From NCBI GenBank assembly GCA_002171615.1, contig NHEF01000010.1, forward strand, positions 1 through 64,000: a stretch of DNA of 64,000 nucleotides. The letters are read 5' to 3'. This DNA comes from Gammaproteobacteria bacterium TMED78. Lineage in GTDB: Bacteria; Pseudomonadota; Gammaproteobacteria; Steroidobacterales; Rariloculaceae. The notes below the pieces were generated by a model. The model searched no databases. It was given only the letters and a program-made list of their open reading frames with translations, and was not told where the DNA came from. This document shows positions 1-64,000 of the stretch, piece by piece. The number at the start of each line of letters is the position of its first letter. The first letter of the stretch is position 1. Position numbers and translations under genes: made by a program.

Positions 1-69
1 CATTTTTAACTAGATAGAAAAAAATAACAACCTACTTCGAACATTAAGACTATATAATATATAATATAA

Positions 70-1026
<957 letters not shown>

Positions 1027-1030
1027 TCCT

Positions 1031-1720
1031 TTAAGATGTAATAAGAGTTTGAAATAATTCAGTATCAACTTTCTCTCTTTCAAGAAAATATTTTTTATAC
1101 TGATCAGTATTATTGGCCCTATTTTCAACCACATCAGAAAATAAACCGATCATACCAATAAATAATTCAGAAACTTCCCTCAAGCCTTGGCTTGCTCCAC
1201 TGTTAGCAGAGACATAATCACAATATTCTTTTTGTATAATAAATCTCTCGAATAATGGGCTCGAATCTTTTCTCATCAAGAAGCGAACACCGCACTCTTT
1301 TACCATGCCAACATCATTAATATCATCAAAAAAGCAGGCTATATTTTTCTTATCAATATTATAAGCAAGGCGAATTTTATTTATTACTAAGGACTTATTT
1401 TTCACTCCTGAGTATATAGAATTAAAATGTTCCCGCTTTGCAAAATTCTCTGCTAAAGAATTTTTCTCTCCAGTAACTATAATCGCTCTTGGTAATCTTT
1501 TATTTTTCAACCAAAGAGCAAACCTAAGCATATTGATGCCCATTGCATCAGATTCATTAAAGCCATTACCTTCATCCAGAGATTTAATACCGGAATTAAA
1601 AACACCATCCCAGTCAAAAATTAGAGTATTTATACATTCAAGGTTTTTTATAAGAACTGAAAATTCAGTTATAAACTTTCCACCTAAATCTTCAAAATTT
1701 TCCCTTATATTCTCAGACAT
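1031..1720 (-). CDS. KdsC-like HAD phosphatase (putative KDO-8-phosphate phosphatase), with extended termini
   Basis: HAD motif I FDWDGVFNSG and motif IV FDDINDVGM; downstream of kdsA on the same strand. Confidence 0.7.
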   Translation of the reverse strand: MSENIRENFEDLGGKFITEFSVLIKNLECINTLIFDWDGVFNSGIKSLDEGNGFNESDAMGINMLRFALWLKNKRLPRAIIVTGEKNSLAENFAKREHFNSIYSGVKNKSLVINKIRLAYNIDKKNIACFFDDINDVGMVKECGVRFLMRKDSSPLFERFIIQKEYCDYVSANSGASQGLREVSELFIGMIGLFSDVVENRANNTDQYKKYFLEREKVDTELFQTLITS

Positions 1721-1729
1721 AAGATATTA

Positions 1730-2767
1730 TCAAAGATAATCTTGGCCAAGCAGCCCTAGTTTAATAAGATCCTGAACATCTAGTATCCCCTCTGGAACAC
1801 CATTCCTTTCAACAATGATACTATCAACCTCGGACTCAGAAAAAAGTTTTACTGCCTCTTCTAAGTTAGCGTCACAATTTATAACTATTGGTGATTTAGA
1901 AAATCCTATTTTAATAAGTAGGTCCTCAAGTGTTGATTTTTCATTAGTTTGAAAATATCGCCTAATATCTCCATCAGTAAAAATACCTAGAATTTTATTT
2001 TTGTTATCAACCACGGTCACTGCCCCAAGTCGTGACTCAGTCATTTTGTTCATAGCAGATCTTAATGAATCATTTTGGCTACAAGTTGGATTATTTTTTC
2101 TAATCAAATCAGAAACTTTAACTGTTATCAGTTGGGTATGTTCTTTAAATTGCTCTGTTCCAATTAGACTTAGAGAGTTATCACAAAGATTTTTCATTAC
2201 CTTATATGGGACGGTACATACATGCACTCCCGCTAATATTGCCTGTCTGATATGCTCAGGATAGCGTACGGAAGAGAACATGACCTTACTAGAAAACCCA
2301 TACTTATCAATCATCTCTACACATTGCTCATATAGCTGTATTGCATCATGACCTTGGTCTTGAAGCCTTCCTGCCAATGGACAAACAAATGCCGCACCTG
2401 CTGCCATTGCCATATAAGCTTGATTAAGGGTATAAATCAGATGGATGTTAACTTTATGTCCCTTTTCAGTAAGCCTCTGGCAAGCAGTTACACCTTCATT
2501 TGAAATAGGAATCTTGAAAACAGGTTCATTTTTTAGCGGTAATGAAAGAATCCTATCTGCTTCACTTAAAATATCTTCAACAGACTCTCCTAAAGCCTCT
2601 ACCTGTAACTCAGGAACCATTCCTGATAGTTTAACAATAGCTCCATCAATATCTGTTATACCTTGTCTATGCATAAAAGTGGGAGTAGTGGTTAATCCTT
2701 TGATAAAGCCAAAATTTAATGCTTTCTCAATTTCATCAAAGTCTACTGAGTCTAAATATAATTCCAT
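1730..2767 (-). CDS. Fructose-6-phosphate aldolase/transaldolase-type domain fused to a KdsD-like CBS pair
   Basis: N-terminus MELYLDSVDF...GLTTTPT...FKIPISNEG matches FSA/TalC with Lys85 retained; C-terminus GIFTDGDIRRYF...GILDVQDLIKLGLL resembles the KdsD CBS pair. Confidence 0.88.
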   Translation of the reverse strand: MELYLDSVDFDEIEKALNFGFIKGLTTTPTFMHRQGITDIDGAIVKLSGMVPELQVEALGESVEDILSEADRILSLPLKNEPVFKIPISNEGVTACQRLTEKGHKVNIHLIYTLNQAYMAMAAGAAFVCPLAGRLQDQGHDAIQLYEQCVEMIDKYGFSSKVMFSSVRYPEHIRQAILAGVHVCTVPYKVMKNLCDNSLSLIGTEQFKEHTQLITVKVSDLIRKNNPTCSQNDSLRSAMNKMTESRLGAVTVVDNKNKILGIFTDGDIRRYFQTNEKSTLEDLLIKIGFSKSPIVINCDANLEEAVKLFSESEVDSIIVERNGVPEGILDVQDLIKLGLLGQDYL

Positions 2768-2779
2768 CTTCTTATCTTC

Positions 2780-3625
2780 CTAAATTGTTTTAGTTAACTG
2801 ATCACGAACTAAAGCATGAATATCTAGTAATGGTTTAACAAACTCTGAAAGATCATCCAAATAATACTGGCTTGCTGCATCACATAAAGCATCTGGTGGA
2901 TTAGGATGGGCTTCTATAAAAATTCCATCTACGCCAGCTGCTACACCTGCTCTTGATAAAACTGATAAGTACTCCCTGCTTCCTCCTTTTGGGTCCTTAC
3001 TAGGTATGCCATACTTTCTAATTGTATGGGTAATATCAAAAATCACAGGGTATCCTATCTGATTCAACAAAAGAAAGCTCCTAGGATCAACTACTAGATC
3101 ATTGTAACCAAAAGTATAGCCTCTCTCTGTAAGTAAAATTTTCTTACTACCTGAATCTTCAATCTTCTTAACAGGTTTTACCATATTATCTGGGGCAATA
3201 AACTGCCCATGTTTCAAATTCACAACTGCATTAGTTTTTGCAGCAGAAATAACCAACTCACTCTGCATACACAAATAAGCAGGTATTTGAAGAATATCAA
3301 CAACCTGAGATGCCGGAAATGCTTGATCCGGATAGTGAATATCCGTCAATAGGGGCAAATCAAATTCTTTTTTAATTTTTTCTAGCAATCTTAGACCCTC
3401 TTCTAATCCAGGGCCTTGGAAATAATCAAGCGAGCTTCTATTGTCTTTAGAAAATGATGATTTAAATATCAGAGGTATATTTAAGCTTGTCGCTATGTTT
3501 TTAATTTTTTCAGCAGTTTTTAGCATCATTGATTCCTCTTCAATGACGCAAGGTCCACAAATTAAAAAAAGTTGATCTGAGCCACAATCAATATCACCTA
3601 CCTGAACATGATTTTTTTTTATCAC
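2780..3625 (-). CDS. kdsA: 3-deoxy-8-phosphooctulonate synthase, metal-dependent type predicted
   Basis: LICGPCVIEEE, FKSSFSKDNRSS, GPGLEEG, IFDITHTIRK, GIFIEAHPNP. Confidence 0.95.
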   Translation of the reverse strand: MIKKNHVQVGDIDCGSDQLFLICGPCVIEEESMMLKTAEKIKNIATSLNIPLIFKSSFSKDNRSSLDYFQGPGLEEGLRLLEKIKKEFDLPLLTDIHYPDQAFPASQVVDILQIPAYLCMQSELVISAAKTNAVVNLKHGQFIAPDNMVKPVKKIEDSGSKKILLTERGYTFGYNDLVVDPRSFLLLNQIGYPVIFDITHTIRKYGIPSKDPKGGSREYLSVLSRAGVAAGVDGIFIEAHPNPPDALCDAASQYYLDDLSEFVKPLLDIHALVRDQLTKTI

Positions 3626-4899
3626 AATAAATTCATTCCTTTTAATATCCTAAAATTAGCTTGTGAGGCTCCCTGCCCTTCTAAAACCACTTCTTTAGCT
3701 CTTTTCCCTGAATCTAGACGAAGTTTATCGTCATTTACTAATCTGGTAAAAGCTTTTTTCAGGCTCTTTACATCATATACTTTATATCCTCCTCCTGCAT
3801 CAATCAAATTATTACCAACTTCTTCAAAGCTATAATTATGTGGGCCAAAAATAACGGGTATCCCTAGAATGGCTGGCTCCATTAAATTATGCCCTCCTTT
3901 GTCTCGAGACCTGTAATGTAAAGCACCTCCAACAAAAGCTATGTCTGATATACCATAAAAATCCCTAAGCTCTCCTAAGGTATCAAGAATTAGTATTTTT
4001 TTATCCCCTAATGCTTTAGATACTCCCCCCATTTTAGTTCTCCTTATTGAGGTAAAATTATAGCCTTTAATTTTACTCTCTATACTTTTAGAATCCTTAG
4101 GATACCTGGGTGCAATAACTGCTCTTACATTTTCTTGGCTCATAGCTAATTCGCTTAATGAATCTAGGAAAAGATCTACTTCTTCTAGATGAATACTTCC
4201 AGCAATAATTACTAAGTTATTCTTTGAATAATTAAGCTGATCTCTGATATCTATACTTTTATTTATTAAATCATCAATCAAATCATATTTCATATCACCA
4301 GTAATACTTATTCTTTCCTTATCTACCCCTAAATTAATTAGGCGATTTTTATAGCTATTTTTTTGAACACAAAAATAAGAAATGTTCCTCAAGAGAGGAA
4401 GTAATAAATAAGTCTTTATAATTTTACTTAATGATTGTTCTGAAATTTTTCCATTAACAACGAAAACTGGGATTTTTTTTCTACTAAGTGAATATAAAAA
4501 ATTAGGCCAGAAATCAGACTCAGCTAATATAACTAATCTAGGCTTTAAATTCTTGATGAAAAAATTAACAATGAAAGATAAATCAAAAGGGAAAAAAATG
4601 ATATGACAATCAGGATAATTTTTATAAGCAAGCTCGAGTCCCGACGATGAGCATACACTAATAATTATTTCTTCAGAGGAATCATTTTTTTTTATTAGGT
4701 CAACTAATTTTTTTAAAGAAATAATTTCTCCAGCTGATGCTCCATGCAACCAAATAGAAGAGCTATTTATTGGCTTTAAATTATAGCCGAACCTATAAAA
4801 TACCCTATAGAAATCACCTCTTAGTAATAATCTATAAATTAACCAAGGCGAGGTAATTATAATCAGAAAAAAATAAATTAAATTAAATACTAGTCCCAT
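3622..4899 (-). CDS. waaA: 3-deoxy-D-manno-octulosonic acid transferase
   Basis: WLHGASAGE, SSGLELA, VFVVNGKIS, AFVGGALHYRSRDKGGHNLMEPA; 4-bp overlap with kdsA. Confidence 0.93.
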   Translation of the reverse strand: MGLVFNLIYFFLIIITSPWLIYRLLLRGDFYRVFYRFGYNLKPINSSSIWLHGASAGEIISLKKLVDLIKKNDSSEEIIISVCSSSGLELAYKNYPDCHIIFFPFDLSFIVNFFIKNLKPRLVILAESDFWPNFLYSLSRKKIPVFVVNGKISEQSLSKIIKTYLLLPLLRNISYFCVQKNSYKNRLINLGVDKERISITGDMKYDLIDDLINKSIDIRDQLNYSKNNLVIIAGSIHLEEVDLFLDSLSELAMSQENVRAVIAPRYPKDSKSIESKIKGYNFTSIRRTKMGGVSKALGDKKILILDTLGELRDFYGISDIAFVGGALHYRSRDKGGHNLMEPAILGIPVIFGPHNYSFEEVGNNLIDAGGGYKVYDVKSLKKAFTRLVNDDKLRLDSGKRAKEVVLEGQGASQANFRILKGMNLL

Positions 4900-4981
4900 A
4901 TTAATTTGAAGACATTAGAATCAAGTTGATTCATATTCTAATGCCAAAAATTTATTATAGGGTGTTTTTTATTAAATTATT

Positions 4982-5452
4982 TTAATTAGAGGCAATATAC
5001 TCTCCCACTCTAGCTTGCCCCTTAGGTCCAATCAACACTCTAACTCTATCGCCTTCTTTAAAAATACCCTCATCAGGCTGAACAATAGCAATAGTATTAC
5101 CATTATCTATTTTGACTGTAATCTCTATTCCAGACTTAGAAGTAACCTCCTTCTCTAAAGCCTCTCCAGCAACAGCTCCAGCTATAGCGCCAACAGTGCC
5201 TGCGATAGGGTTTGTTCTTCTTTCACCTACTTTTTGACCCACATTTCTTCCTATTTGCGCACCTCCCCAAGTGCCAATGAATGAGGAGTTACCATCTATT
5301 TTAACTTTCTTAATAAATAATATCTCACCATAGTTTACATCATAAGAGGATCCAGCATCATTCCTAGAAAAAATATTACTTGATGGGCCGTAAGAACTAC
5401 AGGCCGAAAAAAATAAAGTGATTACAGTAATAACAATCAATCTCAACATCAT
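4982..5452 (-). CDS. Glycine-zipper outer membrane lipoprotein (SlyB/Pcp-like)
   Basis: Lipobox FFSACSS, glycine zipper IAGTVGAIAGAVAGEALE. Confidence 0.8.
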   Translation of the reverse strand: MMLRLIVITVITLFFSACSSYGPSSNIFSRNDAGSSYDVNYGEILFIKKVKIDGNSSFIGTWGGAQIGRNVGQKVGERRTNPIAGTVGAIAGAVAGEALEKEVTSKSGIEITVKIDNGNTIAIVQPDEGIFKEGDRVRVLIGPKGQARVGEYIASN

Positions 5453-5515
5453 AATTATCTCCTTTCTTAAAGATACAAACGTATTTAGCGTAATTAGGTT
5501 TACACCAAAGGATTA

Positions 5516-5974
5516 TTAAGAGATTACGTGCATGGTAAGCCACTGTGCAATAACTGCCGGCTTAACCTCTCCTTCTATTTCTATTTTCACCTTAGCCTTA
5601 ACTAAAATATTTCCCCCTCTCTCTCTAGCCTCTACAAGAATTGCTCTTGCTCTAATATTAGAATTTACTTTTACTTGATTGGTAAATCGTATTTTATCAA
5701 AACCATAATTGATCACCATTGTAGCCCCTTGGATAGAAGGTCTAAATGAGTTTGATAAGCCTATAATCATTGATAACGTAAGCATGCCATGAGCAATAGT
5801 ATCTCCAAACCCTGCTTCGATAGCTTTATTTCGATCAACATGGATAAATTGGTGGTCATTTGTTACATCAGCAAATTTATTAATCATATCTTGGTTAATT
5901 ACCACCCAATCAGATACTCCTAATTCATGACCAACCATAGCAAATAGTTCATCTTTAGTTACTATCTTAGACAT
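5516..5974 (-). CDS. MaoC family dehydratase
   Basis: DVTNDHQFIHVD...GFGDTIAHGMLTLSM hotdog hydratase motif. Confidence 0.92.
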   Translation of the reverse strand: MSKIVTKDELFAMVGHELGVSDWVVINQDMINKFADVTNDHQFIHVDRNKAIEAGFGDTIAHGMLTLSMIIGLSNSFRPSIQGATMVINYGFDKIRFTNQVKVNSNIRARAILVEARERGGNILVKAKVKIEIEGEVKPAVIAQWLTMHVIS

Positions 5975-6033
5975 TCACACCTCCATAAAGATAAATATAT
6001 CGAATTATTTAAAATAACTATAAAATAACAAAA

Positions 6034-7257
6034 ATGAGCACTTTAATTAAGCCATTCAGAGCCCTAAGACCAGATAATTCAGATGCATTATCTGTAATAG
6101 CCCCTCCGTATGACGTCATTAGTAGAGAAGAAGCTTTAGATATTGCTAAAAATAAACCTTCCAATTTTTTACACATATCAAGACCAGAAATAGACTTCCC
6201 CTTAAATGTTGATCCATATTCTCAAGAGATTTATGAAAAAGGCAAAGAAAATTTATATAAATTAATAGATGATAGTATTCTTCGCCAAACAGATAAGCCT
6301 AGCTTTTATGTCTATAGTATGCGCTCTGATCGCCATGAGCAAACTGGTCTAGCTGCTGTTGCATCTGTTGAAGCCTATGAAAATAATAAAATACGAAAGC
6401 ATGAACTAACGAAGCCATTAAAAGAAAATGATAGAGTAAAAAATATTAAATCTCTTATGGCACAAACAGGGCCTGTATTATGCTCTTATAAATCAGATAA
6501 AAGATTAAAAATAATTTTTGAATCAATAAAAAATAGCCTCCCCATAATTGAAGTAGAAGATACCTATAATGTCTTACATAAAATTTGGAAAGTAGATGAA
6601 GAAAATAAAATTAAAGAAATTTCTTCTTTTTTTAATTTGATGGAATGCATTTATATAGCAGATGGGCATCATAGATCTGCTGCGGCCTCAAGAGTTTCGA
6701 AAGATGGAGAAATTAAAAATATCTTAAGTAATTTCTTTCTTACAGTTTCTTTTCCTCATGATGAATTGAGGATCATTGATTATAATAGAATAGTTAAAGA
6801 TCTAAATCATCATACTTCAGATCAATTAATAGACAAAATATCAAAATCATTTATTATAGAAAAAATAGGCAAAGCAAGAAAACCCACTAAAAAAAATACT
6901 TTTGGAATGTATATTGAAAATCAGTGGTATTTACTCTCTATAAAAGACGAATTAATACCAAACGATCCCGTTAATAAGCTAGATGTGAGTATTCTTCAAA
7001 ATTATCTTCTTGGGCCCTTGTTAGGTATTGACGATCCAAGGACAAATCTAAGAATAGACTTTGTAGGAGGAAATAGAGGTTTAAAAGAGCTTATTAGAAG
7101 AGTGGATAATGGAGAAAATAAAATCGCTTTTGCGTTATACCCAACTTCTATGGATGACCTTATGTCTGTAGCGGATAAAGGTTTACTTATGCCGCCAAAA
7201 TCAACTTGGTTTGAGCCTAAATTGGCTGATGGGCTCTTAACACACATATTCTCATAA
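6034..7257 (+). CDS. DUF1015 family protein
   Basis: IKPFRALRP...APPYDVIS, IADGHHRSAAASRV. Confidence 0.9.
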   Translation: MSTLIKPFRALRPDNSDALSVIAPPYDVISREEALDIAKNKPSNFLHISRPEIDFPLNVDPYSQEIYEKGKENLYKLIDDSILRQTDKPSFYVYSMRSDRHEQTGLAAVASVEAYENNKIRKHELTKPLKENDRVKNIKSLMAQTGPVLCSYKSDKRLKIIFESIKNSLPIIEVEDTYNVLHKIWKVDEENKIKEISSFFNLMECIYIADGHHRSAAASRVSKDGEIKNILSNFFLTVSFPHDELRIIDYNRIVKDLNHHTSDQLIDKISKSFIIEKIGKARKPTKKNTFGMYIENQWYLLSIKDELIPNDPVNKLDVSILQNYLLGPLLGIDDPRTNLRIDFVGGNRGLKELIRRVDNGENKIAFALYPTSMDDLMSVADKGLLMPPKSTWFEPKLADGLLTHIFS

Positions 7258-7262
7258 CAGCT

Positions 7263-7817
7263 ATGGTTATAAAAAAATATATCTTTCCATTTATTATCTT
7301 AGTATTAAATTTACTGTCTACTGTTAATGCAATTGAAAGTGGTAATATCCTTGTAGCCTCTAAGCTACTTGATGACTCTTCACTGGAGAAGACTATTCTT
7401 TTAGTTGTATATAATGAAGATGATGGCTTCTTAGCCATAGCTATAAATAGACCTACTAACGTCAATCTAAGTGAGCTTATCCCCACTAATTTAAAATATA
7501 ATAATCATAATGTTTATTTTGGAGGAGCTGAAGAACCTTCAAAAATATTAGCTCTGATTGATAATCCAAAAGAACCTATAAATGATTACCTACCTATCTT
7601 TGATAATGTCTACCTTTTGTCTGATATAGATTTAATTAATGAATTTAACCATGATGAAAACAGCATAAGATTTTTTGCAGGGTATTTTTCATGGGATATA
7701 AAAAAAATAAATAAAGACCTAGAATTAGGTTTATGGGTCATTGAAGAAAATAATTCTGATATATTGTTTGCCAATAATCCACTAACAGCTTGGTTTGAAT
7801 TAAATCCGGAGGAATAA
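7263..7817 (+). CDS. YqgE/AlgH family protein with an N-terminal signal-like segment
   Basis: SGNILVASKLLDDSSLEKTILLVVYNEDDGFLAIAINRP; hydrophobic N-terminus ending VNA. Confidence 0.85.
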   Translation: MVIKKYIFPFIILVLNLLSTVNAIESGNILVASKLLDDSSLEKTILLVVYNEDDGFLAIAINRPTNVNLSELIPTNLKYNNHNVYFGGAEEPSKILALIDNPKEPINDYLPIFDNVYLLSDIDLINEFNHDENSIRFFAGYFSWDIKKINKDLELGLWVIEENNSDILFANNPLTAWFELNPEE

Positions 7818-8312
7818 TTGCCTTTTTCATATTATAAAAATCTCAACACTAAAGAAAAATCAATTTATCGTCAAAGTGATAAAATAAGAGAAATAAAATT
7901 AAAAAATATAATGTCTTTGAGAGAATCTATTACCAACATAAAAATATTTCTAGAAAAAGAAGATAAAGTTAAGCTTGAAAAAAAAATTAAATTTTTCTTA
8001 GATCAAATAACTGATTCTTTAGAAATTCAAAAAATTAACATCAAAATTCTTAGCTCAAGGCCAAGTAATAATTGGGGAGAATTACATGGGCTTTATGAGC
8101 AAGCGGAAGGGAGAAAAAAAGCTAAGATAACACTTTGGATGAAAACAGCAAAACGTAAACAAGTGATTGCCTTTAAAACATTCATCAGAACATTAGTTCA
8201 TGAAATTAGCCATCATTTAGATTATTGCTTTTTTGACCTTCCAGATTCATTTCACACAGAAGGTTTTTTTTATAGAGAATCAAGTATTTATAAACAATTA
8301 GTTAAGGCTTAA
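7818..8312 (+). CDS. Putative zinc metallopeptidase-like protein
   Basis: HEISHH (HExxH) motif; TTG start preceded by GGAGG. Confidence 0.65.
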   Translation: MPFSYYKNLNTKEKSIYRQSDKIREIKLKNIMSLRESITNIKIFLEKEDKVKLEKKIKFFLDQITDSLEIQKINIKILSSRPSNNWGELHGLYEQAEGRKKAKITLWMKTAKRKQVIAFKTFIRTLVHEISHHLDYCFFDLPDSFHTEGFFYRESSIYKQLVKA

Positions 8313-8315
8313 ATA

Positions 8316-8879
8316 CTAATCAGAATTTAGTCTAGCGTATTTCTCCCCTGATACTGGTATTTCAAATACATTTATAGTCATTGATATAAGTGAGTAATAC
8401 CCAACTAAAGTGACTATCTCTACAAGACCCTCATCTCTAAAATAATTTATTGATTTTTCATAAAGATCATCCTCTATGAGCTTTCTTTCGAGTAATGAAT
8501 TAGTAAATTCATAAATACATTTTTCATGATCACTGGAGAAATCTGGCTCCTGATATCGCTTAATTGAATCAATGAAATTTTCAGAAATACCTAAATCTAA
8601 AGCAATTATCTTATGAAACTCCCATTCATATTTCGCGTCCCAATGTCTTGCCACTAAAAGAATAATTATTTCTATAAATTCGGGCTTTAAGGAATTATCA
8701 TATCTAAGTGACTCACCTAATAACTGGGCACGATCAGCTAATTCTGGCCTAATTAACCACTTATAAATAGGACTAGGGACCTTTCCCCTAGGACCACTAA
8801 TTATTTTCTTTATTATTTTTTTTTGATCTATATTCAATGTATCTATATCAGGAATCTTAAACCTACTACTCATAAACAT
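8316..8879 (-). CDS. Carboxymuconolactone decarboxylase-like protein (start trimmed to internal Met)
   Basis: LKPEFIEIIILLVARHWDAKYEWEFH motif; MFMSSRFK start region fits better than the longest ORF. Confidence 0.75.
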   Translation of the reverse strand: MFMSSRFKIPDIDTLNIDQKKIIKKIISGPRGKVPSPIYKWLIRPELADRAQLLGESLRYDNSLKPEFIEIIILLVARHWDAKYEWEFHKIIALDLGISENFIDSIKRYQEPDFSSDHEKCIYEFTNSLLERKLIEDDLYEKSINYFRDEGLVEIVTLVGYYSLISMTINVFEIPVSGEKYARLNSD

Positions 8880-8978
8880 CTCCAAAAAAAATATTAAAAT
8901 TTTTAACTCAACCATTGCTTTATTGAGTCTTAGTTAGATATGATTGACTTTTCATTATTAACTGATAGGGAGCCTATA

Positions 8979-9488
8979 ATGATACATCTAAAATATTTTT
9001 TCAGTTTTTTTATTATTTTTTTTATAGTGGGTTGTACCGAGTCACCAAACGATACTTCTGCTATAGAAGAATCACCTGCTATAGATACTGACTCTCCTGA
9101 GTATGCTGCAATAGTATTTAGACAGGCGTTACTTCAAGTCATTGCGTATAAATCAGGTTCAGTCAGAAATATGGCTGATGGGGAAATAGCAATAGATGAA
9201 GAAAAGTTTGCAAAAGATGCAAACGATCTTGACGCTGCTGTAAATATGTTAGTAGATGGATTTATCGAAGGCTCTAGTAGAGATTCATACCCAAATAGCT
9301 TTGCCTCTCCTGATATCTGGTCAAACTGGGATGATTTTTTAGAAAAAGCTAATAATTTAAAAACTGCTACTGCAGAAGTAAATCAACTGGCAATGACAGG
9401 TGGTTTTGTAGCTGCTCAAACTGCTGCTCAAGAGCTTGGAAGCAATTGTGGAGCTTGCCATAGGCCATATAGAATAAGAAACGATTAG
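8979..9488 (+). CDS. Lipoprotein cytochrome c'-like protein
   Basis: Lipobox FIVGCTE, C-terminal CGACHR haem motif. Confidence 0.82.
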   Translation: MIHLKYFFSFFIIFFIVGCTESPNDTSAIEESPAIDTDSPEYAAIVFRQALLQVIAYKSGSVRNMADGEIAIDEEKFAKDANDLDAAVNMLVDGFIEGSSRDSYPNSFASPDIWSNWDDFLEKANNLKTATAEVNQLAMTGGFVAAQTAAQELGSNCGACHRPYRIRND

Positions 9489-9501
9489 TATTAATATACT
9501 C

Positions 9502-10170
9502 TTATATTATATTTACTAGCAGTAGAACGATAATTGATGCTGCTATGAATGAAATTAAAGCTTTAAGAGTTTTTGGATCTTTTATTTCTTCATTTGCATC
9601 TATATCTGCCTTTTTTCCAGAAAACATTGGAAATATTAAATTTTCTTTCTTAACCAGTAGATGGAAGAAAATAGCAAAAATATGAATGAAAATTATACTA
9701 GTAATGAATATCTCAAAATTTTCATGGTGAAGCCCGGTGATAGAGTTTCCTGTAGCAGATGAAATAAGATCATTTAATGGTCCCTTAAAGTAACCATCAT
9801 AATCAGTAGCAAAAAGCCCTGTAACTGTTTGGAATAACAACAAAGATAAAATAATAAATACAGCGATAGATCCTAGGGGGTTGTGGCCTATGTACTTCCT
9901 AGAACTAGATGAAAAAATATTCTTTATGTAAGAAAAAATCTCTGGAATACCGAATAGAAAGTTCTTAAATAAAGAGTGTTTTGTGCCAAGAAATCCCCAA
10001 AAAATTCTAAAAATAAGAAGCGCGAGTATGCCCTGTCCAGCAAGCATATGTAAATCCATATCCCCAGAAATCTCAACTGTATACCAAGCAAGTCCAATAA
10101 GAATCACTAAAAGCCAATGAAATAGCCTAAGTGGCAAGTCCCAAATCAATTTTTTCAATTTTTTCTCCAA
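9502..10170 (-). CDS. Cytochrome b561-type membrane protein
   Basis: WDLPLRLFHWLL, multiple TM segments with spaced histidines. Confidence 0.85.
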   Translation of the reverse strand: MEKKLKKLIWDLPLRLFHWLLVILIGLAWYTVEISGDMDLHMLAGQGILALLIFRIFWGFLGTKHSLFKNFLFGIPEIFSYIKNIFSSSSRKYIGHNPLGSIAVFIILSLLLFQTVTGLFATDYDGYFKGPLNDLISSATGNSITGLHHENFEIFITSIIFIHIFAIFFHLLVKKENLIFPMFSGKKADIDANEEIKDPKTLKALISFIAASIIVLLLVNII

Positions 10171-10240
10171 AAAATATTAATCTATTGCTAAGGATATGAG
10201 ATGATCGTTACGTATTCAACAAATTAACTAAGGAATTTTT

Positions 10241-10819
10241 ATGATAAATATAAAAAAAGTTTTAACAATATTTCTAATATCAATGGGTATAACCTCTATT
10301 ACTTATACTATTGCAGAAGAATATGATATAGATATTGGAGGACAGCATGCATCAATCTTATGGAAAACAAGTCACCAGGGATTTAGTATGCTAACTGGAA
10401 GATTTAATACTTTTGATGGAAGTTTTTACTGGGATGAGAATGACCCCTCTTCTGCTTCTGTTGAGATAGTGATTGATATGACAAGTAGTGACTCTAATCA
10501 TTCTCTTCGAGATGAGCATCTTCAGGGTCCAAACTATATGAATGCCGCTGAACATCCAACAGCTACTTTTTCAAGTACTAGTTACGAGGGTGATGGCCAA
10601 GGCGGAACTTTAAATGGTAACCTAACCATGAATGGAGTTACTCGATCAATTTCATTACCTATTAACAAAATAGGGCAAGGCTCAGGAATGCAGATGGGTA
10701 TGACTGTTTATAAAGCTGGCTTCGAAGGTAACATGATTATAAACCCTCAGGATTTTAATTTTGCAAGACCAGGAACACCAGTTGAAATCGAAATCAATTT
10801 CGAAGGAAACAGAAGATAA
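10241..10819 (+). CDS. YceI family protein
   Basis: HASILWKTSHQGFSMLTGRF, LRDEHLQGPNYMNAAEHPTATF, GNLTMNGVTR. Confidence 0.93.
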   Translation: MINIKKVLTIFLISMGITSITYTIAEEYDIDIGGQHASILWKTSHQGFSMLTGRFNTFDGSFYWDENDPSSASVEIVIDMTSSDSNHSLRDEHLQGPNYMNAAEHPTATFSSTSYEGDGQGGTLNGNLTMNGVTRSISLPINKIGQGSGMQMGMTVYKAGFEGNMIINPQDFNFARPGTPVEIEINFEGNRR

Positions 10820-10839
10820 TATTAATTTTTTATTGACTA

Positions 10840-10874
10840 AATGCCGGTTTCTGCGGTTGGCATTAACCGGTATT
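10840..10874. terminator. Stem-loop between convergent genes, probable bidirectional terminator
   Basis: AATGCCGGTT...AACCGGTATT arms, 10 bp with one G-U. Confidence 0.5.
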
Positions 10875-10893
10875 TATTCAAAAGATAATCCCC

Positions 10894-11787
10894 TTAATTG
10901 CTAAGACTCTGATAAAGGAGCCTATTAAAATTCTCTGGATTCATAAAGCCTCCTCCATAACTATCATCAAACTCACTAGTTGGTCTAGCTGCTAAAGCCT
11001 GATCTTCTGACAGCCCCTGATTAATTAGATTTTGCATATTTGTTCTAGCTACTTTGAGCATATCTAGCCAAGAGCTTAAGCCAATAGCATCTGATAATGG
11101 ACCATGGCCAGGAATTATTTTAGTATTCCCATTTGCTAAAGATAAAGCTTGATAACCAGCTGATATTATTCCGTTTATATCACCGCCGCTGCCAACATCA
11201 ATAAATGGATAATAACCATTAAAAAAATTATCTCCCATATGAATAACATTAGCCTTCTCAAAATGTAGAATAGAATCCCCATCGGTATGAGCTGGAGCTA
11301 CATGGATTACTCTGATTGTGTCTTCATTCCAATGAAAAGTTAACTCATCTGTAAACGTCACTACTGGAAGCGATGCATCTGAAGAAGCTGGAATAGTTTG
11401 ATCAAAAATAGCTCTAAATTGATCAGTGCTCATTCTTTCTCTAACATTTTCATGAGCAATAATTAAAGCTCCTTGTTCACCTATAGCCTCATTACCTCCA
11501 GTATGATCTCCATGATAATGAGTATTAACTAAAAATTTTATTTCTCTATCATCAATATCAGATACAGCAGATAAGATTTTTTCACTTAAAGGGGCATACT
11601 GATCATCAATCATAAAAATACCATCTTCTCCTATACTAAGACCAATATTCCCTCCAGCTCCAATCAACATATAAACGCCTTCTGATACTGAGATTGTCTC
11701 TATTTGAACTTGTGCGAATCTATCTTGAGCAAAGATACTACTAAAATAAAATAATAATAATATAAAAAAAAATTTCATAATTTTCAC
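10894..11787 (-). CDS. Secreted MBL-fold metallo-hydrolase
   Basis: Signal peptide, NTHYHGDHTGGNE, HMGDNFFNG, IPGHGPLS. Confidence 0.92.
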   Translation of the reverse strand: MKIMKFFFILLLFYFSSIFAQDRFAQVQIETISVSEGVYMLIGAGGNIGLSIGEDGIFMIDDQYAPLSEKILSAVSDIDDREIKFLVNTHYHGDHTGGNEAIGEQGALIIAHENVRERMSTDQFRAIFDQTIPASSDASLPVVTFTDELTFHWNEDTIRVIHVAPAHTDGDSILHFEKANVIHMGDNFFNGYYPFIDVGSGGDINGIISAGYQALSLANGNTKIIPGHGPLSDAIGLSSWLDMLKVARTNMQNLINQGLSEDQALAARPTSEFDDSYGGGFMNPENFNRLLYQSLSN

Positions 11788-12182
11788 TTACTCCCTAATA
11801 TTTCATCAATAATAAATAAATCCGTTAGAAGAGCCCTTAAGTGAATAGAGGCATTAACATTATCTACTAACTGAGAACTTATTCCCTCTTTTTTAATTAA
11901 TATACTGATTAAACTCCTAGTTATTTTAATATCTTGATTAAATGCCAATAAAAAATCATCACTAAAAGAATCTAAATTACTAAAAGCATCTCTAACAACT
12001 ACATCAAGACCATTTAATGCCTTTTCCATTTCTACTAAAAAATTCCTTAGATCAGAACTAGAGGAGCCTCCACTATTGTCTGACTCTTTTCCTTGTGCGG
12101 CATATGCAAGCATATATTCATAGCATGACTCTATTGCATCAATACGAGCTTCTAAATCATTATTTTTTTTCTTACCTGACAT
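11784..12182 (-). CDS. Hypothetical protein
   Basis: Overlaps start of the MBL gene; no family recognised. Confidence 0.6.
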   Translation of the reverse strand: MSGKKKNNDLEARIDAIESCYEYMLAYAAQGKESDNSGGSSSSDLRNFLVEMEKALNGLDVVVRDAFSNLDSFSDDFLLAFNQDIKITRSLISILIKKEGISSQLVDNVNASIHLRALLTDLFIIDEILGSK

Positions 12183-12209
12183 AAAATTTCTTAACTCGCC
12201 TTATTTAAA

Positions 12210-12869
12210 CTAATCATCTGGTTTCCATAGATTCTCATCATGATATTTTTCATACTCATCCTTTGATATCCAACCAGTTACCATTGACTTAAGTAATCTT
12301 ATTCTTACTATACCAAAATAGACATGAATAATGACGATGGTTAGCAGAAATAATGCCCCAATATCATGAAAGGTATATATCAATCCCCACAATCCTTCTG
12401 AAAAAAAATATAAATTTCCATCCCAAAATGGAGAGTCTATTTTTATCATCATTAATAGACCGGTTGCAATAGTTATCAAAATAAACAAGGTGAAAATATG
12501 ATGGACTAGTTTAGACGATAAAGAATATTTCCCGGATCTATATCTAAAACTCTTAAATGATTTAAAAAATAATAATAAAGATTTTACAAAATTTATCAGC
12601 TCTGACTTGCTTATAAACATTGATTGCAATTGTTGAAAAAATATTACCCTTAAGCTGTGAAATATTACTAAAAAAACTAGAACTAGCCCTGAAAACCAGT
12701 GGATAAATAACCAAGAAAAATTAAAGCCTAAAATAGGAAAAAAACTAGTAATAATTAAAACAAAAGTACAAATAGCAAATAACCAATGAATGACGCGATC
12801 GATAAGACTATGCTTTAAAAACATAACTCTGCCTAATTCATTATTTTTTTTTGTCATCAGAAATTCCAA
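12210..12869 (-). CDS. Cytochrome b subunit (formate dehydrogenase gamma-like)
   Basis: DRVIHWLFAICTF, HIFTLFILITIATGLL, HDIGALFLLTIVIIHVYFG. Confidence 0.8.
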   Translation of the reverse strand: MEFLMTKKNNELGRVMFLKHSLIDRVIHWLFAICTFVLIITSFFPILGFNFSWLFIHWFSGLVLVFLVIFHSLRVIFFQQLQSMFISKSELINFVKSLLLFFKSFKSFRYRSGKYSLSSKLVHHIFTLFILITIATGLLMMIKIDSPFWDGNLYFFSEGLWGLIYTFHDIGALFLLTIVIIHVYFGIVRIRLLKSMVTGWISKDEYEKYHDENLWKPDD

Positions 12870-12873
12870 AAAA

Positions 12874-13023
12874 CTATTTTCGCTTAATTAGAAACCATCT
12901 CAAAATAGCATGAATGATAATGACCATGACTGCAAAAAAAAAGAAAAGAGGGATTAAGTCCCAAGAAGCTCCTTGGATTATTTTTTGACCCCATATATTA
13001 GTACTAAAACGTAGGACTTCCAT
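12874..13023 (-). CDS. Small single-TM protein (49 aa), not in ORF track
   Basis: Hand translation MEVLRFSTNIWGQKIIQGASWDLIPLFFFFAVMVIIIHAILRWFLIKRK*; fills the gap between cytochrome b and FAD-subunit genes. Confidence 0.65.
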   Translation of the reverse strand: MEVLRFSTNIWGQKIIQGASWDLIPLFFFFAVMVIIIHAILRWFLIKRK

Positions 13024-13035
13024 TCAATCAAATAT

Positions 13036-14025
13036 CTACGCGTCTCTTATCGCTCTTTTTACAAGATTTTCTAAAAGAGGAATCTTAAAATGATTATAAT
13101 TAAGAGGTGTTGCTCCTCTTATCGCTGCTTGGCCTGCTAAGCTAGCAGTATCATCATTCTTTGGGCTTCCCTTTACTACCTGCTCAACAACCGATAGCCT
13201 TCTTGGCGTGCACTGAACAGCACCAGCTACGATACGAATATCTTTAATAACATTATTTTCAATAATCATAGCTGCAGCTACGTTAACAAGTGAAAAATCC
13301 CAAGTATTCCTATCTGATACTTTTTCAAAATAGAAAGTAGCACCTGACCAATCAGTAGGAAGAATAACTCTAGCTAAAATCTCCCCGGATTGAATAATTG
13401 TCATTCTTTCTATGTCTATATCTGGCCCAATAAAGAAATCTTCAGCAGGAACCTCTTTCTCTCCATCAGGACCTCTTATTACCATTAGTGCGTCTAGGGC
13501 AACCATTGCAGAAGCAGTATCTGATGGTGAGACAGCCACACAACGATCTGCTCCCCAAAGGCAATGCTCTCTATTTTGGCCTTGAGGAGTATCCGCATAA
13601 CAAGAATTCCCTCCAGCTCTGTAGCAGTCTACTCCGTAGCGGTAATACCAACATCTTGCATCTTGATTTAAATTTCCACCTATGGTGCCAGTATTCCTAA
13701 TCTGTGGACTTGCTACTTTTCCTGCAGCATCACTTAGCAAGGAAAAATTACTTTTAATTATTGGGTTAGATACAATCTCAGTTAGAGAGGTTAACGCGCC
13801 AATTTCAAGACCTCTATTAGTTTCAGTAATGCCTTTTAATTCATCAATATTATTCAAATCAATTACATTTGGTGCATACTTAGCTCGATCTTTGAACCAA
13901 GAAAATGTATCGTGACCTCCAGCTAAAACCCAACTATCTCCTCTAAATCTATCTAAAAGATTTATAGCATCATCCAGATTATCAGGCTGAAATAGCTCAA
14001 AACTTTGCATCATATCTTTTGACAT
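13036..14025 (-). CDS. Molybdenum hydroxylase FAD-binding subunit with Cys-rich (probable 4Fe-4S) insert
   Basis: WVLAGGHDTF, GTIGGNLNQDARCWYYRYGVDCYRAGGNSCYA...HCLWGADRCVAVSPSDTASA, PaoB-like. Confidence 0.93.
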   Translation of the reverse strand: MSKDMMQSFELFQPDNLDDAINLLDRFRGDSWVLAGGHDTFSWFKDRAKYAPNVIDLNNIDELKGITETNRGLEIGALTSLTEIVSNPIIKSNFSLLSDAAGKVASPQIRNTGTIGGNLNQDARCWYYRYGVDCYRAGGNSCYADTPQGQNREHCLWGADRCVAVSPSDTASAMVALDALMVIRGPDGEKEVPAEDFFIGPDIDIERMTIIQSGEILARVILPTDWSGATFYFEKVSDRNTWDFSLVNVAAAMIIENNVIKDIRIVAGAVQCTPRRLSVVEQVVKGSPKNDDTASLAGQAAIRGATPLNYNHFKIPLLENLVKRAIRDA

Positions 14026-14645
14026 CAGCTTCTCTCTGCGGCTTTCATAACTGAGTTTAAGTAATGATCATATGCGCCACACCTACATAAGTTTCCTGAC
14101 ATGGCCTGACGAGCTTCATCCCTTGAGGGATTTGGATTTGATTCAAGCAACGCAACAGCTGACATAATCTGGCCTGGAGTACAAAAACCACACTGAGGCC
14201 CAAGCTCATCTATCATTGCTTGCTGAACAGGGTGTAGCTCCCCATTAGGGCCTTGCAAACCTTCTATAGAAGTAACTTGCTTATCTCTTACAGAATGAGT
14301 AAGTGTAGAACATGAATAATTTGGTACCCCATCAACTAGCAAAGTACATGCTCCACACTCTCCTCTATCACAACCTAACTTTGTACCAGTCAAGCCAAGC
14401 TTATACCTTAGAGTCATAGCAAGAGTTTCATTAGGAAGAACATCTACCCTGCGAGTCTGGCCATTGACATTTAAAGAAACTAATCGCTCCACCGAGCCTA
14501 AAACAGACTGATCAGGAGAGCAGCCTGCCAGACTTCCAAAAATATAACCGCTTGATGAAACTGCTGTACCAGAAGCTATAACGCCTTTAATAAAAGCTCT
14601 TCTTGATGACCTATTTTTTTCTAAAATTTTATTTTTTTCAAACAT
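14025..14645 (-). CDS. Molybdenum hydroxylase 2Fe-2S subunit, Tat signal
   Basis: SSRRAFIKG twin-arginine; CDRGECGACTLLVDG; CGFCTPGQIM; GNLCRCGAY. Confidence 0.95.
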   Translation of the reverse strand: MFEKNKILEKNRSSRRAFIKGVIASGTAVSSSGYIFGSLAGCSPDQSVLGSVERLVSLNVNGQTRRVDVLPNETLAMTLRYKLGLTGTKLGCDRGECGACTLLVDGVPNYSCSTLTHSVRDKQVTSIEGLQGPNGELHPVQQAMIDELGPQCGFCTPGQIMSAVALLESNPNPSRDEARQAMSGNLCRCGAYDHYLNSVMKAAERS

Positions 14646-14662
14646 AATTTAAAAACCATTAA

Positions 14663-17065
14663 TTAAGCGGTATTTACATCAAGAGGGCCATGTGACTGCT
14701 CTCGACCAGAGACTGCATTAACAATCATATCTGGAGTTATTGGAACTCGATTAAAATAGTGCCCACCTAATGCATCTGAAATAGCACAAACTAAAGCTGC
14801 AGCAGCACAACCTTGGACTGGCTCACCCATTCCCTTAGCACCAACAGGATTCTGCGGATCCTCAACCTCAGCTGCAGCTGTATTCATAACAGAAGGCACA
14901 TCTAAATAAGTAGGTGGCTTATGATCTAAAAAACCTAGATTACCTGGAAGGCCATTCTGAGGATCAAAGATATGCTTTTCAAAAGCTGCTAAACCAAAAC
15001 CTTGAACCGCCCCTCCACTTATCTGCGTAGATAATCCTTTTGGATGAAGAACAGTTCCACAGTCAGAAACTCCTAAATAATCTAATATTTCGAACTTACC
15101 AGTTTCAGTATCTAGCTCTATTTCAATAAACCCGACAGCTATTCCAGCAACCAAGCCATTTCTATATAAATTATCTTTTGATACTCCAATTAAACCAGTT
15201 CCTGCTAAACCAGAAACAGAAGACTTAGTGATAGGGTGTAAATCATCTGGCATATCATATCCAGAGTACTTACCACCAATCTCAATTGCTCTTTGGGCAA
15301 TAGTGGAAAATTTTATTCTTTTTGTTGGGTCTGATATAAGAAAAACCTCTTCTCCTGATATATCATAATCTTCGATAGACCCTCCCATATCAAGAGTAGC
15401 AATTTCTTTTATCTTCTCAAGAGCGTCAACTGCAGCAACATAGCTTTGACGAGTGGTAGTGAAAGATGTATTACTCCCACTTTGAGTTGGGCTCCAAGCA
15501 AGATGCTTTCTGCTATCACCTCTAACAACAACACAATTATCCCAATTATATTTAAGCACCTCTGCTGCCACTCTTGAAGTTGATGTATGAGAATATGTTC
15601 CTAAATTTCCAACGCCACTATGAATATGCAACTTCCCATCAGGCGTAATTCTAATCAAGCCATCATAACCATTTCTACCAGCAGGATGAAACCCCTGACC
15701 AACACCAACACCACGCACTTTTGAGCCATTCTTTTGACCGCTTCTTAGCTTTATCTCATTCCACATAGATAAGCCTTTATCTAAACATTCAGCTTGATAA
15801 GCACTTGTGACAGGTCCTTGGTCTGAATAGTATTTAGCATCATTATCTGCTGCATTAATTCTTCTGATCTCTACTCTATCAATATTAAGCTGCTTTGCAG
15901 CTTTATCAATTAGTGGCTCTACTGCGGCTGCAATTTGATTCTCGCCTGGGCCCCTCATAGCTGCTCTTGGTGGTGTATTTGTCTCAACAGGCACTGCCTG
16001 CATCCTTAAAGCTTCTGGTTGATACAATAAAGAAATCGCAGAAGCTGCGGCATCAAAATCATCAAAACCTCTGTATGGTCCATTTTCTTGAACAACAAAA
16101 AGATCAGCGGCAACCATTCTACCATCACTTCGAAAGCCTAACTTCACCCTTCCTTGGAAGCCTGGCCTTGCTCTACCAATATAAAATTCTTCTGCTCGAC
16201 TAATTCGCATCATTACTGGTCTTTGAATCTTTTTTGACATAAACGCAGGAATAGCCATTGTAGAATATGGATTTGACTTTGAGCCAAAACCTCCCCCACA
16301 AAACTCACCTATATAAACTAAATTTTCAATATCTATTCCCAAAAAACTTGCTAGACCTGGCATAACTGCTGACTGGCTTTGGGTAGAGCCATAAATAAAA
16401 CATTTATTATTCTCCCAATTAGCCATAGTTGTCCTTGGCTCCATACATAAATGTGAATTACCAGCAGTAACAAATGTCTCATCAAGAATTAAATCGGAGG
16501 AGTCAAAACTAGATTGAATATCTCCAAAGCTCCATGTCTCTGTAGCTTCACCCATAGGTAAAGTATTTTCATCAACGCTTATAAAGTCCCTTGCTGTCCA
16601 TTTGTGAGAGATAATCGAACGCGGCCTAGAAAAGCTCATTGTATTTCCATCAGATCTTGCGTCAGGACCTCCTGGATATAAGCTTTCAAGCGGGTCTACA
16701 GTAAAAGGCAATATATCATAATTAATCTGAATGCTATCAATTGCATTTTGTGCAATAGCCTCACTAGTTGCTGCTACCGCAAGGATTGGATCACCTACAT
16801 ATAAAGGCTCATTAGTTAAAATTGGCTCAACTACATTACTCTGCTCTGGGACTTCGTCAGCAGTCAACACCCCTAAAACGCCTTCCATAGCTAACGCTTC
16901 AGAATAATCTATATTAGATATTTTTGCGTGAGGAACGGAACTAGTAAGTAATCTGCAAAAAACCATTCCCTCAAGACGAAAATCTTCAGCAAACTTTGCC
17001 TTACCTGTGACCTTCCCATGTATATCAGGAGGAATAAAATCTTTTCCGATTAATTCATACGCCAT
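14663..17065 (-). CDS. Molybdenum hydroxylase molybdopterin-binding subunit (xanthine/aldehyde dehydrogenase family)
   Basis: IHGKVTGKAKFAED, GEFCGGGFGSKSNPY, RAAMRGPGENQ, VGAKGMGEP. Confidence 0.95.
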   Translation of the reverse strand: MAYELIGKDFIPPDIHGKVTGKAKFAEDFRLEGMVFCRLLTSSVPHAKISNIDYSEALAMEGVLGVLTADEVPEQSNVVEPILTNEPLYVGDPILAVAATSEAIAQNAIDSIQINYDILPFTVDPLESLYPGGPDARSDGNTMSFSRPRSIISHKWTARDFISVDENTLPMGEATETWSFGDIQSSFDSSDLILDETFVTAGNSHLCMEPRTTMANWENNKCFIYGSTQSQSAVMPGLASFLGIDIENLVYIGEFCGGGFGSKSNPYSTMAIPAFMSKKIQRPVMMRISRAEEFYIGRARPGFQGRVKLGFRSDGRMVAADLFVVQENGPYRGFDDFDAAASAISLLYQPEALRMQAVPVETNTPPRAAMRGPGENQIAAAVEPLIDKAAKQLNIDRVEIRRINAADNDAKYYSDQGPVTSAYQAECLDKGLSMWNEIKLRSGQKNGSKVRGVGVGQGFHPAGRNGYDGLIRITPDGKLHIHSGVGNLGTYSHTSTSRVAAEVLKYNWDNCVVVRGDSRKHLAWSPTQSGSNTSFTTTRQSYVAAVDALEKIKEIATLDMGGSIEDYDISGEEVFLISDPTKRIKFSTIAQRAIEIGGKYSGYDMPDDLHPITKSSVSGLAGTGLIGVSKDNLYRNGLVAGIAVGFIEIELDTETGKFEILDYLGVSDCGTVLHPKGLSTQISGGAVQGFGLAAFEKHIFDPQNGLPGNLGFLDHKPPTYLDVPSVMNTAAAEVEDPQNPVGAKGMGEPVQGCAAAALVCAISDALGGHYFNRVPITPDMIVNAVSGREQSHGPLDVNTA

Positions 17066-17167
17066 GATTGATTCCCTAGTCCAAGCATTAATACTAATTC
17101 TACATAAATATGACTGCCTGTCTCTCTTTATTGAAAAAAATTACACAAATAAAAAGATAAAAATTAC

Positions 17168-17209
17168 TTAAACAAAAAAAAAATATTGTTTTTTCATCAT
17201 TTTGTTTAA
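17168..17209. promoter_or_regulatory. Inverted repeat in divergent promoter region
   Basis: TTAAACAAAA (17168-17177) / TTTTGTTTAA (17200-17209), perfect 10-bp arms. Confidence 0.4.
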
Positions 17210-17241
17210 TAATATTAGAGTGTTTTAACAAAAAAGTATTT

Positions 17242-17829
17242 ATGAAAAATTCGACTATAAACCACTTATTAACTCGTAGATCCGTGTTAGCAAAAAATCT
17301 GATTGAGCCAGGGCCTAATAAAGAAGAGCTAGAGATAATCTTAAATGCCGCTATAAGGGTCCCAGATCACGGAAGAATTGAGCCTTGGAGGATACAAATA
17401 CTCAATAAGAGATCTCAATCTAGTCTTGGTAAAGTTATTGGAGGGGTTTTCAAAAAAAATAACCCTGAGGCGAGTGAAAAAAGAATTCAAATTGAGATTG
17501 ATAAACCCTCCTTATCGCCGTTACTTTTGATAGTCACCTCTTATCCAGATAATAATAGATTTGATAAAATACCTGAGCTTGAGCAAAAACTATCCTCAGC
17601 AGCTGTATGCCAAAATATTCTAATTGCTTCTCACGCTCTAAATTATGGAGCGCAATGGTTGACTGGCTGGGCTGCGTATTCAAAAGAAGTAAAACAAATT
17701 CTCGGTCATGAAGATTTTATTGATATAATCGGATTCATACATATAGGTAAATCTGAAAAAACTCCCAATGAAAGAAAAAGACCAGTATTTGATGCAATCA
17801 TAAGTAAGTGGGACGATAATCAGAAATAA
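17242..17829 (+). CDS. Nitroreductase family protein
   Basis: LTRRSVLAKNLIEPGPNKEELEIILNAAIRVPDHGRIEPWRI. Confidence 0.93.
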   Translation: MKNSTINHLLTRRSVLAKNLIEPGPNKEELEIILNAAIRVPDHGRIEPWRIQILNKRSQSSLGKVIGGVFKKNNPEASEKRIQIEIDKPSLSPLLLIVTSYPDNNRFDKIPELEQKLSSAAVCQNILIASHALNYGAQWLTGWAAYSKEVKQILGHEDFIDIIGFIHIGKSEKTPNERKRPVFDAIISKWDDNQK

Positions 17830-17859
17830 GTTTTAAAAATGATTAAGGGGTAATTAATT

Positions 17860-18720
17860 ATGTTTATCAAAAATCTCAATTCTCTCTCTATAGCTATTAT
17901 TGCTCTACTATTTTTAAACTCTTCATTTGGACAACCGCCTCAAAGGATTAATCCTAGAAATGACCTAAGCCTTATGGCTAGAGAGCCTTTTCAAGTTTTT
18001 GATAATCTTTTTTTTGTTGGTCAAGGAGAAGTAGCTAGTTATGTTATAGAAACTAGCGATGGATTAATCTTAATAGACACAATGTGGGATAATGACGGCT
18101 ATACAGAATATTTACTCGATAACATAATAAAAGTTGGTCTTGAGCCAAAAAATATAAAGTACGTTCTAATACTTCAAGGCCATAGAGATCACTATGGAGG
18201 TGCTCCTGCTTTACAAAAAATTCTTAATGCTCAATTTGGTGCAGCAGAAGAAGATTGGTTAATGATTGAAAGAGATTTTGGGGAATACGCACCTAGAAGA
18301 GATTTTGTTATCAAAGAAGGTGATGAATTGATACTTGGAAATACTAAACTTGCCTTTGAGATCACTCCTGGGCATACACCAGGAACTATATCTATCATAT
18401 TCTCTGTATTTGATAATGGGACAGAATATAAAGCCTATTTTCATGGTGGACCCGCTTTAAGAACTGAAGATCTTGATGCCATGAAAGAATTTCTAGCTGA
18501 TCTTGAGAGAATAAAATTAATTCCAGATATAGAGGTTCAAGTTGTTAACCACTACGACATTCATGCAAGTACTTCTGATGATCTATTTGCAAGGGCTGAG
18601 CGATTAAAAAATAGGAAAGATAGTGAAGCTCATCCTTGGGTAGCACCTGATGAATTCCAGTTATGGTTAGATGAATTAATTCTTGATACGAAAAATAGAA
18701 TTGAAAATGCCTCTAACTAA
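17860..18720 (+). CDS. Secreted MBL-fold protein with altered metal motif
   Basis: Signal peptide; LQGHRDHYGGAP; ITPGHTPGTISI. Confidence 0.85.
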   Translation: MFIKNLNSLSIAIIALLFLNSSFGQPPQRINPRNDLSLMAREPFQVFDNLFFVGQGEVASYVIETSDGLILIDTMWDNDGYTEYLLDNIIKVGLEPKNIKYVLILQGHRDHYGGAPALQKILNAQFGAAEEDWLMIERDFGEYAPRRDFVIKEGDELILGNTKLAFEITPGHTPGTISIIFSVFDNGTEYKAYFHGGPALRTEDLDAMKEFLADLERIKLIPDIEVQVVNHYDIHASTSDDLFARAERLKNRKDSEAHPWVAPDEFQLWLDELILDTKNRIENASN

Positions 18721-19819
18721 GAGCTTTCAATAGATAAGGAATGCTAACATCTAGTCTATAATCAATTCCTGAATGTGTATCATTAAACTCCTCATAAATA
18801 TGTGGTACCTTCAGACTTCTCATTCTCTTAGAAAGTATCCTAGTGCCATAGTGAATGTGATACTGATCTTTCCAACCACAATCAATAAAAATACCCCTAA
18901 GGCTTTTTAGATTCTCTGCATATCTATTAACCAGATTTATAGGATCATGCTTTAGCCACCTTTTCCATCTACTAGGTATAATCTCACCAGTCTCTAAGTT
19001 GAATGGTACTTTAAAATTATTTGGAGCAGAAATATCAGGATCATAAGTAGCTGCCATAGCTAAATTCATTAAACAATGAAGATCATTGGAACTCAATTTT
19101 TGCTTATTCCAAACTGTCTTTAAAAATTTTTTGATTCTCCCATCATCTATACCATCTTCTAGGCAATCTATATCTGAAATAGTACTCACTGCATCATTAG
19201 TTCTTTTTCTACTTTTGTACTGACCTAAATGAGTAAGTGTTTTTGGCCACTCTGATCTATAAACAAAATCAAAATATGAATCTCCAGAATGATTCGCTAT
19301 TGCTCCCCAATGATTAGAATATTTCATACCATGAACCATTGCTCCATAACCTCCTGAAGATTTTCCAAAACATCCACGATGATTTCTAGAGGCTTTTGTT
19401 CTGAACTCTTTATCAATCAGTGGAATCAATTCCTTAGTTAAATAATCGGCATATGCTCCAACTGCAATTGAATTTATATATTGATTTCCCCCCAAAGAGG
19501 TAAAACAATCTGGAAAAACAACAATAAAAGGATCTAGCTTTTTTTCATACAATATACGCGCAGCTCTTTCTGGAATGTTTTCATCAAAACTTTTCCAGTT
19601 AGTATGAGATAACCCCGAACCAGCATAACCAGCTAAATCAAATAACACTGGAAATCTTTTTCCCATCTTTATACCCTTAGATTGATCATATTGAGGTGGG
19701 AGCCAAATATGGATCTGTCTCAAACTAGGGTCACCTAAAGGGTTATCCGATAGTAATTTCGAATCAAACTCTAAAGAAATAACTCTACCTGATGATTTAA
19801 TGAATTTTTTTCTAGCCAT
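18713..19819 (-). CDS. Esterase-family alpha/beta hydrolase
   Basis: RGCFGKSSGGYGAMVHGMKY nucleophile elbow; FNDTHSGIDYR. Confidence 0.85.
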   Translation of the reverse strand: MARKKFIKSSGRVISLEFDSKLLSDNPLGDPSLRQIHIWLPPQYDQSKGIKMGKRFPVLFDLAGYAGSGLSHTNWKSFDENIPERAARILYEKKLDPFIVVFPDCFTSLGGNQYINSIAVGAYADYLTKELIPLIDKEFRTKASRNHRGCFGKSSGGYGAMVHGMKYSNHWGAIANHSGDSYFDFVYRSEWPKTLTHLGQYKSRKRTNDAVSTISDIDCLEDGIDDGRIKKFLKTVWNKQKLSSNDLHCLMNLAMAATYDPDISAPNNFKVPFNLETGEIIPSRWKRWLKHDPINLVNRYAENLKSLRGIFIDCGWKDQYHIHYGTRILSKRMRSLKVPHIYEEFNDTHSGIDYRLDVSIPYLLKALS

Positions 19820-19828
19820 AATAAAAAA

Positions 19829-20308
19829 TTACTTATCCCAATCATCATCAGGTTTTTCAGGATCGCATAAAAAACCTACTGACTTAATCGCAGATATTGC
19901 AACAAACTCATCCCTTTCTGATGTATCACCACTTACCCCAACTGCTCCAATTACCTGTTTTTTATCATCAAGAATAAGAACACCACCAGCTGCAGTTGCA
20001 AACTTTCCACCCGAAATACTAGATAAAGCAGTAGCAAAAACTGGTTTTTTGCTGAGACCAATACCTATGCCTCTTGAAGAGCTCCCCATTCCCAGAGCTC
20101 CATATGATTTAGCTATAGAAATCTCAATCCGTATAATTCCCGCACCATCTTCTCTTTGAGAGGAGATTTGATGCCCGCCAGAATCAAGCACAACAATAGC
20201 TAACGGATTAATATTATACTCACGTGCAATTTTAAAGCCTTCATTAATAATTTGATTAGCGGTCTTTAACGATAATATTACTTTTAACGAATTATGATTA
20301 TAAGCCAT
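19829..20308 (-). CDS. GlcG/HbpS family haem-binding protein
   Basis: LAIVVLDSGGHQISSQREDGAGI...GGVLILDDKKQVIGAVGVSGDTSERDE. Confidence 0.9.
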   Translation of the reverse strand: MAYNHNSLKVILSLKTANQIINEGFKIAREYNINPLAIVVLDSGGHQISSQREDGAGIIRIEISIAKSYGALGMGSSSRGIGIGLSKKPVFATALSSISGGKFATAAGGVLILDDKKQVIGAVGVSGDTSERDEFVAISAIKSVGFLCDPEKPDDDWDK

Positions 20309-20364
20309 ACAAATACCTCCTAAGTAATGTTATTATCCACGGCCTGAGCATATAAGGAAAGTTA

Positions 20365-22383
20365 ATGATTGAAGCATTATTATCAGGTTTGGGTTTAATA
20401 TTCCAGTTAGACGTAATTGGCTATTTTATTTTAGGGTGTTTAGTTGGAATTTGGCTTGGAGCAATACCTGGTCTTGGAGGTGCAATAGGGCTTGTACTCC
20501 TTCTTCCATTTACCTTTAGTATGGAACCAATAGCGGCTTTTGCATTACTAATCTCTTCTTGGGCATCTACATCAACTAGTGGAGCTATTACCTCAATACT
20601 CCTAGGTATACCGAGTACTGCCGCATCACAAGCAACTGTCATAGATGGATACCCATTGGCTAAACAGGGTCAATCTGCTAGAGCGCTTGGTGCCGCATTT
20701 ACATCATCAGCTATTGGTGGAGTTTTTGGAGCTGCTGCACTAGGGGTTTCTTTGCCTTTGATACTTCCAATTATATTAGCATTTGAATCTCCTGAAACTT
20801 TTATGCTTGGTGTACTTGGATTGACAATGGTGGGGTCACTAGCGGGTAGCTCGATCTTAAAAGGCGTTACTGCAGCAATGTTCGGTTTACTACTTGCACT
20901 TGTAGGCTTTCCTGAGTCTCTAGCCATACCTCGTTATACATTTGGAACTTTATACTTACTTGATCAGCTCCCTCTAATACCAGTGCTATTAGGTCTATTT
21001 GCTATTCCTGAAATTATGGAACTTGCAATAAAAAATGTTTCTATAACTAGAACAGGAGAATCTTCTGATACACGTGCTGGATTAATGCAGGGAGTCAATG
21101 ATGCACTAAAAAGATGGTGGCTAGTGATTCGTTGTAGTGTGATAGGTGCTTATATTGGCATGTTGCCAGGTTTGGGTGCTTCAATAGTTGGTTGGGTAAC
21201 TTACGGCCATGCTAAGCAAAGCTCCAAAGATCAAACTAAATTTGGTGATGGAGATATTAGAGGCGTACTTGCTCCTGAAGCTGCAAATAATGCATTAAGG
21301 GGAGGGGCGCTAATCCCTACTTTAACCATGGGGATCCCAGGTAGTGTTGGTACTGCAGTTTTAATGGGCGCCCTACTAATGCTTGGGCTAAGGCCAGGGC
21401 CATCAATGCTTGACGAAAATCTTAATATGACTTTTAGCTTCGTTTGGATGATTGCTATTGCTAGTGTTATAGCTACCTTAATCTTATTAGGTATTATTCA
21501 GCATGTCGTGAAATTAGCTCTTATGCCAGGACACTTGATAGTACCTGGAGTTGTGCTCTTCATATTTATGGGTGCTTGGCTAGGGGGAGCATCTCTTGGT
21601 GATTGGATAAGCTGTACTTTTTTTGGCGTAATAGGATTTTTAATGAAAAAGGGTAATTGGCCTAGACCTCCAGTTGTCTTAGCACTTGTTCTAGGTGGTA
21701 TCCTTGAAGGCTACTACCAGATTAGCGTTAGTGTTTATCAAGGGGTGGGATGGCTCAATCGGCCTATTGTTATTATATTGATGATTATCACTGTTATAAC
21801 TTTATTTTTTGCTGCTCGTGGATTTAATAAAAAAGAAACCAAGACCCAAGAAAGTTCTAAAGAAAAAATTAAGAACCCCTTAGTCTCTCTATTCATCTCA
21901 TTAGGTTTAGTTATTGTTTTTTCTTCAGCAGCAATAGCCTCCTTGGAGTGGCCTCCTCCTGTAAGACAAATTCCACTATTGGTTTGTATCCCAGGTACAG
22001 TGCTTTCAGCTGTTTTAGCCTTTTTCGATCTTAAAAAAGTGTTAGCACAAAAGAATATACTTGGTAGCTGGAAAAAAACTTTTAGTAATTCTTATAAAAA
22101 TGCTTGGTTTGGTAAAGCTATCGTCTTTTTTGCATATCTTGCTGGGATAATTATAACTACTATTTTAGTTGGTCAAAAAATTGCACTTCCTCTTTTTATT
22201 GGTATATATCTTATTAGGTGGGGAAAATATAGTAAAAAATTAGCGGTTAGTTATGCAATGACATGTTGGGGAATTGTTGTTTTATTCTATGGTGAAATAA
22301 TGGGGATTCTGTTTTATCCTTCTCTTCTAGGCATGTGGTTTCAAGATAATATTAGTGGTTTTCCTGATTGGTTAATATTTTAA
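20365..22383 (+). CDS. Tripartite tricarboxylate transporter, TctA fused to a TctB-like domain
   Basis: GAIPGLGGAIGLVLLLPFTF, GMLPGLGASIVGWVTYG; about 170-aa C-terminal extension with further TM segments. Confidence 0.92.
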   Translation: MIEALLSGLGLIFQLDVIGYFILGCLVGIWLGAIPGLGGAIGLVLLLPFTFSMEPIAAFALLISSWASTSTSGAITSILLGIPSTAASQATVIDGYPLAKQGQSARALGAAFTSSAIGGVFGAAALGVSLPLILPIILAFESPETFMLGVLGLTMVGSLAGSSILKGVTAAMFGLLLALVGFPESLAIPRYTFGTLYLLDQLPLIPVLLGLFAIPEIMELAIKNVSITRTGESSDTRAGLMQGVNDALKRWWLVIRCSVIGAYIGMLPGLGASIVGWVTYGHAKQSSKDQTKFGDGDIRGVLAPEAANNALRGGALIPTLTMGIPGSVGTAVLMGALLMLGLRPGPSMLDENLNMTFSFVWMIAIASVIATLILLGIIQHVVKLALMPGHLIVPGVVLFIFMGAWLGGASLGDWISCTFFGVIGFLMKKGNWPRPPVVLALVLGGILEGYYQISVSVYQGVGWLNRPIVIILMIITVITLFFAARGFNKKETKTQESSKEKIKNPLVSLFISLGLVIVFSSAAIASLEWPPPVRQIPLLVCIPGTVLSAVLAFFDLKKVLAQKNILGSWKKTFSNSYKNAWFGKAIVFFAYLAGIIITTILVGQKIALPLFIGIYLIRWGKYSKKLAVSYAMTCWGIVVLFYGEIMGILFYPSLLGMWFQDNISGFPDWLIF

Positions 22384-23831
22384 AAAAAAGTTATTTTTTA
22401 TTAATTTTCATCCTATCATCATGCGGCGGAGGAGGAGGTTCTACTTCTTCTTCAGGTAACATCATTACACCAGCAACAGACACTACACCTAGTACATTTA
22501 ATTTCACCGATCAAAATGATGTTAGAAGAGATCAAGTTATTACCTCTAATAGTATTACCGTAGTAGGTATTAATACTGCAACTAATATTAGTATTACAGG
22601 AGGCACTTATAGCATTGCAGGTGGAGCATATATAGCATCAGCTGGGACTGTGACTAATGGACAGACAATAACTGTTAGGCATACTAGTTCTTCATCTTTA
22701 GAAACTATTACAAATACCATTTTAACCATTGGTGGGGTGGGTGATACTTTTAGTAGCACAACCCGCGACCGACCAATAGAATTAGTACATGATCCAAGTC
22801 AATTTTTTGTTACAGGTATCCCCAAAAAAGTTTATGGTTATGCTTCTGGTCAAAACTCAGATGCTATCAATACATATGAACTGATCTTTTCAGGATTAAC
22901 TCTTGGGACAGTGAGTAAAAAAATATCGATTGGTGCAGATGCTTTAGCACAAAGCTGGTGGACTTCTATACAAACATGGAATGCTACAGGTGAGTTTGAT
23001 GCTCCTTCTATTACTAAGAATGGTGAATTTATATTTTTTACGGCTTACGATGAACATGAGACATTAGGAGTTAAAGATGCAATAGGATTTGCAGAAAATG
23101 TTGGATCAATAGGGGCGCCTAACTGGCTTGATGAGGGTATTATTTTACAGTCAGTTGGAGAAGGGCCAGAAACACCAAGAACTATGGATCCTTCGATCTT
23201 TGAAGATGGAACAAATTTTTATTTGATATTTGGTTCTCATGCAGGTGGTATTTACATAGCTGATCTTAATGATGGAACAAAAAAACTAGCAAATTCACCA
23301 AATTTGACCTCCACTAATCAAGAGTCTTCACGCTTTACAAAAATTGCAAATAATTTAGGGGAGAATGACCCTAACCCACAAAACAAATTAACGGGTATTG
23401 AGGCTGCATACTTGCATAAAAATGGAAGTTTTTATTATTTGTTTGTAAATTTTGGGAGCTGTTGTAGCGATCTAGATTCTACCTATAAAGTAAAAGTTGG
23501 GAGATCGTCAACTATAACCGGACCTTATCTTGATAAGAATGGGGTCTCGATGATTGATGGTGGTGGCTCTGATTTTGATCTTTCGAGAGGAGAGTCAAGG
23601 ATTATTGGTCCTGGTCATGTAGGTATAACTGATATAAATGGCGTCACAATAAATAATTGGATACAAGATAAAATTACTGCTTTTGGAGGCTCTACTGAAA
23701 TAGTAACTTTTCATTATTATGATGGGTCACAAAATGGAAACTCTAAACTAGGGGCAAATTTACTTAAATGGGAAGATGGTTGGCCAGTCACTGGCGATCT
23801 AGTTGTTGACACACCAAATAGTTTTGACTAA
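22368..23831 (+). CDS. Lipoprotein with GH43-like beta-propeller domain
   Basis: TTG start; lipobox LSSCGGGGG; TMDPSIFEDGTNFYLIFGSHAGGIY, GIEAAYLHKNGSFYYLFVNFGSCC, GPGHVGI. Confidence 0.75.
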   Translation: MVNILKKSYFLLIFILSSCGGGGGSTSSSGNIITPATDTTPSTFNFTDQNDVRRDQVITSNSITVVGINTATNISITGGTYSIAGGAYIASAGTVTNGQTITVRHTSSSSLETITNTILTIGGVGDTFSSTTRDRPIELVHDPSQFFVTGIPKKVYGYASGQNSDAINTYELIFSGLTLGTVSKKISIGADALAQSWWTSIQTWNATGEFDAPSITKNGEFIFFTAYDEHETLGVKDAIGFAENVGSIGAPNWLDEGIILQSVGEGPETPRTMDPSIFEDGTNFYLIFGSHAGGIYIADLNDGTKKLANSPNLTSTNQESSRFTKIANNLGENDPNPQNKLTGIEAAYLHKNGSFYYLFVNFGSCCSDLDSTYKVKVGRSSTITGPYLDKNGVSMIDGGGSDFDLSRGESRIIGPGHVGITDINGVTINNWIQDKITAFGGSTEIVTFHYYDGSQNGNSKLGANLLKWEDGWPVTGDLVVDTPNSFD

Positions 23832-24922
23832 AAACCATTATTTCTTGCAATTTGCTCTTCGATATATTCCTTAACTTCAGGTCTCACTTCCGCAGTAGCA
23901 TCAAAAATATTTTCTTGCCTTTCATAGCTAACTGATACAGGCGCATAGCTTAGGATACGAACTGCTTCTTCGATAAACTGAGGTGAAGCCATCATAGGTG
24001 GAAGTACACTCCTAATCTCTTCAATCGCCTCTCTATTCATTCGTGGTGGGCCTAAAAAAACATGTTGCATAGTTTGATCAATTTCAAGCATAGTTCTAAT
24101 TGCATCCCAATTAATCCCCGAAGGCTCTACCCCGTTAATTTCAGTATACAGCTCATTAATAGTAGGAATATCTGGAACTAGCTGACTCTTGACTAAATTA
24201 CCCTCATCATTGATCAAGGGAAGAGAAAATAGAGGAGCATTTAAATCCTGCTGTTCAAGAAGTGGAACTGCTTCATTCAGATACGCGTGAGCCGCATCAG
24301 TTGCCATATTAACCTCACCACTCAAAACTGCCGCTCTGATCCTTCCACTTCCAGGGTAACCTCCAACAAAATGATAATTCACACCTAATAAATCCAAGCC
24401 TAATGTACTTGCAATCATCCTGCCGTGTTCGGCAGAAATACCGCCAAAAACTAGATCTTCGGCTTTTAATACATCACTTGGTTTCTGAATCCCTCCATCA
24501 AGCATATCCTTTCTTGTGTAAGTAACTAGAGGTGCTAACTGAACTCCTCCTAACGAAGTAAATTGATTATATTTGAATGAATGGCCAGGAAACTCAAGAA
24601 GCTCTCCCAGAGAAGATCGTGGTCCATAATAAAGTGTTGTTCCATCTCTTGGAGCTTTAAGTAAGACATAGATATGTGCGGAAATCATTGAAGCACCAGG
24701 CATATTTCTTACAATGACAGTTGGGTTGCCCGGTAAATTCACTTCTAAATGCTTTGCCATCAAACGACCAACTGTAGTGCCTCCAGCAGAAGCATCTAAA
24801 CCCATAATTAAAGTAATAGTCTCGCCCTCATAATACCCTTCAGCAGACAAATAATTTATAGGCAGGCAAAAAATTAATAATAAGGTAAATAAAGTATTTT
24901 TCTTCTTAGCTAACATATTCAA
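23828..24922 (-). CDS. TctC-like tripartite tricarboxylate substrate-binding protein
   Basis: Signal peptide; YYEGETITLIMG...LPGNPTVIVRNMPGASM. Confidence 0.88.
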   Translation of the reverse strand: MNMLAKKKNTLFTLLLIFCLPINYLSAEGYYEGETITLIMGLDASAGGTTVGRLMAKHLEVNLPGNPTVIVRNMPGASMISAHIYVLLKAPRDGTTLYYGPRSSLGELLEFPGHSFKYNQFTSLGGVQLAPLVTYTRKDMLDGGIQKPSDVLKAEDLVFGGISAEHGRMIASTLGLDLLGVNYHFVGGYPGSGRIRAAVLSGEVNMATDAAHAYLNEAVPLLEQQDLNAPLFSLPLINDEGNLVKSQLVPDIPTINELYTEINGVEPSGINWDAIRTMLEIDQTMQHVFLGPPRMNREAIEEIRSVLPPMMASPQFIEEAVRILSYAPVSVSYERQENIFDATAEVRPEVKEYIEEQIARNNGF

Positions 24923-24939
24923 TCAAATCTCCATAAATA

Positions 24940-25551
24940 CTAATCGGGTCTATCGATACTAAATGCTTTATCAACAATAGCATAATCCTTATATCCAAGT
25001 CTTGCTAATGGCTTAATCTTTACAGTATCTACAAAACCATCTTTAATTACATCATCCTTAATATGTACTCCAACAACCTTTCCTAAAACTAAAATAGTTT
25101 TCGATTTGTCTGGCGCTTCTGGTAGTTCGATACATTTCCAAGTTTTACACTCTAAGCTTATAGGAGATTCTCCAACTCTTGGGGGCTTTACTACCTCTGA
25201 AGATACTTTAGTTAAACCAGAAAAGGAAAATTCATCTTCATTTCTTTTAAAAGATTTAGAACTCAAGTTCATAGCCTCTCTCGTACTCCAAGTTGCCATA
25301 TTATAAACAAACTCTCCTGTCTCTTTAGCATTAAGTGCACTATCTTTTTCATCTCCATCTACATGATAGCCGCTACAACTATACATCACTATTGGCGGTG
25401 AAATACTAACAAAATTAAAATGACTGAATGGTGCAAGATTTAAGGCACCTGACTTTCCAATCGTTGAGATCCAGCCTATAGGCCTAGGAACAACACATGC
25501 TTGCAAAGGGTTTCTAGGAAGATTATGACCATTCTCTGGTTTATAAAACAT
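24940..25551 (-). CDS. Flavin reductase family protein
   Basis: VVPRPIGWISTIGKSGALNLAPFSHFNFVSISPP. Confidence 0.92.
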   Translation of the reverse strand: MFYKPENGHNLPRNPLQACVVPRPIGWISTIGKSGALNLAPFSHFNFVSISPPIVMYSCSGYHVDGDEKDSALNAKETGEFVYNMATWSTREAMNLSSKSFKRNEDEFSFSGLTKVSSEVVKPPRVGESPISLECKTWKCIELPEAPDKSKTILVLGKVVGVHIKDDVIKDGFVDTVKIKPLARLGYKDYAIVDKAFSIDRPD

Positions 25552-25570
25552 GATAAAAAAATAAATTCAA

Positions 25571-26818
25571 TTAAAAAAATCTTTGGAAAGCAATAAATGA
25601 GAAGAAAAATAATATACCTAGCAATATAAGAGAAGTAATAGTTTTATTTTTATTTTTCTCCCCCACCCATTCAGCTCTACTATTCATTATTAGCAATGCC
25701 AAAGCTAAAAAAGGGAAGAAGAGAGCGCCTGTGATAGTATAAATTTTTTGAATCTGCTGATACGTAAAAAATAAACCAATCATTGGGACAAAGGCCAATG
25801 CAAATAGAAAATATCTATATAATTTTGATGACGCATCTATATCTTGATTATATTTTTTTTTCGACTTAATAGAAGCAAGCCCATAAGAATTAGCAAAAAG
25901 ATAAGGAACAGACTGCCAAACTCCCAACAGACTGCTAAATACGGTTCCAGTAGCTCCAATTAGAAATATCCAACTCCCAACTTCTCCAATACTACTCTTT
26001 AGTGTTTCAAAAAGATTAACTAATAATGTTGCTCCGCTACCTTCTAATTTAACTTCACTTCCAACAATTACCATACAAATACCAAATAAAGCTGTCATTG
26101 ACCATCCAATACCTAAATCAACTCTACATGACCACAAGTTACTTTCCTGTACCTTCTCTTCTTCTCTTAACCAGTATCCGTAAGAAAGAACAGTTAGTGA
26201 GGCTCCAATCCCACCTATTAATGCCACAGTCCAGGTTAGACTCTCGCCATCCAAGCTAGTTACATTAGGAATAAAGAGACCTCTTAGAATGTCACTTGTA
26301 TTAGGCCAAATAGAGATAGCTGTTAACACTACTGTTATAAACATAATAGCTACAAAAAATCTCATCATCTTTTCAAACAAAGGATAGCCGCCTTTCATTA
26401 CTAAAAATAATCCAATTATACTGCTAATTATTGCAAAAAAATTTTTACCAGACTCAGGATTATCAAAAATCGGAAACAGCGCATAAAGAGCAATTCCACA
26501 AGAGCTCATCATTGCTAAGCCAACAAAAAAAGACCAAAGCAAAAGATAAGGAATAAAGAGCCAAATTGCAAAAGGGCCAAAGCGATGTCTGACACCTTCA
26601 AGAAAAGTCTCACCTGTCGCTATTTGCCATCTAGCTAATCCCTCTGTTATAACAAACTTCATTAATGCTCCGAGTATTACCGCCCAGAGAATTGAAGTTC
26701 CAACCAAGCTACCTACAATAGATCCTGTTGCCATATCAGCGCCACCAACTCCTGTTGCTGCAAGCAACAGGCCAGGGCCAATCATCAAAAAAGGAAATCT
26801 ATTATTTTTCTTTTTCAA
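25571..26818 (-). CDS. Nramp-superfamily transporter, divergent
   Basis: GPGLLLAATGVGGADMATGS TM1, about 11 TM segments; DPGN and MPH motifs absent. Confidence 0.8.
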   Translation of the reverse strand: MKKKNNRFPFLMIGPGLLLAATGVGGADMATGSIVGSLVGTSILWAVILGALMKFVITEGLARWQIATGETFLEGVRHRFGPFAIWLFIPYLLLWSFFVGLAMMSSCGIALYALFPIFDNPESGKNFFAIISSIIGLFLVMKGGYPLFEKMMRFFVAIMFITVVLTAISIWPNTSDILRGLFIPNVTSLDGESLTWTVALIGGIGASLTVLSYGYWLREEEKVQESNLWSCRVDLGIGWSMTALFGICMVIVGSEVKLEGSGATLLVNLFETLKSSIGEVGSWIFLIGATGTVFSSLLGVWQSVPYLFANSYGLASIKSKKKYNQDIDASSKLYRYFLFALAFVPMIGLFFTYQQIQKIYTITGALFFPFLALALLIMNSRAEWVGEKNKNKTITSLILLGILFFFSFIAFQRFF

Positions 26819-26830
26819 GAATAGCTATTT

Positions 26831-27757
26831 TTAAAGGCCATCGCTTACTTCGGTATCTTCAGGACTTAGCTCTAAGCCTGAAGCTTTGGCTTGCTCTTCT
26901 AGCAGAACTAGAAAGTCTGTATTGTCATGACCTGCGTCAATAGTTCTTTGAACCATTTCTCGAGTAGTAGCGGTTACTGGTAAATCAACACCAAGACTTT
27001 CTCCAGCCTTTAATCCAAGATCTAGATCCTTTCTTAATAGGGCTGGAGTAAATGTTGGTGTCATATCCAGAGTGACAAAAGCTGGTGTCTTGTACTGAGA
27101 AAACATTGAGCCCATAACGCTATTATTTATAAAATCTAAGGTAGCATGTCGAGGGACTCCTCCCTTCTCGGCTAGAACAGTAATTTCTGCTAAGCATTGA
27201 GAATAGACACCTAATAGGAGGTTATGACAAATTTTGACCATTCTCGCTAACTCTCCTTCACCCACATAAGTCACTCCCCTACCTAACCTATCTAAATAAG
27301 GCTCTGCCATATCAAAAGATTCTTTAGGGCCAGAAGCTACAATAGTTAGTTTACCAGCTTTAACAACTTTACCATTTCCACTAACGGGGGCGGCCAACAT
27401 TTCTACGCCCAAATCCTTTGCTTTTTTTCTTATATTAGCTGAAGCTTCTTCTGAAACACTTGAGCAATCAACAAGCATCTTAGGAGTGGTATCATTTGTT
27501 AGTAAGCCATGATCCCCAAAAGTAACTGATAACAAATCATCTGAAGTAGAAACCATAGTAAATACTACATCTCTATCACTAAGCTCGGCCGGAACATCAA
27601 CAAGCGTTGCCCCTATTTCCCTTAATGGCTCTGCTTTTGATTTAGTACGATTATAAATCGCAACATCACAACCAGCTTCTATTAATCTCTTTGCCATAGG
27701 AAAGCCCATACGGCCTGCGCCTATCCAACCAATCTTATAATCTTTTAATTCTGACAT
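26831..27757 (-). CDS. NAD(P)-dependent 3-hydroxyisobutyrate dehydrogenase-family oxidoreductase
   Basis: IGWIGAGRMGFPMAKRLIEAG, DCSSVSEEA, APVSGNGKVVKAGKLTI. Confidence 0.93.
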   Translation of the reverse strand: MSELKDYKIGWIGAGRMGFPMAKRLIEAGCDVAIYNRTKSKAEPLREIGATLVDVPAELSDRDVVFTMVSTSDDLLSVTFGDHGLLTNDTTPKMLVDCSSVSEEASANIRKKAKDLGVEMLAAPVSGNGKVVKAGKLTIVASGPKESFDMAEPYLDRLGRGVTYVGEGELARMVKICHNLLLGVYSQCLAEITVLAEKGGVPRHATLDFINNSVMGSMFSQYKTPAFVTLDMTPTFTPALLRKDLDLGLKAGESLGVDLPVTATTREMVQRTIDAGHDNTDFLVLLEEQAKASGLELSPEDTEVSDGL

Positions 27758-27794
27758 AATTTTTCCTCTATATTTTTATTTTAATTCATTAATA

Positions 27795-29222
27795 CTACCA
27801 TTCAACAGCAATATACTTCTTCTCCATGTATTCCATCATGCCATCGTGCGAACCTTCTCTGCCTAAGCCACTTTGTTTCGTTCCTCCAAAAGGAGCTGCT
27901 GGATCAGAAACTAAACCTCTATTCAATCCAATCATACCGGCATCTAAGCGCTCTGATATTGCCAAACCTCTTCCACTATCTTCAGTATAAAGATAGGAAA
28001 CTAGACCATACTCAGTATCATTAGCTAGTTCTATCGCTTGGTCATCATTACTAAAACTCACTATTGGAGCTACTGGACCAAAAACCTCTTCCTGAAGTAT
28101 CTTAGAGTCACTAGAGACATTTCCGAGAACAGTAGGTGGATAGTAATAACCAACCTTATCAAGCGGTGCTCCTCCTGCTAAAACTTCTGCCCCTTTAGTT
28201 TTTGCATCTTGAACTAATGCATCTATATCTTTAATCGCCCATTCATTGACCATAGGTCCTAACTCGACACCTTCTTCTAGCCCTGGGCCAACTTTCATTG
28301 CCGACATAGCAGTAGAAAACTTTTTAGAAAATTCTTCATATACTTTATCATGAACATAAAACCTATTTGCGGCTGTGCAAGCTTCTCCACCATTTCTCAT
28401 TTTGGCTATCATGGCGCCAGAAACAGCAGCATCAATATCTGCATCATCAAATACTAAGAAGGGTGCATTGCCTCCTAGCTCCATAGAGCAGTTAACAACA
28501 CAATCAGCAGCTTCTTTAAGGAGATTTCTTCCTACTTCTGTAGAGCCAGTAAATGAAAGCTTTCTCACAAGCGGATGGTGAAGCATTGTACTTACAATTT
28601 CACCAGATCGTCTTGAAGGAATTACATTCATTATTCCATCAGGAACGCCTGCTTCGGCTAAGATCTCTGCTACTAAAAGAGCAGTTAATGGAGTATCAGA
28701 AGCTGGCTTTAGAATCACAGGACATCCAGCAGCAATAGCTGGAGCTATTTTCCTAGTAGCCATAGCAGCAGGATAATTCCAAGGCGTAACTAGAACACTT
28801 ACACCAATTGGCTGGTGCATAACTACAATTTTATTTCCACCTGCTGGAGAAGTAAGTATTTCTCCATAATTTCTAACAGCCTCCTCTGAATACCATCTAA
28901 AAAACTCTATTGCATAGTTTGTTTCACCAATGGCATCAGGAAGTGCCTTGCCGTTTTCCCTCACAATATACTCTGCAATGTCATCTCTTCTAGAAGAAAG
29001 TAGCTCCCATGCCTTCCTCAAAACTTCGGCACGATCTCTTGGTGCACGAGCAGCCCATTCCTTTCCTGCCTTATCAGCAATTTCTATAGCTTTATTTGCA
29101 TCATCGATAGTAGCACTTGATACATCAGTAATTGGCTTTTCAGTAGATGGATCAATAATTGGGAAAGTGGCGCCATCCGATGATTCACACCATTGGCCTC
29201 CAATAAATAGTTTAGTCTTCAT
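27795..29222 (-). CDS. NAD(P)-dependent aldehyde dehydrogenase
   Basis: VTPWNYPAAM, FTGSTEVGR, MELGGNAPFLVFDDAD, NGGEACTAANR. Confidence 0.96.
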   Translation of the reverse strand: MKTKLFIGGQWCESSDGATFPIIDPSTEKPITDVSSATIDDANKAIEIADKAGKEWAARAPRDRAEVLRKAWELLSSRRDDIAEYIVRENGKALPDAIGETNYAIEFFRWYSEEAVRNYGEILTSPAGGNKIVVMHQPIGVSVLVTPWNYPAAMATRKIAPAIAAGCPVILKPASDTPLTALLVAEILAEAGVPDGIMNVIPSRRSGEIVSTMLHHPLVRKLSFTGSTEVGRNLLKEAADCVVNCSMELGGNAPFLVFDDADIDAAVSGAMIAKMRNGGEACTAANRFYVHDKVYEEFSKKFSTAMSAMKVGPGLEEGVELGPMVNEWAIKDIDALVQDAKTKGAEVLAGGAPLDKVGYYYPPTVLGNVSSDSKILQEEVFGPVAPIVSFSNDDQAIELANDTEYGLVSYLYTEDSGRGLAISERLDAGMIGLNRGLVSDPAAPFGGTKQSGLGREGSHDGMMEYMEKKYIAVEW

Positions 29223-29241
29223 TAAACAATCTCAAAAAAAA

Positions 29242-30513
29242 TTAATATTTATTCGCAACAAAAAGATCTTTGGCTGGAAACAAAGTAATTATCTCACAAC
29301 CATTAGGTGTTACAACAACTTCTTCTTCTATTCTAGCCGCTCCATTTCCATCTGCAGCAGGACAATATGTTTCTAGAGCAAAAACCATGCCTACTTGAAG
29401 CTCAAATGGATTATCAAGAGAAACAAGCCTACTAATTATTGGTCTTTCATGAAGCGCCAGACCTAATCCATGCCCGAACTGTAAACCAAAAGCTTCCATT
29501 TCATTAGCAAAACCAAAATCCTGTGCTTTGGGCCACTTTTTAGCAATCTTATCAGTTGTTACTCCAGGCCTTATGAGCTCAATAGCATCGTCTATCCATT
29601 CTCTTGCCTGGCTATAAGCATCCTCTTGGGCTGGCGTTGAAGAGCCAACATTTAATGTTCTATAGTAACAAGTTCTATATCCCATATAAGATTGTATAAC
29701 ATCAAAAAAAGCTTGATCTCCTGGCCTATACATCCTATCTGTAAAATTATGTGGATGCGGACTGCACCTTTCGCCTGAAACAGCATTAATTGCCTCAACA
29801 TCATCTGAGCCTGCATCATAAAGTTGCTTATTCGCTATGGCTACAATTTCATTCTCTCTTATACCTGGCTTAAGCTTCTCCGCTATTAACTGATAAGTCC
29901 CGTCAACCATAGAAGCAGCAGAATTCAATAACTCAATTTCATCAACATTTTTTATTTGGCGAGCATCTAGCATCACTTGCTGAGCATCTCTTACCTCTAT
30001 ACCTTCTGATTGCAATGCAAATAGCATTGGGGGCTCACAAACATCAACCCCTAATGGCATATCAGCAACACCTTCTTTTTTTAATAGCTCAAAAATTTCT
30101 TTTGCGGCCGCTTTAAACAAACCAGCCTCTGCAGAAACTGAACCTCTTAAACCTAGCATACCCGCTCTACATCTATCATTTTCAAGCCAAGGAGAATAAA
30201 GCCGATGATGGGCAGCGGCTGAACCAAAATCCCATAAATATGGCTCACAATCACCAGTCATGAGAGTGTAGCGACAAATTTTATCCCTTGCCCACTCTCC
30301 TATAACGCTACTAGTGATATATCGAATATTATTATTATCGAAACATAGAACTGATCCTAAACCTGAACCCTTCAGAGCCTGTCTAGTTCTTGCTACACGA
30401 TATTTTCTTAAACGCTGAAAATTTACTCTTTGCTCAAAATCAACACTCATCCTTCCGGGAGAAGCAATAGGCCTATCCCAGTTCCAATTAGTATCTAAGT
30501 CATCTTTTATCAA
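29242..30513 (-). CDS. M24-family (Xaa-Pro) peptidase
   Basis: FFDVIQSYMGYRTCYYRT, GLQFGHGLGLALHERP, ARIEEEVVVT. Confidence 0.9.
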   Translation of the reverse strand: MIKDDLDTNWNWDRPIASPGRMSVDFEQRVNFQRLRKYRVARTRQALKGSGLGSVLCFDNNNIRYITSSVIGEWARDKICRYTLMTGDCEPYLWDFGSAAAHHRLYSPWLENDRCRAGMLGLRGSVSAEAGLFKAAAKEIFELLKKEGVADMPLGVDVCEPPMLFALQSEGIEVRDAQQVMLDARQIKNVDEIELLNSAASMVDGTYQLIAEKLKPGIRENEIVAIANKQLYDAGSDDVEAINAVSGERCSPHPHNFTDRMYRPGDQAFFDVIQSYMGYRTCYYRTLNVGSSTPAQEDAYSQAREWIDDAIELIRPGVTTDKIAKKWPKAQDFGFANEMEAFGLQFGHGLGLALHERPIISRLVSLDNPFELQVGMVFALETYCPAADGNGAARIEEEVVVTPNGCEIITLFPAKDLFVANKY

Positions 30514-30526
30514 TTAAATACCTTCC

Positions 30527-30796
30527 TTAGTGATTATGTGTATGGTTATGCCTATGATGTCCAATTGCTTGCGTAGCACACTTACAAGCACTAGCAGCTG
30601 GTAAAGACTTATTAACTACAGTGCTTCTTCTTATTGCCCCACGTCTAATACCTTGCCCTCCAGTAATAATTCTTTTTATACGCTGACCATTAGTAGGATG
30701 AAAAAGTAGAGGATCGTCAGACATACGTTGAAAAATCTCAAAACGCTGAGGATCGGCACCAGTTTTAGACAAGGTTTCGTATGTATAAGTTGGCAT
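30527..30796 (-). CDS. FmdB-like protein lacking zinc-ribbon cysteines, with CKC and His-rich tail
   Basis: MPTYTYET...FEIFQRMSDDPLLFHP...RIKRIITGGQGI; tail ACKCATQAIGHHRHNHTHNH. Confidence 0.75.
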   Translation of the reverse strand: MPTYTYETLSKTGADPQRFEIFQRMSDDPLLFHPTNGQRIKRIITGGQGIRRGAIRRSTVVNKSLPAASACKCATQAIGHHRHNHTHNH

Positions 30797-30909
30797 ATTT
30801 TAAAAACTCCAAGCCTTTTAAAAGAATTAGTCGTCTATTTTAACGTACCTAGGGCAATGCTGATACAAATTTATCAAGATTATTAAATTTAGAGTTAATT
30901 AAAAAAATA

Positions 30910-31635
30910 TCAAATAAACCAAGAATTATAAATTAACCTAATTGCCATAAGCACTAATAAGAGTCTAATAATTTGACTGAAAAATTCCGGGGATATGAAG
31001 TCTCTAACTCTAGAGCCTAGCGCTACAAAAATAATTACTGGGAAAATAGCTGCTATACCCTCAAAAAAAACAGTCATTGAATAAGCTTTTAATAAAAGCA
31101 AAATGATAAAATGCGTGCCTGATAGAACTGTAAAAATTGAAGCGACAGTAAAAACATATGCCTTAGGAGAAAGGTCTATAGAATCAATATAAGCTGCCAC
31201 CACTGGTGCAGATATGCCTGTCCCAGATTGCAAAATACCTGAAAGAAATCCTATGTAAGGTGCTATTTTTCTTCTACTTGTTCGAGATAAAACTAAATCA
31301 CTATTCAATGCTTTCATATACAAATATAGTAAAATCCAAATAGCTAGGAAAGTAGCTAATACTTTCTCACTAGCAAAATAGAGGAAAAATGCACCAACAC
31401 TTGCACCCGGTACCCCAAAAATCATTATACGACCCAATTCAGGAACTTCATTCAAGTGTTTTCGTAAATTAATCATAAGCCAAATATTAGTAACCAAAAC
31501 TGGCATAATTATTATCATCACAGCTTGTTCAACACCAACAAAACTTGCTAGAACCGGAACACTAACCATAGGGAGACCTAGTCCCGTAAGGCCCTTTGTA
31601 AAGCCAGCAATCATCAATGCCAATAATATGATCAA
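30910..31635 (-). CDS. TauE/SafE family sulfite exporter-like permease
   Basis: AGFTKGLTGLGLPMVSVPVLASF; TM-rich. Confidence 0.9.
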   Translation of the reverse strand: MIILLALMIAGFTKGLTGLGLPMVSVPVLASFVGVEQAVMIIIMPVLVTNIWLMINLRKHLNEVPELGRIMIFGVPGASVGAFFLYFASEKVLATFLAIWILLYLYMKALNSDLVLSRTSRRKIAPYIGFLSGILQSGTGISAPVVAAYIDSIDLSPKAYVFTVASIFTVLSGTHFIILLLLKAYSMTVFFEGIAAIFPVIIFVALGSRVRDFISPEFFSQIIRLLLVLMAIRLIYNSWFI

Positions 31636-31719
31636 AATCTCATTCGGTGAAATAGTCAGAGTTTGCTCCTAAAAAAAAGATTAATTTTATGTAATAATTA
31701 AAGAAAAGCGAGAAGATAA

Positions 31720-32352
31720 ATGAATAAACCAAGAATTAGCTATATTAAACCAGAAAGTATTGATGATCCAAAAATGATTGCGGAGCTTAAAAGATGTGCT
31801 GAGATGGGTACACCGCGCCCTGAAAGCCAAGCAATAAGAGCACACGTCCCAGCTATTTTTTCTGGATTTGCTAGAGTATGGAAAGACTCTTTCTATGAAG
31901 GAGTATTAGAAAACTCAATAAAAGAGCTTTGTAGAATTTATGTTTCTCATTCTGTTAAATGTGAATACTGTGGCAATCAAAGATCTACAAAAGCTAAAGG
32001 TATAGCAAAAGAAGATTACTTTGATCTTCTGAATTTTGAAAAGTCTAAAAGATATAGTGAAAAGCAAAAAACTGCGCTCTCTTATGCAGAAGCAATAACT
32101 TGGGATTTACAAACAACTGATGAACTTTGGGAATTGCTACATAAACATTATAGTGAGCCTGAAATAGTTGAACTTGGTTTCTTTATTGCTTTAACTATGG
32201 GACAACAAAGATGGCTGAGGACATTAAATCTCGATCACCATCAAATAATGGCTGGAAGCTCAAGTGGCTTGGCCGAAGGTTTAGAAAATGAGGAGAAGCT
32301 TAAAGAAGCAAAAACCTCAGATCAATATTGGGCGAAAAATAAACTAACTTAA
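31720..32352 (+). CDS. Carboxymuconolactone decarboxylase/AhpD-like protein
   Basis: KELCRIYVSHSVKCEYCGNQRS CxxC motif. Confidence 0.85.
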   Translation: MNKPRISYIKPESIDDPKMIAELKRCAEMGTPRPESQAIRAHVPAIFSGFARVWKDSFYEGVLENSIKELCRIYVSHSVKCEYCGNQRSTKAKGIAKEDYFDLLNFEKSKRYSEKQKTALSYAEAITWDLQTTDELWELLHKHYSEPEIVELGFFIALTMGQQRWLRTLNLDHHQIMAGSSSGLAEGLENEEKLKEAKTSDQYWAKNKLT

Positions 32353-32362
32353 AGGAAACTAA

Positions 32363-33370
32363 ATGAATAAATATATTTTAAATCTAAGTAGATATTTGAT
32401 TATCCTTTTGGCTTCATTCTTTGTGATAAGTTGTAGTAATGACTCAGCTGAGGGCCCATATATAATTAAATTCCCCCATGTTACCGCACCAGCTACGCCT
32501 AAAGGGCAGGCAGCTCAGAGATTTAAAGAGTTAGCTGAAGAAAGGTTTCCAGGTAGAGTCATTGTAGAGGTTTATCCGTCCAGTCAACTTATGAATGATG
32601 ATGACTCCTTAGAAGCTTTAGCTTTTGGAGAAATTCAAATGATTGCTGTATCTCTTTCAAAGTTTGACCGCCTTACCAATGCATTCCAAGTATTTGATCT
32701 TCCTTTTTTGTTTCCAAACCTTCAAACGATAGAAAAATTTCAAGCTTCACCCGCTGGACAATCCTTACTAGATGAGCTTACTGATAGAGGCTTCAAAGGA
32801 CTAAACTTTTGGCATAATGGAATGAAAATATTTACAGCCACTCGTGCATTAAATGAACCAGGAGATGCTAGTGGCCTAAATTTTAGAATTATGGAATCAG
32901 ATGTCCTTCAAGCCCAAGTCCAAGCTATAGGAGGTAACCCTCAAAAAATGGCCCTTGGAGAGGTCTATCAAGCTCTTCAGACTGGCGCCATCGATGCACA
33001 AGAAAATACTTGGGCAAATATCTACTCAGCTAAGTTCTTTGAAGTACAAGAATTTATTATGGAAACAAATCATGGATATGTTGGCTATTTGGTTGCTGTT
33101 AATCCTTCGTTCTGGAATCAATTACCAGAAGACCTAAGAATTGGCCTAGAGCAAGTTATGGATGAGGTAAGTGAATGGGGCAATATGCGTTCAGAAATAA
33201 TTAATCAAGAAGGCAAAGAAAATGTTTTAGAAGAAAATAGAAATCAGATAATATATCCTTCTTCTAGCCAGTTAGCTTTATGGCAAGAAACAATGCAGCC
33301 AGTCTGGGAGGAATTTGCAGATCAAATTGGCACCGAAAGGCTTGAAGCAGCAAAAAATATAAACAACTGA
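32363..33370 (+). CDS. TRAP transporter substrate-binding protein DctP
   Basis: Lipoprotein signal; IIKFPHVTAPATPKGQAAQRFKELAEER...GAIDAQENTW. Confidence 0.95.
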   Translation: MNKYILNLSRYLIILLASFFVISCSNDSAEGPYIIKFPHVTAPATPKGQAAQRFKELAEERFPGRVIVEVYPSSQLMNDDDSLEALAFGEIQMIAVSLSKFDRLTNAFQVFDLPFLFPNLQTIEKFQASPAGQSLLDELTDRGFKGLNFWHNGMKIFTATRALNEPGDASGLNFRIMESDVLQAQVQAIGGNPQKMALGEVYQALQTGAIDAQENTWANIYSAKFFEVQEFIMETNHGYVGYLVAVNPSFWNQLPEDLRIGLEQVMDEVSEWGNMRSEIINQEGKENVLEENRNQIIYPSSSQLALWQETMQPVWEEFADQIGTERLEAAKNINN

Positions 33371-33378
33371 TAATAGAG

Positions 33379-33903
33379 ATGAGTAACAATAATCCTGAAA
33401 AATCAAAATACCTACTAGATAGATTAGAAGAAGTTTTCATGGCTACTTCGTTAGCCTTCATGACTATTTTAACTTTTGTTCAAGTTGTATTAAGAGCATT
33501 TGGCACTGGATGGGTCTGGTCTTTGGAGGCTACTACCTATTCATTTGCATGGTTAGTTTTAGTTGGTATGGCATACGGAGTAAGAACAAATGCTCATATA
33601 GCAGTTGATCTTGTCAGCAATAGATTACCTCTTCCACTAAGAAGAATAATGGCATTAATGGCTATTTTTCTGTGCTTATCATACTCAGCATTAATGTTTT
33701 ATGGAGGCTTTATTTTTGTTGATGCACTAATTGACCTTGGAAATAATGCCAGAGACATACCATTACCAAGGTGGATGTTAACGAGTATACTACCTATTGG
33801 ATTTTCACTTCTTGCATATAGATTTATTCAGCTAGGAATTAAAATATATAAAGGTAAGCAAACTACTCTTGGTCATACTACGAATCAACCAAAGAAAAAA
33901 TAA
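33379..33903 (+). CDS. TRAP transporter small permease DctQ
   Basis: Four TM segments between dctP and dctM; WSLEATTYSFAWLVLVG. Confidence 0.93.
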   Translation: MSNNNPEKSKYLLDRLEEVFMATSLAFMTILTFVQVVLRAFGTGWVWSLEATTYSFAWLVLVGMAYGVRTNAHIAVDLVSNRLPLPLRRIMALMAIFLCLSYSALMFYGGFIFVDALIDLGNNARDIPLPRWMLTSILPIGFSLLAYRFIQLGIKIYKGKQTTLGHTTNQPKKK

Positions 33904-33916
33904 AGGGGTCTAATCT

Positions 33917-35200
33917 GTGAGCGCTATCTTCCTTCTAATCACTCTTTTCATTGGCTTGGCTATGGGAGTTCCAGTTGCTATATCACTTGGACTTGCAAGT
34001 ATATCTACAATGCTTATCTTTGCAGACCAATCTTTATTATCAGTTTCACAAAAATTTTTTCATACTATGCAGGTTTACCCTCTTCTTGCAGTTCCTTTTT
34101 TCATTCTAGCTGCGACCTTTATGACTACCGGAGGTGTTGCAAAGAGAATGATTGATTTTGCAAATGCATTAGTTGGTCACTATAGAGGAGGGTTAGCAAT
34201 GGCATCTCTTCTTGCTTGTGCGTTTTTCTCTGCTGTTTCAGGCTCTGCTCCAGCTACAGTTGTTGCAGTAGGAAGTGTAATGATTGCCGGTATGATTAGA
34301 TCTGGCTATTCAGAAAAATTTGCTGCTGGGGTAATTTGCAATGCAGGAACCCTAGGTATTTTAATACCACCATCTCTTGTAATGGTTATCTATGGTGCCG
34401 TAACAGAATCTTCTATAGGTAATTTATTCATAGCAGGCTTACTACCAGGACTTTTTCTAACAATAGTAATGATTGTTACTGTTGCTATAATTGCTCGCAA
34501 ACAGAACCTTCCAAGACAAAAAAAAGTTAGTTTTAAAGAAACCATAAGAAGAGGCTTAGATGCTTTTTGGGGATTGCTTCTTTTATTCATTATTTTAGGT
34601 GGAATTTATAGTGGCATTTTCACTCCAACTGAAGCTGCTGCCGTCTCAGCAGTATATGCTTTTTTTATAGCCGTATTCATTTATAAAGACATAAAGCTCT
34701 CTCAAGTACCTAAAGTACTCACTGATAGTGCGAAAGTTACGGCAATGTTAATGTTTATTATTGCTAATGCTTACGTTTTTGCCAATGTCTTGACAACTGA
34801 GCAAATTCCTCAAGCTACATCAGAATGGATAATTAGTCTTGGTCTTCCTGCATGGGGATTCTTAATCGTTCTCAACATACTTTTATTAGCAGCTGGTAAT
34901 TTCATGGAGCCCACTTCCGTTGTATTAATCTTGACTCCTATTGTTTACCCTATCGCTATGGAGTTGGGAATAGACCCAATCCATCTGGGCATTATAATGG
35001 TTCTAAATATGCAAATGGGTCTGGTTACGCCTCCAGTTGGCTTAAATCTTTTTGTTACCGCAGGTGTTGCAAATATGTCGATGGAAAAAGTTATTCAAGC
35101 TTCCTTGCCATGGCTAATAGTGCTTTTAGGCGTACTAATTGTGATTACTTATGTTCCTGTTATATCTTTGATAGTTCCTCAGCTTTTAGGAATAATCTGA
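33917..35200 (+). CDS. TRAP transporter large permease DctM
   Basis: GTG start; GVPVAISLG, CNAGTLGILIPPSLVMVIYG, GLVTPPVGLNLFV. Confidence 0.95.
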   Translation: MSAIFLLITLFIGLAMGVPVAISLGLASISTMLIFADQSLLSVSQKFFHTMQVYPLLAVPFFILAATFMTTGGVAKRMIDFANALVGHYRGGLAMASLLACAFFSAVSGSAPATVVAVGSVMIAGMIRSGYSEKFAAGVICNAGTLGILIPPSLVMVIYGAVTESSIGNLFIAGLLPGLFLTIVMIVTVAIIARKQNLPRQKKVSFKETIRRGLDAFWGLLLLFIILGGIYSGIFTPTEAAAVSAVYAFFIAVFIYKDIKLSQVPKVLTDSAKVTAMLMFIIANAYVFANVLTTEQIPQATSEWIISLGLPAWGFLIVLNILLLAAGNFMEPTSVVLILTPIVYPIAMELGIDPIHLGIIMVLNMQMGLVTPPVGLNLFVTAGVANMSMEKVIQASLPWLIVLLGVLIVITYVPVISLIVPQLLGII

Positions 35201-35205
35201 ACAAA

Positions 35206-35595
35206 TTATTTAATCTTATAGGTTCTACTAGAGTGGTTAAGCTCTATAGTCATAGAGCCTTCACATAGCATCCAAGGCTTAACTTTGAAACTACGTGAAC
35301 CAGATTTATGCATTGGGTCACTAGAGGCAATCTTGAAAGCATCATCATAATTATTAGCTTTAATAATAATCATACCTTCACCGCTCCAGCTTGAATTATC
35401 TTCAGACCAAAAAGGGCCAGCTGCAAATAAAATCCCTTTTTTTTCAAGATCAATCTGATATTTTAAGTGCTCTTCTAAAAGCTCTAGTATCTCTTTAATT
35501 TTTTTTACTGGCCTAGTAAAGATAACAAAAAAATCTTTGCTTATCATTTCTTGACAAGCTTCTCTTACTTGTTGAGCTGATATATTAGATGACAT
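35206..35595 (-). CDS. YciI-like protein (start trimmed to MSSNISAQQ)
   Basis: FFVIFTRPVKK...KGILFAAGPF...GMIIIKANNYDDAFKIASSDPMH. Confidence 0.75.
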   Translation of the reverse strand: MSSNISAQQVREACQEMISKDFFVIFTRPVKKIKEILELLEEHLKYQIDLEKKGILFAAGPFWSEDNSSWSGEGMIIIKANNYDDAFKIASSDPMHKSGSRSFKVKPWMLCEGSMTIELNHSSRTYKIK

Positions 35596-35597
35596 AA

Positions 35598-35915
35598 TCA
35601 ATATGGAGGAACCACTGTAAGAACTAATCCATCCATGTCCTCCGTAACATTTATCTGACAACTAAGCCTACTAGATGAAAGCCTATCTTTAGCTACTTCA
35701 AGCATTTCATTTTCTAGTGAATCCATAGCAGGAATTTTTGATTGCCATTCAGGATTAATATAAACATGGCATGTAGCGCAAGAGCAGGCTCCTCCACACT
35801 CTGCCTCAATACCTGAAACATTATTAATTGTCCCGCCTTCCATAATCGTGTAGCCAGCTTCAATCTCTATCTCTTCTTGTGACCCATCAATTTGTTTAAA
35901 AATAATATTAGGCAT
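35598..35915 (-). CDS. 2Fe-2S ferredoxin
   Basis: CGGACSCATCHVYI...RLSCQI. Confidence 0.94.
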   Translation of the reverse strand: MPNIIFKQIDGSQEEIEIEAGYTIMEGGTINNVSGIEAECGGACSCATCHVYINPEWQSKIPAMDSLENEMLEVAKDRLSSSRLSCQINVTEDMDGLVLTVVPPY

Positions 35916-35982
35916 GAATTCTCAGAAAATTTAATACAGGTAAAAAAGTCTATGCAGTATGCCTTAGTAACTTCATTGCATC

Positions 35983-36019
35983 AATAAGTAGTTATTGAGC
36001 TTAATTTTAACTACTTATT
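35983..36019. repeat. 12-bp perfect inverted repeat upstream of the GntR gene
   Basis: AATAAGTAGTTA (35983-35994) / TAACTACTTATT (36008-36019), 13-nt spacer. Confidence 0.6.
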
Positions 36020-36028
36020 GTTATATAA

Positions 36029-36053
36029 TGGTTAGACCATCATGGTAGGACCA
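36029..36053. promoter_or_regulatory. Tandem FadR-subfamily GntR operators
   Basis: TGGTTAGACCA (36029-36039) and TGGTAGGACCA (36043-36053), both fit TNGTNNNACNA; start codon at 36059. Confidence 0.75.
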
Positions 36054-36058
36054 TAATT

Positions 36059-36748
36059 ATGCCTATAAATAACTCTAAAATATCTGAAGAAGTTTACGAA
36101 ATATTAAAAAATGAAGTATTAAGTGGCCAATATCTCCCTGGTGAAAGAATGCCCTCCGAAAGAGATATAGCAAAAAAATTTGAAGTTAGTAGAGGCGTTG
36201 CTAGAGAATCATTTAAAAAATTACATCAGCTTGGTCTAATAAGTATTGAATCAAGTGGTTCGCGTGTAGTATCAATTAAAAAATGTACACTAGACTGTCT
36301 TGGGCCGTTACTTGATCTCAATAAAATACCAGATCCTAAAATAATGGATGAGGTATTAGATATTGGATTTTATTTAATCGACTTAGCTGTACCAATGGCC
36401 ATAAGTAAAAATAAAAAATTATTAATTGAGAAAATAAAAGATCTAAAAGTCAAAAAAAATTTAAACCCAAGAGAGTTATTTTTTATTTTTGCGGAAGCTT
36501 CAGATCACTTGGTGCTTTTATTTATTACTAATGGATTAAAAAAAGAATTACTAGGAAGGTTAGAGGCTGTTGGATATGCTCCAAAATATGACCAGGTAAT
36601 TATCACTAAACTCCTATCAGACTTAGAAGATTCAATAAGAAAAAAGGACATGCCTAAGTCAATAAAATTACTTAAAGGTGCATTTAATTTTACCCGGGAA
36701 GAGCTTAAAAAAAATTTAGATCAAATGATCATAAAAAATAGGACATAA
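36059..36748 (+). CDS. GntR/FadR-subfamily transcriptional regulator
   Basis: LKNEVLSGQYLPGERMPSERDIAKKFEVSRGVARESFKKLHQLGLI. Confidence 0.94.
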   Translation: MPINNSKISEEVYEILKNEVLSGQYLPGERMPSERDIAKKFEVSRGVARESFKKLHQLGLISIESSGSRVVSIKKCTLDCLGPLLDLNKIPDPKIMDEVLDIGFYLIDLAVPMAISKNKKLLIEKIKDLKVKKNLNPRELFFIFAEASDHLVLLFITNGLKKELLGRLEAVGYAPKYDQVIITKLLSDLEDSIRKKDMPKSIKLLKGAFNFTREELKKNLDQMIIKNRT

Positions 36749-36754
36749 ATATAA

Positions 36755-37924
36755 ATGAAATTAAAAATTATGAGTAGTCCGATTTTAGTTTTAGCTATAT
36801 CATCTTTAGTTGTATTCGCTATTCTTTTTACGAAACCAAGTCTAGAGCCAAGACAAATTGCTCCATTCGTCCCAACTATTAGAGTAATAGAAAGTAGCCC
36901 ATCTCAGGTTAGATTAATAGTTAATACACAAGGAACTATACAACCAAGGACAGAAACTATTCTTGTTCCTGAGGTTTCTGGAAATATAGTTTGGATTTCA
37001 GATAATTTAGTAGCAGGAGGTTTTTTTCAAGAAGGGGATGTACTTTTACAGATTGATGATAGAGATTATATTGATACAGTAAATAGAGCAAGTGCAAATG
37101 TGAATCGTGCTGAGGCTGAAAATGAGTTTTCAACATTTGAATTAGAAAGGTTAGAAAAGCTAGTTGAGCGTCAATTAGTTAGTCTTTCCGAACTAGAAAG
37201 AGGAGTACGTGCCTCGAGGATCTCTGAGGCTAGCCTTGAAGATGCAATACTTTCACTAGAAAGAGCTGAGAGAGACTTAGAAAGAACAAAAATAACAGCC
37301 CCTTTTCGAGGTCTTGTTAAAAGTAAACAAATAGATCTTGGTCAATTTATAACTCGAGGTGCGCCAATTGCTAATATCTATTCTGATGATTATGTTGAAG
37401 TTAGTTTACCAATCGCAGATCAGCAGCTAGCATATCTAAATCTTCCTCTAACACAGAGAGGCGAGTTATTGGAAAGTGAGGCTCCAAATGTAAAAATTTT
37501 TTCTAACTATGCAGGGAAAGATTATGAGTGGCTCGGTAAATTAGTTAGAACAGAAGCTGAAATAGATCTTAGAAGTAGAATGGTAAGGTCAATTGCTAGA
37601 ATTTATAATAATTCCTCTAAATCTAACCAATATCTAGCTCCTCCTATTGGTCTCTTTGTTCAGGCAGAAATAGAAGGTCTATTAGTAGATAATATCACAA
37701 CCATACCTCGTTCAGCCCTAAGAGGTGAAAATATAATTTTAATAGTTGATGAAGAAAATAACCTACATCAGAGAAGTATTAATATCTTACGTATTTATGG
37801 TGATGAAGTTTTTATATCAGGGGGCTTAACACAAGGTGAATTAATTTGTATTTCTCCAATACAGAATTTCATAGAAGGTATGAAAGTCGAAACAGTTTTG
37901 GTTAATAATGATGGTAGCTCTTAA
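36755..37924 (+). CDS. RND efflux periplasmic adaptor
   Basis: GTIQPRTETILVPEVSGNIVWISDN...GDVLLQIDDRDY; TKITAPFRGLVKSKQIDLGQFI. Confidence 0.93.
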   Translation: MKLKIMSSPILVLAISSLVVFAILFTKPSLEPRQIAPFVPTIRVIESSPSQVRLIVNTQGTIQPRTETILVPEVSGNIVWISDNLVAGGFFQEGDVLLQIDDRDYIDTVNRASANVNRAEAENEFSTFELERLEKLVERQLVSLSELERGVRASRISEASLEDAILSLERAERDLERTKITAPFRGLVKSKQIDLGQFITRGAPIANIYSDDYVEVSLPIADQQLAYLNLPLTQRGELLESEAPNVKIFSNYAGKDYEWLGKLVRTEAEIDLRSRMVRSIARIYNNSSKSNQYLAPPIGLFVQAEIEGLLVDNITTIPRSALRGENIILIVDEENNLHQRSINILRIYGDEVFISGGLTQGELICISPIQNFIEGMKVETVLVNNDGSS

Positions 37925-40900
37925 TGAGTAAAATCATTGCTTGGTTTGTTCATAACCCTGTAGCTGCAAATCTTCTAATGACAATCTTAGTAGTTGGCGG
38001 TCTTCTCTCTATAGGACAGCTAACAGAACAAGAATATCCTGAGATGGATTTAAAAATAGTTTATGTAAGAATACCTTATATGGGTGCAGCACCAGAAGAG
38101 GTTGAAAAAGGTGTATGTATCAGAGCTGAGGAGGCAATTGAAGGTACAGATCAGATCAAAAGAATATCATCACTTTCAAGCGAAGGTTCTTGTACTATCT
38201 ATATTGAGTTAATAAATGGCGCTGAAGAAATAACAGCTTTAAATGAAATAAAAGGTAGAATAGATGCAATTTCTACTTTTCCGTCTGAAACAGAAAGACC
38301 TATCGTTTCTCTTATCACATCACTAAATAATGGTTTTGAAATTGCAATTTCAGGAAATGCTAGCGAAAGGACATTAAAAAATATAGCAGTTAATATTCGA
38401 GAAGACCTAGCAGGAATGGATGGTATCTCTCAGGTTGAAGTTGTGTATGTAAGAGATGATGAAATATCGATTGAAGTCTCTGAGCAATCTCTTAGAAGAT
38501 ATGGAATAAATATTTCACAAATAGTAAATGCAATTAAAAGCTCCTCGCTTGACCTACCTGGTGGTTCCATCCAAGCAGAGATAGGTGAAATTCTCGTTAG
38601 GACAAATGCACAAGCTTATCTAGGTGAAGAGTTTGAAAATATTGTAATAATAGCTAATGAGGATGGAACCGTTGTAAGGCTTGGTGAAATAGCAGATGTT
38701 ATTGATGGGTTTGTAGAAGGTGATTTAGATGTTAGTTTTGACGGTAATCCTGCCGCAATGGTTAGTGTATTTCAGACGCCTAATGAAGATATTATTGATA
38801 TGCGAGATAAAGTATATAGTTATATCGAAGAGGCTCAATCTAGGATGCCTCAAGGTATAACTTTAACTATTTGGGATGATCAATCTAAGCAGCTTAGAGC
38901 AAGGATTAATATACTTCTAGGAACAGCAGCCGGTGGCCTTGTCCTTGTTTTAATATTACTAACCCTGCCACTACAGTTTAAATTAGCTATATGGGTAGCT
39001 GCAGGAATTCCTATTGCTATGCTTGGAACTATAGCGCTATTTAATCCCTTTAGCTTAACTTTAAATACTATGTCAATTATGGCTTTTCTACTTGTACTAG
39101 GAATAGTTGTTGATGATGCTATTGTAGTTGGAGAAAGAGTATTTGCTCATGAAAAAACAACAAAAAATAAGCTTGAAGCTGCTATAGAAGGCACTAGCGA
39201 AGTAGCGGTTCCAGTTATATTTGGAGTACTAACTACTATTGCAGCTTTCATCCCAATTATTTTTCTTGAGGGTGCAGTTGGCTCTTTATTTTCAGGAATG
39301 GGCAAAATTGTTGTAATCTGCCTAGTTTTTAGCATAATCGAGTCACAGCTTATTCTGCCTGCTCACTTAGCTTACAGAAATACAAAAAAATCATCTGATT
39401 CCAATCCTCTGATCTCCAAGTGGATTAAGTTTCAAAGCTCCCTATCTGACAAAATAGAATATTTTGCATCTTTTAAATATGCCAAAATTCTAGATAGAAT
39501 TCTTCAGAAGCGTTATTTAACAATGTCTTGCGGATTAGCAGTCTTGATGATTATCTTTTCGATGCTCTTTAGCGGAAGAATATCTGTCCAATTTCTGCCT
39601 ACTATTGTAGCAGATAGAGTTACCGCAAGTTTAGATATGCCTGAAGGCGTCCCAATTGAGCTAACAAGTGAAGCGGCTCATAAAATTGAAGATGCAGCAA
39701 TAAGGCTTAAAGCATACTTTTCTGATAATTATCCAAATCAGGATAATCCAATACAACATATTCTTACGTCTGTTGGCCAAAGGCTTTCTAATGATGGCCC
39801 TGGAGGAGTTGGGACAGGTATTTTTCGGGGAGTAAATAGTCATATAGCCCAAGTTGCTATAGGGCTAACTCCTCAGTCTCAAAGAAGAAATTTTCCTACT
39901 GAAGAAATTATGGAAATGTGGAGAGAATATACTGGGATTATCACAGATAGTGTAGAGCTTAAATTCTCTGCGACTCTAATTACAGCAGGTGATGCGATTA
40001 ATATTCGGCTCCGTGGAAGAGACGTTGAAGAGTTAGGTGAAGTTGCAGCAAGATTGAGATCAGAGATTTCTCGATTTGATGGAGTAAGTGATATATCTGA
40101 TACATATAGATCGGGAAAGCAAGAAGTTAGATTAAAGTTACGTGAAGATGCTGCTCATCTAGGACTGTCCGAAGCTAATCTGGCTAGACAAGCTAGACAA
40201 GCTTTTTATGGGGAAGAGGTTCAGAGAGTTCAAAGGGGAACTGAGGATGTAAGAGTAATGGTTCGATACCCAGAAGACGAGCGTCGCTCTCTGGGAGATC
40301 TAGAGGAAATGTGGATAAGACTAAATAATGGAACTGAAATTCCTTTTTCCGCAGCAGCTGAATATACACTTGATACTGGCTACTCCTCTATCTGGAGAAT
40401 AGATCGCCAAAGAATAATTACCGTAAGAGCCGATGTAGATAGAAGTATTAATACGCCAGAAGAAATTTATAACGCTCTTGAATCAAATACTATCCCAATA
40501 ATTTTATCTGAATATGATGGCGTATCATATACTAAAGGCGGAGAAGCTGAAGAAGCAAATCAAGCTTTTGGGGGAATAATTAATTTATTTCCTGTTGCTT
40601 TGTTGGTTATTTATTCAATCTTAGCAATCCCCCTAAGATCATATCTTCAGCCAGCGGTTATAATGAGCGTTATTCCATTTGGAGCTGTCGGTGCAATAAT
40701 AGGCCATGTAGTTATGGGATGGGCCATTGTTCTACCCTCTATCCTTGGTATCATCGCCCTTTCTGGAGTTGTTGTTAATGCTAGTTTGGTTCTTGTAGAT
40801 TATATAAATCGACAAAGAAGAAAGGGAATTGGTCTAGAGGAAGCTGTTCGACAAGCAGGAATAGTTAGATTTCGCCCTATTGTATTAACTTCTATGACAA

Positions 40901-41082
40901 CTTTTGGAGGATTAATGCCTCTTATGTTAATTGAGAATCCTTCTACAGCTTTTATAGTACCAATGGCAATCTCACTAGGATGGGGTGTAATAGTTGCAAC
41001 TGTAATAACACTATTCCTCGTTCCTAGCTTATATCTAATCCTTGAAGATTTTTTTCCAACAAAAAATATAGGCGCAAAATAA
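37924..41082 (+). CDS. RND efflux permease
   Basis: 1052 aa; AWFVHNPVAANLLM, GIVVDDAIVVGE, ALSGVVVNASLVLVDYIN. Confidence 0.95.
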   Translation: MSKIIAWFVHNPVAANLLMTILVVGGLLSIGQLTEQEYPEMDLKIVYVRIPYMGAAPEEVEKGVCIRAEEAIEGTDQIKRISSLSSEGSCTIYIELINGAEEITALNEIKGRIDAISTFPSETERPIVSLITSLNNGFEIAISGNASERTLKNIAVNIREDLAGMDGISQVEVVYVRDDEISIEVSEQSLRRYGINISQIVNAIKSSSLDLPGGSIQAEIGEILVRTNAQAYLGEEFENIVIIANEDGTVVRLGEIADVIDGFVEGDLDVSFDGNPAAMVSVFQTPNEDIIDMRDKVYSYIEEAQSRMPQGITLTIWDDQSKQLRARINILLGTAAGGLVLVLILLTLPLQFKLAIWVAAGIPIAMLGTIALFNPFSLTLNTMSIMAFLLVLGIVVDDAIVVGERVFAHEKTTKNKLEAAIEGTSEVAVPVIFGVLTTIAAFIPIIFLEGAVGSLFSGMGKIVVICLVFSIIESQLILPAHLAYRNTKKSSDSNPLISKWIKFQSSLSDKIEYFASFKYAKILDRILQKRYLTMSCGLAVLMIIFSMLFSGRISVQFLPTIVADRVTASLDMPEGVPIELTSEAAHKIEDAAIRLKAYFSDNYPNQDNPIQHILTSVGQRLSNDGPGGVGTGIFRGVNSHIAQVAIGLTPQSQRRNFPTEEIMEMWREYTGIITDSVELKFSATLITAGDAINIRLRGRDVEELGEVAARLRSEISRFDGVSDISDTYRSGKQEVRLKLREDAAHLGLSEANLARQARQAFYGEEVQRVQRGTEDVRVMVRYPEDERRSLGDLEEMWIRLNNGTEIPFSAAAEYTLDTGYSSIWRIDRQRIITVRADVDRSINTPEEIYNALESNTIPIILSEYDGVSYTKGGEAEEANQAFGGIINLFPVALLVIYSILAIPLRSYLQPAVIMSVIPFGAVGAIIGHVVMGWAIVLPSILGIIALSGVVVNASLVLVDYINRQRRKGIGLEEAVRQAGIVRFRPIVLTSMTTFGGLMPLMLIENPSTAFIVPMAISLGWGVIVATVITLFLVPSLYLILEDFFPTKNIGAK

Positions 41083-41113
41083 GAAAAATTCCTTGATGTT
41101 GCTAATGATCAAA

Positions 41114-41157
41114 AAGAATATAGATTTAATTAAATCTTTTAGAAATAAGATATTCTT
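41114..41157. repeat. Nested inverted repeats after the RND gene
   Basis: AAGAATAT/ATATTCTT enclosing the 16-bp palindrome AGATTTAATTAAATCT. Confidence 0.4.
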
Positions 41158-41260
41158 AGTTGTTTACTAATTATTAGTGGCAAAAATACAACAATCAGAT
41201 CAAAAAAATTAAAAAAAAATATTTTTTTCTTGCAAACAATAAATTACCTAATATTATCGA

Positions 41261-41382
41261 CCCCCTGATCATTTAATATTTTTTGTTAAATGGTCTTTTA
41301 CAAACAACAAAGTTCTTTATTTAGCATTTTTTGCAGGGGAATTTTTTTTTATTTAATTTAGAGTATATAGAGGTTTATTAGA
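41261..41382 (+). promoter_or_regulatory. Structured 5' leader of cspA (candidate thermosensor UTR)
   Basis: CCCCT (41262)/AGGGG (41335) enclosing GATCATTTAA (41267)/TTAAATGGTC (41286). Confidence 0.4.
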
Positions 41383-41586
41383 ATGATAAAAGGTACTGTT
41401 AAGTGGTTTAACAAAACAAAAGGTTATGGATTTATTTCTCCAGAAGATGGTAGTAAGGATGTGTTTGTTCATATCTCTGCATTAGAAGCAAGTGGAATAG
41501 ATTCACTGAATGAGGATCAAGTGGTAAGTATGGAAACTGAAGCTGGTCAAAAAGGTCCTCAAGCAACTAAAATCGCTGTAGATTAA
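41383..41586 (+). CDS. Cold-shock protein, CspA family
   Basis: [31 protein letters not shown]. Confidence 0.97.
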
Positions 41587-41612
41587 TTAGTTTTCCACGA
41601 TTAAGATGAATT

Positions 41613-41637
41613 ATTGAGGGATCCTTCCCTCAATTTT
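41613..41637 (+). terminator. Rho-independent terminator of cspA
   Basis: ATTGAGGGA tcct TCCCTCAAT followed by TTT. Confidence 0.75.
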
Positions 41638-42688
41638 CGATCACTTCTCTGATTCTATCCCTTACGTCGCTAACCGAAATTAGGTTCATGGCTTGAGGGT
41701 CTCTCACGCGTGCTCCCCATCTGATCTCTTCTACTGGCTTATTGAAATTTCTTTTAATTGCCTCTGGATACTTATTTATTGCTATAGTTTGGCAATTGTA
41801 AGGCCCTGTTCGAAAAGGGTTAGATGTTGCATATAGTCCTATGACTTTTGTGCCTACAGTGGTTGCCATATGTGCGGGACCAGAATCAGAACAAATGACT
41901 AATGAGCTCGCTTTAATTAATGCAAGCAACTGTTTTAAAGATGTTTTACCAGTTAAGTTTTTTACACCCGGGCCTGATAACTCTAACATCTTCTTAGCAG
42001 AATGATATTCTAGATCTGTTGCTCCGCCCGTTATCAAAATATTTGGTTTATAAGTTTCCGATAAAAATTTAATTATCTGAACATATCTTTCTATAGGCCA
42101 GTTTCTATAATTGAAAGCTTTATATCCTGTGCAAGGACTAATAATAATATTTAAACACGATGGATCAATATAGCTATAAGCAAAATTATTATCTTCACTA
42201 GATAATGACATATTCCAATACGGGTGCATCTTCTTAATGCCTATAGCTTTTGGAAACTCAAGAAAACCATCAATAACATGCTGTTTATCTTTAGCTGGGA
42301 TGTGGTTTCTACAAAAAAAATGATGGAAATCTTTCGATCTAGCTTTATCAAAACCAATCCTTTCCTTAGATCTAACAAGTAAGCTTACTAGATTAGCCCT
42401 CAAGGTAGCATGCATATGAAGTAAAAGATCAAACTTTCTATCCTTGAGTTGACAATTTAGATCATAATAAGATTTAAGCCCCTTTGATTTATCCATAATA
42501 ATAAATTCAACATCTTCTAAACCCTTCATAAGACCATACTCAGTCTTACCAATTATCCAAGTAATTCTAGTCTTAGGCCAAGCCTTTCTAATTGATAAAA
42601 TAACAGGAACAATATGACAAACATCGCCTATTGCAGAAAGCCTTATCAAGCAAATACTTGACGGCGGTTTATTAAAAGATAAAATCAT
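41630..42688 (-). CDS. Glycosyltransferase family 9 (LPS heptosyltransferase-like)
   Basis: IRLSAIGDVCHIVPV, ICSDSGPAHMATTVGTKVIGLYATSNP. Confidence 0.92.
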   Translation of the reverse strand: MILSFNKPPSSICLIRLSAIGDVCHIVPVILSIRKAWPKTRITWIIGKTEYGLMKGLEDVEFIIMDKSKGLKSYYDLNCQLKDRKFDLLLHMHATLRANLVSLLVRSKERIGFDKARSKDFHHFFCRNHIPAKDKQHVIDGFLEFPKAIGIKKMHPYWNMSLSSEDNNFAYSYIDPSCLNIIISPCTGYKAFNYRNWPIERYVQIIKFLSETYKPNILITGGATDLEYHSAKKMLELSGPGVKNLTGKTSLKQLLALIKASSLVICSDSGPAHMATTVGTKVIGLYATSNPFRTGPYNCQTIAINKYPEAIKRNFNKPVEEIRWGARVRDPQAMNLISVSDVRDRIREVIEN

Positions 42689-43390
42689 ATGAGCATGAAT
42701 AATATTTTATTTAAATTTTTTAATAAGTATAGCTTCTTAGCACTAATCCTACTATTAGTTCCATTCATACTTTATTCCCAAGATAGCGCAACCAATATTT
42801 CTGGAGTATGGTGGCGAACCGGCATTACTGGTCCGCCAGGCTCAAATATATCTGTAATTGAACCAAGAGTCCTATCAGACTTCGGGACTGAACTGATGAA
42901 TCAGTTTGATCCAATAGATGATCCTGCAGTTAGATGTGAGCACCCTGGAGCTGTCAGGGTTATATTAAGCCCCTATCCTATTAAAATTGAAAAAAATATT
43001 TCAAATATAATTATTCAATATGAAGAATGGGCTACTACTAGAAATATCCCCTTTAATAATAACTACCTTGGCTTCGCCCAAGGAGAAGAAAATAATAAAT
43101 CAGTTATGGGCAAATCTGTAGCATTTATTCAGGACGGTAAATTAATTATCAAAACTAATCATTTGAGTAATGGCTTAGGAAGAATTAAAGGACAATTTTT
43201 ATGGCTTAGCGATAAAGCAGAAATTGTCGAGGAGTACTCTACTAATCAAGATCAGATGTTAGTCTTAAGAATAACTATTAATGATCCAGTAATGCTTGAA
43301 AAACCATTTATAATTCAAAAGCACTGGGGCAGTTATGAGGGTGAACTTCTTAGCTTTGATTGTATTGATAGAGAAAGGCCTCAAACTTAG
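42689..43390 (+). CDS. Secreted protein, homologous to the DUF6152-partner family of this window
   Basis: Signal peptide; DPAVRCEHPGAVRVILSPYPIKI...GKLIIKTNHLS, cf. 61922-62527. Confidence 0.65.
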   Translation: MSMNNILFKFFNKYSFLALILLLVPFILYSQDSATNISGVWWRTGITGPPGSNISVIEPRVLSDFGTELMNQFDPIDDPAVRCEHPGAVRVILSPYPIKIEKNISNIIIQYEEWATTRNIPFNNNYLGFAQGEENNKSVMGKSVAFIQDGKLIIKTNHLSNGLGRIKGQFLWLSDKAEIVEEYSTNQDQMLVLRITINDPVMLEKPFIIQKHWGSYEGELLSFDCIDRERPQT

Positions 43391-43402
43391 TCAAGATTAT
43401 AT

Positions 43403-44197
43403 TTAGAACTTTAATAAAGAAAAAGGATCTACCCTGGCTCCTATAATTCTCACACCCCAATGAAGATGTGGCCCAGTAACTCTTCCAGTATCACCCGCTA
43501 AACCAATCAACTGACCTCTTTCTACAAAACTCCCTAGCTCAACCATTATCTCTGATAAATGAAGATAGGTTGAATATATGCCCAAGCCATGATCAATAAA
43601 AACAGCATTACCACTAAAAAATAGGTTCTTTGCTAAAACTACTTTCCCAGAATTAGTTGCTAATATTTCTGTTCCTTTAGCAGCTCTCAAATCTGCTCCA
43701 GAATGAGGTGCACGAGGCTGGCCATTGAATACTCTTCTATGGCCAAAGTTTGTTCCATTTGTAGCGCTTTCAACCGGAACAATAAATTCTTTAACCCAAT
43801 AAGGCTCAGAACTAAAATTACTATATATAGCTCTAATTTCCCCTGCCTCCTCCGTAGCCCGTTGCTGATCCTCTTCACTAAGCTCAACATATTGAGGAGA
43901 AACGCTTAATTCTGTAGTCCGAAAATTTTTAGCCTCAACATGAATCATACTTCTTAAACTAGCTACTTGATCATCCTCGTATGATAAGAATATATCAATG
44001 GGGTATTCGCCAGGCGCTTTATCTAAATCTATTCCTATAACTGCTTCCCAAGAATCGCCTCTCAAAACAAAAGGCACTAAACTATCATCCCAAAAAAAAT
44101 TAACTTCCTTCAAACCAGGCTCTTGAGGAAGGTTCATAAACAAGGCCTCTCCCTGCAAAGCCATAAATATTGTAAATACTAGCCCTAAATTTTCCAA
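43403..44197 (-). CDS. M23-family metallopeptidase
   Basis: FGHRRVFNGQPRAPHSGADLRA...GPHLHWGVRI. Confidence 0.94.
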   Translation of the reverse strand: MENLGLVFTIFMALQGEALFMNLPQEPGLKEVNFFWDDSLVPFVLRGDSWEAVIGIDLDKAPGEYPIDIFLSYEDDQVASLRSMIHVEAKNFRTTELSVSPQYVELSEEDQQRATEEAGEIRAIYSNFSSEPYWVKEFIVPVESATNGTNFGHRRVFNGQPRAPHSGADLRAAKGTEILATNSGKVVLAKNLFFSGNAVFIDHGLGIYSTYLHLSEIMVELGSFVERGQLIGLAGDTGRVTGPHLHWGVRIIGARVDPFSLLKF

Positions 44198-44271
44198 AAC
44201 ATAACTCCTAAGATTTTTTTAGCTAATTTAGTTAAAATAATAGCTACAAAATCTCTAACTTTAAATGCTAT

Positions 44272-44919
44272 ATGAGTAATATTTTATTAATTTTTAAAAC
44301 AAATTTAAACTTAATACTAGTTCCCCTACTTATATTGGTTTTTCATCAAAGTGCTGAATCCCATGGAAGCGTAACTCTAGAAGAAGATGTTTGCCTTTTA
44401 GAAATGGGTTATACATCTGCACACTTTAAAATCTATCAAACCTCATCTAGTGGGCACAAGCAATATTGTGAAGATATTCCATATGTAGCAGAAAGTATTT
44501 TTGTGATGGAGTATTTGCATGACTCACTTAAAGAAACGCCTATTGAGTTTCGTATTATTAAAGATATAACAAATTTGGGTAGATTTGTGAAATGGGATGA
44601 TATAAAACTTATAAATCTTAAAGAAATAGAATTAAATACAGTTTTATATCAATCTCCAATAAAAAAAAATGAGGGTGTTTTTACCATTATGCATTCTTTC
44701 AAAGAGCCAGGTGACTATATAGGTATTGTCTCTGTTAAAAATATAAATCAAAATTTAATATATAACGCTGTTTTTCCTTTTAAGGTAGGAAACCAAGGAT
44801 CTATATACTGGGTTTTATTTTTAATCGTAATCACCATATTACAAATAAATTATTTTTTAATGAACGGAGCCATTAATAATTGGAAGAAAAAAATACAAAA
44901 TTTACTGAGGAAATATTAA
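44272..44919 (+). CDS. Membrane-anchored periplasmic protein, unknown
   Basis: N-terminal signal; SHGSVTLEEDVC...SSSGHKQYCEDIP; C-terminal TM. Confidence 0.6.
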   Translation: MSNILLIFKTNLNLILVPLLILVFHQSAESHGSVTLEEDVCLLEMGYTSAHFKIYQTSSSGHKQYCEDIPYVAESIFVMEYLHDSLKETPIEFRIIKDITNLGRFVKWDDIKLINLKEIELNTVLYQSPIKKNEGVFTIMHSFKEPGDYIGIVSVKNINQNLIYNAVFPFKVGNQGSIYWVLFLIVITILQINYFLMNGAINNWKKKIQNLLRKY

Positions 44920-45318
44920 TTGATTAAAAAAATTATAATTTCAATTTTTCTTTTTTCTACATATGCTAGTAGTGAAAGTATCCATCCAGTTTTAGAAACT
45001 GTAAGTCAGAATGGCTATATAATTAAAATTTTTAGTGAAGTAACCCCGATTAATATTAATGTGATTCATAACTGGTCAATTGATATTAGAGACTCTAAAG
45101 ATAACCTAATCGATGATTTAATAATTACTGTTAATGGTGGAATGCCTCTTCATAGTCATGGCTTACCCACGAGTCCAAAGGTCGTTAATCAGAGCTCAAC
45201 AGGATCATATAAACTAGAAGGCATTAAGTTTCATATGGCAGGTAAATGGGAGATAGTTATGGAGCTAAAAAAAGATAACTTAATAGATGTAGCTAAAGTT
45301 AGCTTTAACATTAGATGA
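44920..45318 (+). CDS. FixH/YtkA-like periplasmic protein
   Basis: HNWSIDIRDSKDNLIDDLIITVNGGMPLHSHGLPTSP; TTG start. Confidence 0.65.
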   Translation: MIKKIIISIFLFSTYASSESIHPVLETVSQNGYIIKIFSEVTPININVIHNWSIDIRDSKDNLIDDLIITVNGGMPLHSHGLPTSPKVVNQSSTGSYKLEGIKFHMAGKWEIVMELKKDNLIDVAKVSFNIR

Positions 45319-46487
45319 AAAAAGGACTATTAATATTTTTATTTTTCTGTCCAATATATCTCTCTTGGATGTATTTACCTTCGCCTATTCCTATTAGTTG
45401 GGATGAAGATGATATTATCAAAATTAAATCTTTATCTATATCGCAATTAAAACCACTACCAGTTGATCCTAGCAACTCTTTTTCTGATAACGAGAAAGCT
45501 GCGATATTTGGTCATATGCTTTTTTTTGATAAGAGGTTAAGCAAGAATAGCCAAATATCATGTGCAAGCTGTCACCAACCATCAAGAATGTTCACTGATG
45601 GTAAAAAAATTGAAGAAGGTCTAGGTGTAGGTATAAAAAATACCCCAACAATTATTGGCATATCTTTTAGTCCTTGGTTTTATTGGAATGGTAGGAAGGA
45701 TAGTCAATGGTCCCAGGCATTGGAGCCACTAGAATCAAATCATGAACATGGAAGTAATCGCTCTCTTGTAGCACAATTAATTTTTGAAGATAACACATAT
45801 AGTAATTTATATAATGAAATTTTTGGAAATAGCTCTAAAAATACTGAAGTAATATTTTCAAATATTGGTAAGGCTCTTGCAGCTTACCAAAGAAAATTAA
45901 TCCCTGGAGAGTCTAAGTTTGATAAATATGTAAACGAAATTTCTAGTAGCTTAAATAATGAAGATAAAATTTTAAGTTATAACGAAAAGGCAGGATTAAA
46001 TTTATTCATAAATAAAGGACAATGTATAAATTGTCATAACGGCCCATTATTTACAAATAATTCATTTCATAACACTGGCCTGCTCTCAATACCTGGTCAA
46101 CTACCTTCACTCGGTAGAGTTGAAGGGTTAAAATTAGCAAGATTAGATCCCTTCAATTGCCTAGGAAAATACAGCAATGCAAAAAAAGAAGATTGTCAGG
46201 AACTTACCTATGCTGGAGAAGGAGATGAATTTATAGGTGCCCATAAAACACCAACACTCAGAAATATAAGCCTGACATCTCCCTATATGCATGCAGGGCA
46301 ATTAGAAAGCATTGCTCTAGTAATTGATCACTACAATATAGCTCCAGAAGCAATGATAGGTCATAACGAAGCTAAGCCTTTAAACTTACGCCCTATTGAA
46401 AAAAAACAGCTGGAAGCATTTCTTAATACCCTCATAAGTCCCTTAGTTACAGAAAAAAAATGGCTATTAGGGTTGCCTAAAGACTAA
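45315..46487 (+). CDS. Di-haem cytochrome c peroxidase/MauG family
   Basis: CASCHQPSRMFTDG and CINCHNGPLFTNNSFHNTG; TPTLRNISLTSPYMHAG. Confidence 0.93.
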   Translation: MKKGLLIFLFFCPIYLSWMYLPSPIPISWDEDDIIKIKSLSISQLKPLPVDPSNSFSDNEKAAIFGHMLFFDKRLSKNSQISCASCHQPSRMFTDGKKIEEGLGVGIKNTPTIIGISFSPWFYWNGRKDSQWSQALEPLESNHEHGSNRSLVAQLIFEDNTYSNLYNEIFGNSSKNTEVIFSNIGKALAAYQRKLIPGESKFDKYVNEISSSLNNEDKILSYNEKAGLNLFINKGQCINCHNGPLFTNNSFHNTGLLSIPGQLPSLGRVEGLKLARLDPFNCLGKYSNAKKEDCQELTYAGEGDEFIGAHKTPTLRNISLTSPYMHAGQLESIALVIDHYNIAPEAMIGHNEAKPLNLRPIEKKQLEAFLNTLISPLVTEKKWLLGLPKD

Positions 46488-46526
46488 ATAAAGAATTAAA
46501 ATCCTACTCTTTGAAAGGATTATTTT

Positions 46527-47552
46527 ATGCTAGCATTGTTAAAAAAATTATTTTTTGTCTTATTTGCTTTTTATAGCTTTTCCTCTCTAGCACACCATGG
46601 TTTTGCTGTATATTTTCATCCAGATAGAACAATAACCATAGAAGGAATAATAGCGCAATATGAATTTGTTAATCCCCATTCTGTTTTATATATAGAATCT
46701 ACTGATGGTGCGGGAGATAAAGTCATGTATACATGTGCGCTCCAAGCCAAAACACAACTTGTAAGGAGAGGTGCCGATGAAAATTTATTTGTCATAGGTG
46801 ATCCAATAAAAATAGTTGGCTTTCCTGCAAGAAGAGATCCTTATGGATGTGAATTTGGAACAGGGTATTTCGCTAATGGAGAAACTTTCACAATGAGAAG
46901 TGTTGATGAGGCTCAAACTCAATTTGCTAGGAATGAGAGAAGAGTTATTAATCAAGGTGTAGATGCAATATATGGTAATTGGATTAGGCCAGATATTTAT
47001 GGAGCAGCTGGATTGACAATGCCTACAATTGGCAAAAACTCAATTACTCCAGAGGGAGAAAAAATAGTTGTAAATTATGATCGAGCTCATGAAAATCCCA
47101 CAATTCAATGCGATCCTGGAAGCCCTGTTAGAACTTGGGGTGCTCCTGGTTTACTTACCTCAATTAGAAGAGAAGATAATAAAATCATAATTCATCACGA
47201 ATCAATGGATTGGATAAGAACTATTCACTTAGATATCGATGAGCATCCAGAGAATTTTGAAAGAAATAGTATGGGCCATTCTATTGGAAGATTTGAAGAA
47301 AATGTACTAGTTATTAATACGAGTAAATTTCCTGAAGGTATCCTTGCCTATGATATAGCTCATACTGATGAAATGACACTAGAAGAAAAAATATCTTTTA
47401 ACCCCCAAACTGGAAATCTTGATATATATTGGGCAATGAATGAGCCAAATTACTATTTAGATCCTATTTCAGGAGGGCAATCATTAGAAAGCACAACTGA
47501 TGAATTTATACCATATGGCTGCACTACTGACGTTCTCCCAGCAGATTTATGA
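46527..47552 (+). CDS. DUF6152-like domain fused to the partner domain
   Basis: AHHGFAVYFHPDRTITIEGIIAQYEFVNPHSVLYIE...GDPIKIVGFPARR then IYGNWIRP...NPTIQCDPGSPVRTWG. Confidence 0.75.
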   Translation: MLALLKKLFFVLFAFYSFSSLAHHGFAVYFHPDRTITIEGIIAQYEFVNPHSVLYIESTDGAGDKVMYTCALQAKTQLVRRGADENLFVIGDPIKIVGFPARRDPYGCEFGTGYFANGETFTMRSVDEAQTQFARNERRVINQGVDAIYGNWIRPDIYGAAGLTMPTIGKNSITPEGEKIVVNYDRAHENPTIQCDPGSPVRTWGAPGLLTSIRREDNKIIIHHESMDWIRTIHLDIDEHPENFERNSMGHSIGRFEENVLVINTSKFPEGILAYDIAHTDEMTLEEKISFNPQTGNLDIYWAMNEPNYYLDPISGGQSLESTTDEFIPYGCTTDVLPADL

Positions 47553-47771
47553 TTATTTTATAGGTGGCACTGACTGATACCAAGCCTTAATCATTGCATA
47601 AGGAAAAAATAGTATAAATAAAACTATCAGTGCATCTGTAGACCATTCGGGAAATTGCATCATTGGAAAAGTATATGAGGCAATTTGAATAAACAACCAA
47701 CTAACCAAGAAATAAGAAAGAACAGCTTTATATATCTGTCTCTTAATCAGTTCTTTAAAAAAATTGATCAT
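47553..47771 (-). CDS. Stand-alone membrane module like the N-terminus of adenylate cyclase/TPR membrane proteins
   Basis: FFKELIKRQIYKAVLSYFLVSWLFIQIASYTFPMMQFPEW. Confidence 0.55.
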   Translation of the reverse strand: MINFFKELIKRQIYKAVLSYFLVSWLFIQIASYTFPMMQFPEWSTDALIVLFILFFPYAMIKAWYQSVPPIK

Positions 47772-48267
47772 AACTCTTATTTTTTAAAGCTTTCGTTTTT
47801 AGAAGAAAAAATAAATCTTTAGAGCCAAATAAGATAAAAGCATAAATAGCATCTCCAATTAACGTAGCTCCATAAAATGGTATTGCAAGGGTATAACACT
47901 CAATAAGACCTGCAAATGTAAATTCATAGCCGCCACTCAACCAAACGCCAAAATTAGAAAGGACGAAAAAAATTGTCGCTGAAGTAAAAACAGCTCCTAG
48001 TAATCTGAAAGGGGTATGTTTTTGAAGGAACAAACGGCCTATTACTGGTGCAAATAAAAATCCAAGATAAACAAAAAACATAAGAACGGGGTTATAAAAA
48101 CCTAGAATACTATCTGCAATAAATAAAACTATTAACGGTATAAATAAAGCAGTCCTAAATGAGCAATTAGCACCTCCAAATAAACCAAGCGCTCCTAAAG
48201 GAGTAAAATTCCAAGGATGCGGGATTAAGCGCGCTATTACACCAAAAATAATCAATAAATAAGGCAT
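47755..48267 (-). CDS. DUF6580-like integral membrane protein
   Basis: ARLIPHPWNFTPLGALGLFGGA; five to six TM segments. Confidence 0.75.
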   Translation of the reverse strand: MPYLLIIFGVIARLIPHPWNFTPLGALGLFGGANCSFRTALFIPLIVLFIADSILGFYNPVLMFFVYLGFLFAPVIGRLFLQKHTPFRLLGAVFTSATIFFVLSNFGVWLSGGYEFTFAGLIECYTLAIPFYGATLIGDAIYAFILFGSKDLFFLLKTKALKNKSYDQFF

Positions 48268-48285
48268 AAATAATCTCCTTTAATG

Positions 48286-50292
48286 CTAATAACCTAACTG
48301 CAAACCCAAGTAAACTGACCTACCTGGCGTATTAAAACCAAATACATCTTCATAATCTTGATCTAATAAATTTTCTATCTTTCCCAATATCTTTATTTGA
48401 TTATTATACTGATAGCCAGCCACAAGGCTAACTAAACTATAGCTACTTAAAATCTTCCTCTCTGAAGGAGCTGGCCATGAAGGATAATATATATCATAGC
48501 GATCACTATTATAAGATAGGTTTAAATTAACATTAACTTTATCATTAGGCATATAGTTAATATTCGAAGAAAACATACTTCTTGGCCTTCTAAGTTCTTT
48601 AACTTCCGCTCCTAAATTATTTATCTCAGTGCTTTTCGTATAAGTATAAGAGCTGTTAATTTCAAGCTGATCACTGAGCTCTGCGGATAAAGAAATCTCA
48701 ACACCTCTTCTATGGCTTTTATCTTTTTCGTTAGCAGCAGATGCAACTCCTTCTGAATTATATACAAAGCCATTTATCTCATTCATCAATACATCATTAA
48801 ATAATGTAATATCAAAAAAAATAGTATCACTGAGAAAAGCCCTATCAATGCCTATATCCCATCCTCTGGAGTGCTCTGGCTTTAAGTTAGGGTTACCTTC
48901 AAAGGAGTTTGGGTAATATCCAAATCTCTCAATAAAAGTCGGTGATTTTTGGCCAGTACCTAAACTAGCGTGAAGTCTAAAATCAGAATAATTGTATGTG
49001 CTTGTTAGCCTAAAAGTATTTATATTTCCAAAATTATTATTCTTATCGTGGCGAATAGAGGCAGAAATGGAAGAAAGCCCTAAATCTGGGATCTGATACT
49101 CTAAAACATAGCCCGTCATAGATATTGATTGCGATTGATTAGGGTCATAACTCTTAGAAGCTGGTATTTGGCCATTAAAGCTATAATCTTCTTTTTCATG
49201 ATCTATAGCAAAGGTTATATTATGAAGAAAATTTCTTCTCAATAAGAGGCTAGACTGAAAATAAATACCTTCTTTTTTTGCAGAAGTTGTTGTAAGTACA
49301 TGAAAGCCAGAAGAATCAACTGCATTATTAGCGTTACTAGTTCTTAAGCCTGTATACCTTATTTCATTTTGTAGAAGGTCGCCAAAGGATTTTCCTTTGA
49401 GGTTAAAACTTAAATAACGTTGGCTTGCATCGGTGGTATTATTTTTATCTACAGGAAATCCATTTAGTGTGCCATCAAAATCGCGAAAAGTGTCAGTATT
49501 GCGAATAAAAAAAGAGCTAACTAGGCTTTCTGAGATTTGATAACTAGTATTTAAATTTATAGTTGTATTTCGATAGCCATCGCTTTCACCAGCGCCTTCA
49601 CTAGGCAAAAAAATCAATTCACCTGTTTTTGTATGCTTTCCCCAAGATCCACCGTTTCTACTAATATTTGCTCCATCGGTTGAGAGATGAGATGCGCCTA
49701 AACTAAATGATAACTTATCCTCTACTAGGCTAAAACGAGAGCCTAAGCTTGAAGTATTAAAAGTACCCACTTCGGCGAAGCTACTGGCTAGAAAGGCTTC
49801 TCCACTGGCTTTTCTAGTGATAATATTAATAACTCCAGCGATCGAGTCACTCCCCCATAAAGCACTCTGTGGACCTCTTATAACTTCAACTCGCTCTATC
49901 TCAGTAGTTATTAATTGATCAAACTGAAACTCATCACCAGCTGCTGGATCGTTAGCCTTAACGCCATCAATAAAAACTGCAACTTGATTAGCTTCAGCAC
50001 CACGGATCCTTATCTGAGTTTGTGAACCAAAGCTCCCAGATTGACTAACCGAAAAACCAGGAATATCTCTCAGAATGTCAGTAAGATAGGTAAGTTGACG
50101 TTTTTCAATCTCTTCTCTCTCAATTACAGTATAAGCACTTCCAACACTTGAGGCCGGAATAGGTATCCTTGAAGCAGTAACTAAAATTGTTTCTTCTTCT
50201 AGATCGTTGGTAGCTTGAGAAAAAATCAACGTTGAAAAAAACGAACTTAAACAAAAAAATAGACAATATAAAAAAAATCTTAAAAGAGGCAT
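48286..50292 (-). CDS. btuB: TonB-dependent vitamin B12 receptor
   Basis: Plug domain VFIDGVKANDPAAGDEFQFDQL...IERVEVIRGPQSALWGSDSIAGVINIITR; behind a cobalamin riboswitch. Confidence 0.93.
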   Translation of the reverse strand: MPLLRFFLYCLFFCLSSFFSTLIFSQATNDLEEETILVTASRIPIPASSVGSAYTVIEREEIEKRQLTYLTDILRDIPGFSVSQSGSFGSQTQIRIRGAEANQVAVFIDGVKANDPAAGDEFQFDQLITTEIERVEVIRGPQSALWGSDSIAGVINIITRKASGEAFLASSFAEVGTFNTSSLGSRFSLVEDKLSFSLGASHLSTDGANISRNGGSWGKHTKTGELIFLPSEGAGESDGYRNTTINLNTSYQISESLVSSFFIRNTDTFRDFDGTLNGFPVDKNNTTDASQRYLSFNLKGKSFGDLLQNEIRYTGLRTSNANNAVDSSGFHVLTTTSAKKEGIYFQSSLLLRRNFLHNITFAIDHEKEDYSFNGQIPASKSYDPNQSQSISMTGYVLEYQIPDLGLSSISASIRHDKNNNFGNINTFRLTSTYNYSDFRLHASLGTGQKSPTFIERFGYYPNSFEGNPNLKPEHSRGWDIGIDRAFLSDTIFFDITLFNDVLMNEINGFVYNSEGVASAANEKDKSHRRGVEISLSAELSDQLEINSSYTYTKSTEINNLGAEVKELRRPRSMFSSNINYMPNDKVNVNLNLSYNSDRYDIYYPSWPAPSERKILSSYSLVSLVAGYQYNNQIKILGKIENLLDQDYEDVFGFNTPGRSVYLGLQLGY

Positions 50293-50330
50293 CTGATTAC
50301 TCCCACCGATAATCTAAATTTAAATAAATT

Positions 50331-50505
50331 ACAGGCCGGTATACGGGCTTATGAGCTAGAATAATCTATCATTAATCGCCTTCCCATGATTTAAACAGTG
50401 GCACTTTGATCATGATTAACTCATTTACCGTTGCGGGGGCAGCAATGGCTTTGTTATTACTCACCATTTTCCCGTTTATCCCTCATAGGGCACCTACAAA
50501 CTAGA
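50331..50505 (-). promoter_or_regulatory. Cobalamin riboswitch
   Basis: Minus strand GGTGCC...GGGAAAATGGTG...GCTGCCCCCGCAACGGTAA...GCCACTG...CATGGGAAGGCG...GCCCGTATACCGGCC. Confidence 0.93.
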
Positions 50506-50625
50506 AAGTTATTATGATTAATTTTTTTTTAAAGACAAGAAGTATTTAAATAGGTTATCAAATCTCTATCTTTAATTAATATAATATGGCACTTTTTAAC
50601 ATTAGGAAATAATACAACTAAAGCA

Positions 50626-50702
50626 TGGCGCGCCCGGAGAGATTCGAACTCCCGACCACCTGGTTCGAAGCCAGGTACTCTATCCAGCTGAGCTACGGGC
50701 GC
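50626..50702 (-). tRNA. tRNA-Arg(UCG)
   Basis: GCGCCCGTAGCTCAGCTGGATAGAGTACCTGGCTTCGAACCAGG...GGGAGTTCGAATCTCTCCGGGCGCGCCA; anticodon TCG; encoded CCA. Confidence 0.95.
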
Positions 50703-50787
50703 TAAACTTTACATAATTATAACCTACACTTAAGAGTTTGTTTTGTTCATGCTACCATCTATATATTATGAACCTCATAGACAAATA

Positions 50788-51960
50788 ATGAATAAATTAA
50801 ACCAAGTTTTTTTTCTAACTATTCTATGTTTTTTTGCTACCGAGGGTAAAACAACCGAGGTAGCCATTTGCACTGATGCCGGTAATTTTATGGTTGAGCT
50901 TTATGACGAAGAAGCGCCTTTGCATGTAGAGAATTTCATTTATTATGTTGAAAAAGGGTTTTATTTGGGAACAGTCTTCCATAGAGTTATTAAAGATTTT
51001 GTAGTTCAAGGTGGAGGCTACACAAGAAATTTTAGAGGTAAACCTATTAGCGATCCTATCAAGAACGAATCAAAGAACGGAATAAAGAATAATATAGGAA
51101 CACTAGCAGCCGCTCGAGCTTCTAATCCTGATTCTGCTACTTCTCAATTCTATATCAACCTATCTGATAACCCTAGTCTTGATGCTACAAGAAATAATTT
51201 TGGTTATACGGTCTTTGGTGAAGTAAAAATAGGTATGGATACTATCAAAAGCATTGCTGATCTCCCTACTAGTGCATCAGGGCCTTTTATCTCAGATGTA
51301 ACTCAACCCCTAATTGCCATAACAGCAATTACAGTAGTACCAGAAAATAGATACCCAGAAATGGCATTAGAGCAAAAAACAGAAACATTACTTAAGGAAA
51401 TTTATTATGCGATTAATGAAGAAGCATTTGAATCTGCTGAAAGTTTTTTTAGAGAGTATCATGCTATTTGTGGCGAGGTAGGCCCTGAATTAATGTTATT
51501 AGAAATTAAAGTCCTAGCAACTCTTGAGAAAAATCAATTAGCAACGGAAATCTTAGCAGAGTACCTTCGGATAGCGGATAATACGAAAGAAGAATACCTT
51601 GAAGCATTAGCTCTATCAAGACAGCTAACATCAGGAATGGTAATACCAGAATCTAGAGAAACAATAAGATTAAGAGAAATCTCAGGAGATTGTTCTTTTC
51701 CAGTAATGCCGGATTTACCAGATGCTAGGATAGCGACCATCAATGAAATGGTAGAAGCACAAAATGAAGTAAAAAAATATATTGAGTTAAGTAATATTAG
51801 ATTGGAGTGTTTAGATAAAATAATAAACACAAGTGAAGATCCACTGGTCTATGATGATTTAAGGTTAGTAACCGCCGCATATAATCAAGCTGTTGATATG
51901 CAAAATGATATTGCGGGTAGCTTTAACACTCAAAGAACTATTTTTCTTGAAAGGCAATAA
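50788..51960 (+). CDS. Secreted cyclophilin-type peptidyl-prolyl isomerase with C-terminal extension
   Basis: FHRVIKDFVVQGGGYT, NSAT/SQFYINLSDN; about 200 aa beyond the PPIase domain. Confidence 0.9.
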   Translation: MNKLNQVFFLTILCFFATEGKTTEVAICTDAGNFMVELYDEEAPLHVENFIYYVEKGFYLGTVFHRVIKDFVVQGGGYTRNFRGKPISDPIKNESKNGIKNNIGTLAAARASNPDSATSQFYINLSDNPSLDATRNNFGYTVFGEVKIGMDTIKSIADLPTSASGPFISDVTQPLIAITAITVVPENRYPEMALEQKTETLLKEIYYAINEEAFESAESFFREYHAICGEVGPELMLLEIKVLATLEKNQLATEILAEYLRIADNTKEEYLEALALSRQLTSGMVIPESRETIRLREISGDCSFPVMPDLPDARIATINEMVEAQNEVKKYIELSNIRLECLDKIINTSEDPLVYDDLRLVTAAYNQAVDMQNDIAGSFNTQRTIFLERQ

Positions 51961-51964
51961 ATTA

Positions 51965-52720
51965 ATGAGCTCGTTTTACAAAGGAAAAAGAACTAGAAAT
52001 ATATATAATCCAGATGATAGTAAGCCCTTCAAACTAAGTAGAAGCAAAATTGATAGATTTATAGAGTGTCCTAGATGTTTTTATTTAGACCGTAGGTTAG
52101 GTGTTGATCGACCGCCAGGCTTTCCATTCAATTTAAATAGTGCTGTCGACTCTCTTCTCAAAAATGAATTTGATGCAATAAGAATTAAAAATGCTCAACA
52201 TCCATTCCTATTAGAAAAAAATATAGATGCTAGACCAGCTCAACATGAAAAATTAGATAAATGGAGAGAAAACTTTGTAGGTATCCAGTATCACCACGAA
52301 GAAACAAATCTTATTATAACTGGTGCGATAGATGATCTATGGCAAAACTCTAAACATGAATATATAGTAGTTGATTATAAATCAACGGCTAAAAAAGGGA
52401 GGATCGAGGCGCTTGATCAGGGGTGGCATGCTGGCTATAAAAGACAAATGGAAATTTATCAGTGGCTACTCAGAAAAAATAATTTACTCGTTTCTGATAC
52501 AGGATACTTTCTCTATGCAAACGGAATTACCGATAGGCCTTCTTTTGATGCAAGATTAGAATTTGATATGACGATTATCTCTTATGAGGGTCATGACGAC
52601 TGGATAGATGGAACTATTGAGGAAATATACGGATGCTTAAATAAAGACTTTATTCCCAAATCTAGCTCAAATTGTGACTACTGTTGCTATCAAAAAGCTA
52701 TAGATTCAGTGATTTTTTAA
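51965..52720 (+). CDS. PD-(D/E)XK nuclease family protein, Cas4/AddB-like
   Basis: LSRSKIDRFIECPRCFYLDRRLG; GAIDDLW...YIVVDYKST; C-terminal CDYCCY. Confidence 0.82.
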   Translation: MSSFYKGKRTRNIYNPDDSKPFKLSRSKIDRFIECPRCFYLDRRLGVDRPPGFPFNLNSAVDSLLKNEFDAIRIKNAQHPFLLEKNIDARPAQHEKLDKWRENFVGIQYHHEETNLIITGAIDDLWQNSKHEYIVVDYKSTAKKGRIEALDQGWHAGYKRQMEIYQWLLRKNNLLVSDTGYFLYANGITDRPSFDARLEFDMTIISYEGHDDWIDGTIEEIYGCLNKDFIPKSSSNCDYCCYQKAIDSVIF

Positions 52721-52729
52721 GAATAGACT

Positions 52730-53452
52730 ATGTTTATAAGAAGCATTATATTAATAATAATATTCTTACTATCTAACCAGATTTTGGCACAAAATCTTGA
52801 AACCTCTATCGCTGCTGGATATCTTGCAACTAGTGGCAACAGTAATAACCAAAGCTCCAATGCAAGTTTTGATACTTTGTGGCAACAATTATTATGGCAA
52901 CATAATATCTCAGGCTCAATAATTAATTCTAGCTCAGAAAATACGACTAAAGCAGAAGCTTATGCTCTTGAGTGGCAAAGTAATTACTCTAATAGAAATT
53001 CAGACTCTTATGCTTTTATAGTTATTTCTTGGGATCAGGATAAATTCAGCGCATATGATAATCAAATAAGACAATCTTTTGGTTATGGAAAAAGAATTAA
53101 GAATACTAATCAATATCAACTAAATGCAGAAATAGGTTTAGGTGCTAGACAAGCAAAGATAAATAATGAACTATGTTCCTGTGAAGAAAAAACAGAGCAG
53201 GATGAAGGCATTATACGAGTTAGTGGTAACTTCAATTGGCTAATTAGCGAAACAACAGAACTTCAACAATCGGTAGCAGTGGAAGGGGGATCAAACAACA
53301 CTTATTTTGAAGCTACTACAAGTTTAGATGTAAATATTATAAACAATATTGGCCTTATACTTTCATACACTCTTAAAAATAACTCTGACGTCCCTATTAC
53401 TAGAAAAAAAACTGATACATATACCTCTATTTCTCTTGAATACACATTCTAG
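52730..53452 (+). CDS. DUF481 family outer membrane protein
   Basis: Signal; TSIAAGYLATSGNSNNQSSNAS; terminal aromatic LEYTF. Confidence 0.85.
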   Translation: MFIRSIILIIIFLLSNQILAQNLETSIAAGYLATSGNSNNQSSNASFDTLWQQLLWQHNISGSIINSSSENTTKAEAYALEWQSNYSNRNSDSYAFIVISWDQDKFSAYDNQIRQSFGYGKRIKNTNQYQLNAEIGLGARQAKINNELCSCEEKTEQDEGIIRVSGNFNWLISETTELQQSVAVEGGSNNTYFEATTSLDVNIINNIGLILSYTLKNNSDVPITRKKTDTYTSISLEYTF

Positions 53453-53922
53453 TCTTCGCTCTCTTCTAGAAAATTAACTGATTCAGGCTCCTCCATAATA
53501 GAGCTTCTTTCGCCAGTTCTAAGAAATTCAGCATCTGATTCACTTATCTGATAGAACAAGCCTAAACTACATCTTGTGCCTGACCATATATCTCTCCCGA
53601 ACCCTTCTAGAACCGTAATTGAATCTAAATTACATAATCTATAAAAAGATACTTCATAAGAAAAGCTATCATATCTATCTAGACCAAAACACTCTCTTCC
53701 TAAGAAATTTCTATAAATGGACCCTCCATACATATAAAACAAGATAGAGGAGCTATCAACTATGTGAGTATCTCTCAAGCGCCTAGTGTCTATACATCTT
53801 TGCCCTTCTCTATCTATATCTATACCATCTAAGATTATAGAATCTTCTTGATTGTTTTCTTGTGAAAAAGATAGGCCTAATTTAAATACTAAAATTATTA
53901 GTAATATTAAAAATCTACACAT
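53449..53922 (-). CDS. Secreted hypothetical protein
   Basis: Signal peptide; Cys-containing RQCIDTRRLRDTHIVDSSSILFYMYGG. Confidence 0.6.
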   Translation of the reverse strand: MCRFLILLIILVFKLGLSFSQENNQEDSIILDGIDIDREGQRCIDTRRLRDTHIVDSSSILFYMYGGSIYRNFLGRECFGLDRYDSFSYEVSFYRLCNLDSITVLEGFGRDIWSGTRCSLGLFYQISESDAEFLRTGERSSIMEEPESVNFLEESED

Positions 53923-53984
53923 TAAAATCTCGTTATTATAAATAATCTAAAAAATGAGAAGTTGTTTATATTTTAGCCCAATCC

Positions 53985-55760
53985 TCAATAATCGATAATA
54001 TTAATTTGCCATATGCCTCTAACAGAATTAGCTAGAAATATTTTATCACTTGAATTAAGTATATCTAGATCTAATATCTCTTCTTCTGCTCTACCAATAT
54101 CAAGCAAATATTGTCTATAAATTCCTGGAAGTAAACCACTTTCTATCGGCGGAGTTAGAAGACGACCCTTAAACTCTATAAAGAGGTTAGCTATCGTTGA
54201 TTCAGTCAATTCAAGATTATTGTTTAAAATTATTACGTCATGAATATCAGTTACCTTCCTTTTAGCACTTGTAAGCGCATAATCATACACTTTCCTATTA
54301 GTTGTTTTATTTAAAACAAATACATCTTCTCTAACATCTAAAGGCTCATTTGAAACTAACACATTATAAGGGTCAGGAAGCTCAACTAATTTAGAAATTT
54401 CGACTCTTGGAGAGCCATATTTATTTAGTAATAACCTAACAATTAATGGATGCCTATTACTTTTTTTGGCATTGTAAATTTCTATGCTTTCATTTAACTT
54501 TTCGATTATTTTTTCATAATTAAAGTTAATCCCAAAAAATGTCGCTGTCCTCTTAAGTCTTCCAAGATGATCTTGAAGAAAGCTAAAATCTTCTGATAGC
54601 TCCCATTTTATTGTCTCTAGTAATTCAAAATTATCTATATTTTTTTTAATTATCTTTGATTTAGTAATACATTCCTGCCACTCTTCCTCTGGACTAGAAT
54701 CAATAACTATTCCTCCTCCTACTGCGTACTTTGCTTCTTTAGTTATATTGTTAAACCACGCAGTTCGAATCGCAACATTGAATTGTGAGCTGCCATCAGG
54801 CCTAATAAAACCAATACTTCCAGTATATATCTCTCTAGCACTTTGCTCTAAATTACTTATGATTTCCATTGTTCTATGCTTGGGAGCCCCAGTTATCGAA
54901 GCAGCAGGGAAAAGACTGCTAAGTATAGAGAGAGAGCTATCTGATGAATTAGCTTTAACAGAGCTTATCATTTGCCAAAGAGTAGGATATTTCTCTATCT
55001 CAAAGAGTGAATCTACTTTAACACTCCCGCTATTAGAAAATTTCCCTAGGTCATTTCTAACCATATCTGTAATCATTAAATTCTCAGCTTTATTCTTTTC
55101 AGACTCTTTGAGCCATTTTGCATTATTCTCATCACTCTTTAAGTCATAGCCCCTAGATATAGTTCCCTTCATTGGTCGACAAATAACCTCATTTCCATAT
55201 TTTTTGAAAAATAGCTCGTTTGAGGCTGATAGTATTGAAAAATCACTAGTCTCTATGTAAGCGCCATAACCAAAAGGTTGGTTATGTATCATCTGAGAAA
55301 ATAATGCTCTAGAGCAATTAAAAAAATTATCGAAACTAGATTTTAGCCTATAACTATAATTTACTTGATATGTATGACCCTCACGGATTAAATTTTGAAT
55401 ATATTTGATATTTTTGACATATGATTCTTTATTTATTTCTGACACCCAGTTAAGAGAGCTCCCAATAGCCAAATCAACTAAATAAGGATTTGGTATAGAG
55501 TTATATTCATTAAAAACAGCAAACCATGCTAGAGGAAAATTACTACTTGGAGAAAATGTTTTATATGTTTCATCAAAAGCACTAGAGGCCTCATAGCTCA
55601 AAAAACCAACCACCCATAGATGATCGACTAGTGATTTTTTCTCAGCTTTTCTGATGGTATCCTTTACTTCTTCAATAGAATTAGCTAAATATACCTCTAC
55701 AGGATCACGAAATTCGATCCAATCATTTTGTAGATCTCTTATTTGTATTAAAATGCTCAT
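53985..55760 (-). CDS. pabB: Bifunctional aminodeoxychorismate synthase component I / 4-amino-4-deoxychorismate lyase
   Basis: PFGYGAYIE, RPMKGTISRG, SITGAPKHRTMEII, YAVGGGIVIDSSPEEEW; C-terminal PabC domain NNNLELTESTIANLFIEFKGRLLTPPIESGLLPGIYR. Confidence 0.94.
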   Translation of the reverse strand: MSILIQIRDLQNDWIEFRDPVEVYLANSIEEVKDTIRKAEKKSLVDHLWVVGFLSYEASSAFDETYKTFSPSSNFPLAWFAVFNEYNSIPNPYLVDLAIGSSLNWVSEINKESYVKNIKYIQNLIREGHTYQVNYSYRLKSSFDNFFNCSRALFSQMIHNQPFGYGAYIETSDFSILSASNELFFKKYGNEVICRPMKGTISRGYDLKSDENNAKWLKESEKNKAENLMITDMVRNDLGKFSNSGSVKVDSLFEIEKYPTLWQMISSVKANSSDSSLSILSSLFPAASITGAPKHRTMEIISNLEQSAREIYTGSIGFIRPDGSSQFNVAIRTAWFNNITKEAKYAVGGGIVIDSSPEEEWQECITKSKIIKKNIDNFELLETIKWELSEDFSFLQDHLGRLKRTATFFGINFNYEKIIEKLNESIEIYNAKKSNRHPLIVRLLLNKYGSPRVEISKLVELPDPYNVLVSNEPLDVREDVFVLNKTTNRKVYDYALTSAKRKVTDIHDVIILNNNLELTESTIANLFIEFKGRLLTPPIESGLLPGIYRQYLLDIGRAEEEILDLDILNSSDKIFLANSVRGIWQINIIDY

Positions 55761-56285
55761 ATGATCAATCAGAAAGCTTTATATCGCTTAAAATTATTAA
55801 TACTCTCAGTTTTTTTATACTCTTCCAAATCTATTGGTCAGATAATTGTTGAACCTATTGGATATGCTTACTCAACTGAAATCGGAAGCTATGAGCTTAT
55901 ATTCCAAAGCTCATCTGAGTCCGCACCCTCTATGGGAAGATTTTTGGGCTTAAGAGTTGATAGATTAGAAATCGAGCCTATGAAAATAGAGCTAAACATA
56001 AATCAAAACTTTCAATTAAATTCATTAAAAGTAATGGCATTTGATTCAGATAATTCACTTATTTCTGAAGCGCCTTTTAATATAGAAATTGAAGCTCCTA
56101 ATAATTTAATTGAAATTATTACAACTGCAACTAATTCACCAATTATTAGGGCCGCTAATGCTGGAGTTGGTAGGCTATGGATAACCGCTTCATCACCCTC
56201 CTCGAATGGTGAAAACTATAAAATTCCATTGATTATTGCTGTAAATAGCAACAAAGAGCTACCTCAACCTCCACTTTTATATTAG
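55761..56285 (+). CDS. Secreted hypothetical protein
   Basis: Signal peptide; no family recognised. Confidence 0.55.
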   Translation: MINQKALYRLKLLILSVFLYSSKSIGQIIVEPIGYAYSTEIGSYELIFQSSSESAPSMGRFLGLRVDRLEIEPMKIELNINQNFQLNSLKVMAFDSDNSLISEAPFNIEIEAPNNLIEIITTATNSPIIRAANAGVGRLWITASSPSSNGENYKIPLIIAVNSNKELPQPPLLY

Positions 56286-56319
56286 ATTATAGAAGTACAA
56301 ATCTTAATCTTAAAAAATA

Positions 56320-58941
56320 ATGAAGAAAACAAGCAATGAGCTAAGACAAGATTTCATAGATTTCTTTGTAAAAAAAAATCATGAGCATATATCTAGCTCT
56401 TCATTAATTCCTGGTAATGATCCTACTTTACTCTTTACCAATGCAGGTATGGTGCAATTTAAAGATATTTTTTTAGGCTTAGAAAAGAGTAACTTAGTCA
56501 GAGCTGTCAGCTCTCAACGGTGTTTAAGAGCAGGGGGTAAGCACAACGATCTTGAAAATGTTGGATATACCTCTAGACATCATACTATGTTTGAGATGCT
56601 TGGAAATTTTAGCTTTGGAGACTACTCCAAACGAGAAGCAATAAATTATGCTTGGGAATTTATTACAGAAATTCTAAAAATACCTAAAGAAAAATTATGG
56701 TGTACTGTTTTTAAAGAAGATATTGAGGCAGAAAAAATCTGGTTAGATGAAATAGGGGTAAGCCCAGATAGACTTATAAAACTTGGAGAAAAAAGTAACT
56801 TTTGGGCTATGGGAGATACTGGGCCGTGTGGCCCTTGTAGTGAAATATTTTATGATCATGGTCCTAAAATTATGGGTGGACCGCCTGGCTCAGCTGAAGA
56901 AGATGGTGATAGATTTGTTGAAATCTGGAATTTAGTCTTTATGCAATATGATAAAGATGCAAATGGAAATTTGTCTCTACTTCCAAAACTCTCCGTAGAT
57001 ACAGGAATGGGGTTAGAAAGGATAACTGCTATTATCCAAGGAGTGCATTCGAATTATGAAATAGATACTTTCGAAAAAATTATTCAAGATACTATGAAGC
57101 TCCTTGACGAAAGAGATAAAGAAAATAAGTCACTTAGAGTTATCGCTGATCATATTAGAGCTAGTGTTTTCCTAATTTTAGATGGAATTTCACCTAGTAA
57201 TGAAGGAAGGGGGTATGTTTTAAGAAGAATAATGAGAAGAGCTCTTAGGCATGGATTTATGCTAGGCGCTAAAGAACCCTTCTTCTACAAACTAGTAAAA
57301 TCTGTGAACGAGCAAATGGGAAAGGCTTATCCAGAAATAAAAAATAGCATTGATCATATAGAAAATACTATCTCGGACGAAGAAGAAAAATTTTCAATTA
57401 CCCTATCAAATGGAATGAAGCTCCTAGAGGATGAAATAAAAAAAGTTGGAACAAAAGGCTCTATTTCGGGAAAGGTAGCATTTAAGCTTTATGATACTTT
57501 TGGGTTTCCAGTTGATTTAACAGAAGATATAGCAAGAGAGAGAGGCCTATCTATTGAAAAAGATATTTTTGAAACAGAGATGTTAAAACAAAAAAATAGA
57601 GCCAGACAATCTAATCAATTTATTATAGAAAAAACAAATTTACCAAAGACAAATCTAGAAACCAATTTTGAAGGTTATAATGAGCTAGATATAGAAGCAG
57701 AAATTTTATCTTTGTATAAAGGTCTAGACTCAGTTAATGCCTTAAGTGCTGGTGAAGAAGGATTAATAATTTTAGATAAAACTACCTTTTATGCTGAAGG
57801 GGGTGGACAAATTGGTGATTCTGGAAAAATTATTAATTCTAATAGTTCTGAATTCGAGGTAATTGATACGCAAAAAATAATGGGAGCTATTGTCCATTTA
57901 GGAAAAATAATAAAAGGTAACATAAAAAAAGGGGATAAAGTTATGGTTAATGTAGATAGCAATAAGCGATCTGCTATTGTCTTAAATCATTCAGCTACTC
58001 ACCTACTTCATTCTGCCTTACGATTCATATTAGGAGATCATATACAACAAAAAGGTTCTCTGGTTGCAGCAGACAGATTAAGATTTGACTTCTCTCATAC
58101 AAAGCCAATTAACCAAGAGAAGATTCTTGAGATAGAAGCTTTAGTCAATGATCAAATTGCTAATAATTTAGAAGCTGAAGTAAATACTTTATCTTACGAA
58201 GATGCTATAAAAGATGGTGCTTTAGCATTCTTTGCAGATAAGTATTCTGACAAAGTAAGAACACTAAAATTTTCAAGTTTCTCACATGAATTGTGTGGTG
58301 GAACACATGTAAAAAGAACGGGTGATATAGGCATCTTCAAAATTATCTCTGAGATTGGAGTATCATCAGGAGTTAGAAGAATTGAAGCCTTAACTGGACC
58401 AGCAGCACTGGTGTGGATGAATAATAACGAAAAAATACTTAAAAAAATAATCGTCATAACTAAAGCAAATAAAGAAAACGTTTTAAGTAAAATAGAAAAA
58501 ATAATTGAACACAACAAGGATCTTGAGAAACAGCTAAAAAACCTGAAAATTAAAGCCTTATCGAATAATAAAGATGACTCAACTCAAGAAGTAAAAAATA
58601 TAGATGGAGTTAAAGTTTTATCTAAAAGAATTGATGGCGCTGATATCAATACTTTAAGAGAAATATCTGACGGCCTAAAGAATAAGCTCGGATCAGGTGT
58701 AGTTATTTTAGGTAGCATTGAGCAAGATAAAGTTAGATTAATTACCAGTGTAAGCAAAGATCTAATCAATAAAATAAATGCTGGTAATTTAATTTTACCA
58801 TTAGCTAAAATAGTTGGAGGGAGCGGTGGTGGTCGTGCAGATTTTGCCCAGGCTGGAGGAATTGATCTAGACAAGCTTGATATAGCACTAGAATCAGCAC
58901 ATAACGAAGTAAAGAAAATTCTAGTAATAAAAGGAGCCTAG
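56320..58941 (+). CDS. alaS: Alanyl-tRNA synthetase
   Basis: SSSLIPGNDPTLLFTNAGMVQFKD, SHTKP..., HELCGGTHVKRTGDIG. Confidence 0.98.
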   Translation: MKKTSNELRQDFIDFFVKKNHEHISSSSLIPGNDPTLLFTNAGMVQFKDIFLGLEKSNLVRAVSSQRCLRAGGKHNDLENVGYTSRHHTMFEMLGNFSFGDYSKREAINYAWEFITEILKIPKEKLWCTVFKEDIEAEKIWLDEIGVSPDRLIKLGEKSNFWAMGDTGPCGPCSEIFYDHGPKIMGGPPGSAEEDGDRFVEIWNLVFMQYDKDANGNLSLLPKLSVDTGMGLERITAIIQGVHSNYEIDTFEKIIQDTMKLLDERDKENKSLRVIADHIRASVFLILDGISPSNEGRGYVLRRIMRRALRHGFMLGAKEPFFYKLVKSVNEQMGKAYPEIKNSIDHIENTISDEEEKFSITLSNGMKLLEDEIKKVGTKGSISGKVAFKLYDTFGFPVDLTEDIARERGLSIEKDIFETEMLKQKNRARQSNQFIIEKTNLPKTNLETNFEGYNELDIEAEILSLYKGLDSVNALSAGEEGLIILDKTTFYAEGGGQIGDSGKIINSNSSEFEVIDTQKIMGAIVHLGKIIKGNIKKGDKVMVNVDSNKRSAIVLNHSATHLLHSALRFILGDHIQQKGSLVAADRLRFDFSHTKPINQEKILEIEALVNDQIANNLEAEVNTLSYEDAIKDGALAFFADKYSDKVRTLKFSSFSHELCGGTHVKRTGDIGIFKIISEIGVSSGVRRIEALTGPAALVWMNNNEKILKKIIVITKANKENVLSKIEKIIEHNKDLEKQLKNLKIKALSNNKDDSTQEVKNIDGVKVLSKRIDGADINTLREISDGLKNKLGSGVVILGSIEQDKVRLITSVSKDLINKINAGNLILPLAKIVGGSGGGRADFAQAGGIDLDKLDIALESAHNEVKKILVIKGA

Positions 58942-58945
58942 AACT

Positions 58946-60403
58946 ATGAAACAAATAATTTATTTTTTTGGTTTATTTTTATATTTCTTTTGTAATCAAT
59001 CTTGGAGTCAGCAACCAAGCGAAGCAACAATTCGCCTGCTTGAGCGCAACAAAATGTTTGAACCTAAATTAATTGAGGTAGCTGAAAATGTATATGCCGC
59101 AGTTGGCTATCAAGTCTCCACTAATAGTTTTATTATTGGAGAAGATGGTATTATAGTAATTGATCCTGGCCAAACAATTTCAGGAGCTCAAAATTTTAAT
59201 ATAGTACTTAGAGAGCTAACTGATAAACCAATTAAAGCGATTATATACACACATGGACATCCTGATCATTTCAACGCTGCTAGTATCTTTTACTCTGAAG
59301 GAGTTGAAGTTTGGGCAAGGGATAATTTTGGATCTGAGACTGAGTTAGTTAGGCTTAATGGTTATCAAGGTGGAGTGAGAAGCTCAAATACTCAAGGTTT
59401 TGATCTTCCCATAGAGCAAAGAATTGGTGTTGGTATAGGCATACCTCCAACAAATCGTCCTGGGATGGGATTAATGTCAGATGGCATCATAACCAATAAT
59501 GTAGATGGAGTTAATCCTAATAATCTCGTATCACAAGCTCCAGCTAGAATGATTCAACCTAATAATATTTTTTCTACTGATCGTCAATCAATAGAGATTG
59601 CTGGAGTTTATCTAGAGCTTGTTAAGGCACCAGGTGAAACAGATGATCATTTATATGTTTGGTATCCAAAAGAAAAAGTTATTTTTACAGGAGATAACTT
59701 CTATCAGTCTTGGCCAAATACTTATCCATTGAGAGGAACAGCTAGAAGATCAGTTCGTGACTGGGTCGATAGTTTGAGTTCTATGGTTGAAGAGAAACCT
59801 GAAGTAGTAGTGCCTGGGCATACAGCACCTATGCAAAATGCTACAGAAGTGCTTACAAACTACCGAGATGCACTAAAATGGGTTTTAGATAAAACTATTG
59901 AGGGCGCGAAATCAAAACTTACACCAGATGAATTAATTAAATATACAGAATTACCTGACCACTTAGCACATTTAGACTACCTTCAAGATTATTATGGAAG
60001 TCGATGGGGAACGGTTCGCGATATATATGCTCAAGACCTAGGTTGGTTTGATGGTAACGTGCTTAGCTTATACAGACAAAATCCTATACAAAAAGCACAA
60101 CAATTAGCGGACTTACTTGGTGGAATCGAACCTCTTTCAGGTAAGGTATATGAAGCCTTAAATTCAGATAACTTTTTAATTGCTGCAGAACTTGCTGATG
60201 CTTGGTCTAAGCTAGAACCAGAAAATTATAAACCTTGGCTTGCTCTAGCTCAAGCGCTATCAGTTATAGCTGAACGGACCTTAAATGCCCCCGCAAGAAA
60301 CTATACCCAGTCTTCTGCAAATCAAGCAAGAATCAAGGGGGAAGAGATTCGTCTTTTACGAAATGATTTATCACTTCCTGAGGATATTACATTAGGTGAT
60401 TAA
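58946..60403 (+). CDS. Alkyl sulfatase-like MBL-fold protein
   Basis: THGHPDHFNAA, FTGDNFYQSWPN, VVPGHTAPM, YGSRWGTVRDIYAQDLGWFDG. Confidence 0.9.
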   Translation: MKQIIYFFGLFLYFFCNQSWSQQPSEATIRLLERNKMFEPKLIEVAENVYAAVGYQVSTNSFIIGEDGIIVIDPGQTISGAQNFNIVLRELTDKPIKAIIYTHGHPDHFNAASIFYSEGVEVWARDNFGSETELVRLNGYQGGVRSSNTQGFDLPIEQRIGVGIGIPPTNRPGMGLMSDGIITNNVDGVNPNNLVSQAPARMIQPNNIFSTDRQSIEIAGVYLELVKAPGETDDHLYVWYPKEKVIFTGDNFYQSWPNTYPLRGTARRSVRDWVDSLSSMVEEKPEVVVPGHTAPMQNATEVLTNYRDALKWVLDKTIEGAKSKLTPDELIKYTELPDHLAHLDYLQDYYGSRWGTVRDIYAQDLGWFDGNVLSLYRQNPIQKAQQLADLLGGIEPLSGKVYEALNSDNFLIAAELADAWSKLEPENYKPWLALAQALSVIAERTLNAPARNYTQSSANQARIKGEEIRLLRNDLSLPEDITLGD

Positions 60404-60434
60404 TAAGTAATATAATACCTACAGAGGGCTCTAG

Positions 60435-60539
60435 AATACTCTGCATGGCACTATCTTAGGCTCAGGCAACTTTTGGTGGCTTTCCCCATATGATGCACCC
60501 CAATCAATCGATAGAAATCTTCAAGATAGGTCGCTTTAA
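60435..60539 (+). pseudogene. Possible glycosyltransferase C-terminal remnant
   Basis: Open frame NTLHGTILGSGNFWWLSPYDAPQSIDRNLQDRSL* with GNFWW-type motif and no start. Confidence 0.3.
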
Positions 60540-60544
60540 AGGCC

Positions 60545-61084
60545 TTAAAAAGTAAACTCTAAATTATTTTTAAGTGATGTTGGATTATCTACCTTAATAA
60601 AATGAATATTTAGTCCATCTGCACATTCCTGATCTGAAATCTGATCGCCAACAAAAATTTCACTTTCATGATTATCAGGAAAAAGCTCTCTAAATTTCTG
60701 TATCATACCTGTATTTGGTTTTCTACATAAACAATTAGATTCTTTTAAATGAGGACATACGATTGCTATAGATATAGGTAAGTATGCCCTAATTATCTCA
60801 AGATTTTCATTTATAAATTCTTTAGTTATCAGTTTTCTGGATATATCAGGCTGATTTGATATTACAACTAAATTAAATTTTTTTTTGGAGAATATCAAAA
60901 TATCTTCTATGTCTTGTTTAATATTTACTTCATCTAAATTTCTTGGGGAAGATAACTTACTTGATCTATAAAACGCAGTATTTAATACGCCATCCTTATC
61001 AAGATATAGCGTATTTTTATATTCTGGATTTCTTTTTTGAAACTTAACCGCTTTGGCTCCAGCTTCTTTTGACTTATCGATCAT
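60545..61084 (-). CDS. HAD-IIIA (GmhB-like) phosphatase carrying a NeuB-derived N-terminal segment
   Basis: LYLDKDGVLN, VISNQPDISR, CPHLKESNCLCRKPNTGM, FVGDQISDQECA; N-terminus KEAGAKAVKFQKRNPE is NeuB-like. Confidence 0.7.
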   Translation of the reverse strand: MIDKSKEAGAKAVKFQKRNPEYKNTLYLDKDGVLNTAFYRSSKLSSPRNLDEVNIKQDIEDILIFSKKKFNLVVISNQPDISRKLITKEFINENLEIIRAYLPISIAIVCPHLKESNCLCRKPNTGMIQKFRELFPDNHESEIFVGDQISDQECADGLNIHFIKVDNPTSLKNNLEFTF

Positions 61085-61138
61085 ATTTATCGCTAGATCA
61101 AAAAGCCCATTATGGTTAATTCCTATTTCTGCGATAAA
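61022..61138 (-). pseudogene. NeuB N-terminal remnant in frame with the HAD gene
   Basis: Hand translation FIAEIGINHNGLFDLAINMIDKSKEAGAKAVKFQKRNPE; no ATG/GTG/TTG in frame before it. Confidence 0.7.
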
Positions 61139-61216
61139 ATATAGATCATCCTCTTTAGCAAGGTATTGTTTCTTATAAGTTCATGATTAATGTCCCAAAA
61201 TATTTATTGTTATATT

Positions 61217-61248
61217 AGGATACCCTAATATTTTCATTAGGGTATCCT
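61217..61248. repeat. 13-bp perfect hairpin without a U-tract
   Basis: AGGATACCCTAAT attttc ATTAGGGTATCCT. Confidence 0.65.
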
Positions 61249-61374
61249 TAAATAACTGATTATAAAAAATAACACTTAAAAAATAATTATTTTAACAAAA
61301 TATAATTATATAATAACTTTTATTTTGTTAATTTAGATTTAGAATAGAGTTTTTTGGTTGAAAATTAAAGACTT

Positions 61375-61465
61375 GGAGAGATGGCTGAGTGGCTGAAAGC
61401 GCTCCCCTGCTAAGGGAGTATACATTAATAGTGTATCGAGGGTTCGAATCCCTCTCTCTCCGCCA
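61375..61465 (+). tRNA. tRNA-Ser(GCU)
   Basis: GGAGAGATGGCTGAGTGG...CTCCCCTGCTAAGGGAG...variable arm...GAGGGTTCGAATCCCTCTCTCTCCGCCA; anticodon GCT. Confidence 0.96.
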
Positions 61466-61483
61466 GACTTTTATAATAGGTGG

Positions 61484-61504
61484 TATAAAATAAATACTAA
61501 TATG
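61484..61504 (+). repeat. Direct repeat, left copy
   Basis: TATAAAATAAATACTAATATG, matches 62792-62813 with one inserted G. Confidence 0.7.
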
Positions 61505-61919
61505 TAACTGACTTAAAAATGCCCCCTGCAGTATAATTAAAATCTGCATAATCACCATTTTCAAAGATCACAGTAGTTACAAATAATAAGTTATCAGTAG
61601 TTTTGCTAGGGTAACCCTTAACTGTAATCTTATCTCCAGAACTGATAAGGTCATTCGTTATACCAACTCTCCTTAAGTGATTTGCACTCGCAGTAGCCCC
61701 CCACCATTCCACTTCATTTCCTTCGCTATCGTTAAGAACAAATAATAACTTAGTATGAGGATTTACCACTTGAAATGAAATAGCAGTAGCTACTTTTAAT
61801 TCTATAGTTTGAGATGTATCAAAATAAGTACCAGTATTATGATGAGACAAAACATAACTCTGGCTAAAGAATAATAAAGAACAAAGCAATAAAAGTTTAA
61901 TGGTTAAAATAATCTTCAT
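61497..61919 (-). CDS. DUF6152 family protein
   Basis: Signal; SHHNTGTYFDTSQTIELKVATAISFQVVNPHTKLLFVLND...LRRVGITNDLISSGDKITVKGYPSK. Confidence 0.8.
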   Translation of the reverse strand: MKIILTIKLLLLCSLLFFSQSYVLSHHNTGTYFDTSQTIELKVATAISFQVVNPHTKLLFVLNDSEGNEVEWWGATASANHLRRVGITNDLISSGDKITVKGYPSKTTDNLLFVTTVIFENGDYADFNYTAGGIFKSVTY

Positions 61920-61921
61920 AG

Positions 61922-62527
61922 CTAAATTACCCCAGCACCAGCAAAATCAGGCAAGCACTCATATTCATAAATATTCATATCAGGAGAAAATAATCTCTGA
62001 CCAGAAACCTTGTAAGGCGTCTTATAATTTACTGAGTCATGAATTTCGGCTTCAAAAAGTAAAATATCACCCTCTCTACTATATCGCTCAATCACATATG
62101 AATTTTTATCTCCTGAAAATGGCATACCATTAGTCCATACATAGTTGTCAGGAGACATATGAGTAGTTTTTATAACTAATGTCTTTTCTTCCCAATGACC
62201 CACTGAATACCCAATAAGCGACACTGGCCAATCATCAGGAGCAATCCTTCCATCCATAAATATCCTTCTTACCATATGAAAATGTTCATATAAAAAAAGT
62301 ATCTGATGATCTTGCATAACTATTTCTATTGGGTATGGATCGATAATACCAAGAGGAATGCCTGGCATTAAGCACTTTAATGTAGGATCAAGCTCTGGCA
62401 AGAAGCTATCAAAAGATAATTTTCCTTCGGTAGTAAAATCAACTGAAGAAGATGGGGGATGGCCAATTCCGTGACCCGGCCAGGAAAAATCCCATATGCC
62501 TTCTATATCATCATTAGAAAAGACCAA
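61922..62527 (-). CDS. DUF6152-partner family protein
   Basis: Homologous to 42689-43390: LDPTLKCLMPGIPLGIIDPYPIEI...YSVGHWEEKTLVIKTTHMSPD. Confidence 0.65.
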   Translation of the reverse strand: MVFSNDDIEGIWDFSWPGHGIGHPPSSSVDFTTEGKLSFDSFLPELDPTLKCLMPGIPLGIIDPYPIEIVMQDHQILFLYEHFHMVRRIFMDGRIAPDDWPVSLIGYSVGHWEEKTLVIKTTHMSPDNYVWTNGMPFSGDKNSYVIERYSREGDILLFEAEIHDSVNYKTPYKVSGQRLFSPDMNIYEYECLPDFAGAGVI

Positions 62528-62791
62528 TCTAGAGCAAAAAATTAAACATGTAAAAAATGTAAATCTGATAGCAAGCTCCTCAAAATAAATATTTCATACT
62601 ATTCATTCTAAAACAACACACAAGGGAACTTAAAAAACTGGTAGATTATAAAATAAAATAACTTTAATGCATCAACCAATCCCGCCTATTTGCTTTAAAT
62701 ATTTAGTATCTTGTGCCATGATTACTTAAAGATCCTTGATTAGTAAATTGTAGAACAATCATATAGCAAATGTAAAATATATTGTCTGCTT

Positions 62792-62813
62792 TATAAAATA
62801 GAATACTAATATG
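62792..62813 (+). repeat. Direct repeat, right copy
   Basis: TATAAAATAGAATACTAATATG. Confidence 0.7.
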
Positions 62814-62829
62814 AATAAGGGATATAGGT

Positions 62830-62879
62830 AGAAAGATAGGTATTTCTAGCGTCTTCGAAGACTCCATCTCTTTCTGCCA
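62830..62879 (+). pseudogene. Truncated tRNA-like remnant
   Basis: AGAAAGA (62830-62836) pairs with TCTTTCT (62869-62875), then G and CCA; TTCGAA between; no anticodon arm. Confidence 0.45.
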
Positions 62880-62920
62880 GATTTATAGTGCTTTAAAATA
62901 TTAAAAGTAAGGGGAATTTC

Positions 62921-63886
62921 ATGATTAGATTATCAATATTAATACTTTTTTGTTGTGCTCAAGGCTCTTTGATTGCTCAAACTCTTGTTCTATCAGATAT
63001 ACCTTGGATAAATTTAGATCAAGATTTTAAGAATGGGGATTCTTGGGAGCTCCAATTAGTTCCAACCCAAGATGAGATTTATGTTCCAATAGGCCTAGTA
63101 AAACCCGAAGGAGATGGTCCTTTTCCTATTATACTAATTGGCTCCGGACAAGGTATAAATGGAATCAAAAAAATACAAGATCAAATGGATATATCTCATG
63201 GCTTAATGATGCGTTTAGCTAATAGAGGCTATGCATCTGCTTTTGTAAATTTTAGAAATGAGGTTCCTGAGCTTTACAATGAAGTTGGTGATGCAGCCTT
63301 AATTGAAGATAATGTCAGTGGAGGTAGCCGCACTCTTCGTTCTAGAGGTAGCCTCGATTCTGATGACTTTATTTCTATTTTAAGACATGTTGGAAACCTG
63401 TCTTATATTGATGCTAATCGCATTGGTGCGATAGGAAGTAGCCATTCAGGGGAAATTATTATGAAAGCGGTATCAGATAGTGATTTATTAGCTGCTGCCG
63501 TTCCTGCAGAGGCCGCAGTTAGAGAATACCTACTTGTAAATGATGCTGATGCACCTCGAGATGAAACAGGCACAGAGCTTCAATTACAGGATGTAAATTA
63601 TGTAAGAAGCCTCTCTAATCGAGAGCGCGCAATGGAGCGGATTAACAGAATTAATACCCCTCTCCTAATTATGGGAAGAGATGGTGATCACTTACAAGGC
63701 TTATTTGAATTGTTGTTTGAATGGGTAAATGAATCCAAAAAAAATGTAAGGTGGTTATCTTACAGTCATCATGAACATGGATATGTTTTACTTCGTAACT
63801 TTCCTGATGGATCTTTTTCTCCAGACAGGATTCAGGAGCTAGCTTATAAAGAATATGCTGAATTTTTTGATAAGTATTTGAAATAA
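62921..63886 (+). CDS. Secreted alpha/beta hydrolase
   Basis: Signal peptide; IGAIGSSHSGEIIMKAVSDS; HHEHGYV. Confidence 0.8.
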   Translation: MIRLSILILFCCAQGSLIAQTLVLSDIPWINLDQDFKNGDSWELQLVPTQDEIYVPIGLVKPEGDGPFPIILIGSGQGINGIKKIQDQMDISHGLMMRLANRGYASAFVNFRNEVPELYNEVGDAALIEDNVSGGSRTLRSRGSLDSDDFISILRHVGNLSYIDANRIGAIGSSHSGEIIMKAVSDSDLLAAAVPAEAAVREYLLVNDADAPRDETGTELQLQDVNYVRSLSNRERAMERINRINTPLLIMGRDGDHLQGLFELLFEWVNESKKNVRWLSYSHHEHGYVLLRNFPDGSFSPDRIQELAYKEYAEFFDKYLK

Positions 63887-63947
63887 AGTAATTATCTAAA
63901 TTTTTTATATCTAATATGATCCAATAAACTTAAATAGGAGCCACTCG

Positions 63948-64000
63948 ATGAATAGAAGATTATTTTTAGAAAACGCAGTAAAAATATCAACTGGAACATT
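63948..64000 (+). CDS. Partial CDS at window end, Tat-like N-terminus
   Basis: MNRRLFLENAVKISTGT..., GGAG upstream. Confidence 0.5.
   Translation, partial: MNRRLFLENAVKISTGT

Follow-up and report, generated by a model that had tools for sequence, protein, structure and literature searches.

A transaldolase-type barrel fused to a KdsD-type CBS pair, a candidate alternative source of arabinose 5-phosphate for Kdo synthesis

A Kdo operon encoding a barrel-CBS fusion

The 64,000-nucleotide stretch of the genome of Gammaproteobacteria bacterium TMED78 that was analysed here (the window) contains a Kdo operon on the minus strand, comprising waaA (Kdo transferase, 3622..4899; PF04413, 6.6e-45, and PRK05749 models), a gene here called kdsA' for a divergent class-II-type Kdo-8-phosphate synthase (2780..3625; TIGR01362, with a KDNRSS/LCMQ signature), a gene for a transaldolase/FSA barrel fused to a CBS pair (1730..2767), and a gene for a KdsC-like phosphatase of the HAD family (1031..1720). 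The waaA gene lies upstream of kdsA' and overlaps it by 4 bp, kdsA' lies upstream of the fusion gene with a gap of 12 bp, and the phosphatase gene begins 9 bp downstream of the fusion stop codon. The phosphatase falls below the cut-off of the KdsC model TIGR01670 (1.9e-12, 47 bits against a cut-off of 107 bits), and KdsC is still its best named relative.

The fusion is an ATG-started reading frame of 345 codons on the minus strand, beginning MELYLD, in which a TAL_FSA barrel (residues 3-209, 2141..2761; PF00923, 3e-33, and Foldseek) is followed by two CBS copies of the KpsF/KdsD type (residues 218-340, 1748..2116; Pfam CBS, 1.1e-20). A frame artefact or chance ORF is ruled out by conservation of the frame at 64-72% identity in an alignment with 15 relatives and by the existence of at least 559 related loci. 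A preliminary description made from the sequence alone had recognised an aldolase-CBS fusion after kdsA and had placed the Schiff-base lysine at residue 85, within FKIP and with the same number as in FSA; the reading frame is real, and K85 is invariant in 68 fusions. The AlphaFold check that it proposed was carried out with AF2 and the 68 sequences, giving a model with a mean pLDDT of 91.8 and a pTM of 0.69, the relative placement of the domains being less sure. Pfam and NCBIfam models find no SIS domain in the protein, and the earlier statement that the SIS domain has been replaced by an aldolase holds as a description of the architecture, a TAL_FSA barrel standing where KdsD has its SIS domain.

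The CBS pair closely tracks that of KdsD, as had been noticed from the sequence: among all NCBIfam CBS matches to it, the KpsF/KdsD models TIGR00393 and NF008141 rank first, the TIGR00393 match being confined to positions 154-257 (the CBS part); with the full-length fusion as query, the top match is the CBS region of KdsD in 37 of 37 genomes of the same order that lack the fusion (coordinates compared by eye); and the best CBS match in the PDB for a profile of the 68 fusions is 4o9k, an arabinose 5-phosphate isomerase (87 bits). Because the CBS pair is of the KdsD type and its best structural match is a CMP-Kdo complex, feedback by CMP-Kdo through the CBS pair of the fusion is likely by analogy.

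Complementary distribution of the fusion and KdsD

KdsD normally supplies arabinose 5-phosphate (A5P) to KdsA. Searching the window with KdsD picks up one ORF only, that of the fusion, through its CBS region, in agreement with the earlier remark that the window holds no other kdsD, and the whole-genome search that had been recommended (PF01380 in the 1.57-Mb, 98.8%-complete genome) found no SIS-type KdsD, the sole SIS protein being a double-SIS ORF of 613 aa with a GlmS-like layout.

Scanning one genome per species identified at least 559 loci that encode the fusion, the best 80 of which belong to Gammaproteobacteria, Desulfobacterota (some of these loci carrying Deltaproteobacteria titles), Candidatus Scalindua (Planctomycetota) and Bacteroidota. 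Thermoflexibacter ruber, Thermonema rossianum, Raineya orbicola and Flexithrix dorotheae are cultured carriers. The fusion is present in 18 of 22 genomes of the bacterium's own family (Rariloculaceae) and in 5 of 299 sampled Bacteroidota genomes; no true fusion was found in the plasmid collection, where the best full-length match has 25% identity.

KdsD is absent from 57 of 66 fusion genomes checked and present in 72 of 73 non-fusion genomes (Fisher p 4e-28, for species that are not independent and include many incomplete MAGs). The former total is made up of 18 genomes of the own family (15 without KdsD), 44 from other groups (38 without KdsD) and 4 further Bacteroidota; all five fusion-bearing Bacteroidota of the sample lack KdsD, one of them (G088) being already among the 44. 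The latter consists of the 4 fusion-less genomes of the family (all with KdsD), 37 genomes from other families of the order (all with KdsD and none with the fusion) and 32 KdsA-positive Bacteroidota (31 with KdsD). By hand comparison of a 48-genome Bacteroidota subsample, 31 of the 37 KdsA-positive genomes have KdsD but not the fusion, 5 have the fusion but not KdsD, 1 has neither and none combines the two, and the other 11, which have no KdsA, have neither KdsD nor the fusion. The KdsA-positive genome with neither (G125) perhaps has another A5P source or represents a miss. Fusion and KdsD occur together in 9 of the 66 fusion genomes, 8 of which possess a second, canonical KdsA. The idea of a capsule-type duplicate set in these genomes was rejected, the module being flanked, on inspection by eye, by hem-like and other housekeeping genes and not by capsule genes.

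The gene neighbourhood is recurrent. Among the 80 best loci, a relative of KdsA adjoins the fusion on the same strand in 55 and an HAD phosphatase does so in 51, the usual order being KdsA'-fusion-HAD. This module is often accompanied by KdsB and WaaA, as in several Desulfobacterota loci with the order WaaA-KdsB-KdsA'-fusion-HAD, and sometimes by KdnA and KdnB; further neighbours elsewhere are Kdo kinase, Kdo2-lipid A acyltransferase, a heptosyltransferase and LptB. KdsB is single and canonical, with an ordinary score. KdnB-like genes occur near the module in loci L177, L178, L275 and L302, and KdnA-like genes also in L177 and L302, the order in L302 (genome G193) being KdnA-KdnB-KdsA'-fusion-HAD-KdsB; these are presumably KdnA and KdnB, judging by gene order, matches to Fe-ADH and LegC-type aminotransferases, and the Shewanella pathway. 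The KdnB of Shewanella is a 3-deoxy-alpha-D-manno-octulosonate 8-oxidase (PMC5125639), and Kdo8N synthesis probably extends well beyond that genus.

A distinct KdsA clade and a remodelled active site

The KdsA' proteins of fusion genomes form one distinct clade with 100/100 support; that such a clade travels with the fusion had escaped the preliminary description. KdsA' resembles the Aquifex-type KdsA as a class-II-like Kdo8P synthase that keeps all four metal ligands, and differs from it in belonging to a separate clade with a signature of KDNRS for KANRS and LCMQ for LCRQ, that is, A to D and R to M at the acceptor site. The signature was read on a subset of the genomes, the rest being assigned by score; KDNRS, with K, N, R and S kept, is found in the window's own KdsA', and pattern scoring of KdsA' loci likewise gave it in 21 of 21. 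The window protein scores 318 bits with the TIGR01362 equivalog model, above its cut-off of 314 bits, and KdsA' matches Kdo8P synthase structures with up to 248 bits, against 84 bits for DAHP synthase.

A KdsA of the KdsA' kind is present in all fusion genomes examined, although in two of them it is represented by fragments only. G097, with KdsD, the fusion and KdsA' only, is an exception to the pairing of sets, as are the five genomes that follow. Two Candidatus Scalindua genomes (G074 and G078; L260, L261) and the genomes G003 and G014 possess a canonical KdsA, KdsA' and the fusion, with no KdsD found, so that the fusion would have to feed the canonical KdsA, which suggests that it may do so. 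A contig of another genome (G353:C1; L290, L297, L298) has the order KdnA-KdnB-KdsA'-HAD-KdsB, unlike that of G193 in having no fusion between KdsA' and the HAD phosphatase, and KdsD was not found in the 1.6 Mb scanned of its 7.03 Mb; this genome offers a natural experiment on the feeding of KdsA' by another A5P source. The trees of KdsA' and of the fusion both nest the same Desulfobacterota group inside the Bacteroidota, partly on submitter labels, as joint transfer of the whole module would predict.

The best Foldseek matches of the barrel are transaldolases of the TalC type (TMt 0.91-0.94, 28-30% identity), headed by TM0295 (1vpx, TMt 0.91). Compared with three solved transaldolases (1vpx, 3r8r and 1wx0) and the TalC of its own genome, the fusion has D6, T26, E57, K85, N107, R134, S166 and R168 invariant in all 68 sequences, and N28T, T109H, S129C (T in 6), F131L and A165S in all or nearly all of them. 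Thus it is like the TalC/MipB-type transaldolases (TM0295 and the Bacillus subtilis protein, 3r8r) in fold, in about 29% identity and in keeping K85, D6, E57, N107, R134, S166 and R168, and unlike them in T28, H109, C129, L131, S165 and the added CBS pair. With FsaA and FsaB of E. coli it shares the fold and the number of the Schiff-base lysine; unlike the fusion, FSA has no CBS pair, and its Q59, T109 and Y131 are E57, H109 and L131 in the fusion, E57 and L131 being invariant where FSA has its hallmark residues, Q59 and Y131. The score of the fusion is 142.3 bits against a cut-off of 245.95 bits in TIGR00875, and 81 against 306 bits in PRK12653. The conserved changes N28T, T109H, S/A129C and F/Y131L set the fusion apart from ordinary FSA and ordinary TAL alike.

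In the transaldolase family, S129 and its neighbours hold the C1-hydroxymethyl group of the dihydroxyacetone moiety, and the catalytic water of FSA and TAL is held by T109 together with residues 59 and 131. Because residues 28, 109, 129 and 131 are remodelled, the changes point to an altered proton transfer and to a substrate lacking that hydroxymethyl group, which may be glycolaldehyde or another aldehyde, or else an aldose phosphate.

Proposed function in Kdo synthesis

The fusion probably supplies A5P to KdsA' in place of KdsD, a reading that draws on its architecture, its operon, the absence of KdsD, the complementary distribution, the KdsD-type CBS pair and the conserved active-site changes, and from which we infer the product A5P, the Schiff base on K85, the donor and the CBS ligand. 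That the end product would be Kdo is argued by the single canonical KdsB and by WaaA, Kdo kinase, Kdo2-lipid A acyltransferase and KdnA/KdnB nearby. The fusion resembles KdsD/KpsF/GutQ (SIS domain plus CBS pair) in its type of CBS pair, its slot between kdsA and kdsC, its proposed product and its presence as a single copy where KdsD is missing, and differs in having a transaldolase barrel and no SIS domain as its catalytic part.

In the proposed mechanism, the fusion would be the A5P source of an alternative Kdo module, KdsA'-fusion-KdsC-like phosphatase, that feeds KdsB and WaaA and may be joined in some genomes by KdnB and KdnA for Kdo8N. Lys85 would form a Schiff base with an aldehyde donor, the C1 pocket of T28, H109, C129 and L131 would fit the enamine of a glycolaldehyde-type aldehyde rather than dihydroxyacetone, the transaldolase-type R134 and R168 would bind the substrate by its phosphate end, and aldol joining of the enamine to glyceraldehyde-3-phosphate would yield A5P, to be condensed with PEP by KdsA'. 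By sensing an end product of the Kdo pathway, most likely CMP-Kdo, the CBS pair may throttle the first step.

Glycolaldehyde supply is the weak point of this mechanism, no source being known that would cover the needs of the Kdo pathway. If the fusion does supply A5P, the joining of free glycolaldehyde to glyceraldehyde-3-phosphate may be its reaction, at somewhat less than even chances, R5P C2-epimerisation through the same enamine, its chief chemical rival, is possible with a somewhat lower probability, and Ru5P isomerisation seems rather unlikely. FsaA and FsaB form A5P from glycolaldehyde and GAP in vitro (PMC6298115). The preliminary description had proposed a different A5P route that keeps the CBS module, by an FSA-like reaction; the Kdo operon, the lack of KdsD, the KdsD-type CBS pair and the near-exclusivity with KdsD speak for such a route, which is the best reading. 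The reaction itself cannot be read off from homology, since E57, H109, C129 and L131 stand where FSA has Q59, T109, A129 and Y131.

The route from pentose phosphates deserves consideration as an explanation in its own right, although it is on balance unlikely: A5P might be made by R5P C2-epimerisation via an imine or enamine on Lys85 (with His109 as acid/base, or by retro-aldol cleavage followed by re-addition to the opposite face), or by Ru5P/A5P isomerisation with Glu57 and His109 as acid/base. The genomic evidence is the same as for A5P made from glycolaldehyde, R5P and Ru5P are ordinary metabolites, and, since A5P and R5P are C2 epimers, epimerisation avoids the problem of glycolaldehyde supply; moreover, proton transfer looks re-engineered, with an invariant His109 in place of T109 and a leucine at 131 instead of Tyr or Phe. 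Yet the invariance of D6, K85, E57, R134 and R168 is more than a proton shuttle needs, and we know of no epimerase or isomerase in the transaldolase family. Still more remote, to the point of being very unlikely, is an ordinary transaldolase or FSA that lies in a Kdo operon by chance, with a CBS pair sensing an adenine nucleotide or similar and A5P coming from an unrecognised enzyme. The barrel is clearly TAL/FSA, but four active-site positions depart conservedly from TAL, the distribution is complementary with that of KdsD over four phyla, and a separate plain TalC-type transaldolase is encoded in the same genome (contig 17), as also in the fusion genomes G088, G193 and G293. A housekeeping transaldolase was rejected as the identity of the fusion, given this separate TalC.

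Against A5P supply itself stand the absence of the FSA hallmark residues from the barrel and the occurrence of KdsA' without the fusion in G353, and 8 of the 9 genomes with both systems keep the canonical KdsA as well as KdsA', as though neither set could stand in for the other. The invariant acceptor-site changes of the separate KdsA' clade, and its near-constant pairing with the fusion, could mean an acceptor other than A5P, in which case the fusion would make another aldose phosphate for KdsA' to condense with PEP, leading to a Kdo analogue. This seems improbable: KdsA' keeps K, N, R, S and the metal ligands and is far closer in score to Kdo8P than to DAHP synthases, KdsB is ordinary, Kdo kinase, Kdo2-lipid A acyltransferase and KdnB (the Kdo 8-oxidase) are neighbours, and a canonical KdsA occurs without detected KdsD in Candidatus Scalindua (G074, G078) and in G003 and G014.

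Returning to the fusion as a supplier of A5P, we lean towards regarding it as a new A5P route in which a class I aldolase barrel with a KdsD-type CBS pair would catalyse the first step of Kdo synthesis, perhaps by R5P C2-epimerisation, which would be a reaction new for the family, and would have spread with the KdsA' clade through at least four phyla. Fold, regulator and pathway are known; their combination is new, and the catalytic assignment is probably new. The preliminary description did not know this fusion as a described enzyme, and a description of it was not found in the open-access literature either, though one may exist behind a subscription; the one paper found to contain all of transaldolase, kdsA and "CBS domain" (PMC2650404) mentions them separately, not as a fusion.

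Nearly all Gram-negative outer membranes contain Kdo, and KdsD is taken as the only dedicated source of its precursor A5P. The fusion would be a second, unrelated solution to A5P supply in Bacteroidota, Desulfobacterota, Planctomycetota and Gammaproteobacteria, and would account for Kdo synthesis in genomes lacking KdsD. It would also be a case of a regulatory domain retained while the catalytic domain was exchanged and a ready-made A5P-forming catalyst for glycolaldehyde assimilation, and organisms bearing it would be missed by KdsD inhibitors.

A minor observation concerns WaaA. The usual operon in the Rariloculaceae is WaaA-KdsA'-fusion-HAD-WaaA. Only one WaaA is present in the genome studied here (3622-4899) and in G005, both of which are small and lack the other WaaA-like gene that is usual in the operon of the family. 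In most fusion-only genomes of the family WaaA1 and WaaA2 are separate genes flanking the module, and in its one genus that keeps KdsD the two units form a single frame of 870-887 aa (G008:C44, G012:C86, G018:C97, G019:C34, G020:C42 and G021:C36).
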